NCBI GenBank assembly: GCA_020072565.1
Contig: JAIQGI010000022.1
Coordinates: forward strand, 1 to 64,000
Direction: 5' to 3'
From: Terriglobia bacterium
GTDB lineage: Bacteria > Acidobacteriota > UBA6911
Length of the DNA stretch: 64,000 nucleotides
Shown: positions 1-64,000 of the stretch, one piece after another
Layout: each line of letters starts with the position of its first letter
Numbering within the stretch: position 1 is the stretch's first letter
The notes under the pieces: model-generated
What the model saw: only the letters and a program-made list of their open reading frames with translations
The model's database searches: none
Told to the model about the DNA's origin: nothing
Made by a program: the position numbers and the translations under genes

Positions 1-72
1 TGTAATAACGCCCAGACTGATGTAATCCGTAATGCGGGAGCCGCTTGGAAGCTCAGCAACGGTACGTGCCAT
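1..72 (-). CDS. IS4-like transposase, N-terminal fragment (runs off the window)
   Basis: The minus strand from 72 downward encodes 24 residues beginning MARTVAELPSGSRITDYISL. This resembles the N-terminus of IS4-type transposases, which often reads as a short basic start followed by a phrase like 'ritD.islGvit' (family recognition from memory, not a search). A strong Shine-Dalgarno AGGAGG sits 7 nt upstream of the ATG. The rest of the gene lies left of the window. The outer end of the element should lie near 110-150, where CACTTAAC occurs on the minus strand, but I cannot define its terminal repeat. The product would be a DDE transposase that moves the element. Confidence 0.5.
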   Translation of the reverse strand, partial: MARTVAELPSGSRITDYISLGVIT

Positions 73-192
73 ATGCGGTCCTCCTGTGAAAATTTACCAC
101 AGGATACCACAGTTCGTTTGTTAAGTGAACAGTATTGGGACTAAGCGTGTTGCTTCTTCGTGCGCTGGTCCAGCCCGACACGCGGCCGGCTG

Positions 193-564
193 TTACTTTT
201 TTGTTTTCGCAGCCGCTGCCGCTTTCCTCTTCTTCCAGTACGCCTTCATTCTCAGACTCTGGGCTCTCTTGAAGGCGGCACCTGCAGGCCCCGGTCCGGG
301 CCTGGCAGAAGCCTTGGTACCGGAAACTCTGGTTTTTGCCTTTTCCGCTTTCCTACGCGCCCAGACCTTCTTCATCATTCTGCTCTGGGCTTTCTTCTCC
401 GCCGCGGTCCTGGGCCTTCGTTTCCCGGCTGCAAACGCGGCTTCGGGCTTGCGGGCCGTCCTCCCACCTGTCAATATGACTTGAATTGCTTCAATCTCGA
501 GTTCTACTTCTGCTCTGCGGTTTTCGAGTGCTTCCACTGCGAGTTCCAGAATTCTCCTGTCCAT
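193..564 (-). CDS. small Ala/Lys/Arg-rich basic protein, hypothetical
   Basis: This 123-residue protein has an acidic, probably helical N-terminus of about 30 residues. A strongly basic remainder follows, with two related segments of the type 'KAQSRMMKKVWARRK' and 'RAQSLRMKAYWKKRK', ending in an Ala/Lys tail. The repeated 'M+xxWxxRK' pattern is common in small acidobacterial proteins of unknown role. The basic tail recalls histone-H1-like nucleic-acid-binding proteins, but that is only compositional. The start has a good Shine-Dalgarno (AGGAAGGG). It lies beside the IS end, with no operon partner. Confidence 0.6.
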   Translation of the reverse strand: MDRRILELAVEALENRRAEVELEIEAIQVILTGGRTARKPEAAFAAGKRRPRTAAEKKAQSRMMKKVWARRKAEKAKTRVSGTKASARPGPGPAGAAFKRAQSLRMKAYWKKRKAAAAAKTKK

Positions 565-1223
565 TCAACCCTTCCTGCGGAGGGGAAATTACCCGTGAGA
601 GAGCGGTAACTCCGCTGTATTAGGCTACAGCAAAGCCGGGAATTTGCAAGTTGGAATCCAGCCGGCCGGTGCAAGAAAACCGCAGCTTTGCGCATGCGTA
701 AGCAGATCATCGTCTGCCTGAATCCGCGCTCGTCCACACTTCCGTTTCTGAAACTTGCCTGCGCCGAATTTCGGGCACGTAGATCAGAGGCACGCTATGA
801 TGACGCCAGTAGAGCTGGCCGTGTGAACCAATTGGAATAAGTAAACGGTTTGATTCAAAGGCGACCGTCAAATTCGGCCCCAAGAAATAGCGAACGCTGA
901 AAGCCGGGACCTCCATCGGCTCCGACTGCCGTTGGTCCCTCTTTGGGCAGATCACCGGCAGTTCCGTCCACTCCGTTCCAGCCGATTCTCAGAGCGAAAC
1001 CTGTCCGCGCATCCTCGCTTCCCCAATTCGCCAGATCATTTCCTCGACACGCCCGGCTCACGATCCTCATTGCCTGGAAAAAGCCACAGAATATCGGGTT
1101 GCCGGCGCATGACAGGTGAGCGGGAGGCCCAGGATGGCGCACCGTGAGCCTCCCCCTCGGATTCTCCTGAAACACCGGGGCGGGGAATGAATCTAATACC
1201 AAGGGTGAAGGGAGGGTATCAGG
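565..1223. other. no convincing gene
   Basis: About 660 bases lie between two genes. Short open frames exist on both strands (for example minus 855-1202), but they have no recognisable domain, signal peptide or credible ribosome-binding site. The stretch may hold the promoter of the downstream secreted protein. I see no clear -10/-35 pair and no repeat. Confidence 0.5.
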
Positions 1224-2036
1224 GTGAAATCTGTACGCGTGTCTGTGGTTCTGTCCACCATGCTTTTGAGCGGGTTCTCCCTCGGGCAGGTGGCGTCACC
1301 GGCTCCTCAAGCACAATTCCGTGCCTCTCAAGATCCGTCTCAGGTCTCGCCGCAACCTGCTCAAAAGCCGGATCCCACGCCGGATGAGATCATCCGGGCA
1401 TTCGCGGCCAAGGAGACGGAGTTTTATGAGGCGTGGATTCAATACGCCTATCGGCAGGATGCGGAGGTGCGCGTCCTGTCCGTCAATGGCAACCCCTCAC
1501 GCGAGCGTATGTCGATCGTCTCCGATGTCATCTTCCACGATGATGGCACCCGGGAGGTCCGCCAGATTCAGAACAGAGGCAAACTGAAGTCGGTTGAGTT
1601 TACCAGGGATGATGAAGAGGTAATCGACAACCTCCAGCCTTTCTCTTTGACTACCAAGCAACTCCCGCTTTACAACCTGAAATATGAAGGCAAAGAGAAA
1701 GTGGATGAGCTGACCTGCTACGTCTTCTCGGTAAAGCCGAAGAGCACAAAAGGGGGGAAGATGTACTTCGACGGGAAAATCTGGGTGGATGACGAGGATC
1801 TGCAGATTGTCAGGACGGTCGGCAAGCCCGTACCGGAGAAGAGGAATCAGCGATTCCCGGAATTCGAGACGCTGCGGCAGGTCATCGATCAGAAGTATTG
1901 GTTTCCGGTGTGGACACACGCCGACAGCGTTTTGGACTTCTCCCAGAACAGGGTTCGCGTAGAGGAAACCATTACCTACGAAAACTACCAACACTTCGAT
2001 TCGAAGGCAACAATCCAGTTCGGCCCCAAAAAATAG
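1224..2036 (+). CDS. secreted protein of unknown function, LolA/outer-membrane-lipoprotein-sorting-like
   Basis: This is a 270-residue protein starting at GTG, with GGGAGGG about 9 nt upstream. Residues 1-21 form a signal peptide ending near a Gln-Val cleavage region, followed by a Pro/Gln-rich linker (22-50). The remainder is mostly beta-strand, with a 'KYEGKEKVDELTCYVFSVKP' segment and 'GKIWVDDEDLQIVR'. These are typical of acidobacterial periplasmic proteins that resemble the LolA/RseB beta half-barrel fold. It probably acts in the periplasm, and the exact role is unknown. No operon partner is visible, and a 10-bp inverted repeat follows at 2130-2176. Confidence 0.65.
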   Translation: MKSVRVSVVLSTMLLSGFSLGQVASPAPQAQFRASQDPSQVSPQPAQKPDPTPDEIIRAFAAKETEFYEAWIQYAYRQDAEVRVLSVNGNPSRERMSIVSDVIFHDDGTREVRQIQNRGKLKSVEFTRDDEEVIDNLQPFSLTTKQLPLYNLKYEGKEKVDELTCYVFSVKPKSTKGGKMYFDGKIWVDDEDLQIVRTVGKPVPEKRNQRFPEFETLRQVIDQKYWFPVWTHADSVLDFSQNRVRVEETITYENYQHFDSKATIQFGPKK

Positions 2037-2129
2037 GGGACACGAAGAACCCGCGACGCCCCGGGCCCGTCCAGGGTGGGTGATCTCCTGAACGCCTCGA
2101 GGATACCCGGGAAACCGCGAAGGAACGAA

Positions 2130-2176
2130 GGCGCCAGGAAACTCCGGATTTCAGGGCGTCTTTTCGTCCTGGCGCC
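2130..2176. other. inverted repeat downstream of the 1224 gene
   Basis: Perfect 10-bp arms, GGCGCCAGGA at 2130-2139 and TCCTGGCGCC at 2167-2176, enclose a 27-nt loop. There is no T-run after it, so it is not a classical intrinsic terminator. It may stabilise the transcript end or be a repeat copy. Confidence 0.4.
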
Positions 2177-2304
2177 CTGGCGGTCACTTTATGCCGCTCA
2201 TCCTCAGCCTCGATCCGCGCCTGCGACACACTCAAAGATTCCTGCTGATCAACACCTGGTTACCAGATATATTGTCGAAGCCAGGCTGACTCATACGGAG
2301 ATTC

Positions 2305-2895
2305 ATGATGGCCGTACCGCGAAACATCGGCAGGTTTCTGGGTGAATTTTTGCTTCATCCGACGACGACAGGAGCCATTGCCCCCAGCTCAACGTACCTC
2401 GCCAGGAAAATGGTCGAGTGGATCGACCTGCCCAAGGCAAAAACAGTACTGGAATATGGTCCGGGCACGGGCGTGTTCACCGACCAGATCATCCGGCGCA
2501 TGCCGGCAGGTTCGAGGTTTGCGGCAATAGAACTTAACCACCGGCTGGCGGAACTGTTCAGGCGGCGCCATCCCGGTCTGACGCTGGTCGAGGATTCGGT
2601 GGCCAACGTGGGAGCCATCTGCCAAAGATTAGGTTTCGCGAGCGTCGATTGCATCGTGTGCGGCTTGCCCTGGGCATCATTCCCTAAGGCGGCTCAGACC
2701 CATCTTCTGGATCAAATGATGTCGGTTCTGAGCGCAGGAGGGCAATTCGTGACCTTCGCCTACCTCCAGGGTCTGCTATTGCCCGCGGGCAGGAGGTTCG
2801 CGGAACTTCTGCCCAATTACTTCACTCAGGTTTCAAAAAGCCGGACAGTATGGCTCAACCTGCCGCCTGCGTTCGTCTACCAGTGCAATAGATGA
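2305..2895 (+). CDS. SAM-dependent methyltransferase, phospholipid N-methyltransferase/rRNA-adenine-methylase type
   Basis: This 196-residue class I methyltransferase has motif I at 'VLEYGPGTGVFTDQI' (residues ~47-61) and the following acidic position 'AAIELNHRLAELF'. A motif IV-like 'VDCIVCGLPWASFP' follows. The N-terminus 'FLGEFLLHPTTTGAIAPSS' is what I know from PmtA-like phospholipid N-methyltransferases (COG3963), which methylate phosphatidylethanolamine at the inner membrane. It could equally modify another substrate. ATG at 2305 follows GGAG at good spacing, and a second ATG one codon later is also possible. It stands alone, with no lipid genes beside it. Confidence 0.65.
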   Translation: MMAVPRNIGRFLGEFLLHPTTTGAIAPSSTYLARKMVEWIDLPKAKTVLEYGPGTGVFTDQIIRRMPAGSRFAAIELNHRLAELFRRRHPGLTLVEDSVANVGAICQRLGFASVDCIVCGLPWASFPKAAQTHLLDQMMSVLSAGGQFVTFAYLQGLLLPAGRRFAELLPNYFTQVSKSRTVWLNLPPAFVYQCNR

Positions 2896-2906
2896 TGCCG
2901 ACAACC

Positions 2907-3307
2907 GGGCCCGGTCCCGAATGGCGCTTAATTAAAGAAACAGGGTGCGACCCTGGCGGGCTCACCCATTCCGGCGAGCCATCGGTTGTTGCAAGCCCCG
3001 AAGCCGTTGGCGGCCGCAAGCCCTGAAAGGGCGGCCGTAGTTTTCAGCCCAGGGCGCAAGCCCTGGGATAAGACGCAAATGATGGATGAGCCCTGTAGGG
3101 GCGATGCAGGAACGCTTGCAATGCCCCGATTACAAGGACCTTGCATCGCCCTTACAGGGCTCTGTTTGTTAATGGCCATCCATTCCCAGGGCTCACGCCC
3201 TGGGCTGCGGACTGCGGACGCCCCTTTCGGGGCTTAAGCCCTTGCTCCTGGTACGCTCAAGACGATTCCAATCACCCTTATTTAAGCGCCATTCGGCCCG
3301 GGTCCCC
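2907..3307. mobile_element. MITE-like element with terminal inverted repeats and internal palindromes
   Basis: The two ends are imperfect inverted repeats of about 29 bp (2907-2935 and 3278-3307). They share the core CCGAATGGCGCTTAA followed by an AT-rich run. Between them lie several short palindromes of the type CCCAGGG..GCAAGCCCTGGG (around 3045-3065 and again 3185-3205) and a related pair around 3090 and 3145 built on GCCCTGTA/TACAGGGC. No open frame looks coding. The size of about 400 bp, paired ends and lack of a transposase fit a non-autonomous miniature element that may have captured REP-like repeats. No clear target-site duplication was found. Confidence 0.5.
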
Positions 3308-3427
3308 CATATCATGAGAAGGGATTGCCGTGAGCGTGAATATTGGCATCCATGATGCCATGCTCACAGGACACCCCTCCATGCCTGGGAAATTGGCGCG
3401 GAAGAAAAACGGGGCACGGTTCGGGAG

Positions 3428-3817
3428 CTATTGTCCAGCCGTGCCCTCGACCTCAAGATGCGGAATGCCGGCAAAGTCGTTGGCATTGCGCGTCAAGAGC
3501 GTAGCTGCCATCGCAGCAGCGGTCACGCCGATGGCCACATCGGCCGCGCGCCGGCGTGGAGAGCCGAGACTTCGAAAAACATCACCGGCGATGCTTGCGA
3601 GCTCCTCCGAAAATGGGATGATTCCATCATCAAAGAAAAAAGAACGGGCGACGGAGAGCTGCTCCGGAGTGCGCGGGCCCCGGGAAAATTCGTACCAGGC
3701 TACGGCGCTCATCTGGAGGTCGGCTTCCGACTCAGCGAGCTGCGTCAGTCGGCGGCGCTCGCGCCCGGCTGAGGAAAGAGCGAATATCAAAAAGTCCGTG
3801 TCAATGTGGTAGCGCAT
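3428..3817 (-). CDS. vapC: VapC-family PIN-domain ribonuclease toxin
   Basis: This 129-residue PIN-domain protein begins 'MRYHIDTDFLIFAL', giving the first acidic metal ligand. It continues with 'VAWYEFSRGPR', which contains the conserved Glu, then 'AADVAIGVTAAA' and 'LLTRNANDFAGIP', which hold the later Asp residues. VapC toxins cleave tRNA or other RNA and are held in check by a co-encoded antitoxin. The start overlaps the antitoxin stop by one base (TGATG), so the pair is translationally coupled. All expected acidic residues look present, so it may be active. Confidence 0.85.
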   Translation of the reverse strand: MRYHIDTDFLIFALSSAGRERRRLTQLAESEADLQMSAVAWYEFSRGPRTPEQLSVARSFFFDDGIIPFSEELASIAGDVFRSLGSPRRRAADVAIGVTAAAMAATLLTRNANDFAGIPHLEVEGTAGQ

Positions 3818-4071
3818 CAGAAACCCTGATCCTGAGTCTTGAGCCGGCCGGTTTCTTCCTCCGCATCGTTGCCTTCAAAGAGCTTGAAAAGACGCTCGAG
3901 TACCCTGCGCCTTTCGTTTCGGCTCTCCACCGGGACTCCGAACACCGTATCCCTGTGGCGCAGCACTGCCCGCCGGATTGCCTCGGAGGTCGAGCAGCCA
4001 TAGCGAAGCGCCAGCTGGCGTGCGGCCTGCCTGGTTTCAGGATCCAGAATCAGTGTGGTCCTCTGTGACAT
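3817..4071 (-). CDS. vapB: VapB-like ribbon-helix-helix antitoxin
   Basis: This 84-residue protein has an N-terminal 'TTLILDPETRQAARQLALR' strand-helix segment and 'STSEAIRRAVLRH', typical of a ribbon-helix-helix DNA-binding domain. A charged C-terminal tail would bind and neutralise the toxin. It is the first gene of the toxin-antitoxin operon and overlaps the toxin start by one base. A palindromic operator overlaps its start codon, which fits the usual autoregulation by the antitoxin-toxin complex. Confidence 0.8.
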   Translation of the reverse strand: MSQRTTLILDPETRQAARQLALRYGCSTSEAIRRAVLRHRDTVFGVPVESRNERRRVLERLFKLFEGNDAEEETGRLKTQDQGF

Positions 4072-4089
4072 ATAATATGTTTAACATAT
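4069..4089 (-). promoter_or_regulatory. palindromic operator of vapBC
   Basis: Two nested palindromes cover the antitoxin start. One is CATAT-A-ATATG at 4069-4079, which includes the ATG. The other is ATATGTT-T-AACATAT at 4075-4089 with perfect 7-bp arms. AT-rich palindromes at this place are the known binding sites of VapB-type ribbon-helix-helix dimers. Binding here would block both promoter and ribosome access. Confidence 0.6.
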
Positions 4090-4474
4090 AACCATATTTG
4101 ATGCAATGTAAGTTGATGAAATAGGTGCAACAAATGCATGAGGCAACAGCCAAATGGGGAGCTTTTAATGGATCAGGGTAGGAATGTCTGAATGGGGCGC
4201 GCAGCCAACATCAGATTGCGCCTTATAAGCGTTGATATCCAGATGCACGACGGAAAAGCGGGAAGGAGGTGAGAAAATCCAGCGAGAATGGCGGATACGC
4301 TTCGCACCAAATCATGCTATTCTCACGTTGCGCTCTCAAAAGCGCATGGTCATCGAGTTTCACGTGAATTGCCCGACTGGCGGAAGCATCCGCCGTAATC
4401 GGCAATCACAGAAACGGTTCTTGGCCATGACCGGTTCATAAGGCTCAAGCGCCCCTGTCGCATGGGCGAGTAAC
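4090..4474. other. intergenic, no gene recognised
   Basis: This stretch separates vapBC from the divergent hypothetical gene at 4475. It holds an AT-rich segment upstream of vapB that probably contains its promoter. A small hairpin GGCGGA-AGCA-TCCGCC lies at about 4379-4394. Open frames here show no recognisable features. Confidence 0.4.
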
Positions 4475-4843
4475 ATGATCACAGACACTGCCTCCCCCTC
4501 ATATCGCACTCTCGGAGCGATAATCAGGCACGCGACCGGCCTGAGTGCGGTGCGCAAAGACGATCTGGAATTTGGAGATCTGGTTCTGGTCACCACCGCC
4601 AACTCGACCTACTCGATTTACGTTCTTGACGAAGGCTTCTATTCAATCTCCGGAGGCTGGTTTGACCGCCACGGCTTGTCCCCGATGACCACGACGATCG
4701 CCGGCTGCAGTTGGGGCGGCAGTACCATCAAGCTGGACATTATCGCAGCTTGCGGCTTGCATCTGGAATTCGGCAATCAGGTCGTAACCAGCGGGATCCG
4801 GAAGGTCGGTGTCATTCGATGCGAGGAAAAACGCTCGAATTGA
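4475..4843 (+). CDS. conserved hypothetical protein, 122 residues
   Basis: This small soluble protein has no signal peptide. Its middle reads 'FGDLVLVTTANSTYSIYVL', and later parts read 'GCSWGGSTIKLDIIAACG' and 'LEFGNQVVTSGIRKVGV'. I recognise this as a small conserved bacterial family with beta-strand-rich character ('vlVtT.nSvY.i.vl ... gss.gGs.ik.g.i..g...Ef'), but no function is known to me. The ribosome-binding site is weak (GGGCGAG). It sits alone between vapBC and the S9 peptidase on the other strand. Confidence 0.6.
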   Translation: MITDTASPSYRTLGAIIRHATGLSAVRKDDLEFGDLVLVTTANSTYSIYVLDEGFYSISGGWFDRHGLSPMTTTIAGCSWGGSTIKLDIIAACGLHLEFGNQVVTSGIRKVGVIRCEEKRSN

Positions 4844-5024
4844 ACCGGTAAAGAGGACACTTGCGCTGACGCGCCGTTGACTTTCCAGAAACCTATACCG
4901 CTGAGAACCACCCGCACAGGCCTGGCAAACTGCGATCCTCAGCACTGAAACCTCAGATGCAGGCAGCTCATGATCCGGGTTCATCTGCGGCTCCCTTCCG
5001 GATCGATGCGATTTCATCAAGGCA

Positions 5025-7397
5025 TTATCGACCGGGCGGCGTTCCTCCGCGCCCGCCGGCCGGCTGCTGCATCTGATACTCCTTGGGCGGTTCGACGCCG
5101 AGGAGCCACTTCACGAAGTAGTCCCAGCGGCGGCGCATCATGTATGACGACATGTTGCCGTAGCCATGAGCCTGGTTGGGCAGCAGCAGAAGATCGAAAT
5201 CCTTGTTCGCCTTGATCAACGCATCCACCACCAGAAGCGTGTTGTACGGCGGCACGTTGTTGTCCATGGTGCCGTGAGCGAGCAGCAGGTGTCCCTTGAG
5301 ATTCTTGGCGAGATTCTGGTTTGCCTCCGCGTCATAATTGTCGGTGCCATCGGCGTTCTTTATGAGCAGCCCTTGATAGCGCTCGCCCCAGTCGTCCTCG
5401 TACTCACGCTGGTCGTGGTTACCGGACTCGGCGATCCCGACCTTGAAAAAGTCGGGGTAGCGGAACATGGCATCGGCCGTGATGAAGCCTCCGCCGGAGT
5501 GGCCGTAAATCCCGACGCGGTCGAGATCGATCCATGAATACTTCTGGGCGAGCTCCTTCATCCCCGCCACCTGATCAGGGAGCGTGTTGTCGCGGCCCAT
5601 GCTGCCGTAATAAGCGTCATGGAACGCCTTCGAGCGGTCAGGCGTCCCCATCCCGTCGATCGTGACGACGACGAAGCCCAGCTCTGCGAGCGCCTGGCGG
5701 TCGCTTCGCGCCGGTGTGAAGGTTCGGGCGCCCGTGCTCCCCGACTGCGGCCCGGGGTAAGGGTTGTTGATGATCGGGTACTTTCTGGAGGGATCAAAAT
5801 TTGTTGGCCGGAACATCAGGCCGTAGAGGTCTGTCTTCCCATCGCGTGCCTTCACCGTAATCGGTATCGGCGGCTTCCACCCGGCGGCAAGCAGCTTTGA
5901 GATGTCGGCTTTCTCGAGCGGCATGACCAGCTTGCCGTCTCCGTCGCGCAGCGCCACGACCGGCGGCGCGTCGGGCTTCGAATAGGTGTCGACGAAGTAG
6001 TGACCCGAGCGCGAGAGCTGCATGTTGTGGTCGCCATCGTCGGGCGTGAGGCCCACATAGTGCGTTCCGTCCATGGCAATTCGGTAGAAGTGCCGGAAAT
6101 ACGGGTCTTGTTCCTTCTCGCGCCCCAGCGCCGCAAACCAGATCGTGCGACTCTTTTCGTCGACCCGCGTGATCTGAGTGACGGGACCCTCACCGGTCGT
6201 GATCTGATTCTTGAGCTTCCCCGTATTCAGATCGTAGAGGTAGAGCTGTCCCCAGTTGTCGCGCTGGGAATACCAGATCACCTCGCTCGTGGGCCAGAGC
6301 ACCTGCCAGCCGGTCCGGGACTCATAGTGCGTCGCCACCGTCTCGTCGAAGACCGTGCGCACGGTGCCGGCCGCGGCGTCGGCGATGCGGAACACCGCCT
6401 GCTTGTGGTCGCGTGAAGTCGAAACGAACGCAAGCCGGGTGGCGTCCGGGTTCCACTGCATGTCGCGGAGACTGAAGTTGTCGCCAAGGGTGGCGCGGTG
6501 ATAGTCGGGCGGCATCTGCAGCCGGGTGATGAGCCCGGCGTCGACATCGATGATGACCCGGTGGAGCATCGCAACCTCGCTGTCTCCCGGGAGCGGATAC
6601 TTCCAGGAGCGGAGGACGGGATGGCCGACCCTGGTCTCCACAAGATACATGTCACCGACCTTGCGCTCATCCTGCTGGTAGGTCGCGATCTTTTTCGAAT
6701 CGGGTGACCAGAGCACAATGGCGCGGTCGCTGCCGGCCCATCCGGCATTGTCGGTGGCGTATCCGAAGTCCTTGGCGCCGTCGCTGGTGAGCTGTTTCTC
6801 CTCACCCGTCGCCACGTCTCGCACCCAGAGGTTCCAATCGCGAATGAAGACGGCTCTCTTCCCGTCCGGTGATGCCACTGGGTTGCCGGCTCCACCGCCA
6901 CGACCGCCACCTCGCCCGCCCGCACCTGCTCCGCGCGTACCCTTGGCTTCACCGGCCGCGGTGCACTTGGCTCCCTGGACATCACATGCCCAGCGACGCG
7001 CTCCGACGTCGAACGAAACGGTAGTCCCATCCGAGGAGAAATCTATCGACACGAAGGGGAGCTGGCGCGCATTATACGTGGCGCCCGCGGCCGCAGACAG
7101 CGCCGCAGCCAGCCTGGCGTGGTCGAAGGCCGGCGCACGCGTCCGCTTTGCCGGATCGACAAGGACGAACTCAGGTCCTTCCGCCGTGGTATTGCGGTAC
7201 CAGAAACGCTCGTCCGGCAGCCAGGTGGCAGATACGTTGCCGCCAACGACGAGCGGCGTGACCGCAGGCCCAAGGAACTTCTCCGCATGCGCATAGTCGG
7301 CCGCGGTAAGAGCGCGCGGTTGTTGAGCCGACACCGGAGACACGGCGGCCACGATCGCCGCCAGAGTCGCAAAAAAAACACATGGTCGCATGTTCAT
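5025..7397 (-). CDS. secreted S9 family (dipeptidyl-peptidase-IV-like) serine peptidase
   Basis: This 790-residue protein has a signal peptide (1-24, ending 'PVSAQQ'). An N-terminal beta-propeller of DPP-IV type spans roughly 60-500, with repeats such as 'SPDGKRAVFIRDWNLWVRD' and 'WSPDSKKIATYQQDER'. A C-terminal alpha/beta hydrolase domain follows. The catalytic triad appears as Ser ~634 in 'YGHSGGGF', Asp ~712 in 'GTMDNNVPP' and His ~744 in 'NQAHGYG'. DPP-IV enzymes release N-terminal dipeptides, mainly Xaa-Pro, from peptides in the periplasm. Oddities are a Gly/Arg-rich insert near residues 150-170 and a Gly/Arg-rich C-terminal tail. It lies 12 nt downstream of the M1 peptidase on the same strand and probably forms a peptide-scavenging operon with it. 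Confidence 0.9.
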   Translation of the reverse strand: MNMRPCVFFATLAAIVAAVSPVSAQQPRALTAADYAHAEKFLGPAVTPLVVGGNVSATWLPDERFWYRNTTAEGPEFVLVDPAKRTRAPAFDHARLAAALSAAAGATYNARQLPFVSIDFSSDGTTVSFDVGARRWACDVQGAKCTAAGEAKGTRGAGAGGRGGGRGGGAGNPVASPDGKRAVFIRDWNLWVRDVATGEEKQLTSDGAKDFGYATDNAGWAGSDRAIVLWSPDSKKIATYQQDERKVGDMYLVETRVGHPVLRSWKYPLPGDSEVAMLHRVIIDVDAGLITRLQMPPDYHRATLGDNFSLRDMQWNPDATRLAFVSTSRDHKQAVFRIADAAAGTVRTVFDETVATHYESRTGWQVLWPTSEVIWYSQRDNWGQLYLYDLNTGKLKNQITTGEGPVTQITRVDEKSRTIWFAALGREKEQDPYFRHFYRIAMDGTHYVGLTPDDGDHNMQLSRSGHYFVDTYSKPDAPPVVALRDGDGKLVMPLEKADISKLLAAGWKPPIPITVKARDGKTDLYGLMFRPTNFDPSRKYPIINNPYPGPQSGSTGARTFTPARSDRQALAELGFVVVTIDGMGTPDRSKAFHDAYYGSMGRDNTLPDQVAGMKELAQKYSWIDLDRVGIYGHSGGGFITADAMFRYPDFFKVGIAESGNHDQREYEDDWGERYQGLLIKNADGTDNYDAEANQNLAKNLKGHLLLAHGTMDNNVPPYNTLLVVDALIKANKDFDLLLLPNQAHGYGNMSSYMMRRRWDYFVKWLLGVEPPKEYQMQQPAGGRGGTPPGR

Positions 7398-7409
7398 GAA
7401 TGGTCCTCG

Positions 7410-9041
7410 CTAATTCTTGATCACATTGACAAAATATAGATCGGTGGCTGCCTCAAAATCGTCCTTCTTCACACCCGATTTCATCGTCTTCCATTCCGTT
7501 GTGGGTTGAATAAGTTGCCAGTCACCTTTTCTTCCTACCTTCACAGGCATGGCAAATTCCTTCTCGTCGGCTTTCCAACGATAGGAAACAGTGCCGCTGT
7601 CTTGAAACTGTAATTCGAGCGTGGGGATGTTGGTGTGCCGCAGGTACTGGTCGAAAATCGGAGTAAGGTTCTTTCCGGTCTTGTCGTTGAAGAACCTCAC
7701 CACATCCTCGGTCATGATGTTCCTGTATTGGAAGCGGCTGTAGAAATCGTGCACGAGCTTCCACCAGCGTCCGTCATTGTCGATTACGCTACGAAGGGTG
7801 TTGAGGAAAAGCGCGCCTTTGAAATACATGTCCTGCGGCGGCGTGCTGTTCACACCAGGCTGAGAGATGATCGGCTGCTGGTTTCTGACCTTGGTCTTAT
7901 ACCCGTTGACATATTTCAGGGAGTCCTCGCGGCCGAACATGTATTCGACATACACAACTTCGGCGTAGGTACCCCAACCCTCATGGATCCACTCGTCGGA
8001 AGTATCAGCCGCCGTGATGCTGTTGCCGAACCACTCGTGGGCACTCTCGTGAATGATGATAAAGTCAAATTTCATGCTGACACCAACGCCCGTCCAGTCC
8101 CGCTCGAGATATCCGTTTGCGAAGTGGTTCCCATACGTGACGGCACTTTGATGCTCCATTCCCGAGTAAGGAACTTCGATGAGCTTGTAGCCATCTTCCT
8201 TGAAAGGGTACGCGCCGAAGTATTTCTGAAAGCACTGCATCATTGATTTTGCCTGCGTGAATTGCTGTTTGGCCTTCTCCAGATTCTCCGGCAGGCAGTA
8301 AAAATCGAGCGTCAGATCGTTCAGCCTGTCGCTGAAGTGAGCGTAATTGCCAATATTCAGCGAAACGCAGTAGTTGTTGATGGGGTAATGAATGAGCCAG
8401 TCATAACGGGTGTATCCGTCGCCAAGGTCGGTTTTGCCCAGGAACTGTCCATTGGACACATCCACGAGATTGCTGGGAATCGCCACGCTGAGGCGCATGT
8501 TTTCCACCTCATCACGCTGCTGGTCCTTGTTCGGCCACCAGACACTGGCACCAATTCCCTGACAGGCGGTATTGATCCAATCGCGGCCGGCAGGATCCTT
8601 CCTGAAGCCAATGCCGCCGAACCGTCCGGTTTGCACCGGATTGCCGGAATAGTAGAAATCGATCGTGTATATCGAGTTTTTTTTGAGGGTCTCGGGAAAA
8701 TCCACAAACACGGCATTGAACTCCCGCTCGTATTTCAGCTCCTTCGTTCCCAGCAGGATCTTGTCGACATTCAGATTGGCGACCAGGTCGACTTGAATGC
8801 GCACGTCGTCCTTCAGCATCTTGAAACGAATCGCATTCTTGCCGCTGATAAACTTTTTCTCGGGGTCGACGCGAACGTCGAGGTTATAAGAAAGCAAGTC
8901 GTTATTGGCCCGATAGGGCCCATAGGCGCCCCGAAGAATGTCGGCTCGAGTGACCGTCCTTTGTGGCGTTTGTGCCACAAGAAAAGTGGCCAGGCAAAGC
9001 AGAGAAGCAAGCGAAGGCTTGAGCAAGAGCTGTCCAGGCAT
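7410..9041 (-). CDS. secreted M1 family metallo-aminopeptidase
   Basis: This 543-residue gluzincin has an N-terminal signal peptide ('LLCLATFLVAQT'). The zinc site is complete: His331-Glu332-x-x-His335 in 'HESAHEWFGN', with the third ligand Glu354 in 'WIHEGWGTY', 18 residues later as expected for M1. The exopeptidase motif appears as 'GMEH' (residues ~294-297) where GxMEN is usual. M1 enzymes remove N-terminal amino acids from peptides. The C-terminal domain is short, as in bacterial cold-active or leukotriene-A4-hydrolase-like members. ATG at 9041 has AGAGGT upstream. It precedes the S9 peptidase by 12 nt. Confidence 0.9.
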   Translation of the reverse strand: MPGQLLLKPSLASLLCLATFLVAQTPQRTVTRADILRGAYGPYRANNDLLSYNLDVRVDPEKKFISGKNAIRFKMLKDDVRIQVDLVANLNVDKILLGTKELKYEREFNAVFVDFPETLKKNSIYTIDFYYSGNPVQTGRFGGIGFRKDPAGRDWINTACQGIGASVWWPNKDQQRDEVENMRLSVAIPSNLVDVSNGQFLGKTDLGDGYTRYDWLIHYPINNYCVSLNIGNYAHFSDRLNDLTLDFYCLPENLEKAKQQFTQAKSMMQCFQKYFGAYPFKEDGYKLIEVPYSGMEHQSAVTYGNHFANGYLERDWTGVGVSMKFDFIIIHESAHEWFGNSITAADTSDEWIHEGWGTYAEVVYVEYMFGREDSLKYVNGYKTKVRNQQPIISQPGVNSTPPQDMYFKGALFLNTLRSVIDNDGRWWKLVHDFYSRFQYRNIMTEDVVRFFNDKTGKNLTPIFDQYLRHTNIPTLELQFQDSGTVSYRWKADEKEFAMPVKVGRKGDWQLIQPTTEWKTMKSGVKKDDFEAATDLYFVNVIKN

Positions 9042-9480
9042 CGATGTACCTCTTGAAGGCTAAGAATTTTTCCATCCAGTTGCGGCAGTTCGGAAACAAC
9101 CTCTCAGGCACCGGGGCGCACCCTACGATGCATGAATGCTGGGATCTGCTGACGGGCTAAAGCCCGTGCCCCCTGAACTCTACCTAAGAGCCAGAGTTAG
9201 TGCCGGCATGTTTCTGCCCGTCAAGTTACACCAGTCATTTTCGAAGCGGAGCTTAGCATAGCTGAGCCGCACCAGGATCGGTAGTCTGTTTTTCTATGCT
9301 GAACCGATAATCATCGGTTGCGGCTGCGAATAAAATGTCGGGATATTATATGTAGGTGGTCTGCAGTTAGTCCCGATTCCTGCCGAAATTGGACGAGTCG
9401 AAAACAGTCGAAGTATGGGACGAAGACCGGGATGCCGGATCTGGTACAATCTGAACTACCACATCCCTTGAGGAGGTCGC
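9042..9480. other. divergent intergenic region with a short palindrome
   Basis: This divergent region separates the M1/S9 operon from the small secreted protein at 9481. It contains GGGCTAAAGCCC (near 9153-9164), a short palindrome of REP-like kind. A TACAAT at about 9445 could be the -10 of the plus-strand gene. No coding frame is convincing. Confidence 0.4.
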
Positions 9481-9942
9481 ATGAAAAAGTTCCTGGTACT
9501 CGTTGCCGTAATGGTGGTCACCGGCGGGCTGACGGCTCAAGCGCAGCAGCAGGCCAAGCCGGAACAAAAACCGGACACCAAAGCCGCGCCCAATGTGGCC
9601 GGCAAGTGGACGATGACGCTCGAGATGTCAATGGGAACGGGGACGCCTACGCTCGAGCTCAAGCAGGACGCGGACAAGGTCACCGGCACCTACACCGGCC
9701 GCTACGGAACCTTTGCACTCGAGGGCAAGCTCAAGGAGCGCGCCATCGAGTTCTCGGTCACGATGACCGCCGAAGATCAGTCCTTCACGATAACGTTCAC
9801 GGGCGAAATCGCCGCAGACGGCCAGACGATGAAGGGCACGGCGGCGATGGGCGAACTCGGCGATGCGACGTGGAGCGCAAAGAAGGAAAAGGGCACCGAC
9901 ACATCACTCCCTTCACCGAGCCGGGGGCGTTGGCCCATTTGA
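9481..9942 (+). CDS. small secreted beta-rich protein of unknown function
   Basis: This 153-residue protein has a clean signal peptide (1-22, 'GGLTAQAQQ') and a Lys/Gln-rich linker. A beta-rich domain (~38-138) carries 'GKWTMTLEM', 'LELKQDADKVTGTYTG' and 'FSVTMTAEDQSFTITFTGEI', a lipocalin-like small barrel pattern seen in many acidobacterial secreted proteins. The last ~15 residues ('LPSPSRGRWPI') look unlike the family and may follow a small frameshift. GAGGAGG-type Shine-Dalgarno immediately upstream supports the ATG. Confidence 0.7.
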   Translation: MKKFLVLVAVMVVTGGLTAQAQQQAKPEQKPDTKAAPNVAGKWTMTLEMSMGTGTPTLELKQDADKVTGTYTGRYGTFALEGKLKERAIEFSVTMTAEDQSFTITFTGEIAADGQTMKGTAAMGELGDATWSAKKEKGTDTSLPSPSRGRWPI

Positions 9943-10069
9943 CCAGAATCGCGGATATATCAAGGGTCAACACGCCGAACGCGAGCGCGAGATGCGGCAG
10001 AATGCGCTGCGCGGGTTGCGGTGTGCCGGCCTTGCGGGCTCCAGAGGTGGTCCAAAATTCCAGGGTGGC

Positions 10070-10486
10070 TCAGCGATAGAGAATCGGCTCTTTCCGCCAG
10101 TCCTTGTCCTTGTCGTGGCCGAATTTCGCCACGCGCGGGCAGCGCTCGCGGAGGCGCACGGACTCGAGTCCGCAATAGTAACCGCTGCTTTGCGGGTTCT
10201 TGCCGACGCATTCCAACCGCAACACGTAGGTACCCGGCTCCGGCCAGAAGTCGAGCAGGTGGAACTCCTCGCTCACGACTTTGTCGCTGTGGAAGTCCAT
10301 CGGCCTGCCGAGCCTCACGCCGTTGAGGAATGCCTGGTAGCGCCCGAAGTCGACCGACCTGGTCGCGTTCAGCAGCAGTCGCAGCGGTTCCTTTTTCTTC
10401 ACTTCGAAGGGAATCTCCAGCCAGGCGCCGGCTGCCTGGTTGGGCCGGTAGAGCAGTTGCGGGCCATCGCAAATGTTTGCCTTCAT
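10070..10486 (-). CDS. DUF2961-C-terminal-like (carbohydrate-binding-like) domain protein, possibly a fragment
   Basis: ATG at 10486 has GGAGGG upstream and opens a 138-residue protein. Its sequence 'LEIPFEVKKKEPLRLLLN', 'VDFGRYQAFLNGVRLG' and 'YVLRLECVGKNPQSSGYY' matches what I know of the C-terminal jelly-roll domain of DUF2961 and related glycoside-active proteins. No catalytic domain or signal peptide is present, so it is either a stand-alone module or the remnant of a larger gene. It is divergent from the fucosidase at 10744, and both may serve glycan use. Confidence 0.5.
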   Translation of the reverse strand: MKANICDGPQLLYRPNQAAGAWLEIPFEVKKKEPLRLLLNATRSVDFGRYQAFLNGVRLGRPMDFHSDKVVSEEFHLLDFWPEPGTYVLRLECVGKNPQSSGYYCGLESVRLRERCPRVAKFGHDKDKDWRKEPILYR

Positions 10487-10743
10487 CCTTTTGCCCTCCG
10501 AAATTTCGCTCCGCCGCCGTCCCGATTCATGGGAATCCGCCTTTCGGCGGCACGAGCACAATATCACAGACGCTGCGCCGCGAAACTCACCGTTTCATTG
10601 GCCTCGTCATGCTCCAGCCCATGGCCGCGCAGACCTTTTGGAGAAGCGCCAGGCCCGCCGCGGGCAGAACTTTTGACTTGTCCACCCGGCCCCCATCGGA
10701 TAAAAAGGAAGGCACGACTAATGATCTCCGACTGGAGACATAT

Positions 10744-12189
10744 ATGAAACATCTATCCCTGATTTCACTGTTGTTCTTGCTCTTGCTGCCAATCTCATCA
10801 GCTCAAGAATACCTTCAAAAGTATTACCCCGAAACAGACCCGCTTGTTCTCCAGCAGCTCGAGAAATGGCAAAATATAAAGTTCGGCCTGTTGATGCACT
10901 GGGGCCCATACAGTCAATGGGGCGTGGTCGAATCATGGTCCATCTGCTCCGAAGACGAAAGCTGGTGCAAAAGGAACAATCCGAACTATGTCGAGTATAA
11001 AAAACAGTACGAAGATCTGAAGAAAACCTTCAATCCTACGAAATTTGATCCTGAAAAATGGGCGCAGGCCGCAAAAGAGGCCGGGATGCGCTACGTGGTG
11101 TTCACCACCAAGCATCACGACGGTTTCTCCATGTTCGACACAAAACAGACCGATTATAAGATCACCGATCCCGCATGTGCTTTCAGCACCAATGCGAGAG
11201 CCAATATCACAAAAGCAATATTCAACGCTTTCCGCGAGCAAGGATTTATGATCGGCGCATATTTTTCCAAGCCGGACTGGCACAATGAAAACTATTGGTG
11301 GCCGAATTTCGCAACGCCGGACCGCAATGTCAATTATGATATTAAGAAATATCCCGAGCGCTGGAAGCAATTTGTCGAGTTCACTCACCAGCAAATCCTG
11401 GAACTGATGACGGACTATGGGCGCATTGACATCCTCTGGCTCGATGGCGGCTGGGTGCGTGTCAAGACAGATGATGAAATTCGAGAAGCGATGCTTAGCG
11501 CAAGATATGCGACCCGCCCTCAGAGTCAGGATATTGATATGCCGGGCCTCGTTCGGAAGGCAAGGGAGAAGCAACCCGGCTTGATTGTTGTGGATCGGGC
11601 AGTCGAAGGCCCATATCAGAATTATCTTACGCCGGAAAATCAAGTTCCCGGAAAACTTCTCCCCTATCCGTGGGAATCCTGCATAATCATGGGCGGCGGA
11701 TGGAGCTACGCATTCAATGCCAGGTATAAAAGCACTCACGTGCTGGTGAACCTGCTTGTCGATATCGTCTCGAAGGGAGGGAATCTCCTGCTGAACATTG
11801 CGCCCTCTCCGGAAGGAACCTGGGATGATGCGGCATACCAACGGCTGGAGGAACTCGGTGCGTGGATGAGGGTCAATGAGCAGGCAATCTACAATTCACG
11901 CCCTCTGGCACCGTATCGCGAGGGGAAAATCTGTTTCACTCAGTTGAAAGATGGCACGGCCTATGCGATCTATCTCGCAGATGAAAATGAGAAGACACTG
12001 CCGGCGCGCATCACACTGTCAGCCGTCTCCCCGGCGCCGAATGCGAACCTTTCCCTTCTCGGCACAAGAGAAAGTCTGAAATGGGAAAAGACCGGTAATG
12101 AACTGTCGATTCTTATTCCGGAATCGGTTCAGATGAACCCGCCGTGCGAGCATGCGTGGGTGATAAAGATCTCAGCTTTGGGGAAATAG
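10744..12189 (+). CDS. secreted alpha-L-fucosidase, GH29
   Basis: The real start is ATG 10744, which opens a signal peptide ('LLFLLLLPISSAQ') of a 481-residue protein; the longer open frame upstream is not coding. The GH29 catalytic barrel is recognisable: 'FGLLMHWGPYSQWGV' at the start, 'YVVFTTKHHDGFSMFDT' in the middle, and the nucleophile Asp in 'IDILWLDGGW'. GH29 enzymes hydrolyse terminal alpha-L-fucosyl residues with retention. A short beta-sandwich C-terminus completes it. With its signal peptide it should act in the periplasm or outside, on fucosylated glycans. Confidence 0.92.
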   Translation: MKHLSLISLLFLLLLPISSAQEYLQKYYPETDPLVLQQLEKWQNIKFGLLMHWGPYSQWGVVESWSICSEDESWCKRNNPNYVEYKKQYEDLKKTFNPTKFDPEKWAQAAKEAGMRYVVFTTKHHDGFSMFDTKQTDYKITDPACAFSTNARANITKAIFNAFREQGFMIGAYFSKPDWHNENYWWPNFATPDRNVNYDIKKYPERWKQFVEFTHQQILELMTDYGRIDILWLDGGWVRVKTDDEIREAMLSARYATRPQSQDIDMPGLVRKAREKQPGLIVVDRAVEGPYQNYLTPENQVPGKLLPYPWESCIIMGGGWSYAFNARYKSTHVLVNLLVDIVSKGGNLLLNIAPSPEGTWDDAAYQRLEELGAWMRVNEQAIYNSRPLAPYREGKICFTQLKDGTAYAIYLADENEKTLPARITLSAVSPAPNANLSLLGTRESLKWEKTGNELSILIPESVQMNPPCEHAWVIKISALGK

Positions 12190-12465
12190 CCGGATCCGCT
12201 TCAACTCTGCGCCCGCAAGCCCGGGGCTGCGTGTCCGGCCGGGACCGCTTCCCCGCAGTCAAGGGATATAGCCGCGACTATTCATGAGTATGCGAACAAG
12301 ATGCATTTTTGGAGGCGGAAAAACGCCGACGGCTCAGCCTTGGTCGGCGTGCAGGAGCTTTTCACGGGCGTGAGCTTGTGCTTCATGAATAATTCAGATA
12401 GAGGCGCTTCCCACGCAGCTGGCACAGAGATTCCATGAATGGGATTGCTGAATGCCTGGTTCAGA

Positions 12466-13176
12466 TCACTGCTTTCTGCCTGCGACCTTCCGGTTCTGCC
12501 AGTAGGAATCGCCTTCAGCGCGGAGCCGGTCCAGAACCTGTTGCATCTCGTGATGCTTGGCGCGTTGGGCCTCTTCATCTGCATCGGGAGGCACCCAGAT
12601 AAGCGGAGCTCTAAGGATCAGCACGCGGCTGAAGGGGGCGGGTATCTGGAAATGGTCCCAGCTGTTCAACTGCAAATAGCGGTTTGCCGAAACGTGAAAA
12701 CAGAAGATAGGGCACCCTGTCTTCCTGGCCAGGATCACCGGACCGAGCTTGGCTTCGTAACGCGGTCCGCGCGGGCCATCAACGGTGAACGCCACATCCC
12801 GGCCGCCGGCAAGATGGCGGGCCATTTCGGCCAGGGCCCGCAGGCCGCCGCGGGAACTGGATCCGCGGGCGGCGCCATATCCGTGCATGTGAATAAAACG
12901 GGCGATATACTCCCCGTCGAAATTCATCGAGGTCATCACCACGATCCCACGCTTGCGATAGTACCAGGTGCTCGGCAGGATGCGTCCGTGCCAGAATGTG
13001 AAAATGACCCGCTTCCCGCGATCGTAGGCTTCCTGCCGGCAATCCTCTCCCCTGGATTCCCAGCGCAGGGTCCTTCCGATCAGGTAGACCGCACAGAACC
13101 CGATGTACTGCATGCACCAGATCTGGAAGCGCTGCCAGCGCGTGAATGCTTTTTCCTGCGAAGAAGCCTCGCTCAT
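12466..13176 (-). CDS. DUF374 family lysophospholipid/lipid-A-type acyltransferase
   Basis: This 236-residue protein has an N-terminal hydrophobic segment, then 'VIFTFWHGRILP' (the H-x4-D-like region of this family) and 'SSRGGLRALAEMARHLAGG'. 'DVAFTVDGPRGPRYEAK' follows and is diagnostic of DUF374. Proteins of this family are predicted acyltransferases, often encoded beside Kdo transferase. Here waaA ends about 110 nt upstream on the same strand, so a role in lipid A or LPS core assembly at the inner membrane is likely. Confidence 0.8.
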   Translation of the reverse strand: MSEASSQEKAFTRWQRFQIWCMQYIGFCAVYLIGRTLRWESRGEDCRQEAYDRGKRVIFTFWHGRILPSTWYYRKRGIVVMTSMNFDGEYIARFIHMHGYGAARGSSSRGGLRALAEMARHLAGGRDVAFTVDGPRGPRYEAKLGPVILARKTGCPIFCFHVSANRYLQLNSWDHFQIPAPFSRVLILRAPLIWVPPDADEEAQRAKHHEMQQVLDRLRAEGDSYWQNRKVAGRKQ

Positions 13177-13285
13177 CCTGGTTCCGAAAAGGTGATCCTG
13201 GGTTCTTGCCGATGCGCCATTCCCGCCGCTGTGAGCCTGATTCTACCCGGCATCGTCAGCAGTCACGATACGATCTAAGAAGCTT

Positions 13286-14653
13286 TCAGGTCAAACGGAT
13301 GCATGAAGACCGGGGAGTCGGCGGCACGGAACGCAGTGAGCGCAAGCCGGGTATAAGGTTGTCCGGCTCGCCGCACTCCAGAATTTCCGCGATGGCATCC
13401 ACCGTCCTCTGCGTCGCGCCGGAACTCTGCACAATGACCTGCCGCGCGTGTTCGGCAATCTCGCGCCGCCGATCCGGCCCGGCGAGCAATTCCTCCAGCG
13501 CCATGCTCAATTCGTTCTCGTCGCGCACCTGAACCGCGCCGCCGGCTCGAACAAATGCTTCCGCCACCGCTTCGAAGTTCTGCATCCGCGGCCCGAACAA
13601 CACGGGCGCCCCGGCTGCCGCCGCCTCGATGATGTTTTGCCCGCCACGGCCGCGCAGGCTCTTGCCGACGAAAATCAACGTTGCCGCCTCGTAAAACGCC
13701 TTCAGTTCCCCCGTCGTGTTCAGCAACACACAATCTGCGCCCCGCCGCGGCGGCTCTGTCCGCAACGCCACGTTCAACCCGCGCCGATGCGCGAGGGCCA
13801 GCACCTGTTTGGCCCGCTCCGGGTGTCGCGGGGCAACGACCAGAAACAACTCCGGAAACTTCGTCCGCAGCCGCCGCAAGACGCGAAACACGATTTCCTC
13901 CTCGCCCCAGTGCGTGCTGCCGCATACCCAGATCGGCCGGGATGCATCTGCGCCACAGGCATGGAGAAACCGCAGCGCCTGCTCCGAATTGGCGGCAGGT
14001 TTCTGCGCTTCGTCAAACTTCATGCTCCCGGTCACGCGCAACGCATCCTGGTGCACACCCAATTGATAATGGCGCTCCGCGTCCTGCGGTCCCTGAGCGC
14101 AGACCAGATCAAACGAGCGATAGATACTCCGGCTCAGAACGCCCAACCGGTGATATGTGCAGAACGATTTCTGCGACATACGGCCGTTGACTATGCCCAC
14201 CGGGACGCCATAACGACGTGCGGTCAGGACCAGCGTCGGCCAGATATCTCTTTCAACGATCAGCAGCATTCGCGGCCTCAACAGCCTCATCGCCCGGCGC
14301 GTACACAGGTAGAAATCGACGGGAAAATAGAGGACCAGCACCCCCGCCGGTACACTCTTGAGGGCCAAGGCGCGCCCGGTGCTCGTCGTCGTGGTCAGCG
14401 CAATCTGCGAGTCCGGCCAGCGCCTGTGCAGCTGTTCAATCAACAGCAGCGCCACGCGGGTTTCGCCCACGCTGCATGCTTCGACCCACAGATAATTGCC
14501 GCCCGCCGCCTGCCGCCGCACCTCCGCCGAGTAAAAGCCGAACCGCTCCCAGAACCGGCGTGCCACGTTGCTGGTACGGAAGACCTTCGTCAGGTACCAC
14601 GGCAACATCAGCACCGAAAAAATAATGAACAGGATCTGGAATAGGAAGAGCAT
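13286..14653 (-). CDS. waaA: 3-deoxy-D-manno-octulosonic acid (Kdo) transferase
   Basis: This protein of about 455 residues has an N-terminal membrane anchor ('LFLFQILFIIFSVLMLP') and the GT30 domain. The catalytic-base Glu is in 'WVEACSVGETRVA'. Further GT30 landmarks are 'IVERDIWPTL' (usually ETELWP), 'GIVNGRMSQKSF' and 'GSTHWGEEE', and the C-terminal GT-B half has 'GGQNIIEAAAAGAPVLFGP'. WaaA transfers Kdo from CMP-Kdo to lipid IVA. I chose ATG 14653 because it begins at the anchor; an upstream TTG at 14683 is possible. The C-terminal ~20 residues look unconserved. It forms a probable pair with the DUF374 gene. Confidence 0.88.
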   Translation of the reverse strand: MLFLFQILFIIFSVLMLPWYLTKVFRTSNVARRFWERFGFYSAEVRRQAAGGNYLWVEACSVGETRVALLLIEQLHRRWPDSQIALTTTTSTGRALALKSVPAGVLVLYFPVDFYLCTRRAMRLLRPRMLLIVERDIWPTLVLTARRYGVPVGIVNGRMSQKSFCTYHRLGVLSRSIYRSFDLVCAQGPQDAERHYQLGVHQDALRVTGSMKFDEAQKPAANSEQALRFLHACGADASRPIWVCGSTHWGEEEIVFRVLRRLRTKFPELFLVVAPRHPERAKQVLALAHRRGLNVALRTEPPRRGADCVLLNTTGELKAFYEAATLIFVGKSLRGRGGQNIIEAAAAGAPVLFGPRMQNFEAVAEAFVRAGGAVQVRDENELSMALEELLAGPDRRREIAEHARQVIVQSSGATQRTVDAIAEILECGEPDNLIPGLRSLRSVPPTPRSSCIRLT

Positions 14654-14840
14654 GACGCCAAGAAGCTTAGCAGAAAGCGCCAAAAGTAAAACGCGAAACG
14701 TGACGTCTGTGCCTTCGGGACCCCCGGCTCATCTCAGGATTCCGCTGTCAAAGCCCTACCCAGCGCACTATACTTAGGTTCATTCCCGAAGTTCCTCTTG
14801 ATGCAGCGCGTGAAATGCACGGTTGAAGGACTGAATCCGC

Positions 14841-15251
14841 ATGATCGGTGAGACCGTATCGCATTACAGGATCCTGGAAAAAATCGGCGGCGGTGGCATG
14901 GGTGTCGTTTACAGGGCGGAAGACACCAAGCTGAAACGCACCGTCGCCCTGAAGTTCCTCCCCGACGAGCTGTCCAGCGACCACCATGCGCTGGAGCGAT
15001 TCGTGCGCGAGGCCCAGGCGACCTCAGCATTGAATCACCCTCACATCTGCACCATCTACGACATTGACGAACATGAAGGCTGGCACTTCATTGCCATGGA
15101 GTTCTCAGAAGGGCAGACCCTGAGGCAGCGCATCCAGGGGAAACCGCTCGGCACCGGCGAGATCCTGGATCTCGCAACTCAGATTGCAGATGGGCTGAAC
15201 GCCGCGCATTCAAAAGGGATCATCCATCGGGATATCAAGCCCGCCAAATGA
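14841..15251 (+). pseudogene. serine/threonine protein kinase, N-terminal remnant
   Basis: The frame begins like bacterial Pkn kinases: '[20 protein letters not shown]' (glycine-rich loop), 'TVALKFLP' (ATP-binding Lys) and the alphaC Glu in '[16 protein letters not shown]'. The hinge and catalytic-loop start '[10 protein letters not shown]' follow, then a stop codon. The family continues 'HRDIKPANI' through the DFG and substrate regions plus, usually, a long sensor part; all of that is missing. Homology stops exactly at about 15248, right before the leader of the next gene, so this is a deletion junction. The remaining half-kinase cannot transfer phosphate. Confidence 0.8.
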
Positions 15252-15293
15252 AACAAGCATTATAAAGGGGTGCGCCCCCGTCGGAGAGCACAA

Positions 15294-18200
15294 ATGATAA
15301 TTCGTAACCGACTCGTTCTTCCTCTGCTTTTGTGTCTGTGTGCGGCGCTGCTGGTCGCTTCCGCTCTTCCTTCTGCCGCTGAGGTTTCGCCGGTCAAGGC
15401 ATGGCAGGAGAATATCGTGATTCCGACGTACGAGGTCGGGCCGCCTGAGCGCAACCCGTTGTTCTTCTTCGGGCGGCAATCCCAGGGAGCCCAGGCGCCG
15501 GTATACCCCTATCCGATGTACGACACGCTCACGGGCAGGAAAGCAGACAAGACCTACCAGGCGGTCTATCTGGAGAACGAGTACATCCGCATCGGCATAT
15601 TACCCGAAGTCGGCGGCCGCATCTTCGAGGGTTTGGACAAGACCAACAACTACAATTTCATCTACCGCCAGCACGTGATCAAACCCGCCCTGATCAGCAT
15701 TATCGGCGCCTGGATTTCCGGAGGGATGGAGTGGAACATCCCGCACCATCACCGCGCGACAACCTTCCTCCCGGTGCAATACAAGATCGAGCAAGGCGGA
15801 GACGGCGCCAAAACCGTCTGGGTAGGCGAACTGGAATTGCGACAACGCATGCGCTGGGCGGTCGGCTACACGCTGAGGCCCGGCAAGGGCTACCTGGAAG
15901 CACAAGTGCGCATCTTGAATCGTGTCCCCGAACCGAACACCATGTTGTGTTTTGCCACTCTGGCCGTTCACGTGAACGACAACTACCAGGTCATCTTCCC
16001 GCCGGGCACGCAGTTCGGCACCGGCCACTCGAAGCGCACATTCACCAAGTGGCCGGTCAACGATGCCAATGTTGACGTCAGCTGGTGGAAGAACCACCCC
16101 TCTTCGGTCTCGATCTTCGCCTGGAACTACCAGGACGATTTCTTTGCCGGCTATGACCACGGCAAAGAGGCAGGGACGATGAGCGTCGCCGACCACCATG
16201 TCGTGCCGGGCAAGAAGTTCTTTGAATGGGGCGCCGGCGCCGGTGGCCGCGCGTGGGACCAGACTCTGACTGACACCGACGGCCCCTACATCGAGCTCAT
16301 GGCCGGCGCCTACTCGGACAATCAGCCTGACTACAGCTGGCTGCAGCCTTACGAAGTGAGGTCGTTTTCCATGAATTACTATCCCTTCCGGGACATTGGC
16401 GGGGTGAAGAAGGCCAACCTGGACGCGGCAGTGAACCTAGACATGGCCGACGGCACCGCCCGGATGGGCTTCTACACCACCTCCGCCCATGCGGCGGCCA
16501 AAGTCATGCTGAGAGCCGGACAAAAGATTCTGCTCCAGGAGACGGTAGCCATCAACCCGGGCAAACCTTACACCAGGCGGGTCCCAGTCCCTGCCGGCAT
16601 CGACGAGCACGATCTCGTCGCCTCGCTGGCAGATGGCAGCAAGGAACTCGTTTCCTATTCCCCCATCCGCTTGCACCCGGAACCAATGCCGAAGGGCGTG
16701 ACACCCCCGGCAGCTCCGGCGGACGTCAAGACCAACGAAGAGCTGTACCTGATCGGTCTGCGCGCGCAGCAGTTCCACGACCCGAATATCGATCCCGAGA
16801 CATACTGGGAAGAGGCGCTGCGTCGCGATCCGGGGGACGCCCGCGTCAACACCGCGCTCGGTATCACCGCCTTTAAAGAAGCAAGGTACGAAGACGCAGA
16901 GAAGCGCTTGCGCAAGGCGTTGGAGCGGCTCACGGACCAGTACACAACCCCGAAAGATGCTGAGGCGTTTTTCTATCTTGCGGCCACTCTGAAGGCGCAG
17001 GGCAAGACCGACGAGGCCTGCTCGAATTTCTACAAGGCCACCTGGAGCCAGGCATGGAAGGCAGCCGGTTACTTCTCCCTGGCAGAAATCGCGGCCGGAC
17101 GCGGTGACATGCCGGCCGCCCTCGACCTCATCGACCGTGCGATCGACTCGAATGCATTGAACATCAGGGCCCAGAACCTGAAAGCTGCCGTGTTGCGCCA
17201 CCTGGGACGCACACGGGAGGCGCTGCAGGTGCTGGCCTCAGCCGCGCACAAGGCCGATCCGCTCGACGTGCGCTCCATGGCGGAATTCTGGCTGGCATCC
17301 AGAAACCTCGCAGCGGCAATGACCCTGGCTTCCACGATGAATGAACATCCCGCGACCGCACAGGAGACGGCCGCCGAGTATCTCAACTCCGGCCTCTGGC
17401 AGGACGGAACGGATATCCTGCTGCGGATGACCGCCACTGCCCCCGACAAGGCCAGGATCAATCCCATGGTCTACTATTATCTAGGCTATTTTGCGGGGAA
17501 GCTGGGACAAACGCAAAAGGCGTCCGAGTACTACAGGCTGGCCGAGACGATGCCTCCTGACTACGCCTTCCCCTTCCAGAGCGAGGCCATCGAAGTGCTT
17601 CGGACCGCGATCAGGGCAAATCCCCGCGACGCACGAGCGCCCTACTATCTCGGGAATGTGCTGTACGACTGGCAGCCTGAGGAGGCCACCAGGATGTGGG
17701 AGGCTTCCGTCGCGCTCGACGCTTCGTTCTCGATCGTTCATCGCAATCTGGCAACGGCTTATATGCATCAGAGGTCGGGGACCAGCCTCGCCAAGGCCAT
17801 CGTGGAACTCGAGAAGGCGGTTGCGCTCGACCCCAAGTACGCCCTGCACTTTATGGAACTGGATGAACTCTACGAGCAGGCCGGCGTTCCCATCGAGAAG
17901 CGGCTCCCTCTTTTCGAAGAGAACGCGGCCGTGGTCGCGCAGCGGGATGACGCTCAAAACCGCGCCGTGGGTCTCAAAGTGGCCGGGGGCAAGTATGACG
18001 AGGCCATCAGGATGATGACGGGACGGAAGTTCGCGGTCGCGGAGGGCACCAATCTGAACGTGGCCGAGCACTGGATGGATGCGCACATTCTCAGGGCTCA
18101 GCAGAACATCGCGGCCAGGCGTTTCGAGGAGGCGCTGGCGGATATACAGATGGCCGTCACGTTGCCCCCAAACCTGCCGGCGAGCGGGTTCGGCAGCAGC

Positions 18201-18680
18201 GGCGGAGCGGGTGGCCGCAGCATAGAGGTCGCCTTCTGGACCGGCATCGCCTATGAGGGGATGGGCAACCATGACAAGGCTGCCGAGTCATGGAACAGGG
18301 CGATATCATCGGTTTCGTCCGGAACCGGCCGGCGCGGCGGAGCCGGGATTGCCACGGCTGCAGTCGGCGTTCAATCCTACTACCTGGCACTATCCCTCCG
18401 GAAACTCGGCCAGGAAGACCAAGCCAAGGCGTTGTTCCAGAGCCTCGTCGAGTCCGGACAGAGAACGCTCCAGCAGCCGCCGTCCAATATCGCCGGGGGG
18501 CGAGGCGGAGCAGGCCGTCAGCAGTCTCCGCGAACTCGATTGGCCAATGCCCACTACCTCGCTGGACTTGGCTTCCTTGGGCTGAACGACCTGGTTAAGG
18601 CGAAGACCGAACTGGCCGAGGCGGTTCAGGCTAACCCGGATCTCGTGGGCGCCAGGGCCGCCTTGGCCGCGCTCAAGTAG
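15294..18680 (+). CDS. secreted DUF5107 + tetratricopeptide-repeat protein
   Basis: ATG 15294 has GGAGAG upstream and begins a signal peptide ('LVASALPSAAE'), so I prefer it to GTG 15270. The protein has 1128 residues. Roughly 30-400 form a DUF5107 domain of galactose-mutarotase-like fold ('YIRIGILPEVGGRIFEGLDK', 'GGMEWNIPHHHRATTF'). The rest is a long array of TPR units, for example 'DARVNTALGITAFKEARYED' and later ones. DUF5107-TPR proteins probably bind or process carbohydrates, but no reaction is established. Three Gly/Arg-rich inserts interrupt the TPR part near the C-terminus (~18178-18230, 18320-18350, 18485-18520). Confidence 0.8.
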   Translation: MIIRNRLVLPLLLCLCAALLVASALPSAAEVSPVKAWQENIVIPTYEVGPPERNPLFFFGRQSQGAQAPVYPYPMYDTLTGRKADKTYQAVYLENEYIRIGILPEVGGRIFEGLDKTNNYNFIYRQHVIKPALISIIGAWISGGMEWNIPHHHRATTFLPVQYKIEQGGDGAKTVWVGELELRQRMRWAVGYTLRPGKGYLEAQVRILNRVPEPNTMLCFATLAVHVNDNYQVIFPPGTQFGTGHSKRTFTKWPVNDANVDVSWWKNHPSSVSIFAWNYQDDFFAGYDHGKEAGTMSVADHHVVPGKKFFEWGAGAGGRAWDQTLTDTDGPYIELMAGAYSDNQPDYSWLQPYEVRSFSMNYYPFRDIGGVKKANLDAAVNLDMADGTARMGFYTTSAHAAAKVMLRAGQKILLQETVAINPGKPYTRRVPVPAGIDEHDLVASLADGSKELVSYSPIRLHPEPMPKGVTPPAAPADVKTNEELYLIGLRAQQFHDPNIDPETYWEEALRRDPGDARVNTALGITAFKEARYEDAEKRLRKALERLTDQYTTPKDAEAFFYLAATLKAQGKTDEACSNFYKATWSQAWKAAGYFSLAEIAAGRGDMPAALDLIDRAIDSNALNIRAQNLKAAVLRHLGRTREALQVLASAAHKADPLDVRSMAEFWLASRNLAAAMTLASTMNEHPATAQETAAEYLNSGLWQDGTDILLRMTATAPDKARINPMVYYYLGYFAGKLGQTQKASEYYRLAETMPPDYAFPFQSEAIEVLRTAIRANPRDARAPYYLGNVLYDWQPEEATRMWEASVALDASFSIVHRNLATAYMHQRSGTSLAKAIVELEKAVALDPKYALHFMELDELYEQAGVPIEKRLPLFEENAAVVAQRDDAQNRAVGLKVAGGKYDEAIRMMTGRKFAVAEGTNLNVAEHWMDAHILRAQQNIAARRFEEALADIQMAVTLPPNLPASGFGSSGGAGGRSIEVAFWTGIAYEGMGNHDKAAESWNRAISSVSSGTGRRGGAGIATAAVGVQSYYLALSLRKLGQEDQAKALFQSLVESGQRTLQQPPSNIAGGRGGAGRQQSPRTRLANAHYLAGLGFLGLNDLVKAKTELAEAVQANPDLVGARAALAALK

Positions 18681-18807
18681 GAGGGCCCGACGGAACCGGC
18701 ATGCGACCGCAATCTCTTTCCGGCAGAGTCGCCAGGTCCTCTCGCAGAGTTCCAATCAACACGACCGTCAGCCTGAACGTCGGTTCGATGCAGCCCAGCC
18801 TGCGAGC

Positions 18808-19620
18808 TTAAGCCTTCTGGACCTCGAGATACAACAGGCCATGATCCGAGTAATCCTTGATCCACACACCCTTTGCCTGGTCTGTGGGCTGCTCGGGCCA
18901 TCCTCGGACTGAAACATCCTGGCCACCGAACTGCGCGAATCTCAGATGTTGTGCTGCGACGACCTGATCGAGGTTGCTCGGAGCGATCCCGCTTTGTGGG
19001 CCGTTCCACCAGGTATATGGGCTGGTTTTGGTAAGGCGGCGCATGCCGTACTTTTTGGCAACCGTATCAAGTTTCTGCAGTTCCTCGTCGGCGGGAATGT
19101 TGTACTTCTTGATCAGGTAGTTCATCCCCATCGTGTTGAGGTCGCCCAGAAAGATGTAGTTGGGCTCCGATCCATCTCCCGACTTCTTTAGGACATTCTT
19201 GAATTTGAGCGCGCGTTCGAGCATGTCGTCGCGTATCCCCCACCCGATCGGCTTAGGCCCGGACTTGGTGTGGAGAAACAGGATCGGGTAGTGGGTTCCC
19301 GCAACCGTGATGGTAAGCAGTGCTCCCGGCCGCAGGCTCGGATTCCCCGCCTTGAATTCCAGCTTCTGTGTGAAGAAGGCAGTCAGGCCCTGGCGAACGC
19401 CGACCAGGATTTCCTGGACCTGGGGCCCTTCCGTAATGTGGAACTGATACGAGGGCATGGCCGTGCTTAACTCCGCAAATACTTCCTTGCCCTCGACCTC
19501 GTAAAGTGCAAAGACATCCGGATTCACGGATTTCAAAAAGGCGATGACCCGCTCGACGCGGGAATTGGCCTCCTTGAAGTGTTCAACATTCCAGGACGCC
19601 AATGAGAACGCTTTTGTCAT
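18808..19620 (-). CDS. endonuclease/exonuclease/phosphatase family protein
   Basis: This 270-residue protein has the DNase-I-like fold motifs. These are 'SLASWNVEHFK' (Asn metal ligand), 'DVFALYEVEG' (catalytic Glu), 'ILFLHTKSGP', 'NYIFLGDLNTMG' (the GDxN pair) and 'DYSDHGLLYLEV' (terminal Asp-His). There is no signal peptide, so it is cytoplasmic. The family includes nucleases, sphingomyelinases and phosphatases, and the substrate cannot be decided from sequence. GGAGG precedes the ATG. It stands alone. Confidence 0.8.
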   Translation of the reverse strand: MTKAFSLASWNVEHFKEANSRVERVIAFLKSVNPDVFALYEVEGKEVFAELSTAMPSYQFHITEGPQVQEILVGVRQGLTAFFTQKLEFKAGNPSLRPGALLTITVAGTHYPILFLHTKSGPKPIGWGIRDDMLERALKFKNVLKKSGDGSEPNYIFLGDLNTMGMNYLIKKYNIPADEELQKLDTVAKKYGMRRLTKTSPYTWWNGPQSGIAPSNLDQVVAAQHLRFAQFGGQDVSVRGWPEQPTDQAKGVWIKDYSDHGLLYLEVQKA

Positions 19621-19850
19621 GACTTGCCTCCTGACTTCAGAATTCGGTTTAGCTGAATCCTGGGCTATCCATCACTTCTTGAGATTGCTGTGCCCGTGCG
19701 AACCGCGCACATGACCGGGCCTATCGCGAACTCCGTTCACAAGAAGTCGTCTGTACCAGCAAAGTCGTTCAATCTCAAATCCACCATCACCAGTTGGCCT
19801 GGGAGTGTGGTAAGGCCAGTGGATTTCTTTGAACAGCCTCCATTGCGGGT

Positions 19851-21962
19851 CTACTTTTTCGTGGCCGCCGGTTCCAGTAGTTTCTTGAACGCCTCATCGT
19901 CGGTCTTGAAGTCGCGCGCAGCCTGACCCACCCGGGTGATCCGGATGCTCCTGATCGCGTCGCCCTTCTTCACATCCTGAAGCAGGCTCAGCCCGGCAAT
20001 CACCTTGCCGATCGCGGTGGACTTCTTGTCGAGCCCCGGGCTCTTCTGGAGCGTGAGGTAGAACGCGTTCGGGGCCGAGACACCCAGGATGCCCACGACG
20101 TCATGCTTCAGCGTGGCATTGGCGGCAAACGGCAGGCTGGGGACTGCCACTGATTTCTGGATCTCCGACACGATGAGGCCGCTGATCAGCCCGTCTTTCA
20201 CGTCGACCGTGCCGATCGGCGGGATCTCCGGACGGGGTCCGCCGGGAGCGCCGGCCCCGCCACGACCGCCACCACCCGGAGCAGGGGCCGCACCGCGTCC
20301 GCCCGGCTGTTGTCCCTTGCCCTCGACGATTCGGATGAAGTTCGCCGTTTGCAGGGGCGCGTTCGCGTAGTCGAGTGCGGTCATGATGTGGATCGGGGCA
20401 TCCGCCGGCCCGATGGCAATATCGGCATACAGGCCATCAGCCAGGTAGACGCCATCGCGTGTGAGCGGCTTGTCGAGGTTTGCCACACCGTATGCAACCA
20501 CCGCGGTTACCAGCGCGGAATGCTGCTGGTGCTCGGTGTACGGAACGAGTTCGCTGTACGTGTCGTAGAGGGTATGCCAGGCGTGGTTGTATACATAGTT
20601 GGTCTGTGTCCGGAAGCTCAGCGTCGGCACGCTCAACATCTCGAATGACGAGGAGTCAGTGCCGCCCGGGCTTGTTGCGTGCGCCCTGGGCAAGCCTCGT
20701 TCGAGTTTGAACGGCCACTTCGGATTCAAATTGGTGAGCGGAGCGGTGATCTTCTGGAGATCTTCATACCAGGTTTCGGGCACAGACGCTCCGGTGATGG
20801 CGCTCGGGCTGCCGTCCCGGTTGATCATCATGACGATTTTCGGCTGGATTTCCGGGTGCTTTTTCAGCCACGACTGGGAGCCGAGCAGGCCGCTCTCCTC
20901 CGCTGCAAAAAGCATAAAGATGATGGAGCACTTGGGCCGTGCACCCGCTGCCTTGATGAGTCGGATCGCTTCCATGCCGGGCGCGAAACCCGACCCGTCG
21001 TCTACCCCGCCCGTAGCACCGCTGAAACAGTCGAAATGGCCGCCGATGACGACGTATTCGTCGGGGTACGTCGTGCCGCGCAGCGTCGCGACTACGTTGT
21101 GATACTTGATCGGGCCCATCTTGAACCAGTTGCGGATGTCGAACTCGAGCTCGACCGGTTCGCCCTTCTCTGCCAAGCCCTTGATTTCGTTGTACTGGTT
21201 CTCGGCCAGCTTGATGTCGGGCAGGACGGGCAGCCTGTCCCAGGATGCGACGTAGCCGTCCAGAATCCTGAACGGCTCCGTTTTCGACAACTGAATCGTG
21301 CCCAGGGCCCCGGCATCAACCAATGCTTTGGTGAGCGGCGGAATCAGTTGAGCATCGGAGTACTCCGGGGTGCCGCGGCGGCCATCGCGGCCAAATCCCG
21401 TGTTCTCACCAGGGATCAGCACCCAGGCTCCCTTAAAGGCACCCCTGTTCGCGTTGACTTCGGCAATCGCCTCCTGCACCGCCGCGCGCTTCTTCTCGAC
21501 GTTTTCAGGCGTTGCGTTGCGCCCCTGGATCGAGAACGGATCTGCCTTCAGGATGACCACCGGCCCGCGCTGCACGCCCTTTGTTCCGGCCGTGAAGCTC
21601 GGCGTCCCGAAAAAGAGCGCTTTCTCGGCCGGCTTGATCATCCTTCCAAACCATGGTCCACGGTTGAATCCGACCGGCACCTCGCCGACTTCGTCGAGTT
21701 CGGCGTCGAGGCCCCACTGCCTGAATTGCCAGACGGCCCAGGCAGTGGCGTCGCTATAAGCGTTCGTGCCCGTTTCCCTGCCGCCAAACCGGTTGCTGGC
21801 GTAGTCGTTCCAGGTCATGACCTGGTTGTCAGTCGTGCCCAGCTCGATGATCTTTTTGACGACTGGGTCTTCCTGTGTCTGGGCGGGCGCCTGAAAGCCG
21901 ACGGCGGCGGCAGCCAGTATGAGCAGGCCGACAACGAACCCTAGCGTACGTTTTCTCATCAT
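19851..21962 (-). CDS. secreted M28 metallopeptidase fused to a cyclophilin-like domain
   Basis: ATG 21962 follows GGAGG and starts a signal peptide; upstream in-frame codons are not coding. Total length is 703 residues. The M28 part shows zinc ligands in 'GGHFDCFSGATGGVDDGSG', the catalytic Glu pair in 'FAAEESGLLG', Asp in 'MINRDGSPS' and His in 'NHAWHTLYDTY'. From about residue 510 to the end a divergent cyclophilin domain is visible ('YANAPLQTANFIRIVEGKG', 'LKHDVVGILGV', 'AFYLTLQKSPGLDKKSTAIG', 'KVIAGLSLLQDV'), interrupted by a Gly/Arg/Pro-rich insert. Catalytic cyclophilin residues (such as the FxMQGGD core) are not preserved, so the domain is probably a binding module. It degrades peptides in the periplasm. 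Confidence 0.85.
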   Translation of the reverse strand: MMRKRTLGFVVGLLILAAAAVGFQAPAQTQEDPVVKKIIELGTTDNQVMTWNDYASNRFGGRETGTNAYSDATAWAVWQFRQWGLDAELDEVGEVPVGFNRGPWFGRMIKPAEKALFFGTPSFTAGTKGVQRGPVVILKADPFSIQGRNATPENVEKKRAAVQEAIAEVNANRGAFKGAWVLIPGENTGFGRDGRRGTPEYSDAQLIPPLTKALVDAGALGTIQLSKTEPFRILDGYVASWDRLPVLPDIKLAENQYNEIKGLAEKGEPVELEFDIRNWFKMGPIKYHNVVATLRGTTYPDEYVVIGGHFDCFSGATGGVDDGSGFAPGMEAIRLIKAAGARPKCSIIFMLFAAEESGLLGSQSWLKKHPEIQPKIVMMINRDGSPSAITGASVPETWYEDLQKITAPLTNLNPKWPFKLERGLPRAHATSPGGTDSSSFEMLSVPTLSFRTQTNYVYNHAWHTLYDTYSELVPYTEHQQHSALVTAVVAYGVANLDKPLTRDGVYLADGLYADIAIGPADAPIHIMTALDYANAPLQTANFIRIVEGKGQQPGGRGAAPAPGGGGRGGAGAPGGPRPEIPPIGTVDVKDGLISGLIVSEIQKSVAVPSLPFAANATLKHDVVGILGVSAPNAFYLTLQKSPGLDKKSTAIGKVIAGLSLLQDVKKGDAIRSIRITRVGQAARDFKTDDEAFKKLLEPAATKK

Positions 21963-22247
21963 TCCTCCAATCGTGTGAATAGCCCGGATAGGGGGGCTTC
22001 CAGCCCCAGGCCGGCGTGCGGCGCTTCCCGGGCTTGCGAATAGCGGCATCAGTTCAACTCCCTTGAATATTCGTGGTCCCATGCCCGCGCATATTACACC
22101 AAAAGGATGCAACCGGCATTGGGTTTGCGGCGGAGACAACAGAAGTCGCCGGCGTGATTGCAGTTGCAGGCTGCCACGCCACTACCTGAATGAAAAGCTA
22201 TGGCTGGCGGAGGGCAGCGGAGAGTTCGGAATTGAGCGGAACAGTCG

Positions 22248-22276
22248 TTGACAATGCCGGCCCACTTGCCTACCAT
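22248..22276 (+). promoter_or_regulatory. sigma70-type promoter of the TonB receptor gene
   Basis: TTGACA at 22248-22253 and TACCAT at 22271-22276 are separated by exactly 17 nt. This lies in the otherwise non-coding 519-base divergent region (21963-22481) and points to the receptor gene, leaving a leader of about 200 nt. I see no riboswitch-like fold in that leader by eye. Confidence 0.5.
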
Positions 22277-22481
22277 GGTCGCCATCTACGGATCTAGTTC
22301 CAGCCAACGCTCTTAGGGCACCTGCAGAGGCTACCGTTCGCGCCGGGCCGCCTTTGTGCAGGCCTCGGCGATTCAATGACCAAAGCCAGGAAAGACTCCC
22401 GGACAATCCATGCCTCTATGGCGGATTGGCGGTTTCCGAGAGTCCTTATCGCTCAGAAATGAGCACGAAGAAAGGCCAGAC

Positions 22482-25400
22482 ATGAAGACCTGTCATTGCA
22501 CAGCTTTCCGGTTCTCGCCCGGCACGGCTCTGCTTGGATTGCTGGTATGTCTGATGGTGCCTGTGATGGCCCAGGCTCAGACCGCCAACACCGGAACAGT
22601 GCTCGGCGTGGTGGCCGATCCCTCCGGCGCTATCGTGCCCGGAGCGGATGTCGAACTCAAAGACCTCGCGACTGGCGATGTGCGCACTGCCGTCACGAAT
22701 GAGATCGGCAGATTCACCTTCGTAGCGGTCAAACCGGGTACATATTCGATAACTGTAGCCGCACCGGGCTTTCAAAAATCGGTCGTAGAAAAGCAGGTGG
22801 TTGAGGTTTCCAAGTCTTACAACCTCAATTTCACCCTGAAGATAGGCATGAGTTCCGAAACCGTAGTGGTCACTGCCGCGGCTGGTGCCGAATTGCAGAC
22901 TACCGATGCCACCGTAGGCGACACCCTCGGCGGCGACATGCTTTTGAAGCTCCCGAGTCTCGACCGCAACGTCGCCAGTTTTCTGCTCCTTCAGCCCAGC
23001 GCCATGCCGCAGCAGGCCGAAACCCAGAGCAGCAGATACGGCGGTCAGGTGGCTGGAGCGCAGAGCGACCAGAACACTTTCGTGCTGGACGGCGGCAACG
23101 TCACCAGCGGAGTCTCGGGAAACTCCGACTATTGGACGAACTATCAAGGCGCACCCGAGGGAGCCATTCCTACGCCAGTGGAAAGCATCCAGGAGTTCCG
23201 CGTGGCCACGAGCAACCAGGTAGCGAGCTTCAGCAGTTCGGGTGGAAGCCAGGTAATGCTTGTAACCAAGCGGGGCGGGGACAAGTATCACGGGTCTGCC
23301 TATGAGTATCTGCAAAACAAGTCCCTGAATGCCAATACCTGGGATCGGAACCGGCTGATTCCGTTTCAGCCCCGTCCCATGACTCAAGACAACCGTTTCG
23401 GAGTCACCCTGGGCGGGCCGATCCCCAAGTTGGGCGGCGATGAAAAGACGTACTTCTTCTTTAATTACGAGGGCCGGCGACGAAACGATTACAGCCAGAT
23501 TACCAGGACGGTGCCGACAAGTACTCTCCGGCAGGGCATCCTGCGCTTCAAGGACGCGTCCGGCAACGTCATCTCCTACAATCTGTCGACTTCGACACAG
23601 TGCAGCCCGAGCGGCAGCCTTCCCTGCGATCCGCGGGGCCTCGGTTTGAATCCGGTGGTCAGTCAGATATGGAACCAATACATGCCTGCCGGGAACGATC
23701 CATCCAGGGGCGACGGACTGAACACGATTGGGTTCACCGCTCCGGGCAAGTTCCCAAACAACGATAATTTTGCCGTGATGCGGGTCGACCGCAATCTGAC
23801 GAGCAACTGGCAGGTTATGGGAAGCTTTCGGTATTTCAAGCAGGTGCACAATGGGGGGGATCGCCAGATCGACATCGGCGGCTTGCTCCCGGGAGATAAG
23901 CTGGGCGTGCCATCGTCGCCGGCGTTCATTCCGCGACAGCCGCGCTACCTGGTTTTCGGTTTGACAGGGCGATTGACTCCCAGAACCGTGAACGAATTCG
24001 CCTTCAGCTATCTGCGCGATTACTGGTTCTGGCAGACCGACGGCTCCCGGCCTCAAGTTCCCGGCACGGACAGTGCATTGAATATCGCCGGCAACATGAA
24101 TCCCCTGGACCTCACGGTCGGCTTGGTCCGGCAGCGTGAATGGAGAGCGCACAACTGGACCTGGAGCGACAACTTCAGCTGGGTGAAAGCAAATCACCTG
24201 TTGCAGATTGGAGGCTCGCTACGACGCAACGCAATTCAGTTCTGGAGAGACGACGCTCAGTCTGCTGTCGCGCAGCGCGTCTATCTGCTGACGGCGGGTC
24301 AGGGGCTCAATATACCCTCCATTTATCAGCCGCCGATTTGCAGCTCAACCGTTACCACCAACTGCCTGCCCTCGAACCAGACCAGCAACTGGAACAACTT
24401 CTATGCCGGCGTCCTCGGATTGACAGACAGAGCCACCTTGGTGGCGACGCGCGACGCCAACTTCAAGATCAATCCACTCGGGGCTCCCCTGGGTACTGAC
24501 TCCCATTACAACGAATACAGCATATATGCCAATGATTCCTGGAAGGTGTCTCCCACGCTGACGCTCAATCTTGGACTGAACTGGAGTGCCGATGTACCCG
24601 AAACCGAGGTGCAGGGCAAGCTGGCGCTGGCCTACTACGCAACGGGCGAAGTTGTTATTCCGTCCGACTACATCGCGCAACGCGCCAAGGCAGCCCTCGC
24701 CGGAACTGTGTTCAATCCCATAGTAACCTGGAAACCGATCGGCAGCACCGATCGATCGTACCCTTATGATCCCACTTGGACCAATTTTGGGCCGCGGCTT
24801 GCAGTCGCGTGGAACCCGAGCTTCAGCAGTGGTCTTTGGGGAAAGATGTTCGGGAACAGGAAAACCGTCGTTCGGGCAGGTTTCGCCCGGCTCTATGACC
24901 GCCTGAACGGCGTGCAGAAAGTGATCGATGCGCAACAGGTACTCGGTTTCACGCAGACTCTCCTCTGCCTGGGACCGTCGATCAACGGGCAGTGCACGGG
25001 AAGCTCCGGCATCAACCCCTTGACCGGCTTTCGAGTGAAGATCGACGGCAACACGATTCCGCTGCCGTCCTATGTGGCGAATCAGCCTATCCCCGTGATT
25101 CCCGGCAACGCCACCGTTTCCGGCGCCAATCAGGCATTTGCCAACGCTTCCACGCAGTTGGCCCCTAAATTCCGCCCAGCCATCAACAACTCGTACAACC
25201 TGACCCTGCAGCGGGAACTGGGAAAAGGAACAATCCTCGAGATCGGCTACATACGCCGTGATGCCAGGAATCTGCTGGAAGGCATGACGCTCAACCAGGT
25301 CCCCTATATGATGGTTTACGGGGGGCAGAGCTTTGCACAGGCTTATGATGCCGTCGCCGACCAGGTGCGAGCAGGCATCGCTGCTGCGTCCGTCGCTCCA

Positions 25401-26396
25401 CAGCCGTTCTTCGAAACCTCCCTCGCTGGAAGCAGCTACTGCAAAGGCAATCCCAGCTGCACCGCCGGGGTGGTAGCGAAATTCTCGAGCAACCTTCGCA
25501 ACTCAAACGTCTTCGATCTCTTTAATGGCCTGCAGAGTTCGTTTGTTTTCGGGCCGGCAACGGCTGCCGGCACCCAAATCAACGATTTCCTGTATTTTAC
25601 GGATTACGGCAAGTCCAGCTACAACGCCGGCTTCGTGTCCCTCAAGATGCGGGATCACAAGGGATTGTCTTTGAACGGCAACTTTACTTGGGCTCACTCT
25701 TTGGACAACGGCGTGGTAAACCAGGACATTGATTCCTACGTTGCCAATTCCTACAACACTTCCTATGGGTGGGGCAACTCGGTTTTTGACCGCAAGTTCG
25801 TCTTCAACGTGATGGGGCTATATAACATGCCCTTCCATGCCGGCAATCCCGTTTTGCATCAGATCGTCAAAGGGTGGTCGATTGCGCCGATCTTCAGCTG
25901 GTATACCGGCCTGCCGCTCAGGGTCACGGTCGGGTCCGGTCAGGAGTTCGGGCAGGGGGCAACGACTACGGCAGTCGGAGCCGTGCTGATGCAACCCAAT
26001 ACCTTCGGAAACTCCGCGCACCAGGGCGTCACGGGCAGTGCCGGTATCGGCACCAATGCGAATCCGGCAACAGGAGGGACCGGGCTGAACCTCTTCGCGG
26101 ATCCGGCGGCAGTTTTCGCCGCTTTCCGGCCGATAAGGCTCAGTCAGGATACTTCGTCCAGTGGATACTGCCTGCGCGGGCAGAACCGGTGGAACTTTGA
26201 CATGGCCTTGTCCCGCCAGTTCAAAGTCAGCGAGCGCGCAAGCTTCGCGCTGAGCGCTCAGTTCTTCAATGTTTTCAACCACGTGCTGTTCAACGATCCG
26301 GGCCTGAGCCTGCAGAGCCCCACCGCATTTGGCGTGATCACATCCCAGATGAACTCACCGCGCCGGATTGAACTGGGCCTGCACATAGATTTCTAG
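22482..26396 (+). CDS. Oar-like TonB-dependent outer-membrane receptor
   Basis: ATG 22482 begins a signal peptide ('LLVCLMVPVMAQAQT') of a 1304-residue protein; an in-frame start at 22410 would place extra residues before it. Residues ~35-115 are a carboxypeptidase-regulatory-like domain ('GVVADPSGAIVPGADVELKD'). A plug domain follows ('TFVLDGGNVTSGVSGN', 'PVESIQEFRV'), and then a large beta-barrel ending in an aromatic residue ('ELGLHIDF'), the usual outer-membrane insertion signal. Such receptors are numerous in Acidobacteriota and import oligosaccharides, peptides or other large nutrients using TonB energy. The substrate is unknown. An intrinsic terminator follows. Confidence 0.92.
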   Translation: MKTCHCTAFRFSPGTALLGLLVCLMVPVMAQAQTANTGTVLGVVADPSGAIVPGADVELKDLATGDVRTAVTNEIGRFTFVAVKPGTYSITVAAPGFQKSVVEKQVVEVSKSYNLNFTLKIGMSSETVVVTAAAGAELQTTDATVGDTLGGDMLLKLPSLDRNVASFLLLQPSAMPQQAETQSSRYGGQVAGAQSDQNTFVLDGGNVTSGVSGNSDYWTNYQGAPEGAIPTPVESIQEFRVATSNQVASFSSSGGSQVMLVTKRGGDKYHGSAYEYLQNKSLNANTWDRNRLIPFQPRPMTQDNRFGVTLGGPIPKLGGDEKTYFFFNYEGRRRNDYSQITRTVPTSTLRQGILRFKDASGNVISYNLSTSTQCSPSGSLPCDPRGLGLNPVVSQIWNQYMPAGNDPSRGDGLNTIGFTAPGKFPNNDNFAVMRVDRNLTSNWQVMGSFRYFKQVHNGGDRQIDIGGLLPGDKLGVPSSPAFIPRQPRYLVFGLTGRLTPRTVNEFAFSYLRDYWFWQTDGSRPQVPGTDSALNIAGNMNPLDLTVGLVRQREWRAHNWTWSDNFSWVKANHLLQIGGSLRRNAIQFWRDDAQSAVAQRVYLLTAGQGLNIPSIYQPPICSSTVTTNCLPSNQTSNWNNFYAGVLGLTDRATLVATRDANFKINPLGAPLGTDSHYNEYSIYANDSWKVSPTLTLNLGLNWSADVPETEVQGKLALAYYATGEVVIPSDYIAQRAKAALAGTVFNPIVTWKPIGSTDRSYPYDPTWTNFGPRLAVAWNPSFSSGLWGKMFGNRKTVVRAGFARLYDRLNGVQKVIDAQQVLGFTQTLLCLGPSINGQCTGSSGINPLTGFRVKIDGNTIPLPSYVANQPIPVIPGNATVSGANQAFANASTQLAPKFRPAINNSYNLTLQRELGKGTILEIGYIRRDARNLLEGMTLNQVPYMMVYGGQSFAQAYDAVADQVRAGIAAASVAPQPFFETSLAGSSYCKGNPSCTAGVVAKFSSNLRNSNVFDLFNGLQSSFVFGPATAAGTQINDFLYFTDYGKSSYNAGFVSLKMRDHKGLSLNGNFTWAHSLDNGVVNQDIDSYVANSYNTSYGWGNSVFDRKFVFNVMGLYNMPFHAGNPVLHQIVKGWSIAPIFSWYTGLPLRVTVGSGQEFGQGATTTAVGAVLMQPNTFGNSAHQGVTGSAGIGTNANPATGGTGLNLFADPAAVFAAFRPIRLSQDTSSSGYCLRGQNRWNFDMALSRQFKVSERASFALSAQFFNVFNHVLFNDPGLSLQSPTAFGVITSQMNSPRRIELGLHIDF

Positions 26397-26419
26397 CGCA
26401 AGTCGGAAGGTCTGGCCAT

Positions 26420-26455
26420 GGCGGGCTGAACTGTTGGTTCAGCCCGCCCTTTCTC
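26420..26455 (+). terminator. intrinsic terminator of the TonB receptor gene
   Basis: A perfect 12-bp stem GGCGGGCTGAAC / GTTCAGCCCGCC (26420-26431, 26437-26448) with a 5-nt loop is followed by a short pyrimidine/T-rich run, 24 nt after the stop codon. Confidence 0.75.
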
Positions 26456-26531
26456 ACATCCCGACTTATGAGGATTTCCATCTGCCCCGAAAATGCTCTT
26501 TGGAGTGTGGCACAGAGACGGAGCGCCGAAG

Positions 26532-26614
26532 GCGTCTTGGAGTGCGGCGGCACGACGCCGCCTTGGGCATCCCGATATTGGAAAGCGGCGCCATGGCGCC
26601 GCACTCCAAGACGC
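26532..26614. repeat. intergenic long inverted repeat
   Basis: Perfect 18-bp arms (26532-26549 and 26597-26614) enclose a 47-nt loop that itself holds GGCGCCATGGCGCC-type palindromic sequence (~26586-26599). This looks like a genome repeat element rather than a terminator, because no T-run follows. It fills the gap (26456-26724) between the receptor and the convergent sigma-factor operon. Confidence 0.55.
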
Positions 26615-26724
26615 TGCGCGCTCGGTCAGTCATTTTCATGCTTCACAGGGTGGGCCCAGGCCCGTGAACCCCTGTGCCAAAAGGCTGAGAAGCACCCCCC
26701 TTTCTCCGGCTGCGAGGCAGGGCG

Positions 26725-27303
26725 CTATTTTTCCAGGTCTCTAAGATAGCGTTCGAGCTCGCCTCGAACCTCCCGGGAACGCGATTTCGCCCTGCGCCAC
26801 GCGACGGCCAAAAACGCGGTTCCGATCGCCATTCTCTGAAGGGCGTCCACGGCATTTTCACGGAGGTTGATGGGCCTCGGCGCAAAGAAAAGGATCAGCA
26901 AAGCCAACACGGCAAGCGCGATCATGAACCGCTGGGAGTAGCGTTCGAACCGGACCCGCGTTTCCACCTGGTGGTATTCACTCCCTATGAATTCCAGCAT
27001 GCTGGCAGTGGCCGGTTCGCGAAATCGGCGAACCAGCAGTGCCATTCCCGCGACGCCGTCGACCAGCAGCGCCACCGCGAAAAGCCACGCTGCTATCCGG
27101 CCGGCTCCCGGAGGCATCACCATCAAAGACGCTCCGACCGCAAGCAGGGCGAAGAGAAGACAGAAGACGAACCTTGAAAGCTCGTCGGACCGTTGCAGGT
27201 CGCGGATCGCGCTCGTGCGGAGAAACTGGACTGACCGCGACATGCGCAACGGCGAAGGAACGGAACGGTTCTGCCATGCCGACTTGAATTTTTCGAGTTC
27301 CAT
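26725..27303 (-). CDS. membrane protein paired with the ECF sigma factor, putative anti-sigma factor
   Basis: ATG 27303 has GGAGG upstream, inside the end of the sigma gene; TTG 27309 is less likely. The 192-residue product has a charged N-terminal ~45 residues ('ELEKFKSAWQNRS'). Hydrophobic segments follow at ~46-68, 70-90 and 125-145, with perhaps a fourth near 155-170, and then a basic C-terminal helix. The start lies 2 nt after the sigma-factor stop. Position and topology suggest that the cytoplasmic N-terminus binds and restrains the sigma factor at the inner membrane. No HxxxCxxC zinc-binding anti-sigma motif is present. Confidence 0.65.
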   Translation of the reverse strand: MELEKFKSAWQNRSVPSPLRMSRSVQFLRTSAIRDLQRSDELSRFVFCLLFALLAVGASLMVMPPGAGRIAAWLFAVALLVDGVAGMALLVRRFREPATASMLEFIGSEYHQVETRVRFERYSQRFMIALAVLALLILFFAPRPINLRENAVDALQRMAIGTAFLAVAWRRAKSRSREVRGELERYLRDLEK

Positions 27304-27305
27304 GT

Positions 27306-27803
27306 TCAACCTCCGCAGTAGCGCTGTGTAAAAGTTTTTTTCAGGCGACTGATGTTCACTCCGACGTGACTCTTGGTCAGACCGGTAACCTCGGAAATCT
27401 CACGATAACTGAGGTCTTCCAGGTAGAGCAGAAATACTGCGCGATCGATCTCTCCGAGAGAGCCCAGAAATTCCTCCAGGATCAGAATTTCATTTCCGGG
27501 GCTGGACGGCGCCACGGGTTCCGGACTTGATTCGCCAATGGGCCTGCCCGAGGGCTTGACGCGGCGGCCGTTCTTCCTGCGAAACGTCATGGCAGTGTTC
27601 AGCGCCACCCGATAGACCCAGGTGGACGGGGCGGACCTTCCTTCGAACCCGTCGAGTCCCCTCCACATCTGAAGCAGGATTTCCTGGCAGAGATCCTGGC
27701 ACTCCTCGGCGCCGGCGTAGCTGCGTGCGATCGCCAGAATGCGGCGCTGGTTCGCGGCAACGACGTCCTCGAACCAGCGCTCCTTCGTATCATTCCCGGC
27801 CAT
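27306..27803 (-). CDS. ECF-type RNA polymerase sigma factor
   Basis: This 165-residue protein has region 2 ('ILAIARSYAGAEECQDLCQEILLQMWRG' in two parts, ~22-49) and 'FEGRSAPSTWVYRVALNTA'. A Ser/Pro-rich linker leads to region 4 ('DRAVFLLYLEDLSYREIS', 'GLTKSHVGVNISRLKK') with its helix-turn-helix. It lacks regions 1 and 3, as ECF sigmas do. It directs transcription of a small gene set, and the adjacent membrane protein is the likely regulator. GGGAG precedes the ATG. Confidence 0.88.
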   Translation of the reverse strand: MAGNDTKERWFEDVVAANQRRILAIARSYAGAEECQDLCQEILLQMWRGLDGFEGRSAPSTWVYRVALNTAMTFRRKNGRRVKPSGRPIGESSPEPVAPSSPGNEILILEEFLGSLGEIDRAVFLLYLEDLSYREISEVTGLTKSHVGVNISRLKKTFTQRYCGG

Positions 27804-27907
27804 GTGGATCTCCCATCACTAGTATTAGTCGCCGGCGCGGGCCCAAAATTACAGGATCCGAAAACAAATGGGGGCGCGGCCGGAATCGCTCCGCCTTCGA
27901 TCCCATT

Positions 27908-29401
27908 CTACATTTTCCGCTCGAGTTGTTGTTCCAGGAGCTCAAGCCACTTCTGGTATGCTGCGGAGAGAATCCGGCCGCCGTCCTCGTCAGGCTGGAC
28001 GGTCAGGATGCGATGTAGGCCCGCAAAAGCCTCCAAGGGGGACTTGTAGATTCCGGCCCCGATGCCCGCACCCCGGGCCGCACCTTGGGATCCGTCGGTG
28101 TTGTAGAGCTCAATCGCCGCACCCGTGAGATCTGCCAGTGACTGCCGGAAGAGCGGGCTGAGGAACATGTTGGCATGGCCTGCCCGGATCACCGACGGGC
28201 GGATGTTGAGGATCTCCATGATCTCGATGCCGTACTTGAAGGAGAACACGACACTTTCCTGGGCTGCCCTCGCGAAATGAGCCTTGTCGTGAACATTGAA
28301 GTTCAGGTTTGAGATCATGCAGGAGATATCTGCATTCCCCAGCATGCGCTCGGCCCCGTTTCCGAAGGGCAGGATCATAAGGCCCTTCGAGCCGGGAGCC
28401 ACGCCTGCTGCTAGATCATTCATGGCGGAGTAATCCATTGGTTCAAACATGTTTTTTTTGATCCAGGAATTCAGGATGCCTGTGCCGTTGATGCAGAGAA
28501 GCACCCCAAGCCTCGGTTCGTCCGGCTGATGGTTCACGTGGGCGAAGATATTGACCCGGCTCCGGCGGTCGCACGTGGTATCTCCGGTCACTCCGTAGAC
28601 GACACCGGAAGTCCCGGCCGTTGCGCCGATCTCTCCAGGATTCAGGACATTCAGCGAGAAGGCGTTGTTCGGCTGATCACCCGCGCGATAAGCTACCGGA
28701 ATGCCGGCATCCAGCCCCAGCTCGTGCGCGACCGCGGCCAGAAGCCTGCCCTGCGTTGCGAAAGTCGGCACCAGTTCCGGAATGAACGAAGGATCGAACC
28801 CGTAATAATCCAGGACAGTCCGCGAAATCCCGTTCGAACGGAAATCCCAGAGGATTCCCTCGGACAGGCCCGAAGCGGTCGTGCATGCTTCCCCGGTCAT
28901 TCGCATGGCAGCGTAGTCGCCGGGAAGCATGATCTTCCAGATCATCGAATAGAGGTCCGGCTCGTTGTCCTTCACCCATTTCAGCTTGGATGCCGTGAAA
29001 TTCCCGGGCGAATTCAGAAGGTTGTGCAGACAGACGTCAGGGCCGATCTCCCTGAAAGCTTTGCTGCCGATTTCTACCGCCCTGCTGTCACACCATATAA
29101 TGGAGGGGCGCAATACCCGCTTCTTATGATCCACTATCACGAGGCCATGCATCTGGTAAGAGATTCCGATGCCGCCTATGCTTCCCTGCTTGATCCCCGA
29201 TTGTTGCAGCGCCTCACGGGTGGCCAGCACCAGATTGGCCCACCAGACCGAAGGTTCCTGCTCGGCCCAGCCGGGCCTCGACGACAGGATCTCCATTTCT
29301 GCCTTGGGATAGAAAGAGGAGGCGAGGCATGTGCCGGTTTCTGCATCCAGGATGCTGGCCTTGACCGACGAACTGCCCAGGTCATAGCCTAGTAAGTGCA
29401 T
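27908..29401 (-). CDS. FGGY-family carbohydrate kinase, xylulokinase-like
   Basis: ATG 29401 has GAGGA upstream and opens with the phosphate-1 motif 'LLGYDLGSSSVKASILD'; the longer frame upstream is not coding. The 497-residue protein has the FGGY landmarks 'GISYQMHGLVIVD', 'IIWCDSRAVEIG', the catalytic-Asp region 'VAYRAGDQPNNAFS', and 'GATAGTSGVVYG'. The C-terminal half contains 'GSQGAARGAGIGAGIY'. Xylulokinases phosphorylate D-xylulose with ATP to feed the pentose phosphate pathway; a different ketose or polyol is possible. No sugar isomerase or transporter gene is adjacent. Confidence 0.82.
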   Translation of the reverse strand: MHLLGYDLGSSSVKASILDAETGTCLASSFYPKAEMEILSSRPGWAEQEPSVWWANLVLATREALQQSGIKQGSIGGIGISYQMHGLVIVDHKKRVLRPSIIWCDSRAVEIGSKAFREIGPDVCLHNLLNSPGNFTASKLKWVKDNEPDLYSMIWKIMLPGDYAAMRMTGEACTTASGLSEGILWDFRSNGISRTVLDYYGFDPSFIPELVPTFATQGRLLAAVAHELGLDAGIPVAYRAGDQPNNAFSLNVLNPGEIGATAGTSGVVYGVTGDTTCDRRSRVNIFAHVNHQPDEPRLGVLLCINGTGILNSWIKKNMFEPMDYSAMNDLAAGVAPGSKGLMILPFGNGAERMLGNADISCMISNLNFNVHDKAHFARAAQESVVFSFKYGIEIMEILNIRPSVIRAGHANMFLSPLFRQSLADLTGAAIELYNTDGSQGAARGAGIGAGIYKSPLEAFAGLHRILTVQPDEDGGRILSAAYQKWLELLEQQLERKM

Positions 29402-29602
29402 GGGCTCATCCTCTGCAGTGGGCATTGTATTAGGATTTTGTTTGGATCCAAAACATTTCCAGTGGGACGGGCTGGGCCCGGACATATCGGCGTTACAGGG
29501 CGGTTGGCTTCGGAGGGCGGGCAAAGGCAGGATCGTCTTCTCGAAGTGTTGCCGCCGGCGAGTGCAGCCGGTCGCCATAGTTGTCTTCGACGAGCAGGAT
29601 GT

Positions 29603-30046
29603 TCACGGATTTTTGGGGCGGGAATACCTGACCGCGATTGCAAACTCCTCAATCTGCTTGACGATGTGGCGGAGCTTGCCGAAATCCCCGGTTTTGGTAA
29701 AGAACCTGCATAGACCGTCGGTGTAGCCTTTGCAAATGGCGGCCTCGGACCCGGAGGTGGTGAAAACGGCTACCGGAGTTCCCGTCATAGCCGGCTCGGC
29801 CCTTAACTCAGCGAGCACTTCATGGCCGGATTTCAGGGGCAAGTCCAGGTCCAGGACGACCACGTCCGGGCGGGGCATGCCGACATAGTCGCCTTCCCTG
29901 CGCAGGTATCTCATGGCCGCCAGCCCATCGCCTACCACATGCACATTGGCGGTCATTTTGGCAGCCTCGACAGCCTCCGAAAAGAGGATGACGTCGCCTG
30001 GGTTGTCCTCAACCAGCAGAATGTCCGTGGCAGCAGCGTCAGTCAT
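29603..30046 (-). CDS. single-domain response regulator (Rcp1-like receiver)
   Basis: This 147-residue receiver domain has acidic 'DILLVEDNPGDVILF' and the phospho-acceptor Asp in 'VVVLDLDLPLKSGHEV'. It also has 'VAVFTTSGSEAA' and the conserved Lys in 'FFTKTGDF'. There is no output domain, so it works by protein contact, as Rcp1- and CheY-like proteins do. Its start overlaps the stop of the histidine kinase gene by 4 nt (ATGA), making them a coupled two-component pair. Confidence 0.9.
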   Translation of the reverse strand: MTDAAATDILLVEDNPGDVILFSEAVEAAKMTANVHVVGDGLAAMRYLRREGDYVGMPRPDVVVLDLDLPLKSGHEVLAELRAEPAMTGTPVAVFTTSGSEAAICKGYTDGLCRFFTKTGDFGKLRHIVKQIEEFAIAVRYSRPKNP

Positions 30047-31179
30047 GCAGTGCCTCCTCCCGCCCCGGGGAGAGTAAAATAAAAAATTGTACCCTCGCCG
30101 ACTTTCGAGTCAACCCAGATCCTGCCGCCGTGGCGCTCGACAATCTTTTTGCAGATCGCCAGGCCGATACCTGTGCCGGGGTACTTTTCGGTGCTGTTCA
30201 GCCGCTGGAAGATCCTGAAGATGCGATCGTATTGGCCCGGCGGAATGCCGATGCCGTTATCACGCACTGAGAGCACCCAATCGTTTCCTTCGCGCCTCGC
30301 GCCTATATGGATTTCCGGCGACACATCATCGCGGCGGAACTTGATGGCGTTGCTGATTAGATTTTGAAGCAGCTGTGTCACCTGCGTTGCGTCCGCCACG
30401 ACTGCCGGCAGCGGGTCGCGCGTGATCTGGGCGCCCTGCCCGGCGATAGCGGTTTGGAGGTTGGCAAGCGCGTCCTCCAGAGCATCCTCACAGGGTGTGG
30501 GTTTGGGCTGAATTTCATTAGCCCCGACACGCGAGTATGCCAGCAGGTCCATGATCAACTGGGACATGCGATGGGCGCCGTCCACGGCCAGGCCGATGTA
30601 CTGGTCGGCCTTGTCATCCAGCTTACCCCGGTAGCGATCTCGCAACAAACCCACGAAGCCGGTCACCATCCGCAAGGGTTCCTGGAGATCGTGGCTGGCG
30701 GCGTAGGCGAACTGTTCCAGATCCTTGTTGGAGCGGGCCAGTTCCTCGGACTGCCGGGACAACTCGTCCGCCTGCCGGATCAACCGCTCGTTCGTCCTCG
30801 CCAGTTCGGCCGCCTCCTCTGCTTTGGCGGTTGCGAACGCCTCCGCCCACTGCCTTCTTCGGAAGCGCTCCGCCAGCAGGCTCAATGACAGGCCCATGCC
30901 GGTGAAGATCGCCAGCGAGATCGCCGAGCCGGGGCTGTCGAAAGAGAGCAGCCCGTATGGAGGCAGGAACCAGTAGTCCGATGCCAGCGTGGACAGTATG
31001 GTGGCCAGCACACCCGGCCCGCCCCCTGCGACTGTCGCCACCAGGAGGACAGCCGGGTAGAATGTGATGAAGCTCGCGTGCAGATCGCCAAACGTGCGGT
31101 ACAGCCACCACCTCGCCAATGCCGCCAGGGCGACGATCGCCACAGCGAAGGCATAGCGAAAGACTTGTTTCAGCCGCAT
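30043..31179 (-). CDS. DUF4118 membrane sensor histidine kinase
   Basis: ATG 31179 with AAGGAG is the start. The 378-residue protein begins with a DUF4118-like membrane domain as in KdpD (about three to four helices within residues 10-105, 'HASFITFYPAVLLVATVAGG'). A coiled-coil with 'LARTNERLIRQADELSRQ' comes next, then the HisKA region with the phospho-His in 'YAASHDLQEPLRMV'. The HATPase domain has the N box 'LLQNLISNAIKFRR', 'VRDNGIGIPPG' and 'GTGIGLAICKKIVERHGG'. It resembles phytochrome-type kinases that partner Rcp1 receivers, and the partner overlaps it by 4 nt. The signal is unknown. Confidence 0.88.
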   Translation of the reverse strand: MRLKQVFRYAFAVAIVALAALARWWLYRTFGDLHASFITFYPAVLLVATVAGGGPGVLATILSTLASDYWFLPPYGLLSFDSPGSAISLAIFTGMGLSLSLLAERFRRRQWAEAFATAKAEEAAELARTNERLIRQADELSRQSEELARSNKDLEQFAYAASHDLQEPLRMVTGFVGLLRDRYRGKLDDKADQYIGLAVDGAHRMSQLIMDLLAYSRVGANEIQPKPTPCEDALEDALANLQTAIAGQGAQITRDPLPAVVADATQVTQLLQNLISNAIKFRRDDVSPEIHIGARREGNDWVLSVRDNGIGIPPGQYDRIFRIFQRLNSTEKYPGTGIGLAICKKIVERHGGRIWVDSKVGEGTIFYFTLPGAGGGTA

Positions 31180-31579
31180 TTTGCTCCTTTCGGCACATCC
31201 GGCTTCGAGGCCAAAAACGTCTACGGAGTGGTACTTGGCAATTACCAATGTGCCTGTTCCATTGTATGCGATTCAACCCAATCCTCGCCTTTATCTTATG
31301 AACTTCCGATTGGGAATTCAGCGGCAATTCCGCCGAATGATCCCTCGGGAAGGAAAAAGCATTGGGTTCATCATTTGCTAGCCATTCTGGCGGCCACATG
31401 GTGTTAGACTGCCGATATCCGAACACCGACGGCGAGCCGATCAGGGTTCGGCAACCGAAGTACTGAGAGGAGAAGCCTCAGAGGGCCGCGGGCGGCCCGC
31501 CGCAAGGCTATGCTTTGCGTTCAGCGCGGACTCTCTGCTTCGATCTGGGGCCACAATTCACTGGACTGGAGGAGACGTG
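31180..31579. other. divergent intergenic region
   Basis: This region of about 400 bases separates the sensor kinase and the M28 peptidase, which are transcribed outwards. Both promoters must lie here. I cannot single out a -35/-10 pair with confidence and see no repeat or coding frame worth reporting. Confidence 0.4.
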
Positions 31580-32917
31580 ATGCGAAGGAGATGGGCAGTT
31601 CTCGGGGCGCTGGTTGCCTGGATGTTGAGCACCCACGGCGTGGCCCGCCCCATAGCGTTCCAGGCACAGGCGGTTTCAGGGGCGCAGTCCGGCGCCGGCA
31701 GTGCCGGAGAGGACCCGGTGCGGCCGCTGGTCGGCCGACTCGACCTCGAGAAGTACAAGGCCACCATCAAGGGCTTGACCCAGTTCGGCGACCGCCGCCA
31801 GGGCACAGACCGTAATCGGGCCGCGAACGATTGGATTGAGGCTCAACTTAAGAGTTACGGCTGCTCCGACGTCGGGCGGATCAAATACGAGTATGCTCCC
31901 GCGGCGCGGGCCGGCGGGGCGGGCGAAGCGGGTCGCGGCGCCGGGGTCACATCTGGAGGCGGCAGGGGTGCCGCAGGTGCCGCGGCAGGGGGCGCCGGCC
32001 GCGGGGGCGCCGGAGCGACCGGCGCCCAGACGGCGGCAGCGCAAGGGCGTGGTCGAGGGAGCGCGAATCCCGTCAAGGGAAACCGCGGGCCCACCGGCGT
32101 GAACAACGACCCTGCCAAACAACCCGATCCGAAGATCCGCGAGCTCGATATGCAGCCGTCAACCCCGGGGCAGCGCGAGGAGGTTTATTGCACGAAAATC
32201 GGCTCGACACACCCGGAAGAGATGTATATCCTCGGCGGCCACATGGACGGCATCGGCTACGGGGAAGCTGCTAACGACAACGCGTCGGGTGTAGCCCTCG
32301 TGATGGAGTTGGCCCGCATCTTCAGCGCTCCCGATGTCAAGACCGACCGGTCGATCCGTTTCGTTTTATGGAACAACGAGGAGACGGGCCTCAACGGCGC
32401 GCGGACCTATGTGGAGCAGCGCGGGCCGTTACAGGGCAAGGAGGATCCGCCCGGGTCGGGCAAGTACCCGGAACCGAAATGGCTCGGTATGGTTCAGCAC
32501 GACATGATGCTGTACGATCACGGGATGCCCGGTCCGGACGGCAAACTCCCCGCGGAGCAGCGTGCCGAAGCCGACGTGAACATCGAGTTCGCTGCCGCGG
32601 CGAAAATGGGAGCCCAGGCTCAGGAACTTGCCTGGGTGTTCAAGAATGCGAACGACCGTTACGCGACGGACTACCCGGCGGTCGTGGGCAACCGCATGAG
32701 CAACACCGACTCCGCGGCGTTCCAGGACCTCGTCGCAGCCATCAGTCTGCGCGAGGCCGAAAGGCTGAGCCAGGTGGGAAGCGGTTGGGACCCGCACTGG
32801 CACCAGCCGACGGACGTCTTCACGACTTTTTCAGACAAGGACTTCCGTCTCGGCCTGAACGCTGCGCAGACGACGCTGGCGGCGATTGCGCAGCTCGCGG
32901 GTGCGAAGCTGAAATAG
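31580..32917 (+). CDS. secreted M28 family metallopeptidase with Gly/Arg/Ala-rich insert
   Basis: ATG 31580 follows GGAGGAG. The 445-residue protein has a signal peptide (~1-28). A prepeptidase region contains a long low-complexity Gly/Ala/Arg stretch (roughly residues 110-165). The M28 zinc core shows 'GGHMDGIGYGEAANDNASG' (His, Asp), 'LWNNEETGLNGA' (Glu-Glu), Asp in 'HDMMLYDHG' and the terminal His in 'PHWHQPTDVF'. It should be an aminopeptidase acting outside the cytoplasm. It differs from the M28-cyclophilin protein in lacking the C-terminal domain. Confidence 0.85.
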   Translation: MRRRWAVLGALVAWMLSTHGVARPIAFQAQAVSGAQSGAGSAGEDPVRPLVGRLDLEKYKATIKGLTQFGDRRQGTDRNRAANDWIEAQLKSYGCSDVGRIKYEYAPAARAGGAGEAGRGAGVTSGGGRGAAGAAAGGAGRGGAGATGAQTAAAQGRGRGSANPVKGNRGPTGVNNDPAKQPDPKIRELDMQPSTPGQREEVYCTKIGSTHPEEMYILGGHMDGIGYGEAANDNASGVALVMELARIFSAPDVKTDRSIRFVLWNNEETGLNGARTYVEQRGPLQGKEDPPGSGKYPEPKWLGMVQHDMMLYDHGMPGPDGKLPAEQRAEADVNIEFAAAAKMGAQAQELAWVFKNANDRYATDYPAVVGNRMSNTDSAAFQDLVAAISLREAERLSQVGSGWDPHWHQPTDVFTTFSDKDFRLGLNAAQTTLAAIAQLAGAKLK

Positions 32918-32946
32918 CTTCGCAACGCCAGTCGCAGTGGACAGGA

Positions 32947-33129
32947 TCAAGGCTCCGGGTTGTCGTTTGGTTCGGTTTCTTCCACGAGCCGATCGGGTGC
33001 CGTGGCATTATCGCGCTCCGTTGCTCTTGCCTCCTTGCGTCCTCTGCGCGCCTCACGTTTCTCGAGGGCTCGTGCATTGCGCTTTAGCTCCTTCTGGCGC
33101 TTGAGGAAAGATGGTCTCTTGGTCGTCAT
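32947..33129 (-). CDS. small basic conserved hypothetical protein
   Basis: This 60-residue, highly charged protein opens 'MTTKRPSFLKRQKELKRN', continuing as a helical run of Lys/Arg/Glu and an acidic tail. Similar short 'FLKRQKELKR..EK...' proteins are common in bacteria and have no known role. GAGAGGG precedes the ATG. It lies 20 nt upstream of the end of the helicase gene on the same strand, that is, downstream of it in transcription, and could be co-transcribed with it. Confidence 0.55.
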   Translation of the reverse strand: MTTKRPSFLKRQKELKRNARALEKREARRGRKEARATERDNATAPDRLVEETEPNDNPEP

Positions 33130-33148
33130 GGTGTGTCCCTCTCATTCC

Positions 33149-34393
33149 TTAGGATCTGGCGACGCGACGCCTGACGGTGATGCTGGGCCGAAATCGCCGA
33201 CGATTTCTCCGGACTAGGGGCGGACAGGCTTGAAGCGCACCACCCTCTCCCGGCCGGCTGGCCGATGCGAAGTTGCCGAAGTCGAAGCCCGGCAAACGCC
33301 GCCGTTCAATGCGTGCACCCAGCACCTTTTCAATCTCACGCACCATAGCTTCATCGGCCTGCGCGGTGAATGAGAACGCCTGACCGGTCTGATGGGCGCG
33401 ACCCGTGCGTCCGATACGGTGCGTGTAGGCGTCGGGCGTATCGGGCATGTCGAAGTTGATGACGTGGGAAATCTGCGAGACGTCGATGCCGCGCGCCGCA
33501 ATGTCGGTAGCAACAAGTATGTCATACTTGCCGTTGCGAAAGCCATCGATCGCTTCCTGGCGCCGGTTTTGGGTCATGTTTCCCTGCAGCGCCGAAACCC
33601 GATAGCCGTTCCTCTCAAGGTTGACGGCCAGATTGTGCGCCCGGTGCTTGGTGCGTGTGAAGATCAGCACGCGCCCGGTAGGCGTCTGCTCGAGCACCGC
33701 GAGCAGTAGCTTCGATTTGAGCTCATTGGATACCGGATAGAGCGCGTGTGAAACGGTCTCGATGGGCGCCATGGCTCCGACCTGCACCGGGACCGGATTC
33801 TTGAGGATGCTGTCGGCCAGCAGGCGAATGTCGCTGGGCATGGTTGCGGAAAAGAAGAGCGTCTGGCGTCCTGCGGGCAGATGTCTGAGGATGCGGCGAA
33901 TGTCGGGCAGGAAGCCCATGTCGCACATGCGGTCCGCTTCGTCCAGCACCAGCACCTCAATTCGGGACAGATCGATATTGCCATCGTCGATGTGATCGAG
34001 CAGGCGGCCGGGACAAGCGACGATAATCTCGACCCCGCGGCGCAGCGCCGCTAGCTGGTTGTATTTGCTCACGCCGCCGTAGATGGATACACTGCGAACT
34101 TTGCTTTGCCTGCCCAGACTATTAATCGCATCGTGGATCTGTTCGGCGAGCTCTCGCGTAGGGGCGAGAATCAGAGCGCGCACCTGTCGCGCCGGGCCTT
34201 TGGCCAGCCGTTGCAGTATGGGCAGGACGAAGGCTGCCGTCTTGCCGGTGCCGGTCTGTGCCAAACCTATGACATCGCGCCCCTGGAGCACGATGGGAAT
34301 TGCCCGGCGTTGAATGGGTGTCGGTGTGGTGTAGCCCACCGCCTTGACGGCGGCGGTGATATGCGGATCTAGCGAAAACTGTTCGAAATTCAG
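33149..34393 (-). CDS. DEAD-box ATP-dependent RNA helicase (RhlE-type), probable CTG start
   Basis: The core motifs are clear: Q motif 'GYTTPTPIQRRAIP', Walker A 'AQTGTGKTAAF', 'PTRELAEQI', DEAD-box as 'VLDEADRM', 'SAT' in 'LFFSATMPSD', and motif VI 'HRIGRTGRA'. It unwinds RNA in ribosome assembly or decay. The first ATG/GTG (34339) would cut off the helix before the Q motif. In-frame sequence upstream reads 'NFEQFSLDPHITAAVKAV', which matches the family N-terminus including its conserved Phe. The only start with a ribosome-binding site there is CTG 34393 (AAGGAG, 6 nt spacing). This gives 414 residues with a basic C-terminal tail. Confidence 0.88.
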   Translation of the reverse strand: MNFEQFSLDPHITAAVKAVGYTTPTPIQRRAIPIVLQGRDVIGLAQTGTGKTAAFVLPILQRLAKGPARQVRALILAPTRELAEQIHDAINSLGRQSKVRSVSIYGGVSKYNQLAALRRGVEIIVACPGRLLDHIDDGNIDLSRIEVLVLDEADRMCDMGFLPDIRRILRHLPAGRQTLFFSATMPSDIRLLADSILKNPVPVQVGAMAPIETVSHALYPVSNELKSKLLLAVLEQTPTGRVLIFTRTKHRAHNLAVNLERNGYRVSALQGNMTQNRRQEAIDGFRNGKYDILVATDIAARGIDVSQISHVINFDMPDTPDAYTHRIGRTGRAHQTGQAFSFTAQADEAMVREIEKVLGARIERRRLPGFDFGNFASASRPGEGGALQACPPLVRRNRRRFRPSITVRRRVARS

Positions 34394-34887
34394 AAAGTAC
34401 TCCTTGACTCCATTGAGCCAAGTCGCACTCTCAGCCCGATGATTTTTGGCAAATTGATTTGCCGGTCATGGTGCGGACACATTGTCCGCGCCACGCTGTA
34501 AATATAGCAGTCCTGGAGCGGCACAACAAGTCTGTGATGTGCTGCAACAGGGCAAACACCGCCAGACTGGAAATCGTGAACCTCTGTCCCGGTTTGGCCA
34601 TCTGGCCTCTGCGCATCCCGGGGACACCCAACAAAGATCGCACAAGTAACCGCTGAGATCTTCCTTCCCGCAACCATCACAATTACACAGGCTCGCCGCC
34701 AAGCTGACTCTTCGGGCCGCACCAAGGGAATCGCGCGCCCGCAAACGAACCGCACAAACAGTGCCGGACTGGTGTATAATAGCTTTGAGCCTGCGAATCG
34801 AGCCTCTCCGATTACAGATGCCACACATCCGCATAGAAGAGATTCGATTTTGTCGAAGGTCGGCTTTTCAAAGGAAGGTGGCATTGC
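34394..34887. other. divergent intergenic region with promoter for the 34888 gene
   Basis: About 490 bases lie between helicase and hypothetical gene. TATAAT at 34775-34780 is a good -10 for the plus-strand gene, giving a leader of about 100 nt. The part nearer the helicase is a long potential leader, as is common for cold-induced helicase genes (inference). Small minus-strand frames here do not hold up. Confidence 0.45.
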
Positions 34888-35217
34888 ATGGCAAAAGATC
34901 TCGTTTTACAACTACGATACCTTGGCATGCTCCCTCACACTGGACATCGCGAGTACCGATTCCAGATCGAGGCCCATGACAAGAGCGTTCGAACCGTTGC
35001 CTTAACCATCGATGACGGCATCTTTCGGAAAAATCAGCTGATGTTTCAGGAGGCGCCCGATCTTTGCTATCAGAAGTTGCTGGCGGACGTCATCAACGAG
35101 GCCGCCGGCGCGCCCATCTGCAGCCTCGCACCGGTTACCGAATCCGAAATTGCTTCATACAGGAATGCTCACCCGACCGGCAAATTGCGAAAGACAGCCG
35201 CCAGACAGCGGGTGTAG
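34888..35217 (+). CDS. conserved hypothetical protein, 109 residues
   Basis: This small soluble protein starts 'MAKDLVLQLRYLGML' with 'HREYRFQIEAHD', 'VALTIDDGIFRKNQLMFQEA' and 'DLCYQKLLADVINEA', then a basic C-terminus. No known domain is recognised. The pattern suggests a small alpha/beta protein. AAAGGAAGGTGG lies upstream and a good -10 lies 108 nt before it. It is convergent with groEL. Confidence 0.6.
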   Translation: MAKDLVLQLRYLGMLPHTGHREYRFQIEAHDKSVRTVALTIDDGIFRKNQLMFQEAPDLCYQKLLADVINEAAGAPICSLAPVTESEIASYRNAHPTGKLRKTAARQRV

Positions 35218-35316
35218 CTCGAAAGCAGCACCAGTTCCCGTTTTTTCGGCACCCCATCTCGACGAACCGGTCCCCGGGCAGGATTCCCGGCGAAGCACAC
35301 CAAGGCTGATGACCAC

Positions 35317-35353
35317 AAAAAAAGCTCGTGGAATGAAGCCACGAGCTTTTTTT
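35317..35353. terminator. bidirectional intrinsic terminator (groEL and the 34888 gene)
   Basis: An 8-bp GC-rich stem, GCTCGTGG at 35324-35331 and CCACGAGC at 35339-35346, is flanked by seven A on the left and seven T on the right. It therefore works in both directions between the convergent genes. Confidence 0.9.
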
Positions 35354-35375
35354 GACGTTCGGATCATCCAGCGTT

Positions 35376-37007
<1,632 letters not shown>

Positions 37008-37056
37008 TCACCTCTTATCTTCCCGCAATTAGAATACTGGTTGTCCCTGGGACGGC

Positions 37057-37353
37057 TTACTTCCCTTTCAGCAGCACCGCCAGGATCTCCTCCTCACGCA
37101 TGATGACGTACTCCTGGTCATCAATCTTGATCTCCGTCCCGGCGTATTTCCCAAACAGTACCCGGTCTCCTGCCTTTACATCCATGGGTGACCGTTTGCC
37201 GTCCTCCATTATTTTCCCCGGTCCTACGGAGATTACCTGTCCTTCCATGGGTTTCTCTTTCGCCGTGTCCGGAATGATGATGCCGCCCTTGACCGTTTCT
37301 TTCTCCTCGATCCGCTGCAGAACTACCCGATCGTGCAAAGGTCTTGCTTTCAT
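37057..37353 (-). CDS. groS: co-chaperonin GroES (Hsp10)
   Basis: This 98-residue protein begins '[20 protein letters not shown]' and has the mobile loop '[17 protein letters not shown]' that binds GroEL. It ends with '[12 protein letters not shown]'. The length is typical. It is the first gene of the operon. No CIRCE inverted repeat (TTAGCACTC-N9-GAGTGCTAA) occurs upstream, so HrcA control is not indicated; instead a TGANCA-box promoter lies about 90-160 nt upstream. Confidence 0.98.
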
Positions 37354-37444
37354 ATCGTTAGATCCCCCTAGTTATTAATGCCGCTTCCCCGTTGACCAGC
37401 TCTGTCTCCCTCAGCATCCTCAACTGACAAGAGAATTAACCCTC

Positions 37445-37510
37445 TTTATACTCTTGGCGCGCTTCGCGTGTCAGTTCAGTACTGCTCACACCTCTGATCA
37501 AAATTGCTCA
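37445..37510 (-). promoter_or_regulatory. groES-groEL promoter with three upstream TGANCA boxes (copy A)
   Basis: Reading the minus strand: TGAGCAAT (37503-37510), TGATCA, TGAGCAGT (37481-37488), 6 nt, CTGACA (37469-37474), exactly 18 nt, then TATAAA (37445-37450). The boxes start 10 and 22 nt apart. The transcription start should be near 37438, leaving a leader of about 85 nt. The same layout recurs at 40785, 58742 and 62403. Box positions near -46 and -68 fit a transcription activator bound next to the -35. Confidence 0.75.
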
Positions 37511-37852
37511 TCTTAGTTTTGTGAGGTGAAACTGCAAATGGGGCCGATGTGCTGGGTGAGGGAGACCCTAGTGAGAGAACTGCCTGATCGACCCAGGGCC
37601 GCTGCGGGGGATCGTGACCCGTCATTTTCTGCAAAGGAATTTTGCCTGCTCCACCCCTCCACTACTTGTATAAAAAATAGCCATAGACTGAAAGGGATCA
37701 GGATGAAATCCTCATAGCTCGCAGAGCATGAGGCCGTGCCAGCGGATCCACTGTGGTGCGTAAGCACAGAAGAAGCGAGAATGATGTCACCGGCATCCCC
37801 GGCGCCCCTCCCCAGCGCTCACCGGATGATGAGGGCGAACTCGAGATGACGA
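37511..37852. other. intergenic region between groES and the truncated sensor gene
   Basis: No gene is recognised. One plus-strand frame (37753-38082) has no domain. A TATAAA (~37670) could serve plus-strand transcription. The region marks the left break of the truncated sensor module. Confidence 0.35.
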
Positions 37853-40172
37853 AACCGAAGGCAGGAAACCTTCCCTCCGCAGTCAGGAAGGACAACATTC
37901 CGGGCCGTTATCTTCGAGGATGTCCAGCGCGCACCCCGTTCCGCCTCGGTTGCACCCGAGACGAGCCCCGAAGAACCGCTGGTGAACCAACTCGAGGCCG
38001 AGGTGAAGGCCCTGAGAACCGAGCTCAAGATGAACGCCGAGGACTTCGATACCGCAAGCGAAGAGCTCAAGTCGGCCAATGAAGAAATCATGTCCATGAA
38101 CGAGGAACTCCAGTCGGCCAACGAAGAGCTGGAGGCATCCAAGGAGGAACTGCAGTCGCTCAACGAGGAGTTAACCACGATCAACGGCCAATTGGCGGAA
38201 AAGCTGGCGGATCTCACCACGGCCAACAACGACCTGGCCAACCTGCTGAGCGCCACGGAAATCGCCACGGTTTTCCTGGACGGCAAGTTGAGGATCAAGC
38301 GATTCACCCCGCGGGCGACGACGCTGCTGAACCTGATCCCGGCTGACGTCGGACGGCCATTCGGTCATATTTCACCAAATTTCTCCGGCGAAGAGCTCGT
38401 CGCCGACGCGGAGAAGGTGCTTGGGACCCTTGCCGCAGTGGAAAAGGAAGTTCAAGCGCGCGACGGCGGTTGGTACACGGTTCGAGTCTTTCCCTATCGC
38501 ACGGAGGACAACCGCATCGATGGAATCGTCATTACGTTCTCGGATGTGACGCGTCTGAAGCAGGCGCAAGGCAAGCTGCAGTATCAGAAGGCCTACGCCG
38601 AAGGCATCGTCGAGACGGTCCGGGATCCACTGATCGTGCTGGACAGCCGGCTGCGCGTCATGTCGGCCAATACGGCGTTCTACCAGAGGTTCCAGATCAA
38701 GCCGGAGGATGCCGTAGGGAACTGCATTTATGATTTGGCCGACGGGCAATGGAACACGGAGCGCCTGCGGCTCCTGCTGGGGGAAATCATCCCGGAAAAG
38801 GCTACGTTCCAGGATTTCAGGGTGGAGCACGAGTCCCAGGAGGTTGGCCGATTGACGATGCTTTTGAGCGGCCGCCGCATCCTGCCAATCGGCGGGATGC
38901 CGGAGCGCGTTCTCCTGACCATGGTGGATATTACCGGCCTGGAAAGGGACCGCGAGGAACTTCGCGCTCTGAACGCGGATCTGGAGCAACGGGTCGCGGA
39001 ACGCACCGCCCTGGCGGAGCGCCGGGCCGACCAACTCCGGGAATTGGCATTCCAGTTGACCCAGACGGAGCAACGGGACCGGAAGCGCCTGGCCCACGTG
39101 CTGCACGACGACCTGCAACAGCTTTTGGTTGGCGCGACGTTCCAGCTCGAAGACGTGCGTTCGTGCACACAGGGGGGAAAGTCACGGGAGTCGCTCGACA
39201 AGATCAAGGACCTCCTCGATCTGTCGATTGAGACCTCCAGGGCCTTGACGGTGGAGTTGAGCCCACCCATTCTCTTTGAGGCGGGGCTGAGCGCCGCGCC
39301 GCCCTGGCTGGCCCGCCAGATAAAGAACAAGCAGGGGCTCAATGTGCAGACCGATATTAATGCCAGAGCAGAGCCGGACGAAGGGGGTATGTCTGTGCTG
39401 CTGTTCTCCGCCGTGCGCGAGTTGCTCCTTAATGTTATCAAGCATGCCAGGGTGAAGTCGGCTCGCGTACAGCTCGACCGCATCGACGACGAGCATATCC
39501 GGATTGTGGTCACTGATGAAGGGGTCGGTTTTGACCCGGCGAAGCTGCGTGACGCCGAAAACGGGGAAGCCGGCCTGGGATTGTTCGGCATCTGTGAGCG
39601 CCTCGAACACGTCGGCGGCCGATTGGACATCGATGCTGCCCCCGGCCGCGGCACACGCATGATCATGATTGCGCCTTTGCGCGCGGAGCGGAAGGCGCTG
39701 GCAACGACCGCCGCTGCCCGCCCAATGGAGGCCGGCGTTCCCGGCACTCGGGCAACATCAGATGCCGCCGACGGAAGAGTGGACGCCTCCGGCAGAAAAA
39801 TCCGCGTGCTCCTGGTCGACGATCACACCATCGTCCGCCAGGGACTGATGGGATTGCTGAAGCAGGAAGCCGACCTGGAGGTAGTCGCCGAGGCCGGTGA
39901 CGGGCAACAGGCGATCGAGCTGGCCCGTCGCCACCGTCCCGGAGGTGGTGGTCATGGATCTCAGCATGCCGGTCATGAACGGCATCGAGGCCACCCGGAA
40001 AATCATGGCGGAACTGCCCGGCACGCAGGTCATCGGCCTGTCCATGTACGAGGAAGCCGATCAAGCAGAAGCGATGCTCGAGGCCGGGGCCAAGGCTTAT
40101 TTGAGCAAGCGCGGGCCTACGCAAGACTTGATCGCCGCCATCCGCGCCGCCGCGGCATCCAACAAATCCTGA
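37853..40172 (+). pseudogene. truncated and frameshifted CheB-CheR-PAS-histidine kinase-receiver hybrid
   Basis: The frame opens abruptly at 'TTFRAVIFEDVQRAP', which matches the segment just after the CheR domain of the paralogue at 44471 ('MVIFEDVTPDRP'), so CheB and CheR have been lost. The first usable start is GTG 37982. What remains is a coiled-coil of NEEL repeats, two PAS domains and a HisKA_3 kinase with phospho-His in 'AHVLHDDLQQLLVG'. HATPase ('VTDEGVGFDPAKLR', 'GLGLFGICERLEHVGG') and a receiver ('VLLVDDHTIVRQGLMG') follow. In the receiver an extra G at 39941/39942 shifts the frame. The rest ('VVVMDLSMPVMNG', 'KAYLSKRG') continues in another frame to 40172. It could be a real decay product or an assembly error at the frameshift. 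Confidence 0.8.
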
Positions 40173-40177
40173 GCGGT

Positions 40178-40202
40178 CAGCCCCAAAATAGCCTGGGGGC
40201 TG
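40178..40202 (+). terminator. hairpin after the truncated sensor gene
   Basis: CAGCCCC (40178-40184) and GGGGCTG (40196-40202) form a 7-bp stem with an 11-nt loop, just after the receiver stop. No T-run follows, so termination is uncertain. Confidence 0.35.
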
Positions 40203-40342
40203 CGTGAGCCACGGGCGCCGTCACCTCTCGCAGTGTGCCTGGCATTCGTCCGCAAGGAGTCCATTCAACGCATCCATGGCCATGCCCGCGCGCCAAGGCG
40301 GTCACATGCAGCTCATGCAAGTAAGAAGCGGCAAGTGTTCCG

Positions 40343-40678
40343 TTAATGTATGCCGACAGCTGCCTGCTCGTTATCGTACACCTGAAATATCGTCAAGAGC
40401 CTGGTGATTGCCAGAATCTCCCGGACCTTGGCGGTCAAATTCAGGAGTTTCAGCTGCCCTCCCTCCTTAGCAACTGTGGTGAAGGAGCTCACCAGCTCAC
40501 CAACGCCCGAGCTGTCAATGTAGTTTACTTCGGCCAAGTTGAGGACGATCTTCTTCACTCCGTTGTGCAGCAGATCTTTGATCGTGCTTCGAACGACCAT
40601 GGTTCCCTGGCCAAGGATGATCTTGCCGCTGATATCCAGAATGTGAACGTCTCCGACCGTGCGTGTGTGAATGTTCAT
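40343..40678 (-). CDS. STAS-domain anti-sigma-factor antagonist
   Basis: This 111-residue SpoIIAA/RsbV-like protein has 'VHILDISGKIILGQG' and the phosphorylatable Ser in 'VNYIDSSGVGELVSSF'. It is a partner-switch component: when dephosphorylated it binds an anti-sigma kinase and frees a sigma factor or another target. No RsbW-like kinase is adjacent. GGGAGGG precedes the ATG. It is preceded by a promoter with TGANCA boxes (40785-40850), the same type as in front of groES-groEL, which links it to a shared stress response (inference). Confidence 0.88.
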   Translation of the reverse strand: MNIHTRTVGDVHILDISGKIILGQGTMVVRSTIKDLLHNGVKKIVLNLAEVNYIDSSGVGELVSSFTTVAKEGGQLKLLNLTAKVREILAITRLLTIFQVYDNEQAAVGIH

Positions 40679-40784
40679 GAATCCCTCCCTGACTAGCTCG
40701 TGCCTTCTTTGCCCAGAACCTGTTGATCCCCTCTGAGGCGCACCTCATACCAAGTCCCTGGCCGACAACCCTGGGCACAGACTT

Positions 40785-40850
40785 CTTATACAACCAGGGG
40801 CCATTGCGTGTCTGTTCCCTATTGCTCATGCACTTGGTCAAAATGGCTCA
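40785..40850 (-). promoter_or_regulatory. promoter of the STAS gene with three TGANCA boxes (copy B)
   Basis: Minus strand: TGAGCCAT (40843-40850), TGACCA, TGAGCAAT (40821-40828), 6 nt, CAGACA (40809-40814), 18 nt, TATAAG (40785-40790). All spacings equal those of copy A. The predicted start near 40778 gives a leader of about 100 nt. Confidence 0.7.
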
Positions 40851-40949
40851 TCACGGTCAAGCAGGGAAACTATGGTGCGGGGCCTGTGGAAATCACCGAG
40901 GGTTCGACATCAGGCCTGGGGGAGCCCATCGGAGAATTTGGAGGAGCTC

Positions 40950-41606
40950 CTAGTCGTGCAGGACTACGCTGAGGAGGCCGCTATGGACTGCCAATCCAGT
41001 GGTATCATAGTCAATAAAGCCGAGCTTCCGGAACTTGTTCATGAAATGACTGACCCGCGCCCGGGTTGTGCCCACCATTTGCGCCAGCGATTCCTGATCT
41101 ACCTTGGGCAGCACGATTTCGGTTCGGCTTTCCTTGCCAAAATGAGCCAGCAGCAGGAGAATCCGAGCCAGACGCTTTTCGCTTGAGTTGAATAGCTGGT
41201 CGACGAGATCCGCCTCGTATCGGATGTTGCGGGAAAGCAGATGCTTGACGAATAGTTCCGCGACGTCGTGCTTTTCGTGAAGCATTCGCCCCATTAGCAA
41301 TTTCTCGATCTTGTCCAGCGTGCAATCCGACAATGCGACAGCCGTTGCCATACGCAACGGTTGGCCGGCAAGGCAGCCCTCGCCGAAGAACTCACCGCCG
41401 TCAAGAATGGCGACGATCGCCTCCTTGCCCTGTTGGGATATGACCGAGATCTTTACCTTGCCTTGCCGGATGTAGAACAAGGCATCCGCAGGTTGCCCTT
41501 GCTGAAAAATGTTGTGGCCCATTCCGCATTCCAGAACGGTCTTCCCACGGAAGATACCGGTGAAAAGGGCTTCCCAATCGACCGACTGGTTTTTCTTAAG
41601 AGCCAT
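40950..41606 (-). CDS. Crp/Fnr family transcription regulator (paralogue 1)
   Basis: ATG 41606 has AGAGG upstream; the product has 218 residues. The cyclic-nucleotide-binding-like domain is clear ('FQQGQPADALFYIRQGKVKI', 'GEFFGEGCLAGQPLRMATAV'). The C-terminal winged helix has the recognition helix in 'MVGTTRARVSHFMNKFRKLG'. No N-terminal Cys cluster for an Fe-S centre is present, and the cAMP-specific residues are not evident, so the effector is unknown. It is very similar to the gene at 50231, including the C-terminal 'LLSVVLHD'. Confidence 0.9.
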   Translation of the reverse strand: MALKKNQSVDWEALFTGIFRGKTVLECGMGHNIFQQGQPADALFYIRQGKVKISVISQQGKEAIVAILDGGEFFGEGCLAGQPLRMATAVALSDCTLDKIEKLLMGRMLHEKHDVAELFVKHLLSRNIRYEADLVDQLFNSSEKRLARILLLLAHFGKESRTEIVLPKVDQESLAQMVGTTRARVSHFMNKFRKLGFIDYDTTGLAVHSGLLSVVLHD

Positions 41607-41848
41607 AAGAACCTCTTTGATTGCCGATGGTGCGCCAAGCATAGGAGACAATTAACTTGGGGTGCTGTGTCCCGCACAACTGAGTTACGCTCGATTCTTC
41701 AGAGGCACAATTATTTTAGCCCGAACAGAGCTGGCAACCAAACAGATAAGATGCCCGGATCGACGGCGCACCGAAGTCGGGCGTGAGCTCGCGATAGATA
41801 TCGCCGGGATCGGCTCCATCTGCGCCGTGATCTCCGCCGCAGACCCTG

Positions 41849-42967
41849 CTAGCCCCCCAGTTCCTGCAAGGTGCGCAGGAAGGTGATGACGTCTTCGCGG
41901 CTTAGCATGCCGACCACCTGGCTGTCGGTCATCACGGGAAGCTGGTTCACCCCGTCGCGATCCATCTGCTGGAGGGCGGCCCACAATTCCCTGTCCGGGC
42001 TGATGCGCATCAACCTGTCCAGCGGCAGCATGACTTGGCCGGCGCTCGTCGTCGCCCACTCGCCTCGCGGCACTTCCTTTATCCGGTGCAGCGTCATCAG
42101 GCCAATGGTGTCTGCGCCGCGATTGACAAGGAAGCAGCGCTGCCCGCCGCCGAGGATGTGTTCGTCCACCAACTGTTGCAGCGTCAGGTCCGCGGGAACT
42201 GCGGCACAGCGACTGCTCATGGCCTGCGATACCTTATGGCCGGCCAGCAATCCCTGAAACATCACTTGCTGCGCCTGCGTGGCAGCGGCGTTGTCGAGAA
42301 ACCAGCCGATGAAGGCAATCCACAGCCCTCCACCGAGGTTGCCGGTGAACATCTGCCAGACGCCGAGAAAGATGAACAGGAAACCGAAGAACCGGCCCAC
42401 ATTGGCTGCGATAAGCGTCGCGCGACGCATGTTTTTCGTAACGGCCCACACGATGGCGCGGAACACGCGACCACCGTCAAGCGGATAACCGGGAATCAGA
42501 TTGAAGAGCACCAATGCAAAGTTGATGTAGGCCAGGTATTTCGCCAGACCCAACAATGGCTCGATGCCGGCTGCCACAGGTTTCAGCACGGAAAACAGCA
42601 CCGCGAGGGCAAGACTGACGACCGGCCCGGCGATGGCAATCCAGAACTCAGCGATGGCGCTGGGTGGCTCCGACCCGATCTGAGCGACCCCGCCGAAGAT
42701 AAAAAGCGTGATTCGGCGCACGGGAATCCTATACCGGAGCGCCACCACGGAATGCCCGAGTTCATGAAGCAGCACGCTCACAAACAGCATGATGGCCGTC
42801 ACTGCGCCCATGAACCAGTACAGCAGCGGCGGCCAGTTCTTGAACTCGGAGGGATAGTAACTGCCGGCCAGCATCCAGGTGAGCAGCGCAAAGATCAGGA
42901 ACCAGGAATAATCCAAGCCAATCGGGATTCCCATGATCCTGCCTAATGGAATAGTTTGCCGATGCAT
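41849..42967 (-). CDS. M50-type site-2 zinc metalloprotease with two C-terminal CBS domains
   Basis: ATG 42967 has AAAGGA upstream; the product has 372 residues. It has about six membrane segments. The zinc motif HExxH lies in 'SVLLHELGHSVVAL', and the third ligand region is 'LFNLIPGYPLDGGRVFRA'. The C-terminal ~130 residues form a CBS pair ('VNRGADTIGLMTLHRIKEVP', 'DSQVVGMLSREDVITFL') that may sense adenine nucleotides. Such Rip3-like proteases cut membrane proteins within the bilayer, for example anti-sigma factors. Its position among sensors fits signalling, but the substrate is unknown. Confidence 0.9.
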   Translation of the reverse strand: MHRQTIPLGRIMGIPIGLDYSWFLIFALLTWMLAGSYYPSEFKNWPPLLYWFMGAVTAIMLFVSVLLHELGHSVVALRYRIPVRRITLFIFGGVAQIGSEPPSAIAEFWIAIAGPVVSLALAVLFSVLKPVAAGIEPLLGLAKYLAYINFALVLFNLIPGYPLDGGRVFRAIVWAVTKNMRRATLIAANVGRFFGFLFIFLGVWQMFTGNLGGGLWIAFIGWFLDNAAATQAQQVMFQGLLAGHKVSQAMSSRCAAVPADLTLQQLVDEHILGGGQRCFLVNRGADTIGLMTLHRIKEVPRGEWATTSAGQVMLPLDRLMRISPDRELWAALQQMDRDGVNQLPVMTDSQVVGMLSREDVITFLRTLQELGG

Positions 42968-43132
42968 GGGTTTTGTCCTTTCGTGTTGGAGAAATTCACC
43001 AATTCCGTGGCGGGCGGCCAACTGTGTCCTTGTTGGGCGAGGTGGCGTTCAGGCGTCTTCGTCATCAGCGCTGCCATGGAAGTGTTACGGCGCCTACTCT
43101 AACCGGGCCTGGTCCTGATCTGCGCCAGGACG

Positions 43133-44437
43133 CTATTCGTTGTCCACGGGCAGATCCAGGTGAAACCTCGTCCACTGCCCCGGCTCGCTTTCACAATGCA
43201 ACTCGCCGCCATGCTCCTCCACAATCCCATGGCTGATTGCCAGCCCCAGCCCCGAGCCCTTGCCCGGCGGCTTGGTTGTGAAGAACGGGTCAAACATCTT
43301 CTCCTGTACTTCCCTTGAAATTCCTGTTCCATGATCTTCCACCGTCGTCCGGATCCACGCTTTTCCGTCCTTCTGGAACACCTGCGTCGTCACCCGGATG
43401 ATTTTGTCCGGATCGCACGCCGGATACTTCTCGTCCAGGGCGTCGCGGGCGTTCGTGAGCAGGTTCATGAGCACCTGCTGAATCTGCTGACTGCGGCACT
43501 TGATCCTCGGCATGTTCTCGGGAACGTCCAACTCCAGAGTGATCTGGTCGCGCGGCATCACCGTGTGGATCAGGGACAACGTGGCCCCGATAATTTCGCG
43601 GATGTCCGCCGGGCTATGAGACTGCGCCTCGTGCTGGGCGAAGGTGAGCAGGGCGCGCACGATCGTTGCCACGCGTTCGGTTTGGCGCATGATCTCCGAA
43701 GCGTATTCGCCCAAGGGGCTGGACTTGTCTATCCTGGCCGAAATCAACTGCGCGAAACCCATGATTCCGGTGAGGGGGTTGTTGATTTCGTGCGCCACGC
43801 CGCAGGCGAGCGTCCCGATGGCCTCGAGCTTCTGCTTGAGCCGCAGGTGCGCTTCCATTACCTGCCGCTCCTGCTCCAGGCGCTTACGTTCGTTAATGTC
43901 GCTCATTGCGACGCGGCACGCAGGGGCTTCGCTCTCACCGCCCTGCACCATGGTCGCCTCCAGCCGCGTCCAGAATTGGGAGCCGTCCTTGCGCTGGATT
44001 CTCACCTCGCATACCTGCCGCGCGCCCGTCTCAAAGAGTTGCTTGCGGTGCAGATAGTAGACGTCCTCATCCTCGCGGACGATAAAATGGGTTATCGGTT
44101 GCTTGACCATCCGGCTTCTTTCCATGCCCAACAGGTTGGCGGCGGTGAGATTCGCCTCCAGGATCAGCCCCTGCTCGCTGAGGGTCAAGTAGCCGACAGG
44201 GGCCAGATCGTACAGGTCGAAATACCTCGCGCGCGACGCTTCCAGTTCCACCTGCGTCCGGCGCAGTTCCTCGTTCTGCATCTCCAGTTCGATCTGGTGC
44301 ACTTGCAATTCGTGGAGCAGGAGCCATCTGTTCTCCGGCGCGAGGACGCCCAGGTCGGCGGATTGTTTCTGCAACCGTTCCTCCGCCCGCTTGCGCAGGT
44401 CGGCAGTATTGTTTCGACTCGCGCAATTCTCAGCCAT
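43133..44437 (-). CDS. PAS-domain sensor histidine kinase
   Basis: This 434-residue cytoplasmic protein has an N-terminal coiled-coil ('ELQVHQIELEMQNEELRRTQ') and one PAS domain (~70-195, 'APVGYLTLSEQGLILEAN'). HisKA carries phospho-His in 'GVAHEINNPLTGIMGFAQL'. HATPase shows 'LMNLLTNARDALDEK', 'VEDHGTGISREVQEK' and 'GSGLGLAISHGIVEEHGG'. It starts 33 nt after the CheB-CheR-PAS gene on the same strand, so it probably supplies the kinase that the long protein lacks. AGGAGG precedes the ATG. No cognate receiver is directly adjacent. Confidence 0.9.
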   Translation of the reverse strand: MAENCASRNNTADLRKRAEERLQKQSADLGVLAPENRWLLLHELQVHQIELEMQNEELRRTQVELEASRARYFDLYDLAPVGYLTLSEQGLILEANLTAANLLGMERSRMVKQPITHFIVREDEDVYYLHRKQLFETGARQVCEVRIQRKDGSQFWTRLEATMVQGGESEAPACRVAMSDINERKRLEQERQVMEAHLRLKQKLEAIGTLACGVAHEINNPLTGIMGFAQLISARIDKSSPLGEYASEIMRQTERVATIVRALLTFAQHEAQSHSPADIREIIGATLSLIHTVMPRDQITLELDVPENMPRIKCRSQQIQQVLMNLLTNARDALDEKYPACDPDKIIRVTTQVFQKDGKAWIRTTVEDHGTGISREVQEKMFDPFFTTKPPGKGSGLGLAISHGIVEEHGGELHCESEPGQWTRFHLDLPVDNE

Positions 44438-44470
44438 CGCTTACCTCCTGTCTTTTTTGCGGGTTCCCGG

Positions 44471-47400
44471 TCATTGTGCGTGACCTGATTTCTGAAGCGT
44501 TTCTTCCGCGCGCCGGCGCGCGGAGAGATCGAAAGTTACGATGACTACCCTCCAACCCGGCAGCGCCAGGGGCACGGCGCTCACATCCGTCCAGACGACG
44601 CTGCCATCTTCCTTTACGACGCCTGTTTCGACGTGAGGCACCGGCCGCTGCTCCCGCTCCGCCCGCGCGCCGGCAAACTCTTCCGCCGGCATCGGCGTGC
44701 CATCCGGCCTTAGAAACCTATGCCGCGTGGCATCGCCCCCGAGCAGACCGGCGCGGGTCACATCCAACATCGTTTCCAACGCGGGATTGACATAGACGAT
44801 CTTGCCTTTGGCGTCGAGCACTGAGACTCCCACCGGCAATATCTGGAACAGGGCACTGAGCTTCTCCTGGCTCTCGCGCAGCGCCGTCTGCAGCTCTTTC
44901 TGTTCCGTGATCTCGACAAAAGTCAGCACCGCGCCCTCGATGACGTTATCCAGCGTGCGATAAGGCTGGATGCGCATCTGGTACCACTGTCCCTCCTGGG
45001 TGCGCACTTCAGCTTCCATGGGGGTCAGCGTGTCCAGCACCTTCCGCGCGTCCGGCACCAGCCGGTCATAGCCCTTGAGCCGGGAGACGATGTCGCTCAC
45101 TGGCCTCCCGATATCAGTCTGGATTAGGTTTATGATGCGCGTGGTCGCCGGCGTAAATCGTCGAATCCGCAGTTGGTGGTCCAGAAAGAGGGTGCCGATG
45201 TTCGTGCCGGCCATCAGGTTGTTCATATCGTCGTTCGCCCGCGAGAGCTCTTCGATCCTTTGTTGCAGTTCCGTGTTGACCGTCACGAGTTCCTCGTTGA
45301 CCGATTGCAGTTCTTCTTTTGAAGTCTCCAACTCTTCGTTCGTGGATTGCAGTTCTTCGTTCGAAGACTGCAATTCTTCGTTGGTGGATTTGAGTTCTTC
45401 GTTGGTGGTTTCGAGTTCCTCGATGGTGGTGCGCAGGCACTCGCCCTTGGTGCGCAGTTCCCGCTCCAGCGTGAGGACGCGCTGCTCCTGGTCGCTGATG
45501 GGCGCGGCTGCCCCTGCCACCGCCGGGCGATCGGGGGTCACGTCCTCGAAGATGACCATGAGCAGGCCCCGCGCCGCCTCCGGCTTCACCACGGGCTGGA
45601 CGATGAGATTCACAACCGAGGTGTCTCCGTTGGACTTTACCTGCAAGCCGTCGTAGCGGACGGGCGCCTGCAGGGTGAGGGCCTTGCGCGCCGCCGCAGT
45701 CAATTCCATCCGCAGCCCCTGGCGCGCCATGTGCAGCAGATTCAAACTGGCATCCCCCGCGGCCGGCTCCAGGTATTTGCCGGTGTGGCCGTGGATGTAA
45801 AGCACGTCGAACTCGGCGTTGATGAGCACGCTCGCCGGGACATACTCTTCCAGCAAAACCTGTTCCGCCAGATCACGAGCGCCGCCGGGATGCGACGGCG
45901 CGCCCGCAGAACGTGCCCGTCTGACGGCGTCCTCCGCCGCTAGAGGCGGCGTATAGGGGGCAAGGGCGGCACGAGGCGTTACCACACCTTTGCGTTGATA
46001 AATCTTCCACTTTTTGTCCACGCCGCCAAACAAATCCATAAACTCGCCGATGGTCTCCGAGTTGCCCAGGAAGAGATATCCGTCCTGATTCAACGCATAG
46101 TGGAACAGGCGCAGGATCTTTTTCTGCGCCTCGCCTCCAAGATAGATCAGGAGGTTGCGGCAACTGATCAGATCGAGTCTGGAAAAGGGGGGGTCCTTGA
46201 GCGCGTCTTGCTCGGCAAAGACCACCAGATCGCGGATGCTCTTGCTGATGTGATAGGAATTACCGCCCTGATCCTGGGCAAAGAACCTGGCCAGCCGTTT
46301 AGGCGAGACGTCGGCGGCAATGCTGTTGGGGTACACGCCGGCGCGGGCTTTTTCAATGGCCTCGGCGTCGATGTCGGTCGCAAAGACCTGCACCTGGAAA
46401 CTTTGTTTCAGCTCGTCCAGATATTCCCGGATCAGGATAGCGAGAGAGTACGCTTCTTCGCCGGAGGAACAGCCGGGTACCCAGATGCGCACACTCCCGC
46501 CCGGTATCCCGGCAAAGAGGCGGCGGATGACGTGTTCCTGGAGCGACTCGAAGGCTGGCGGGTCCCGGAAAAAATTGGTGACGCCGATCAGCAGTTCGCG
46601 AAAGAGCGTTTCCACTTCCAGCGGAGTTTGTCGCAGATAACGGACGTAGTCTTCGAGGCGGTCAATCTGGGCGAGGGCCAGGCGCCGCTCGATGCGGCGG
46701 TGGATGGTGTTCCGCTTGTACAGCGAAAAGTCGTGTCCGGTCTGGGCGCGCAGCAGAATGAACACCTTCTGCAGGATGTCGTCGTCGTTGGGGGTGGGAA
46801 GGATCATGGGTTTCGGCCGGTAGCCAAAGGCGTGCTGCACGTAGACGATCAGTTGCTTCGGCATACCGTCCGGAGGCAGGACAAAGTCCACCAGGCCGGT
46901 GGCAATGGCGCTGCGGGGCATCCCATCGTAGGCCGCCGACTCTGGGGCCTGGACCATCGCCATGCCCCCTTCGCCCTTGATCGCTTTGAGCCCCAGCGTG
47001 CCGTCGGTGCCGGTGCCGGAGAGCACGATGCAGATCGCCCGCTCATGCTGGTCTTGGGCCAACGAGCGAAAGAAATAATCAATCGGCAGGCGCAAGCCGC
47101 GCGGCGCACTCGGCTCCAGCAAATGCAGCTTACCGTTGATGAAAGCCATGTCCCGGTTGGGCGGAATGACGTAAGTGCAGTTGGGCTGCACCTCCATCCC
47201 GTCCTCAACCTTGTAGACTTGCATCTTGGTATACCGCTTGACCAGGTCCATCAGGATGCTCTTGTGGTTGGGATCGAGATGTTGCACCACGACGAATGCC
47301 ATCCCGATTTCCTTGTCCGTGGGCATCGCAGCAAAGAACGCTTCGATAGCGGCCAGTCCACCGGCAGACGCGCCTAGGCCGACGATGGGAAAGCTCGCCT

Positions 47401-47530
47401 CCGGGCAGATGCTCGAATCTGCCCCCTCGGCAGGTTCCGTTTCTACCGGCGCCTCATTCGGCGTGACCGGTCGCTCCATTTCGGGCGACGGGATTTCTTG
47501 CTTCACACTCGGTTTCTTCTTTTTGGTCAT
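44471..47530 (-). CDS. CheB-CheR-coiled-coil-PAS-PAS sensor protein
   Basis: This is a 1019-residue multidomain protein. A Pro/Glu-rich N-terminus leads to a CheB methylesterase domain (~45-230) with Ser in 'GLGASAGG', His in 'VVQHLDPNHKS' and Asp in 'LSGTGTDGTLG'. CheR methyltransferase (~260-510) has 'RIWVPGCSSGEEAYSLAIL'. Next are a PAS-like part, a long coiled-coil of NEELQS-type heptads (~690-800) and two PAS domains with the linker 'LFLDHQLRIRRFTPATTRII'. Unlike its relative at 51751 it ends without a kinase domain; a PAS histidine kinase follows 33 nt downstream. These hybrids are thought to tune signalling by methylation rather than classical chemotaxis. No flagellar or chemotaxis genes are nearby. 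Confidence 0.9.
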   Translation of the reverse strand: MTKKKKPSVKQEIPSPEMERPVTPNEAPVETEPAEGADSSICPEASFPIVGLGASAGGLAAIEAFFAAMPTDKEIGMAFVVVQHLDPNHKSILMDLVKRYTKMQVYKVEDGMEVQPNCTYVIPPNRDMAFINGKLHLLEPSAPRGLRLPIDYFFRSLAQDQHERAICIVLSGTGTDGTLGLKAIKGEGGMAMVQAPESAAYDGMPRSAIATGLVDFVLPPDGMPKQLIVYVQHAFGYRPKPMILPTPNDDDILQKVFILLRAQTGHDFSLYKRNTIHRRIERRLALAQIDRLEDYVRYLRQTPLEVETLFRELLIGVTNFFRDPPAFESLQEHVIRRLFAGIPGGSVRIWVPGCSSGEEAYSLAILIREYLDELKQSFQVQVFATDIDAEAIEKARAGVYPNSIAADVSPKRLARFFAQDQGGNSYHISKSIRDLVVFAEQDALKDPPFSRLDLISCRNLLIYLGGEAQKKILRLFHYALNQDGYLFLGNSETIGEFMDLFGGVDKKWKIYQRKGVVTPRAALAPYTPPLAAEDAVRRARSAGAPSHPGGARDLAEQVLLEEYVPASVLINAEFDVLYIHGHTGKYLEPAAGDASLNLLHMARQGLRMELTAAARKALTLQAPVRYDGLQVKSNGDTSVVNLIVQPVVKPEAARGLLMVIFEDVTPDRPAVAGAAAPISDQEQRVLTLERELRTKGECLRTTIEELETTNEELKSTNEELQSSNEELQSTNEELETSKEELQSVNEELVTVNTELQQRIEELSRANDDMNNLMAGTNIGTLFLDHQLRIRRFTPATTRIINLIQTDIGRPVSDIVSRLKGYDRLVPDARKVLDTLTPMEAEVRTQEGQWYQMRIQPYRTLDNVIEGAVLTFVEITEQKELQTALRESQEKLSALFQILPVGVSVLDAKGKIVYVNPALETMLDVTRAGLLGGDATRHRFLRPDGTPMPAEEFAGARAEREQRPVPHVETGVVKEDGSVVWTDVSAVPLALPGWRVVIVTFDLSARRRAEETLQKSGHAQ

Positions 47531-47572
47531 TCTCGCTCTCCGGTAAAGTCATACGGTGCCAAGATGACAGCC

Positions 47573-47603
47573 GTTGTCCACCGGTAGGTCCAGGTGAAAC
47601 CTG
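47573..47603 (-). pseudogene. short relic of a histidine-kinase C-terminus
   Basis: The minus strand encodes 'RFHLDLPVDN', nearly base-for-base the 3' end of the kinase gene at 43133 (about 30 of 33 bases match). It lies just upstream of the CheB-CheR gene, as if another kinase copy once preceded it. Only this tail can be recognised. The surrounding 47531-47834 otherwise shows no gene. Confidence 0.4.
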
Positions 47604-47834
47604 GAAATATTTGGAAGTGGCTAGTCCGAATTGAATGCATTTCGGGTCGCAGGCTGGGCACGACCGCCGGTCAGCTTCTGAGATAAAATGTAAGTCAATT
47701 TCGCTGGGCCGCTCCGGAGCCTCCGAATTCACCAGCGAAGCGAATTATACACCGGAACTGGTGCTTGAGTTCGAGTTATGTGCACGCATCCACTCTTATT
47801 CGGGTGGATCACACGGGCTTGTTTGCACATAATC

Positions 47835-48018
47835 TCAACCAGCTCCAATCAGCGGATTCCTCGTGCGGACGCCCTGGAAGCGGGAGAATTCGCGATCGGC
47901 TGTCCAGATTTCTCTGTTGCCATGGTCGCAGCAGGTCGCCATGACACGCGCATCGTGCACGATCGGACCCATCGCCTTTCCGATGCTCAGGATCTCTGCG
48001 GCAAGGGTCCGATCGAGT
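47835..48018 (-). pseudogene. PIN-domain (VapC-like) toxin, C-terminal relic
   Basis: An unannotated minus-strand frame ending at TGA 47835 reads 'DRTLAAEILSIGKAMG', 'VHDARVMATCCDHGNRE' and 'IWTADREFSRFQGVRTRNPL'. This matches the second half of PIN toxins (conserved Asp in HDAR and TADREF). The first half with the initial Asp is absent and no start codon or antitoxin is attached. It directly follows the intact PIN toxin gene at 48034. Confidence 0.6.
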
Positions 48019-48033
48019 GAGCAGTTTTTGTGG

Positions 48034-48507
48034 TTAGGCTGAGTTTCTTGACCCTACAGGATGAGTTCTGGAGGGCTGCTTTTCGAGGGGATTTACATGT
48101 TTGACGCCGTGGAAGCGCTTGAAATCATGATCACTGGAATATATTTCGCAATCGAGTTCGAGGGCAAGGGCGGCAAGATGTGCATCGGAGGTCAGATTTC
48201 CGGCCGTGCCGGAGGAGCGGAGCAGATTGCGCAAAATGAGCCAGTGTTTTTCGCCGGGCACGACGGTTTGGACGTAGGGCTGTGCCAGCCACGAGTCGAG
48301 GTACTCGAGGGCAGCCTCGGGAGAGAGGGGATGTCTCACGACAGCCGGGTGGGTTACGATTCGAAGGAATGCCAGGACCACACCCCATGTCAGGCCGACG
48401 TGATCACTGCTCGACAGGACCTTCTCGAGCCATCGCCGCGCGGCATCATGATGGGGCGATGCCGAATCGATCGCATAAATCAACAGGTTGGCGTCGATCA
48501 GAATCAT
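48034..48507 (-). CDS. vapC: VapC-family PIN-domain toxin
   Basis: This 157-residue PIN protein has the Asp set: 'MILIDANLLIYAID', Glu/Asp region 'SPEAALEYLDSWL', 'TSDAHLAALAL' and 'IYSSDHDFKRF'. It is predicted to be a toxin RNase. Its start overlaps the antitoxin stop by 4 nt (ATGA). A C-terminal extension of about 15 residues ('EKQPSRTHPVGSRNSA') goes beyond the usual end. Confidence 0.88.
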   Translation of the reverse strand: MILIDANLLIYAIDSASPHHDAARRWLEKVLSSSDHVGLTWGVVLAFLRIVTHPAVVRHPLSPEAALEYLDSWLAQPYVQTVVPGEKHWLILRNLLRSSGTAGNLTSDAHLAALALELDCEIYSSDHDFKRFHGVKHVNPLEKQPSRTHPVGSRNSA

Positions 48508-48773
48508 TTTCTAAGCCGAAGCTTGCCGGCAATTTCCATGGTTTCGATTTCATCGGCCAGCCGCAACGCCTTGTCGATGTTGATACCCGGGAGCACTCCG
48601 CCCAGGGACGCGGGCTTGATCTTGTAGGGTCGGCTTTTCGGCAAAGCGTGCTCCGCTTGAATCCCGGCTTGCAAGGCGCAGTTGACAACCTCTTTGAATG
48701 ATTTGCCGGACTGGTATGCCTTTTTACGAAGCGCATGCGCCAGCCGGTCATCGATGGTCAGTGTGGTTCGCAT
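48504..48773 (-). CDS. vapB: VapB-like antitoxin
   Basis: ATG 48773 gives an 89-residue protein opening 'MRTTLTIDDRLAHALRKKA', a ribbon-helix-helix start, followed by 'SFKEVVNCALQAG' and a Pro-rich toxin-binding tail. A TATGAT sequence 8 nt before the start may be the -10, which would give a very short leader. It forms a coupled operon with the PIN toxin. Confidence 0.82.
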   Translation of the reverse strand: MRTTLTIDDRLAHALRKKAYQSGKSFKEVVNCALQAGIQAEHALPKSRPYKIKPASLGGVLPGINIDKALRLADEIETMEIAGKLRLRK

Positions 48774-48903
48774 GCTTACATCATAGCACACAAATGCCAG
48801 ACATCAAAGCATCATCGAAGTTCGCAAGTTCATTACAACACGTCTGTCTCATAGAACGAGAAAACCGGAATAGGACGGCGCACCCATACGCGGGCATGCC
48901 GGC

Positions 48904-49164
48904 TCACTCGAGGGACAGGCCGAAAGACTCGGGGTGCTCGAGAACCGCCTTAATCGCGGCGGCGAAGGTGTCGAAATCGCCGAGATCGTTCTTAAAGACC
49001 CCTTCCAGCGCCCTGCGCAGATAGAATTGCGCGCGCACAAAGTTTTCTTCCTGCGCAAACTCCACGTCCGGCAACTCCCCCAGTTTTTGCAGCATCAGCC
49101 TATCTCTGGCTATGCCGTCGAGCCGGGGAATGACCGACTGACTCTTGATCGATGGTGGCGCCAT
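48904..49164 (-). CDS. HepT-like HEPN toxin with an internal deletion removing the catalytic motif
   Basis: The 86-residue product matches the two ends of HepT (DUF86) proteins: 'ARDRLMLQKLGELPDV' plus 'EENFVRAQFYLRRALEG', then directly 'KNDLGDFDTFAAAIKAVLEH'. In full-length family members of about 135-145 residues, some 50 residues lie between these parts, including the R-x4-6-H RNase centre ('YRNRLVH'-like). Here that part is missing without breaking the frame. The protein should be non-toxic but may still bind its partner. The MntA gene lies 3 nt upstream. Confidence 0.75.
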   Translation of the reverse strand: MAPPSIKSQSVIPRLDGIARDRLMLQKLGELPDVEFAQEENFVRAQFYLRRALEGVFKNDLGDFDTFAAAIKAVLEHPESFGLSLE

Positions 49165-49167
49165 ACC

Positions 49168-49575
49168 TCAGATCCTTTGCAGCACCGCCTCGTTGAAATT
49201 ATCGAGATGCGGTTTGAAATCCGCGTACAGGATCATGACTCGCTCTTCGAATTCGTATCGGGCGTCCTCAGAAGAGGCAAAGAGGAGCCGGCCATGCCTG
49301 ATGGCGTCCGAACAGATTTCCAGGCCGGCCAGTTGCAGGAAGACGATATCCATGATCGTGTCCGGGAAGGCATCGGTCAGGAGGTCGTACAGTTGGTTGT
49401 AGGCCACGAACGAATCAGCACTGACTTTCCGCAGGTCTCGGAATACGATCCCGAAATCGAGGTCGCTCAGCGGGTGCGCGCAGCCCTCGGCCACGGAGCC
49501 AAAGACGTACACAAGTTCCACTCCCGCCGACTTGAGCCTGTCTTCTGTTTGATGCGCGATCTCCAGATTTATCAT
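49168..49575 (-). CDS. MntA-like nucleotidyltransferase antitoxin
   Basis: This 135-residue minimal nucleotidyltransferase has the signature 'VYVFGSVAEGCAHPLSDLDF' (GS-x-DxD). The third acidic residue is in 'IMDIVFLQ'. MntA proteins adenylylate HepT on a Tyr near its RNase motif to silence it. Here the target toxin has lost that region, so the antitoxin is a leftover or has another job. ATG 49575 is chosen over an upstream start because family members begin at this helix. Confidence 0.8.
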   Translation of the reverse strand: MINLEIAHQTEDRLKSAGVELVYVFGSVAEGCAHPLSDLDFGIVFRDLRKVSADSFVAYNQLYDLLTDAFPDTIMDIVFLQLAGLEICSDAIRHGRLLFASSEDARYEFEERVMILYADFKPHLDNFNEAVLQRI

Positions 49576-50095
49576 TTGATTGGAACGTACACACAAGGAG
49601 TCTAAACGTCAAGGAGCATCGTCTGCGTCCGGCCGGCGACGCAGGCGCGGTGTAGCTGAAAAGAAGCGCAAGCGCGTCGATGAGCGCCTTCGGTTTGGTG
49701 AGATCCGCGTCGATGGCGAGCGCGTCGTTCTGATACAGGAGCGCGCGGCGCGGCGTCTGGAAGAGGATGTTGTCGCGGGGGTAACCGGCCTCGAACTTGC
49801 GGCGGACCTCGCGACGCAGGTCATCGTGGATGTCCTTGGCTTCCCAAAAGCCGTGGGTCAGGCGGAAATCGTCGACCAGGGCGCCGTCGACGCGCAGGGG
49901 CATCCGGCGTTGGCGGCGGATTTCCCATTCCGGCACCAGCGTCCAGTCATGCTGCCGGGCGCAGTGAGAGAGCAGGCTCTGAAATGCGGACCGGACCGCC
50001 GATTCGTGCCGGACACCCAGTTCCTCGAACTGGCGCAGCGCCGCGTGGTAGTTCTGAACCGGCTTGTGCGCCGGCTTGAGTTCCAGCTTCCGCAT
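49415..50095 (-). pseudogene. type ISP restriction-modification enzyme, N-terminal nuclease fragment
   Basis: From ATG 50095 the frame encodes 'MRKLELKPAHKPVQNYHAAL', 'ESAVRSAFQSLLSHCARQHD' and a PD-(D/E)xK-like site ('VDGALVDDFRLTHGFWEAKD'). This is the N-terminal nuclease region I know from type ISP (single-polypeptide) enzymes. Similarity ends near 49645 ('LIDALALLFSYTAP'). The helicase, methyltransferase and target-recognition parts, usually well over 1000 residues, are absent. The remaining frame runs on meaninglessly over the MntA gene. This is a remnant of a lost defence system. Confidence 0.65.
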
Positions 50096-50230
50096 CAGCG
50101 CTTCTTTCCATGCGAGTGTGACGTGGTCGAGGTTAGCGCAGGGAGGCAAGCAATGGCAAGCGATTCAGCGTGTCAGGATCGGGCGAAGACGGCGTCGGCC
50201 GGCCTGGAAAATAGCCTCCTGGCATCGAAT

Positions 50231-50890
50231 CTAGTCGTGCAGGACTACGCTCAGGAGGCTGTTGTTGACCGTCAACCCGCCGCTGTCGGCGTAATCGATA
50301 AAGCCATGCTGCCTGAACTTATTCATGAAATGACTGACTCGCGACCGGGTAGTGCCTACCATTTGTGCCAGATCATCCTGACTGACTCTGGGAACCACAG
50401 GTTCGGATCGGCTTTCCTTGCCGAAATGAGAAAGCAGCAGGAGAATCCGAGCCAGACGCCTTTCACTCGAGTTGAAAAGCTGATCGACAAGATCCGCTTC
50501 ATATCGGATGTTGCGGAAAAGCAGATGGGAGACGAAAACTTCCGAGATGGCATGCTGATCGTGGAGCAGGCTCGCCAGCTTCTGCCTCTCGATCCGGATA
50601 ATCGTGCAATCTGTCGTCGCGCTGGCTGCCGCCATGCGCAACGGCTGACCTGCAAGGCATCCCTCGCCAAAAAACTCACCGGCGTTCAGAATGGCAACAA
50701 TCGCTTCCTTGCCCTGTTTGGAGGTGACTGCGAGCTTCACCGCGCCTCGTCGGAGGAAAAACACGGAATCGGCGGGGTCTCCTTGCCGGAAGATGTTGCG
50801 GTTTGCGCTGTATTCTTTAACGGTTTTCCCTTGGGAGATTCCAGAGAGGATGGTCTCCCAATCGACAGGCTGACTTTTGTTATCTGCCAT
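50231..50890 (-). CDS. Crp/Fnr family transcription regulator (paralogue 2)
   Basis: This 219-residue protein has the cyclic-nucleotide-like sensor ('FRQGDPADSVFFLRRGAVKL', 'GEFFGEGCLAGQPLRMAAAS') and the winged helix ('MVGTTRSRVSHFMNKFRQHG'). It is closely related to the gene at 40950, with long identical stretches such as 'YEADLVDQLFNSSE' and 'LLSVVLHD', and even the last codons agree at the DNA level. No Fe-S Cys motif is seen. The two copies bracket the CheB-CheR/kinase genes, which suggests a segmental duplication. Confidence 0.9.
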   Translation of the reverse strand: MADNKSQPVDWETILSGISQGKTVKEYSANRNIFRQGDPADSVFFLRRGAVKLAVTSKQGKEAIVAILNAGEFFGEGCLAGQPLRMAAASATTDCTIIRIERQKLASLLHDQHAISEVFVSHLLFRNIRYEADLVDQLFNSSERRLARILLLLSHFGKESRSEPVVPRVSQDDLAQMVGTTRSRVSHFMNKFRQHGFIDYADSGGLTVNNSLLSVVLHD

Positions 50891-51087
50891 GACTACCTCG
50901 TTCTGTATGCCACAGACCCATCTATGGCATGGAAGAGGATCGGTTTTTGGTTCTCCGCCTCCCTATATTTTATGTTCTAAAGTGTTTGTTGCGAACTGGG
51001 CAGTCGCCTAGTTTTCAAGGAAAAGGAGCCTGGCAATTTGGGACCGGCATTCGTCAGGGACGATGCCGTTTTCGATGGGATCTCGCG

Positions 51088-51738
51088 TTAAGAAGAGCGT
51101 TCGGCGGGGATGATGCGATGCTCGATCGCATAGCGAGTGAAGTCCGCAACGGTGTGCAAGTTGAGCTCTCGGGCGAGCGTCGACTTATGAAACTCCACCG
51201 TCTTTATGGAAATGTTCAAGATGGACGCAATTTCCTTGCGGCTCCGCCCTTCGGCCACCAATTGCAGAACCTCTCGCTGGCGAGGAGTCAGGCGGTCCGA
51301 GGGCTTGCCTCCCGGTGTCGCAGACGAAATCAGCAGCTCCAGGGCGTTCCGGGTCACGAGCGGGCTTACATAATGATGGCCCTTCATCACCTCGCGGATG
51401 GCGATCTTCAACTCGGAAGCCGCCGCGCGCTTCAAGAGGTATCCCATGGCGCCTGCCCGAAACGCTGCCGCCACATAGTCGGAGTCTGCATGCATGGTAA
51501 GAAAGATCAGCTTAGCCGAAGGCAGAAGCTTCCGGAGCCGATGTGCCGCGTCGATGCCATTCAGAGCCGGCATGGAGATGTCGAGGAGAATAATATCGGG
51601 TTTCAAGGTCTTCGCCGCGACCAGAAGCGACTGGCCATCTTCCACGCTGCCTACCAGCTCAAACTCCGGCTCCAGCATGAGCCGGATTCCCTCGAGCATC
51701 AGAGTGTGGTCGTCGGCGAGCAGCAACCGGGGGCGCAT
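51088..51738 (-). CDS. NarL/FixJ-type response regulator
   Basis: This 216-residue protein has a receiver with phospho-Asp in 'DIILLDISMPALNGIDAA' and Lys in 'MGYLLKRAAAS'. A LuxR-type helix-turn-helix follows ('LTPRQREVLQLVAEGRSRKE', 'ISIKTVEFHKSTL'). It is a DNA-binding activator or repressor. Its start is 12 nt after the long hybrid kinase gene, which carries a HisKA_3 domain, the usual partner of NarL-type regulators, so the two form a cognate pair. GGAG precedes the ATG. Confidence 0.92.
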   Translation of the reverse strand: MRPRLLLADDHTLMLEGIRLMLEPEFELVGSVEDGQSLLVAAKTLKPDIILLDISMPALNGIDAAHRLRKLLPSAKLIFLTMHADSDYVAAAFRAGAMGYLLKRAAASELKIAIREVMKGHHYVSPLVTRNALELLISSATPGGKPSDRLTPRQREVLQLVAEGRSRKEIASILNISIKTVEFHKSTLARELNLHTVADFTRYAIEHRIIPAERSS

Positions 51739-51750
51739 ATCATCTGCTCC

Positions 51751-54700
51751 TCAATTCAGCGGTATCCGAATCATGATGGCAGCGCCGCGGCCGGGTAGCG
51801 TCACCAGCGAGAACTCTCCCCGGACCAGCCGCACGCGTTCCTGCATGCCGATCAGTCCCAGCCCGCCTTTATGCTGCACTGAGTGGATATCAAACCCAAC
51901 GCCGTGATCCCGAATGGAAAGGGACAGCCGTTTCGAACCTCCGGTAAGTCTGATTTTCACCGATGTCTTGCCCGCGTGCTTGGCGACGTTGCGCAGAGCC
52001 TCCTGAACGATCCGATAGAGAGAGCTTGCAGCCTCCGGTGGAATTCGCGCCGGCACTCTGCGCGCCGTGAACTGGACCGGGAGGCCCTCGCGCTCGGAAA
52101 ACTCCCGGCAGTAAGTACGTATCGCGACGGCGAGGCCGAGGTGATCGAGGGTCGAAGGATGAAGCTGGTAGGCGATCCTGCGGAGGTCATTGGAGAGCGT
52201 GCCAATTCCATCGCGGATCGCCAGCAGCCGTCTCTTCCCGTCCATCAGATCGGGAGGAAGCTGCTGGTCGAGCGTCTCCACATCAAACTGCAGCTTGGCC
52301 ACCTTTTGGCTCAAGTCGTCATGCAGCTCCCTGGATACGCGGCGGCGCTCTTCCTCCTGGGTGTTGAGCAGGCCTGCTGTTAACGCGCGCAATTCCTCGC
52401 GGGTGCGCAGCAAGGCTGCTTCACTGTCGTGCAAGGCAGTTTCACCAACCCGCACACTGCGCTGCAGTCGTTGCCGTTCTTCGACCAGGACGTGTTCTGC
52501 TCGTTTCTGAGCGGTGATATCCTCCACTGCGACGAGGATCTGATTTTCGTCATCGGGATGGATCCTGCGGGCATGGATCGCTACTGTCCTCCTGCCTGAT
52601 ATAGGGTACTCCTGCTTAAACTCGAGAGGTTCAATCGATTCCCGGTTCGCGGAGAGCCGCGCTAAAGCAGTCTGCAGGCCGGGCAGGTTCCACTGTTGCC
52701 CGCGCACCTCATAGAAGACCTGATTCTCGACGTCGGCGGGCCGCAGACGGTACGACTGGAAGAAGGCGCGGTTTGCCATTCGAACCCGCAAGTCGCTCCG
52801 CAGCACCAGGAGAGGCGTTTGAACCGACTCGACGACCGACTCGGCGAACTTGCGCGCCGAGTCGGCTGCAATCTGCGCGCGCCGAGCCTGGTCGATGTCC
52901 ACCAGGACCAGCACCGCGCCCTCGACCCGGTTGTCTCCCGTCCGATACGGCCGAACGTGCAGAAGGTGCCAGCATCCCTGGCGATCCAGCAACTCCGTTT
53001 CTTCCGGGTTGAATGTCTCGAGAACCCTCCGTACCCTCGATTCCAGGTCGTCCATGCTGAGCCGCGTCTGAATGTCCAGGATCGGCCGGCCGATGTCGCC
53101 GGGTTGAAATCCGAAGAGGCGTTCGGCCGACGTCGTGAGCCGCCGGATACGGAGCTCGTTGTCGATCATCAGCATCGGCATCGATGCGCTTTTCAGCAGA
53201 TTCGCAAGATCGTCGCTGAGCTTGCCCAGTTCCTGAATGCGGTTCCGTAACTCCTCGTTGACCGTGTTCAGCTCTTCATTGCTCGACTGCAGCTCTTCCT
53301 TCGAAGTTTCCAGTTCTTCGTTGATGCTCTGCAGTTCCTCGTTACTCGACTGGATCTCTTCATTCGCGGAGGTGAGATCTTCGTTGGCCGCATCACGTTC
53401 GTTGATGATGGATTGGAGCCGCTGCTCGGTCAGGGTAAGCTCCTCCCGGAGCCGCTCCAGTCCGGCGGAGCCGGCTTTGGATTTGCGGCGTGACCTCGTG
53501 CTTCCCGATGGTTCGCGTGGCTGGCCGAGCCGCTCCTTTGCGCGGCTGAGGAACAGGACGAGAAAACATCGGCCATCACTCGTTGGGGCGGTAAGGCGAC
53601 GCACTTCCAGCCGGACGGCGCCGATCTCGCCATCCCCGCTCTTCTGTAGGACGGTCGATTGGGCCGGGCCCGCTTCGCTCTTTGCTTTCGCGAGGAGCTT
53701 TCGCAACTCGCCCCTAATACACTCCCGTGCCATTTTGAGGAGTGACAGCGTGGCCTGTCCCGGAGCGAGGCGCAAATACGGACTTGTGTCCCCGTGCGAC
53801 TGGAGGATTTCGAAGCTTTCGTTCACGATCACCCAGGCCGGCCCATACTCGGACAGGACGATGCGCTCGGCCTCTTTGTCAAGCTCTGCCTCGAATGACC
53901 TCTCCTTGCCGATCGAGGGTGCGTGGGGGGGAAGACTTGGTGGCTGCTCGCTGACGAATCCACGGCCGATGAGTTCCGCGTGGACTCGAGCGGTTTTTCT
54001 GGTGAAAAACTTGTGACGCTTGTCGACGAGTGAAAACAGGCCCGGGACGTTGCTCAGGCTCTCCGCAAGGCCCAGCATCAGGTAGCCGTTCGGTTGCAGC
54101 GCATAGTGAAATGTAGCGGCCACCTGGCGCTGCAGCGCAGATTCGAGGTAAATCAGAAGGTTCCGGCAGCTGATCAGGTCGAGACGCGAGAAGGGCGGGT
54201 CCAGGAGCAGGTTCTGGCGCGCGAACACGCACATTTCACGAACCGACTTAAGGACCTGGAAGCCGTTCTCCACGCGCGCTAAAAAGCGTGCCCGCCGTTC
54301 CGGCGAGACGTTGGCGACCTGGTTCTCCGCGTACGTGGCAGTACGAGCCATCACAATCGCCTGTTCGCTGAGGTCGGTGCCGAAGATATGGATCGGGACC
54401 GGCGCGGGACACTTCTCGTTCGCCTCGATCAGGCACATGGCGATCGAGTAGACCTCCTCTCCTGTGGAACAGCCGGGCACCCACACGCGCAGCGGCAAGT
54501 CGCTGGACCGTTCCTTCAACAGTCGCGGCAAGATATCTTTTTCGAGGGCCAGAAAAACCTCGGGATCACGGAAAAAGCTGGTGACATTGATCAGCAGGTC
54601 CTCACACAACGCCAACAGCTCCGTAGGATTGGATTCCAGATCAGAAATGTATGCCTCCAGACCCTCATGGCGCCGCTGGATGATCCGGCGAGTGATGCGC

Positions 54701-55563
54701 CGCCGGATCGTCGCACGCCGGTATCCGCGAAAGTCCACCCTGGTGGCCGCTTGTATGAGCGCGAAGATCCGGTTCAGTTGAAACTCGTCCCCGGCGTTTT
54801 CCTGGGGAACAGCCACCGGCTCGCGTCCGACCAGGGAAAGGTGCCGTACAATCCTTGCCAACTCGGCCGCGATCTCTTCTGGGGATAAAATCAGGTCGAC
54901 GGTTCCGGCCGCGATTGCGGTTCGCGGCATGTCGGGATGTTTGGCCGAACTCTCGCTTTGAACGATGGCAATGCCGCCATCGGCCCGAATCGCCTGCAGG
55001 CCCAAAGCCCCATCGGAATCCGCGCCGGACAGGATCACCCCGATCGCAATTGTTTTCTGGTCCACCGCCAGGGAGCGGAAGAAGTAATCGATCGGCCTGG
55101 GTGCGCCACGCTCCTCCGGGCGAGGTTCGAGTTCCAGGACGTCGCCCGTAATGCGCATCAGAGTATTGGGCGGGATGACATAGACATGGTTGGGCTGAAC
55201 CGGCGTGCGGGGTTGAACCTCCATGACCGGCATCGCGGTCGTTCGCGACAACAACGAGGCCAGCATGCTGGGATGCTGAGGAGCAAGATGCTGGATAAAG
55301 ACGAAAGCCATTCCGGTATCGGCGGGAAGGTGTTGCAGGAGCTGCGTGAATGCCTCCAATCCTCCGGCGGAAGCGCCGACGCCGACGACAGGGAGAGGCG
55401 CCACTTGTAGCGGATCCTCTTCATCGGAATCCTGTATCAAGGGAATGCGGTCATCCTCCGAGCCCGTTGCCGGCTCATGCTCCCGATCCCGCGCATCCGT
55501 CGTCGCCCTGGACAGGTGTTCCGCGTCGCGGACGCGCCGCGACGTGCGTTTGCTCTTTGCCAT
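51751..55563 (-). CDS. CheB-CheR-coiled-coil-PAS-PAS-HisKA_3 hybrid histidine kinase
   Basis: This 1270-residue protein has CheB with Ser in 'GVGASAGG', His in 'FIQHLAPQH' and Asp in 'LSGADSDGALG'. CheR has 'VWVPGCSTGEEVYSIAM'. A PAS-like segment, NEEL-repeat coiled-coil ('NEEIQSSNEELQSINEELET'), two PAS domains and a second coiled-coil follow. The kinase has phospho-His in 'RELHDDLSQKVAKLQF', N box 'IVQEALRNVAKHAG' and G box 'IRDHGVGFDIH'. It is the intact version of the architecture that is truncated at 37853 and split at 44471/43133. ATG 55563 is the likely start; an in-frame GTG 55581 is possible. It operates with the NarL-type regulator downstream. Confidence 0.92.
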   Translation of the reverse strand: MAKSKRTSRRVRDAEHLSRATTDARDREHEPATGSEDDRIPLIQDSDEEDPLQVAPLPVVGVGASAGGLEAFTQLLQHLPADTGMAFVFIQHLAPQHPSMLASLLSRTTAMPVMEVQPRTPVQPNHVYVIPPNTLMRITGDVLELEPRPEERGAPRPIDYFFRSLAVDQKTIAIGVILSGADSDGALGLQAIRADGGIAIVQSESSAKHPDMPRTAIAAGTVDLILSPEEIAAELARIVRHLSLVGREPVAVPQENAGDEFQLNRIFALIQAATRVDFRGYRRATIRRRITRRIIQRRHEGLEAYISDLESNPTELLALCEDLLINVTSFFRDPEVFLALEKDILPRLLKERSSDLPLRVWVPGCSTGEEVYSIAMCLIEANEKCPAPVPIHIFGTDLSEQAIVMARTATYAENQVANVSPERRARFLARVENGFQVLKSVREMCVFARQNLLLDPPFSRLDLISCRNLLIYLESALQRQVAATFHYALQPNGYLMLGLAESLSNVPGLFSLVDKRHKFFTRKTARVHAELIGRGFVSEQPPSLPPHAPSIGKERSFEAELDKEAERIVLSEYGPAWVIVNESFEILQSHGDTSPYLRLAPGQATLSLLKMARECIRGELRKLLAKAKSEAGPAQSTVLQKSGDGEIGAVRLEVRRLTAPTSDGRCFLVLFLSRAKERLGQPREPSGSTRSRRKSKAGSAGLERLREELTLTEQRLQSIINERDAANEDLTSANEEIQSSNEELQSINEELETSKEELQSSNEELNTVNEELRNRIQELGKLSDDLANLLKSASMPMLMIDNELRIRRLTTSAERLFGFQPGDIGRPILDIQTRLSMDDLESRVRRVLETFNPEETELLDRQGCWHLLHVRPYRTGDNRVEGAVLVLVDIDQARRAQIAADSARKFAESVVESVQTPLLVLRSDLRVRMANRAFFQSYRLRPADVENQVFYEVRGQQWNLPGLQTALARLSANRESIEPLEFKQEYPISGRRTVAIHARRIHPDDENQILVAVEDITAQKRAEHVLVEERQRLQRSVRVGETALHDSEAALLRTREELRALTAGLLNTQEEERRRVSRELHDDLSQKVAKLQFDVETLDQQLPPDLMDGKRRLLAIRDGIGTLSNDLRRIAYQLHPSTLDHLGLAVAIRTYCREFSEREGLPVQFTARRVPARIPPEAASSLYRIVQEALRNVAKHAGKTSVKIRLTGGSKRLSLSIRDHGVGFDIHSVQHKGGLGLIGMQERVRLVRGEFSLVTLPGRGAAIMIRIPLN

Positions 55564-55737
55564 CCGTGCCGTGCTCCTCACGAGCGTGCAGGCGTTTTCT
55601 GCAGTGTGCCAGAACCGCCCATATTATCCATCGCGTCCAGGTGCCGAGTCAATCGAAGCGCGCGTATGTGGGCAGGAAATACCCGCAGCCATCGCCCGTT
55701 GCTTCATCCAAATTGCTCTCTTGGCCGGGAAATCCTA

Positions 55738-55792
55738 GGGGTTTTCCCCATGCTAACCGGGCACCTGCCTAGTTCCCATGCGGGAAAGGCAG
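55738..55792. promoter_or_regulatory. two adjacent palindromes in the divergent sensor/zinc-ribbon region
   Basis: GGGG-TTTT-CCCC at 55738-55749 is followed by an imperfect hairpin at 55765-55792 (CTGCCT...TTCCC ATGC GGGAA AGGCAG). They lie between the divergent sensor kinase (start 55563) and the zinc-ribbon gene (start 55855) and could be operators, perhaps for the NarL-type regulator (inference). Confidence 0.4.
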
Positions 55793-55854
55793 CCTTATAA
55801 GGGAGCGAGCACGGGTTGATGCCTTCTCACACGCGGGTGATTCGGGAGGTAGCC

Positions 55855-56169
55855 ATGGCACAGGTTCTGCGGCAGTGGCAAGAAAAGCAAGTGATCTGCG
55901 TTTGCTGTGTGTGCGGAGAGGCACGTGACGATATCGCAGCGGATGGCGCCTGGTACAGCCTGAAAGCACACCTGAGTAGATACGGAATTCAGGAACAGGA
56001 TCTGATGTTTACCCATACGTTCTGCCCTGGTTGCTTCATGCACTATAAGGAACTGCTTGGCCTGGTACCCGAGCGGCGCGCTCGCTGGGGGCTCGCGGGG
56101 GTCGGACCACGCGAAATAGTTGTACAATCTGAGGATGCCTCCGTGAGAAAAGGGGAAAGATATATATAG
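55855..56169 (+). CDS. small Cys-rich (zinc-ribbon-like) protein
   Basis: ATG 55855 has GGGAGGT 5 nt upstream; the product has 104 residues. It carries 'VICVCCVCGEARDD' and, after a Trp-containing helix region ('GAWYSLKAHLSRYGIQ'), 'FTHTFCPGCFMHYKEL'. The two CxxC pairs fit a zinc site. The same pattern ('ICxxCkkIRDd.gyW..ie.yi..h....fsHgiCp.C') is known to me as the short C-terminal module of many receiver and PAS proteins, where its role is unknown. Here it is a separate gene beside a PAS sensor, divergently transcribed. Confidence 0.7.
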   Translation: MAQVLRQWQEKQVICVCCVCGEARDDIAADGAWYSLKAHLSRYGIQEQDLMFTHTFCPGCFMHYKELLGLVPERRARWGLAGVGPREIVVQSEDASVRKGERYI

Positions 56170-56217
56170 CCACGGCAGAGGATGGCTCCTGGTACGTGAG
56201 AGAAAATCACACCGGGT

Positions 56218-56316
56218 ATGCAAAAACCTAAGATTCAGAAAAAGACCTCAAAAAATGACGCCAAGCCCCAGTTTAAGAAGTCCGGTGCAACATCAATTCA
56301 ATTATTTAACAAATAA
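56218..56316 (+). CDS. possible 32-residue Lys-rich peptide
   Basis: An ATG frame encodes a short basic peptide starting 'MQKPKIQKKTSKNDAKPQFK'. The ribosome-binding site is weak and there is no known family. It lies just before a promoter of the repeated type, so it could equally be non-coding. Confidence 0.25.
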   Translation: MQKPKIQKKTSKNDAKPQFKKSGATSIQLFNK

Positions 56317-56333
56317 GCGTGGTCCGTACCGAA

Positions 56334-56363
56334 CTGACACGCGAATTATCCCAAGGGTATAAG
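56334..56363 (+). promoter_or_regulatory. CTGACA-N18-TATAAG promoter without clear upstream boxes (copy E)
   Basis: CTGACA (56334-56339), 18 nt starting CGCGAA as in copy A, and TATAAG (56358-56363). At the place of the proximal box only TGGTCCGT is found, and the other two boxes are not recognisable. It should transcribe the small membrane-protein frame and the YihY and AI-2E-family genes. Confidence 0.55.
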
Positions 56364-56367
56364 AGTA

Positions 56368-56508
56368 GTGTTAGTAGTTGCCAAGCAGGAACTGGCGGAT
56401 AGCGGACCCGAGAAGCATGAACGGATTCCCCTTGCTCCGGTAGTCGGAGGACTGGCGTTGGTTGGAGGGGTTATCTTGCTGGTCGTGGGCGCGAGGCAAG
56501 AAGCATAG
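56368..56508 (+). CDS. small membrane protein, C-terminal half of a DUF3185-like family
   Basis: A GTG-started frame of 46 residues ends in 'HERIPLAPVVGGLALVGGVI' followed by 'LLVVGARQEA', a single membrane helix. I know this ending from acidobacterial two-helix proteins resembling DUF3185 ('kkTIPLpPilGGlAlvgGivLlvvGar'). The first helix is absent, and the start would coincide with the predicted transcription start (leaderless), so it may be a remnant. Confidence 0.4.
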   Translation: MLVVAKQELADSGPEKHERIPLAPVVGGLALVGGVILLVVGARQEA

Positions 56509-56577
56509 CGGGGATCACCGATCGGAGAGGTTTGAGCGATCGTTGCACCAAACCTCACCGGAAGAGAGGTGGTTCAT

Positions 56578-57531
56578 ATGAGCCAGGCGGGCGCGATTCA
56601 ATGGATGAAACCGGGTCTCTCGGCGGTATCGACGGCATCAGCGAACATAAAGGCCGTCTGGGCCCTGCTCAAAGAGTCGTGCTTTGCATGGTTCCAAGAC
56701 AATGCACCGAGCATGGGTGCAGCGCTGACATTCTACGCAATCCTCTCGCTGGCCCCAGTCCTGATTGTCGCAACAGCGGTTGCGGGTCTGGGATTTCCGC
56801 AAAAAGCAGCTGAGGCTGAGGTCTTACGTCACATTCAAGCCCTGGTGGGTGAAACGAGTGCCAGGATTCTTCAGACTGCCATCCTAAGCGCCAATCGGCC
56901 CGCGCTCGGCACCATTGCCAGCACGATTGGCGTCGGAACAATGTTACTCGGCGCCTCAGGCGCCTTCGTTGAACTCCAGGACGCGCTCAATAAGATCTGG
57001 AATGTTGAGCGGAAATCAGGAAGTATCCTGCTGAGCGCGATTAGACAGCGATTTTTGTCATTCAGCCTGGTCCTAGGCACGGGCTTTCTGTTGCTGTTGT
57101 CACTCGTCTCGAGCGCCGCGCTGGGGGCCGTGGGAAGATTGATGGGACATCTACTTCCTTGGCCCGTGTTTTTTTTGGTATCGGTCGATTTTCTCTTCTC
57201 TTTCGGTGTGATAACCCTGCTGCTCGCTGCGATCTTTAGACTGCTGCCAGACACGGAGATTGCCTGGAATGATGTGTGGATCGGCGCGGCAATTGCGTCA
57301 CTTCTTTTCACGACCGGCAAGGTGCTGATGGGGTTGTATCTCGCCGAGTCCGCCGTAGCCTCAGCGTACGGGGCAGTGTCATCCCCTCTCGTTGTCCTTG
57401 TCTGGGTCTATTACTCGGCACAGATTCTTCTCTTTGGTGCGGAAATCACGCACGTCTACGCCAACAAGCACCGCTCGCGAGTTGAATCGGCCTCTCGCAC
57501 AGCGAGTCCCGGTCGAGGGGAGTCGACATGA
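56578..57531 (+). CDS. YihY/BrkB-family inner-membrane protein
   Basis: ATG 56578 has AGAGAGG upstream; the 317-residue product has about six membrane helices. Family landmarks are 'GAALTFYAILSLAPVLIVAT', 'GASGAFVELQDALNKIWNV' and 'RLLPDTEIAWNDVWIGA'. 'YGAVSSPLVVLVWVYYSAQI' with 'LFGAEITHVYA' completes the set. The family was once called RNase BN or BrkB, but its function is unsettled; transport or envelope integrity has been suggested. It is followed 41 nt later by the AI-2E-family gene in the same direction. Confidence 0.9.
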   Translation: MSQAGAIQWMKPGLSAVSTASANIKAVWALLKESCFAWFQDNAPSMGAALTFYAILSLAPVLIVATAVAGLGFPQKAAEAEVLRHIQALVGETSARILQTAILSANRPALGTIASTIGVGTMLLGASGAFVELQDALNKIWNVERKSGSILLSAIRQRFLSFSLVLGTGFLLLLSLVSSAALGAVGRLMGHLLPWPVFFLVSVDFLFSFGVITLLLAAIFRLLPDTEIAWNDVWIGAAIASLLFTTGKVLMGLYLAESAVASAYGAVSSPLVVLVWVYYSAQILLFGAEITHVYANKHRSRVESASRTASPGRGEST

Positions 57532-57572
57532 TATCTCATCACCTCACCCGGATTGAGCACTAATGGATCGTA

Positions 57573-58649
57573 ATGTTCAAACATGGTCTTGATCGTCGCG
57601 CGGCGAGTTATACCTGGACAGTGCTGTTTATTCTATTACTGCTGACAGTGGTCTATCTCATTCGAGAGACTCTATTCGTCTTTGCGCTGGCGCTGCTGTT
57701 TGCCTATCTGCTACGGCCATTGGTCCACTATCTCGATCGCCGGCTGCCAGGGCGATCCAGGGCGCCGGCCCTCGCCATCGTCTATTTATCCCTAGTCGGA
57801 TTGCTGGTTGCAGTCGGGATTGCAGTTGGCTCTCGAGTCGTGCTGGAGGCGCACGCACTTGCGATGAGGATTCCGGAACTCCTTTCCAGACTCGAAAAAC
57901 CGGTCGCACTGATCGCGTCACCATCCCTTCCGACGTTTAAGGAACTGGTGATCTCGACTCTGCAAAAGCAGCTCGTTGAACATTCGCGAGACCTTCTATC
58001 ACTCCTGCCCAATATAGCTTTGGGCTTTTTGTCACATGCCGGAAGTCTTATTTACATCGTGCTGGTGCCGATCCTGGGCTTTTTCTTCTTGAAAGACGGC
58101 CCGGAGTTTCGCAACTCCATATTGGAGATGCTCGCCGAGGGATCTCGACGCGACGAGATCAAGGAAATTGCGGCCGACGTGCATTTGTTGCTTGCCCAGT
58201 ACATGCGAGCCTTGGTGCTGCTGGCGGCAGCGGCGTTCGCAGCCTTCGGGTTGTTTTTCACTCTAATCGGCGTCCCTTATGGAATCCTGCTGGCGGCCAT
58301 CGCCTTTTTTCTTGAGTTTATACCTGTTGTAGGGCCCCTGGTGGGAGCGGTCGCCATCCTGATGGTTGCCGGATTGAGCGGGTTTCAACATTGGCTTTGG
58401 ATTCTCGTATTCCTGGCCGTGTTCCGCATTTTCCAGGATTATGTCTTGTCGCCCCACCTGATGAGCAAAGGCGCGAAACTACAACCCGTGGTGGTGATCT
58501 TCGGAATCCTCGCGGGCGGACAAATTGCAGGAATCCCCGGAATTTTTTTGTCTGTGCCTGTTTTGGCGACCCTCCGAATCGTATATCGGCAACTGAAAAA
58601 GAAACTCCTCGCCTCCGCGCTCGACAGGCCGGGGATCGGAACTGTTTGA
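57573..58649 (+). CDS. AI-2E family (PerM/TqsA-like) membrane transporter
   Basis: This 358-residue protein has about eight helices. It has the early 'FVFALALLFAYLLRPLVHYL' pair, 'LVPILGFFFLKDG' and the conserved 'GLFFTLIGVPYGILLAAIAF' with 'FLEFIPVVGPLVGAV'. The late 'FQDYVLSPHLMSKGAKLQPV' is characteristic of the AI-2 exporter/PerM family. Members export autoinducer-2 or exchange ions; the substrate here is unknown. It is probably co-transcribed with the YihY gene. Confidence 0.9.
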   Translation: MFKHGLDRRAASYTWTVLFILLLLTVVYLIRETLFVFALALLFAYLLRPLVHYLDRRLPGRSRAPALAIVYLSLVGLLVAVGIAVGSRVVLEAHALAMRIPELLSRLEKPVALIASPSLPTFKELVISTLQKQLVEHSRDLLSLLPNIALGFLSHAGSLIYIVLVPILGFFFLKDGPEFRNSILEMLAEGSRRDEIKEIAADVHLLLAQYMRALVLLAAAAFAAFGLFFTLIGVPYGILLAAIAFFLEFIPVVGPLVGAVAILMVAGLSGFQHWLWILVFLAVFRIFQDYVLSPHLMSKGAKLQPVVVIFGILAGGQIAGIPGIFLSVPVLATLRIVYRQLKKKLLASALDRPGIGTV

Positions 58650-58741
58650 GCTTCGCGGAAGATGGCGAGCCAGCGGAACGCCTGGGCTAATTGCTGCAAT
58701 TCCCATCTGCCCCAGGCTGCAATTCGCGCTCCTGAACATGG

Positions 58742-58807
58742 TGAGCAATTGTGACCAAACGTATGAGCCGTTTTGAACTGACACCCGAAATGTCTCTAGA
58801 GTATTGA
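58742..58807 (+). promoter_or_regulatory. promoter with three TGANCA boxes (copy D)
   Basis: TGAGCAAT (58742-58749), TGACCA, TGAGCCGT (58764-58771), 6 nt, CTGACA (58778-58783), 18 nt, TATTGA (58802-58807). Same phase as copies A, B and C, here on the plus strand. It lies in the 294-base gap after the AI-2E gene and would start transcription near 58814, reaching the small frame at 58944 and the secreted protein at 59045. Confidence 0.7.
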
Positions 58808-58943
58808 GGTAATGAGGGGCGGCATACCACGTGAAGGGTCGAGGAGAATCTCAGCCAATTCAGCCGGGAACAGACATGGAAACAACGCGCCGCCTCGACC
58901 ACCAGCCCGTGCTGCTGGTAAGGACTCTGACGGGAGGTCGCCA

Positions 58944-59057
58944 ATGACAGTGCGTTATGGGCCGGCCTTCGCTCCCGGTGCAAGTGATTGGCGGGCACCG
59001 ACTTCTTCGTGTAACCCCTGGAGAGAGGGCGCGGTGCTGGGTTCATGTATAGAATAA
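58944..59057 (+). CDS. small ORF coupled to the next gene, possible leader peptide
   Basis: A 37-residue frame begins at ATG with a strong GGGAGGT 6 nt upstream and overlaps the start of the secreted-protein gene by 13 nt. That downstream gene has only a poorly placed ribosome-binding site of its own, so its translation may depend on this frame. The peptide (starts 'MTVRYGPAFAPGASDW') has no known family. Confidence 0.4.
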   Translation: MTVRYGPAFAPGASDWRAPTSSCNPWREGAVLGSCIE

Positions 59058-59956
59058 CTGTTGTACTTGCCTGCATCCTCTTGTTGCGGGCGCCGGGCAC
59101 TTTATGCCAGGAACAGTCCGCGCCTCTCTTTTCTCTTCCGTCATGCGACGATTCCCGCAGAGGCTTCTCTGATCCGTTGCACACGATGGATAAAACGTGC
59201 AATCCCCCCGCCGTTCTGGCATCAGCGGGGCCGGCGCGGGGGCTTCTTATCATGGATTCGCACCTGTTTGCCAGAGGCGATACGCAGGCAGCAGGTGGAT
59301 CTTCCAGCGGCGCCCAACGCCAGGGCAAGAAACCCAGCCAGGATCATTCATATCTGATCGAACTTTCGTCGGCGAACTGGCACCCGCTATCCCATGCTGA
59401 AAAATTCGGACTCTTTTGGCGGGACCTGCTGCACTGGGAAACGCATGTCTCGCTGGCTCTGGACGCGGGTGTATCATTGGCCACCAACGATCGGCCCTTT
59501 CTCGGAAGGGGCGGCTATGGCTTCCTGCGAAGGTATGGGTTCAATATGGCTGACGAGGCAAACGCTACGTTCTTTGGGGCATTCCTGTTCCCCAGGTTCT
59601 TTCACGAAGACCCGCGCTACATACCAATGGACCACGGCACCAAGCGAGCCCGCATCGCATACGCTCTCAGCCGCATTGTCATCACGCGCAATGATGCCGG
59701 CCGTTCGGAGTTGAACAAATCCCTGATCCTGGGGACCGTTGTCTCTACCGCAATTTCCAGCGCTTACTACTCCCCTGTTGGGGGATCTACAGGTGCCGGC
59801 GTAATATTCGCCAATGCTGGTATCAGCCTGGCATCGGATGCAGGATTCAATTTGTTCAAGGAATACTGGCCCAACGTGTCGCGCAAGCTTAGATTGAACC
59901 TGTGGATTAGAAATCTTATCAAGTCCTCGGTCCGAGACACGATCAGAGTCTATTGA
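59045..59956 (+). CDS. conserved secreted/envelope protein of unknown function
   Basis: This 303-residue protein has a signal peptide ('VVLACILLLRAPGTLCQ'). After a poorly conserved ~90-residue linker comes a domain with 'SHAEKFGLFWRDLLHW', 'GFLRRYGFNMADEANATFFG' and 'FLFPRFFHEDPRYIPMDHG'. 'SRIVITRNDAGRSELNKSLI' and 'NAGISLASDAGFNLFKEYWP' follow. I recognise this as a common acidobacterial secreted family without assigned function; its small-residue-rich strands suggest an envelope protein. It is expressed from promoter copy D, and its start overlaps a small frame, suggesting translational coupling. Confidence 0.75.
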   Translation: MYRITVVLACILLLRAPGTLCQEQSAPLFSLPSCDDSRRGFSDPLHTMDKTCNPPAVLASAGPARGLLIMDSHLFARGDTQAAGGSSSGAQRQGKKPSQDHSYLIELSSANWHPLSHAEKFGLFWRDLLHWETHVSLALDAGVSLATNDRPFLGRGGYGFLRRYGFNMADEANATFFGAFLFPRFFHEDPRYIPMDHGTKRARIAYALSRIVITRNDAGRSELNKSLILGTVVSTAISSAYYSPVGGSTGAGVIFANAGISLASDAGFNLFKEYWPNVSRKLRLNLWIRNLIKSSVRDTIRVY

Positions 59957-60054
59957 CGGATGAGGGACAAAGGATCGCCAGCAACACTGCCAGGCGGATG
60001 ACTGCGGGCTATCCTGGTCAATGAGGCTTACGGAACATTTGTCGCCGCCTATTA

Positions 60055-61125
60055 TTAAGACTCCTGCAGGGATTCTTTCACCATCTCTTCGACACGCTCC
60101 TGGACCGCTTCCTTCACTGCTTCCTTGACCGTTTCTTTCACTTCTTGCGGATTCAGACTCGCGCTCCCGGTCTGCTCCGCCGCCTCTTTGAGCGCCTCTT
60201 TCACGATGGGATTCAGCGGCGACAGCTCCTTGACCAGCTCTTTTATGATTTGTTTCAAGTTGCCTTCGGACTGCTGGTTCTCTTCGACTGCGCTCATCGC
60301 CCAATCTGTTTCAAAAGTTTTGATTAAACCGTTCACCACGTTCGGTTCACTAACAATAACGCCGACTTCGCGGCGCGAGTCCAGTTCGGCCACGCGCAGG
60401 CTCTGGCTGCCCAGAAAGGCCTGACGGCGGTCGCGGATAATCGTGCGCGTGTGCAAGCGCAGCTTGGCGAGATTCCGGGCTTCCAGACCAGGGTTTTGCT
60501 TGCTTACGCGGCCGATGACTTTGATCTCCACCCCCGCCTTCGACCGCTCGCTGAGTACACCCAGCATTCCCGCATCGGCGATCTTCGGGTCGTAGATGAG
60601 CAGCTCCTTCCTGGCCTTGCGGATAAACGCGCCGAGCACTTTGCGGGCGTTGGCGGGACTGACGACAAAGGTGTCTAGTGTCGGTGTATAGGGTTTCCGC
60701 GTGGTATCGGCCTCAAATAACTTCACCGCTTCCTGGATGAACTTGGCGTTCCTGGTGACGATGCCGAAGCCGCGACTATGGTCGATATCAAGGTGGGTGA
60801 AGTTGAAGGACAGGACGTAGAGCAGTCGACGGTCGATAATCATCAGCTTGTCGTGATAGCGCACCAGATCGTCGGCGGTCCGCGAAACGGCGACGCCCAC
60901 TGCGAGCAGACGCATCTCGAGCTTGCGCAGGTTTATCTCGCCGCCCCGGTTGGTGTAGGCGATCAACGCGTGCACCGAAACGCCGCGGCCGACCGCAGCC
61001 TTCAGCCCCGCCTCAATCTCGGCGCGGTCGAAACGGAAGATTGCGATCTCGATGCTTTTCTTGGCGTTTCGGATTCCCGAAAGCAGCGCCGCGATTCCGT
61101 CGCCAGGTTGGATTAACAGTTTCAT
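60055..61125 (-). CDS. phospholipase-D-like protein with LEA-like amphipathic C-terminus
   Basis: This 356-residue protein has two PLD half-sites. The first is a standard HxKx4D in 'YHDKLMIIDRR'. The second reads 'LHTRTIIRDRRQAFLGSQSL', with Arg in place of Lys. The two halves cover about residues 1-270. The last ~65 residues carry tandem charged repeats ('VKETVKEAVKEAVQERVEEM'), an amphipathic helix like LEA or membrane-surface proteins. There is no signal peptide, so it is cytoplasmic, possibly membrane-associated. Activity (phosphodiesterase, nuclease or transphosphatidylase) cannot be told. The start lacks a strong ribosome-binding site. Confidence 0.8.
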   Translation of the reverse strand: MKLLIQPGDGIAALLSGIRNAKKSIEIAIFRFDRAEIEAGLKAAVGRGVSVHALIAYTNRGGEINLRKLEMRLLAVGVAVSRTADDLVRYHDKLMIIDRRLLYVLSFNFTHLDIDHSRGFGIVTRNAKFIQEAVKLFEADTTRKPYTPTLDTFVVSPANARKVLGAFIRKARKELLIYDPKIADAGMLGVLSERSKAGVEIKVIGRVSKQNPGLEARNLAKLRLHTRTIIRDRRQAFLGSQSLRVAELDSRREVGVIVSEPNVVNGLIKTFETDWAMSAVEENQQSEGNLKQIIKELVKELSPLNPIVKEALKEAAEQTGSASLNPQEVKETVKEAVKEAVQERVEEMVKESLQES

Positions 61126-61299
61126 GGGCGCTTCACCAGGTGGTCAGGCCAAGTCTTAGGGATCGGAAGCGTTCCACCTCTATTAGGCTCGGTAAACGCT
61201 GGGGGGCTCAAGCTGCGACGGCACAGTCAGGCCAACACCGCACTCCTTCCCAGCGACTGAACCCATGGCACAGAATCCGGAGTGCAGCGGATGGGTCGG

Positions 61300-62265
61300 C
61301 TATAGCTTCTTCAGCGCCTCGATGCGCTGCATCACTACCCTGGTATAGCCCTCGACCTCGGCGGGCGAGAAGCCGGCGGCGCGGAAGCAGTCACGGATCT
61401 GCTCGGAGGAGAACTGGCCGAGCCGGCTGCCGAGCCAGCGTGCGTCCGCGATAGGAATATGCTTGGCCACACTCTCCATCCGCGTGCGGAAGCGGTAGTT
61501 GGGGAAATTGATCATGGTAAGTATGAAGGGTCGGCTGTGCATGACGAAGTCCACATATCCGGGCGTGACCTTTTCGATAAACTTGGTTTCCGCGTAGTCC
61601 TTCATCACGTCCTTGCTGCGGCCGAAGGGGTTGCCGGTTCTCCCAAGACTGGCGCCCAGGTCGGCCACCTCATAACGGGGCTCGCCGCCCTCATCGAGAA
61701 CCTTGTTGTTGATTTCCTTCAAGTCCCAATTGTTGATGAGCGCCATCATGACACGAAGGCCGTTGAACTCGCGCGTGCCGACAAAGGGGTTATCGTACCA
61801 GCTCCAGTTCTTCAATTCCTTCCCGCCGCCGTGGCGCTCCAAACGCGCCTCGCGGACAACGCCGCCGTCTGACACGTACTCCTGACCGCGGGAGAGCGGT
61901 TTCATACCTTGTACGTGGATTTGCGGCCGGTAGTAGTCCTCGTCGGCAAAGTAACCCGCCGCCCACACGAGGCGCGTCGCAGCAGTTTCCGACTTCACCT
62001 CGGGGCCGAGTTTCACCTTCCACTTGGTGCCGTTTTCATCTTCGACCTCAAACTTGGGTGAAGTTCCGCTCTGAGATTCCTCGATGAATTTAAAGTTGGT
62101 CCCGGGCTGATGATTTTTCCCCCCCGGCCCGTATAGGAGGTCCAGAGCCGAAACGTCGCCGCGGTCGCGCCACAGCGCGCCGGCGGTCCCGGCCGGCTGA
62201 GCGAAGGCGGGCAGCGTCAGAAAAAGAGCAAGAATGATGAAGAAGATCCTCTTGTGATCTCGCAT
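61300..62265 (-). CDS. conserved secreted protein of unknown function
   Basis: ATG 62265 has AGGAGG 5 nt upstream; the product has 321 residues with a signal peptide ('ALFLTLPAFAQP'). Conserved parts are 'LDLLYGPGGKNHQPG', 'DENGTKWKVKLGPEVKSETA', 'TRLVWAAGYFADEDYY', 'FNGLRVMMALINNWDLKEIN' and 'YEVADLGASLGRTG'. The 'KWKVK...ASRLvWa.GYf.DedYf' and 'NNWDlKd.N' patterns recall a kinase-like fold of a common acidobacterial/deltaproteobacterial secreted family, without known activity. It is expressed from a TGANCA-box promoter (62403-62468). Confidence 0.75.
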   Translation of the reverse strand: MRDHKRIFFIILALFLTLPAFAQPAGTAGALWRDRGDVSALDLLYGPGGKNHQPGTNFKFIEESQSGTSPKFEVEDENGTKWKVKLGPEVKSETAATRLVWAAGYFADEDYYRPQIHVQGMKPLSRGQEYVSDGGVVREARLERHGGGKELKNWSWYDNPFVGTREFNGLRVMMALINNWDLKEINNKVLDEGGEPRYEVADLGASLGRTGNPFGRSKDVMKDYAETKFIEKVTPGYVDFVMHSRPFILTMINFPNYRFRTRMESVAKHIPIADARWLGSRLGQFSSEQIRDCFRAAGFSPAEVEGYTRVVMQRIEALKKL

Positions 62266-62402
62266 GGTTCCTCCTAAAAAAGGAGCAGTCCTATTCCTTG
62301 GATTACCGCACAGCCGTCGCGAGCGGCAATCTGGCAGATCGTGCTGCGAGATGGGGCAAAGTGTTACGTCATATTTGTGGCTGGCAGCGCGAGCCACACT
62401 TT

Positions 62403-62468
62403 CTTATACTGCGGCGGCAGTTCCCGTGTCAGTCTAGTATTGCTCATACATTTGATCAATATTGCTCA
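62403..62468 (-). promoter_or_regulatory. promoter of the 61300 gene with three TGANCA boxes (copy C)
   Basis: Minus strand: TGAGCAAT (62461-62468), TGATCA, TGAGCAAT (62439-62446), 6 nt, CTGACA (62427-62432), 18 nt, TATAAG (62403-62408). This is the best copy of the set. The start should be near 62396, giving a leader of about 130 nt. The rest of the gap up to 62620 shows no gene. Confidence 0.78.
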
Positions 62469-62620
62469 CGCTAGTTAATGACGGGGAACCACCTTGTGGT
62501 GACGAGTCGAAGTTACGGACTGGCCGAGAATCATAGCGGGCCGTGCGCATGGGGCTTGCGAGGCGAACTCAAATATAGGTTTGCCGCCCGGGCTGAGGGG
62601 ATCATCGTCGGCGTTGCCGG

Positions 62621-64000
62621 CTAAGTTTTTTGTGTGTCCGCCGCTTGGCGATCTTCCCTGCGAAACTGGATTTCATAAAGCTCCGAATAGAGGCCGCCTG
62701 CCGCCAGCAGCTCGTCGTGGGTGCCCCGCTCAACGATAGTATTGTCTTTCACCACGAAGATAATTTTGGCGTGCCAGATCGTCGCCAGATGATGCGCAAT
62801 GACGATGCAAGTCTTGCCTTCCATCAAACGGTCGAGGGCTTCGAACACGGCCTGCTCGGACACGGCGTCCAGTCCTGATGTGGGCTCGTCCAGAACTAGG
62901 ATGGGAGTATTGCGGATAACGGCCCGCGCGATGGCGATGCGCTGGCGCTGGCCCCCGGAAAGCGTCACGCCGCGTTCGCCGACCATCGTGTCGTAGCCCT
63001 CGGGCATCACCTCAATGAATTCGTCGGCGTTGGCCAGTTTTGCCGCGCGGATAATCTCCGCTCGGCTGGCTTCCGGGCGGCCATAGGCGATGTTTTGCCA
63101 TACGGGTGCGTGGAACAGAAGCGTCTCCTGCAAAACAAAACTGATCTGCTGGCGAAGCGATTTCATCGTGTAGTTGCGAATGTTTTTCCCGTCGATTTTG
63201 ACTTCCCCGGAGACGGGATCGTAGAAGCGCGCAACCAGGCTGATGATGGTAGACTTGCCGCCCCCCGTCGGGCCAACGAATGCCGCGACTTGGCCCGGCT
63301 CGATCTCGAAGCTCACATCTTTCAGGATCAATTGGTCTTGGTTGTACCCAAACGAGACTTTGTCAAATTCGATCTTGCCCTTGAAGCGCGCGGCGGGGCG
63401 CGCGCCCGGCTGGTCACGCATTCCGCTATCGGTCTCCAAAACTTCGCGGATCCGCTCGAACCCCACCGCTGCCTTTGAGACGGTGTCCGTCATTTTGGAA
63501 AGGTCACGCATAGGCTTATACATTTTGCCCAGGTAGAGCAAAAAAACGACCAGCGCACCAACGGTGAGTTGGCCCGCCAGTACCAGGCGCGCGCCGTAAC
63601 CGAGCATCAAACAGGTCCCCGTCGCTACGACAATCTCGACGATAGGTGAGAGCTTCATCTTGATGCTGCGCGCAACAAGGGTCATCTCGACATTTTCCAG
63701 GCTCTGGCGCTCGAAGCGGCGCTCCTCGTAGTCCTCACGGGCAAAGGCCTTGACCACGCGGATCGAGGAAAAAACTTCCTCGACAATCGAAACCAGCTCG
63801 CTCTCTTTCTTTCTTACGTCGCGCGAAGCTTTTTTGATGCGCCGGGTGAAGATGTAGACCACCAGGAAGAGCACGGGCGCAACGGAGAGCGAGATGAGCG
63901 TGAAACGCCAGTTCAGGTAAAGCATGACCCCGATGATCCCCAGTAGGGTGAGGACACTGGCTAAGATGCCCAACAGCGCCGTGGTGACAAAGTCCTGAAT
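62621..64000 (-). CDS. ABC transporter, fused permease and ATPase (exporter type), partial
   Basis: The frame continues beyond the right end of the window, so the N-terminal membrane helices are missing here. At least two membrane segments and a complete nucleotide-binding domain are seen. They are Walker A 'GPTGGGKST', Q-loop 'ISFVLQETLLFHA', signature 'LSGGQRQRIAIARA', Walker B 'ILVLDEPTSG' and H-loop 'VIAHHLATI'. This is the MsbA/lipid- and drug-exporter type (ABCB-like half transporter). The substrate is unknown. Its promoter and any partner lie outside. Confidence 0.93.
   Translation of the reverse strand: MQDFVTTALLGILASVLTLLGIIGVMLYLNWRFTLISLSVAPVLFLVVYIFTRRIKKASRDVRKKESELVSIVEEVFSSIRVVKAFAREDYEERRFERQSLENVEMTLVARSIKMKLSPIVEIVVATGTCLMLGYGARLVLAGQLTVGALVVFLLYLGKMYKPMRDLSKMTDTVSKAAVGFERIREVLETDSGMRDQPGARPAARFKGKIEFDKVSFGYNQDQLILKDVSFEIEPGQVAAFVGPTGGGKSTIISLVARFYDPVSGEVKIDGKNIRNYTMKSLRQQISFVLQETLLFHAPVWQNIAYGRPEASRAEIIRAAKLANADEFIEVMPEGYDTMVGERGVTLSGGQRQRIAIARAVIRNTPILVLDEPTSGLDAVSEQAVFEALDRLMEGKTCIVIAHHLATIWHAKIIFVVKDNTIVERGTHDELLAAGGLYSELYEIQFRREDRQAADTQKT

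Follow-up and report, generated by a model that had tools for sequence, protein, structure and literature searches.

A cyclophilin-like domain with an apparently degenerate isomerase site at the C-terminus of an M28 peptidase of Acidobacteriota

The stretch of DNA analysed here, termed the window (64,000 nucleotides, positions 1 to 64,000 of contig JAIQGI010000022.1 in assembly GCA_020072565.1 of a Terriglobia bacterium), carries an open reading frame in which an M28 peptidase is followed by a cyclophilin-like domain (Table 1). A fusion of this kind had been proposed in a preliminary description made from the sequence letters; the two parts were confirmed to lie in a single ORF, and the fusion recurs in relatives. 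The sequence GGAGG is located directly before two ATG codons, at 21962 and 21959. As several relatives of the window protein have MRKR as their N-terminus, the start codon is no less likely to be the second ATG than the first. Residues 1 to 27 are likely a Sec signal peptide, and the product would be exported to the periplasm or to the outside of the cell.

Table 1. Positions of the fusion gene and its parts in the window.
Feature	Residues	Window positions	Strand	Basis or remark
Complete fusion gene (M28 peptidase plus cyclophilin-like domain)		19851..21962	(-)	703 aa ORF
Putative Sec signal peptide	1-27	21882..21962	(-)	by eye: N-terminus basic, then hydrophobic; lipobox Cys absent
M28 catalytic domain	289-486	20505..21098	(-)	Pfam Peptidase_M28, E 3e-30
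Cyclophilin-like domain	508-703	19854..20441	(-)	Pfam, AlphaFold2, Foldseek, VIA-align, hhalign
Gly/Pro/Arg-rich loop	551-581	20220..20312	(-)	between first cyclophilin helix and strand 3; mostly predicted disordered
C-terminal tail, GQAARDFKTDDEAFKKLL...	679-703	19854..19928	(-)	common to CYN-FKBP proteins after the cyclophilin domain (alignments)

The Peptidase_M28 match in the window protein scored 105.8 bits against a curated cut-off of 21.3 in Pfam, and the M28 family was matched in all 21 fused sequences of the family described below at E 0.01. When aligned with 3iib and with part of GCPII, the window protein has residues at all metal-ligand and catalytic positions (H309, D321, E355, E356, D383 and H463), and these residues, together with D311, are each retained in 24 of 24 aligned rows, the window included. 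We take them to represent the two-zinc ligands H, D, E, D and H and the catalytic E of the family, and the assignment of single residues to either zinc is likewise assumed. The M28 half looks catalytically intact by these alignments, and the protein would act as an exopeptidase. In a Foldseek search with the full-length model, the first rank was taken by 3iib (E 2.1e-21), followed by aminopeptidases and GCPII. The M28 fold and the metal and catalytic residues are thus shared with the M28 exopeptidases (Shewanella 3iib, 2ek8, PaAP, GCPII), whereas the C-terminal domain is helical in GCPII and a cyclophilin in the fusion. 3iib, the related aminopeptidases and GCPII carry a PA domain; the Pfam PA model gave no match in the window fusion protein. 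The full-length model had a mean pLDDT of 75.4 and a pTM of 0.71 and came with no inter-domain error estimates, so that the arrangement of the domains cannot be read from it.

The C-terminal domain was modelled with AlphaFold2 from residues 495 to 703, with 20 relatives in the alignment. The preliminary description had let its proposal of a cyclophilin fold at the C-terminus stand or fall with such a prediction, and an eight-stranded barrel was obtained: the model shows eight strands of at least 5 residues each, with helices, in cyclophilin order, at a mean pLDDT of 82.4 and with values of 90 or higher for 110 of 209 residues. Compared with solved cyclophilins by VIA-align, the model reached Z scores of 14.2 to 15.1 across the 50 matches listed, where matches less than 1 Z apart are regarded as tied; over 128 to 147 aligned residues the rmsd was 2.4 to 2.9 for most of these matches, with a single one reaching 4.5. 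Of the 50 titles listed, 41 name a cyclophilin or prolyl isomerase; the other nine belong to spliceosome complexes, one HIV-2 capsid entry and an engineered protein with an uninformative title. Foldseek with the same model gave a probability of 1.00 for the best 50 matches, with E values from 2.4e-7 to 8.3e-6, and again 41 of 50 titles name cyclophilin or prolyl isomerase, the rest being large complexes and similar entries; the superpositions that it produced fitted loosely, with TM-scores by query of 0.46-0.54 and rmsd values of 4.3-9.3 in the 50 matches listed, and the fit by VIA-align was tighter.

In the sequence, Pfam Pro_isomerase (PF00160) matched residues 628 to 677 of the window protein at 1.2e-5 and 26.0 bits, above the cut-off of 21.7; the E value was 4.7e-7 when the C-terminal piece was scanned alone. 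Among the fused rows, only 13 of 21 matched this family at E 0.01 or better. Profile alignment of the 21 fused domains with seven cyclophilins of the CYN-FKBP type by hhalign gave a probability of 99.8 and an E value of 5e-29 over 179 columns. Chance resemblance to cyclophilin was ruled out by this alignment and the fold. Structural positions of the barrel, Gly130 and the Phe of helix 1, are retained in 21 of 21 fused domains. The details of the preliminary description needed small corrections: residues 510 to 703 do correspond exactly to 20435..19854, but the domain starts at about residue 508, and the sequence strings that it cited are all present, but ITRVGQ, given as the end of the protein, is followed by 23 more residues, mostly predicted helix.

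A contig search with the domain alignment yielded 21 loci, and all 21 have M28 sequence in frame before the domain; the gene start is missing in L070 and L084 and the gene end in L086 owing to contig ends, and L086 was left out of alignments A3 and A4 for this reason. A one-genome accident, a frameshift or an assembly join was ruled out by the presence of the 21 loci in different records. By record title, the loci span Candidatus Aminicenantes, Vicinamibacterales, Holophagales, other Acidobacteriota and one member of Longimicrobiales (Gemmatimonadota). In the window's phylum, where up to 8 candidates per genome were scored, at least 11 of 396 genomes carry the fusion, namely the window's own genome (G000), a congener with the gene cut by a contig end (G001), G336, G280, G231, G301, G363, G322, G273, G256 and the divergent G304; the two sets overlap in at least six of the eleven (G336/L071, G280/L074, G301/L080, G231/L081, G322/L082 and G304/L088). 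Within the window's order, the fusion is limited to the window's genus (2 of 15 genomes). Horizontal transfer may have been involved, since the window protein resembles that of the Aminicenantes locus L069 no less closely than that of its congener, but the trees disagree on its placement. Helical-repeat cyclophilins (L002, L004, L057, L058, L065 and L068) were set aside, as they were judged by reading to be repeat proteins with ordinary cyclophilin domains and not peptidases.

Variants of the gene arrangement were seen at single loci. L083, from an acidobacterial MAG, carries tandem fusion genes (1914-4289 and 4129-6573), the first with a longer Gly/Ala/Pro loop. The next gene after the fusion is an M28 peptidase without the domain at L074:6601-8556 (Pfam), at L075:3060-4964 and in L044, where the frame is cut by the locus end. 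A Na+/H+ exchanger (Pfam) lies beside L069 and is held in common with L071 and L072 only.

The prolyl-isomerase site was compared by aligning the 21 fused domains with five CYN-FKBP cyclophilins. None of the 21 fused domains has Ala101, Asn102 or the stretch from Asn108 to Gln111, all of which are deleted. At His54 all 21 have G or A, the Phe60 column holds G, K or R and Phe in none, and neither Gln63 nor His126 occurs in any of them. The Arg55 column, where the alignment is unsure, is T, K, A or Q in 19 domains and R in two. In contrast to the fused domains, the CYN-FKBP cyclophilins keep R55, Q63, A101, N102 and Q111 in 5 of 5 rows, and F60 and H126 in 3 of 5. As A101, N102 and Q111, which presumably line the classical cyclophilin groove, are absent, the classical site cannot be intact in the fused domains by this alignment; binding of a peptide without isomerising it would be possible. 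According to PMC4898713, Arg55, Phe60 and Gln63 are most important, and His54, Gln111 and His126 contribute.

The loss of catalytic residues noted in the preliminary description thus extends to all 21 aligned domains, none of which has an intact isomerase site. The role offered there, an isomerase presenting proline-containing peptides to the peptidase, does not agree with the deletion or replacement of isomerase-site residues in every one of these domains. An active prolyl isomerase that assists the peptidase with proline peptides would find support in the cyclophilin fold and in the Leu122 position, retained in 18 of 21 rows; given the same losses, we consider it highly improbable. As a comparison, human PPIL4, in which Arg55 is altered, reportedly has no PPIase activity on standard peptides (PMC12865271). 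The eukaryotic PPIL4 and PPIL6 resemble the fused domains in combining a cyclophilin fold with altered catalytic residues, and PPIL6, annotated as 'probable inactive', accounts for two of the six PDB sequences matched by the fused-domain profile; the two differ from the fusion in being eukaryotic and in their other partner domains. In PPIL4 and PPIL6, the 101-111 region is not known to be deleted.

The relationship of the domain to other cyclophilins was examined in a tree of 47 domains (21 fused, 7 CYN-FKBP and 19 other), drawn with midpoint rooting and no outgroup. The 26 non-fused domains came from 25 of 28 loci scanned, and nothing passed in L008, L055 and L067. The fused domains formed a single clade (100/100), whose stem measured 1.18 changes per column, and together with the seven CYN-FKBP cyclophilins they were set apart from the 19 other domains at 99/96, so that the CYN-FKBP cyclophilins are the nearest to the fused domains in the tree. 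CYN-linker-FKBP (CFBP) proteins are described as dual-family immunophilins in PMC6316441. Of the seven CYN-FKBP-type proteins in our set, three were scanned, and Pfam cyclophilin and FKBP_C were found in all three. They share with the fused domains an N-terminal [DN]G[LVI]YA motif, with F for Y in one of five aligned rows, and a C-terminal A-x-x-F tail; by hhalign, the similarity runs past the barrel through the tail, RVGxxAxxF. The two types differ in that the cyclophilin continues into FKBP in the CYN-FKBP proteins, whereas the fusion has the M28 peptidase on the N-terminal side; the Pfam FKBP_C model, scanned at E 1, was not matched in the window protein, which ends after the tail. The CYN-FKBP rows nearest to the fused domains (94/87) are L003, from the window's own genome, and L054. 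Their genes (L003:970-2082 (-), and L054:1042-2193 (-) of G167) have His at Phe60 and Tyr at His126. As these two are already altered at both positions, site erosion may have begun before the fusion, though this is a hint only.

On the peptidase side, the closest relative found without the domain was WP_005861636.1 from Parabacteroides (Bacteroidales), with a similar gene in Phocaeicola. It is 44% identical over residues 13 to 506 and ends 3 residues later, at the start of the domain (tblastn, plasmids); it stops at the junction without a cyclophilin domain, and scanning it with the fused-domain profile at E 10 gave no match. Identity to domain-free acidobacterial M28 relatives was 23-31% by the first BLAST segment (25 rows). 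Absence of the domain was checked by profile in 29 loci at E 10, where matches occurred solely in five known fused frames. In the peptidase tree without the Bacteroidales row, the fused rows were separated from the 25 domain-free rows at 100/100; with this row included, they were held together in only 44% of bootstrap trees. Thus, a single gain is no longer clearly favoured on the peptidase tree once the Bacteroidales row is included, and Bacteroidales may equally well have lost the domain or be a sister that never had it. In the history that we propose, a cyclophilin of the CYN-FKBP type would have been joined C-terminally to a secreted M28 zinc exopeptidase, probably once and before the present families diverged, and would then have lost its isomerase site to become a pseudo-enzyme.

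Selection on the parts of the gene was estimated as NG86 dN/dS for pairs among 16 orthologs. The median pairwise value was 0.187 for residues 34 to 285 (120 pairs), 0.179 for M28 (119 pairs with usable dS) and 0.265 for the cyclophilin core (120 pairs). The cyclophilin domain is under purifying selection, with a constraint slightly below that of the peptidase. Since the domain evolves faster than the peptidase and has a long stem in the cyclophilin tree, it could be a neutral leftover, a spacer or stability domain without a binding function that is kept by packing against the M28 domain; the small share of invariant positions, 26 of the 209 window positions of the aligned C-terminal piece across 21 rows, points the same way. 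However, the domain is kept in several orders and two phyla, as named in record titles, at the median dN/dS given above, and its conserved tail motif reaches beyond the barrel, and we regard this explanation as unlikely.

The Gly/Pro/Arg loop that the preliminary description had recognised as an insertion is present, predicted to be disordered and variable across relatives. In the domain model, a pLDDT below 50 was found solely at model residues 57 to 79, corresponding to residues 551 to 573. Complete loops are 12 to 35 residues long and variable in sequence among 24 aligned rows; that of L010 is cut at 13 by a contig end. The three versions of the loop in Holophagales (14-19 residues) are hardly Gly-rich. 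Some secreted M28 aminopeptidases shed a C-terminal propeptide, and the fused domain may be a cis-acting aid to folding or secretion of a related kind, an intramolecular chaperone or C-terminal pro-domain that the peptidase would require during folding and that is possibly clipped off at this disordered loop thereafter. Refolding of a model protein was promoted by domains of CYN-FKBP proteins (PMC6316441). Nevertheless, the loop follows helix 1 inside the domain, not between the domains, so that clipping would leave a piece of the barrel attached; the loops of L085 and L087-L089 have just 12 to 19 residues, and the related Bacteroidales peptidase manages without the domain. A folding aid is therefore judged unlikely.

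We suggest instead that the domain is a pseudo-cyclophilin which a secreted exopeptidase has domesticated for docking or assembly, as a module without catalytic function, a reading to which we give an even chance of being right as a whole. Through this module the peptidase would attach to a partner, to a second copy of itself in a dimer, or to a substrate protein, and the module would occupy the C-terminal place that in some other M28 proteins is taken by a helical dimerisation domain. Docking or assembly is preferred for two reasons: the fold and the tail are conserved in the absence of a conserved active site, and M28 relatives, among them GCPII with its helical C-terminal dimerisation domain, dimerise through the C-terminal domain. 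Against it, docking is indicated neither by a partner nor by a recurring neighbour: across 17 of the 21 loci and 22.5 kb of the window, none of the genes next to the fusion is found family-wide, and most sharing is between near relatives. Alternatively, the domain could confer specificity or gating, with the altered face of the barrel binding a peptide or protein and thereby switching or targeting the attached zinc exopeptidase. This is a doubtful proposal in our view. The ligand could be, for example, a secreted partner rich in proline or glycine, or else the protein's own Gly/Pro/Arg loop or that of another copy; if the proposal were true, the peptidase would be steered by a repurposed immunophilin.

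Both families are known, and the M28-cyclophilin architecture appears to be new as a variant of them, though it may already stand in domain databases. Each of the 50 sequence matches listed for the window protein covers either the peptidase or the cyclophilin stretch, never both. The impression of an unusual architecture in the preliminary description is shared by us, as no paper describing a fusion of M28 or another peptidase with a cyclophilin was found in the literature searched; nor was a description found there of the joint, its spread and the uniform loss of the isomerase site. The fusion provides a bacterial case in which a cyclophilin has apparently become a pseudo-enzyme joined to a second enzyme. 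Both parents have likely relatives at hand, the CYN-FKBP cyclophilins and the Bacteroidales peptidases without the domain, and the contribution of the domain is therefore testable by truncating the protein at one residue.

The window holds several peptidase genes. Among them is a second M28 peptidase gene (31382-32914 (+)), which gave no cyclophilin domain match at E 1e-5. Gly/Arg runs were also found in 2 of 28 other non-overlapping window ORFs of at least 250 codons (5028-7409 and 15252-18677), and such runs are therefore not unique to the fusion protein within the window; the rule used for these runs is strict, and the fusion's own loop, which holds residues with D/E side chains, was not flagged by it. 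One of the runs, of 19 Gly, Arg and Ala residues, lies in a DPP-IV/S9 prolyl oligopeptidase-type gene that adjoins an M1 aminopeptidase gene (window 5028-9059 (-)). A large DUF5107-TPR protein, encoded at 15270-18680 (+), has Gly/Arg-rich inserts that resemble the loop of the fusion.

Follow-up and report, generated by a model that had tools for sequence, protein, structure and literature searches.

Probable toxin-first decay of a type VII HepT/MntA toxin-antitoxin pair in an Acidobacteriota genome

The closest described system is the type VII HepT/MntA pair SO_3166/SO_3165 of Shewanella oneidensis (PDB 5yep, 6m6u, 7bxo; PMC7641770), in which the antitoxin gene precedes the toxin gene. The Shewanella HepT carries an RX4HXY motif (R97, H102 and Y104), the tyrosine of which takes three AMPs, and helix 4 of MntA inserts into the cleft formed around RX4H (PMC7641770). 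In Legionella, another catalytic site is reported on helix 2 (Q44, E47), within the dimer, and in a studied system other than that of Shewanella, helix 4 of the MNT protein docks also on HEPN helices 1 and 6 (PMC11586414). From most HEPN domains fused to MNT domains the catalytic residues are missing, and these domains are regarded as domesticated (PMC3710099).

The window analysed here, 64,000 nucleotides of a Terriglobia bacterium contig (JAIQGI010000022.1, positions 1 to 64,000), contains the same antitoxin-then-toxin order on the minus strand. The mntA gene occupies 49168-49575 (-), with an alternative TTG start at 49596, and encodes a minimal nucleotidyltransferase which is intact, as it had looked in the first-pass annotation. 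Its GSVAEGCAHPLSDLD stretch corresponds to GSX10DXD, as in the Shewanella antitoxin, and the third aspartate is present in MDIVFL. The protein scores 69 bits on the NCBIfam model NF047752, above the curated cut-off of 60, and matches chain A of PDB 5yep at E 4.8e-6. It is about 30% identical to the MntA of Candidatus Fischerbacteria bacterium RBG_13_37_8 (G077, L008/L056), a member of the same phylum whose pair serves as the reference below.

The ATG of the next open reading frame lies 3 nt past the mntA stop codon. This frame, 48904-49164 (-), encodes 86 amino acids, and its kinship with HepT is recognizable at both ends. Residues 1-57 align to residues 6-57 of the G077 HepT, and residues 58-86 align to residues 124-148; for each part, none of 3000 shuffles reaches the observed score. 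The G077 protein is the nearest full-length HepT found, with 42% identity over the aligned parts. A HepT profile built from 19 other HepTs, with the 86-residue frame left out, gives two collinear matches, one at profile positions 7-64 (E 0.003) and the other at 129-149 (E 0.1); some 64 positions between them are left unmatched. Both ends being homologous and collinear, the frame shares common descent with HepT, and the coordinates and preserved ends given in the first-pass annotation are borne out. The Pfam HepT model PF01934 does not match the remnant even at E 10, leaving it below the curated cut-off; the G077 HepT matches this model at E 1.4e-18 with 67 bits. The frame of the remnant is open and of coding type, with GC at codon positions 1, 2 and 3 of 0.64, 0.37 and 0.74, similar to the 0.63, 0.32 and 0.72 of mntA.

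The segment between the two ends is missing in frame. Alignment with full HepTs, a check proposed in the first-pass annotation, places the loss at 65-66 residues (195-198 bp) against 12 relatives; the internal in-frame deletion postulated there is thereby confirmed, while its estimate of about 50 residues was too small. The junction falls at 48993/48994 (-), between codon 57 (TTT, Phe) and codon 58 (AAG, Lys), a position uncertain by a residue or two given the distance of the relatives. In the model of the G077 HepT, helices span residues 8-26, 39-65, 75-84, 90-109, 116-126 and 128-142. Mapped on this model and that of the remnant, the N-terminal part that survives (48994-49164 (-), residues 1-57) carries helix 1 with roughly two thirds of helix 2; the surviving C-terminal part (48904-48993 (-)) carries the last helix, the tail and the stop codon. 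Lost between them are the final stretch of helix 2, all of helices 3 and 4, the Y-loop bearing RX4HXY (RNRLIHFY in G077) and the larger part of helix 5. Both the RX4-6H catalytic motif and the tyrosine for AMPylation fall inside the deleted segment, as had been noticed at first reading.

In the AlphaFold2 model, the remnant folds into three helices with moderate confidence (mean pLDDT 79, pTM 0.55), and on this prediction the product might be small but stable. The HEPN helical fold is not recovered: in a comparison with PDB folds, no hit to the remnant model falls below E 2.8. The model of the G077 HepT matches HEPN toxins in the PDB at E 2.3e-6.

The remnant and its antitoxin can thus be set against the described systems. 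The GSX10DXD motif of MntA and the recognizable N- and C-terminal parts of HepT follow the Shewanella pair. Unlike the Shewanella HepT, and unlike the complete G077 HepT with its RNRLIHFY, the remnant lacks the 65-66 residues that include RX4HXY; these residues being deleted, the protein can neither act as an RNase nor be AMPylated at that tyrosine. Judged from its sequence, the product cannot act as a HEPN RNase. With respect to the Legionella site, helix 2 is partly kept, but the helical bundle forming the dimer cleft is gone. The counterparts of HEPN helices 1 and 6 are retained as helix 1 and the C-terminal helix. As in the HEPN-MNT fusions, a HEPN protein without its catalytic motif stands beside an MNT protein; in the fusions, however, the four-helix domain is complete and only residues have been lost (PMC3710099), whereas the remnant has lost half of the domain.

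A survey of HepT beside MntA in the phylum provides a base rate for such loci. Loci were collected from two phylum searches, the HepT profile was run over the six frames of each, and doubtful loci were read by eye. Besides the present one, 52 distinct MntA sites were obtained: HepT is intact at 41 and broken or missing at 9, and two were left unjudged (L028, at a contig end, and L063, with masked bases). HepT is therefore broken or absent at 9 of the 50 classifiable sites (18%, about one in six), a fraction that may include sequencing errors, the genomes being drafts. At the site of the closest MntA relative (L007, G131:C47), hepT is broken by a frameshift in the draft sequence. In-frame stops near the boundary of helices 2 and 3 interrupt it at L035 (G219:C18) and L082 (G292:C420), where MntA is intact; L079, a close relative of L082, has an intact HepT. 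Truncated forms occur at L010, L013, L014, L030 and L060, and HepT is absent from L086. Within this phylum, then, it is common for an intact antitoxin to stand beside a damaged toxin. At L028/L067 (G287:C29), one of the two unjudged sites, the start of HepT runs at the contig end into a later segment of HepT, the join lying around a repeated GAGTACCTGG-like stretch, and MntA is intact; this is probably a second internal HepT deletion, cut by the contig end.

The locus is probably a decayed type VII toxin-antitoxin pair that underwent ordinary toxin-first loss. As the alignment shows, hepT has lost 195-198 bp of internal sequence and with it the RNase centre, the AMPylated tyrosine and the cleft for MntA helix 4, functions assigned by homology. 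MntA is presumably still intact because a cell can lose the toxin first without harm but would be poisoned if the antitoxin went first. The antitoxin is now probably without its own substrate and likely to drift away later. The restriction gene upstream, also a truncated remnant, speaks for decay; against it, the open coding-type frame shows no further damage beyond the single deletion, so the deletion could be recent or the remnant could be kept, and the possible stability of the three-helix product also counts against decay. The escape from toxicity offered earlier as one meaning of the deletion agrees with the loss of the catalytic motif and the AMPylation tyrosine and with the frequency of broken HepT beside intact MntA. 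Toxin-first decay accounts for everything seen; retention of the remnant as a mini-HepT, or of MntA as a lone protective antitoxin, is unlikely.

By analogy with the fusions, the remnant might be a disarmed mini-HepT retained as a partner of MntA, either as a decoy that occupies MntA or as a substrate-presenting or regulatory subunit. The open frame of coding-type composition, the retained helix 1 and C-terminal helix, at whose counterparts MNT helix 4 docks elsewhere, and the apparent domestication of non-catalytic HEPN-MNT fusions are all consistent with such a role. The cleft that takes MntA helix 4 in Shewanella is nevertheless gone, the model has lost its likeness to a HEPN fold, and one deletion in three is expected to preserve the frame, so that selection need not be invoked. 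A search for the same deleted form, as the first-pass annotation had advised, found no copy in 396 genomes of the phylum or in 72,556 plasmids, and a search of the family likewise returned none. Retention as a partner in this general sense is unlikely. A more specific form, in which an 86-residue non-catalytic three-helix mini-HepT uses helix 1 and the C-terminal helix to hold on to MntA and so directs or titrates it, is very unlikely; the anti-toxin decoy first proposed for this locus finds no support, the helix 4 cleft being deleted and a conserved second copy missing from the genomes and plasmids searched. Scans with MntA of viral sequences and of genome contigs gave no match, and the contig scan with HepT yielded G077 itself and no other.

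The other possibility places the function in MntA alone, kept as a solitary antitoxin that protects from HepT toxins brought in by mobile DNA, with the hepT remnant as a passive companion. Anti-addiction by solitary antitoxins has been proposed in general, although a reviewer of PMC2701414 called the idea speculative. An intact MntA beside a dead hepT, both here and at the nine sites of the survey, speaks for such a role, but recent decay explains the survival of MntA equally well, and no incoming cognate HepT is known. This MntA is also absent from the same-genus genome, whose contig begins inside the neighbouring response regulator gene and leaves the HepT/MntA site uncovered. A protective solitary MntA is accordingly improbable.

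It is highly improbable that the true gene is full length and lost its middle in assembly: the genome is a 7.46 Mb draft in 135 contigs, but 48800-49700 is free of direct repeats reaching 10 bases, such as could cause a collapse, the loss of 195-198 bp keeps the frame exactly, and the contig measures 89.7 kb with a flank 91% identical to the same-genus genome. Relocation of the deleted core is rejected, since the core is absent elsewhere in this genome, where PF01934 finds only an unrelated HepT on contig C128. That HepT belongs to a second MNT-HEPN pair of another subfamily (L001, G000:C128, 669-1284 (+)), with an intact RNRLVH motif and its own MntA-type neighbour.

Toxin-first decay of the pair makes this locus a clean example of a toxin-antitoxin system losing its toxin through one in-frame internal deletion, with the antitoxin untouched. 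The proportion of broken sites is of use whenever such a locus is judged functional, or a decoy, from sequence alone, and an annotation that relies on MntA alone would give too high a number of working HepT/MntA systems.

Defence and toxin-antitoxin pieces, several of which are broken, make up a mosaic in the neighbourhood. Just upstream of mntA, 49641-50114 (-) encodes the cut-off N-terminal fragment of a type ISP/IIG restriction-modification enzyme, matching positions 6-148 of a 1024-position profile. The fragment is 83% identical over 161 residues to an ORF of at least 950 residues at G000:C43 in the same genome, and the DNA similarity to that copy stops at window position 49641, 66 bases before the mntA ATG. 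A scan for promoters and terminators gave no decisive signal. A similar short restriction-enzyme fragment is found in G012:C58 (L092). Directly downstream of the hepT remnant lies a VapB-like and VapC-like pair, 48034-48791 (-) (TIGR00028, 141 bits). Several Crp/Fnr-type regulator paralogues are encoded on this contig, at 40950-41651, at 50231-50890 and at G000:C22:70151-70806, near very large signalling proteins of the CheB/CheR-PAS type (44471-47530, 51751-55581).
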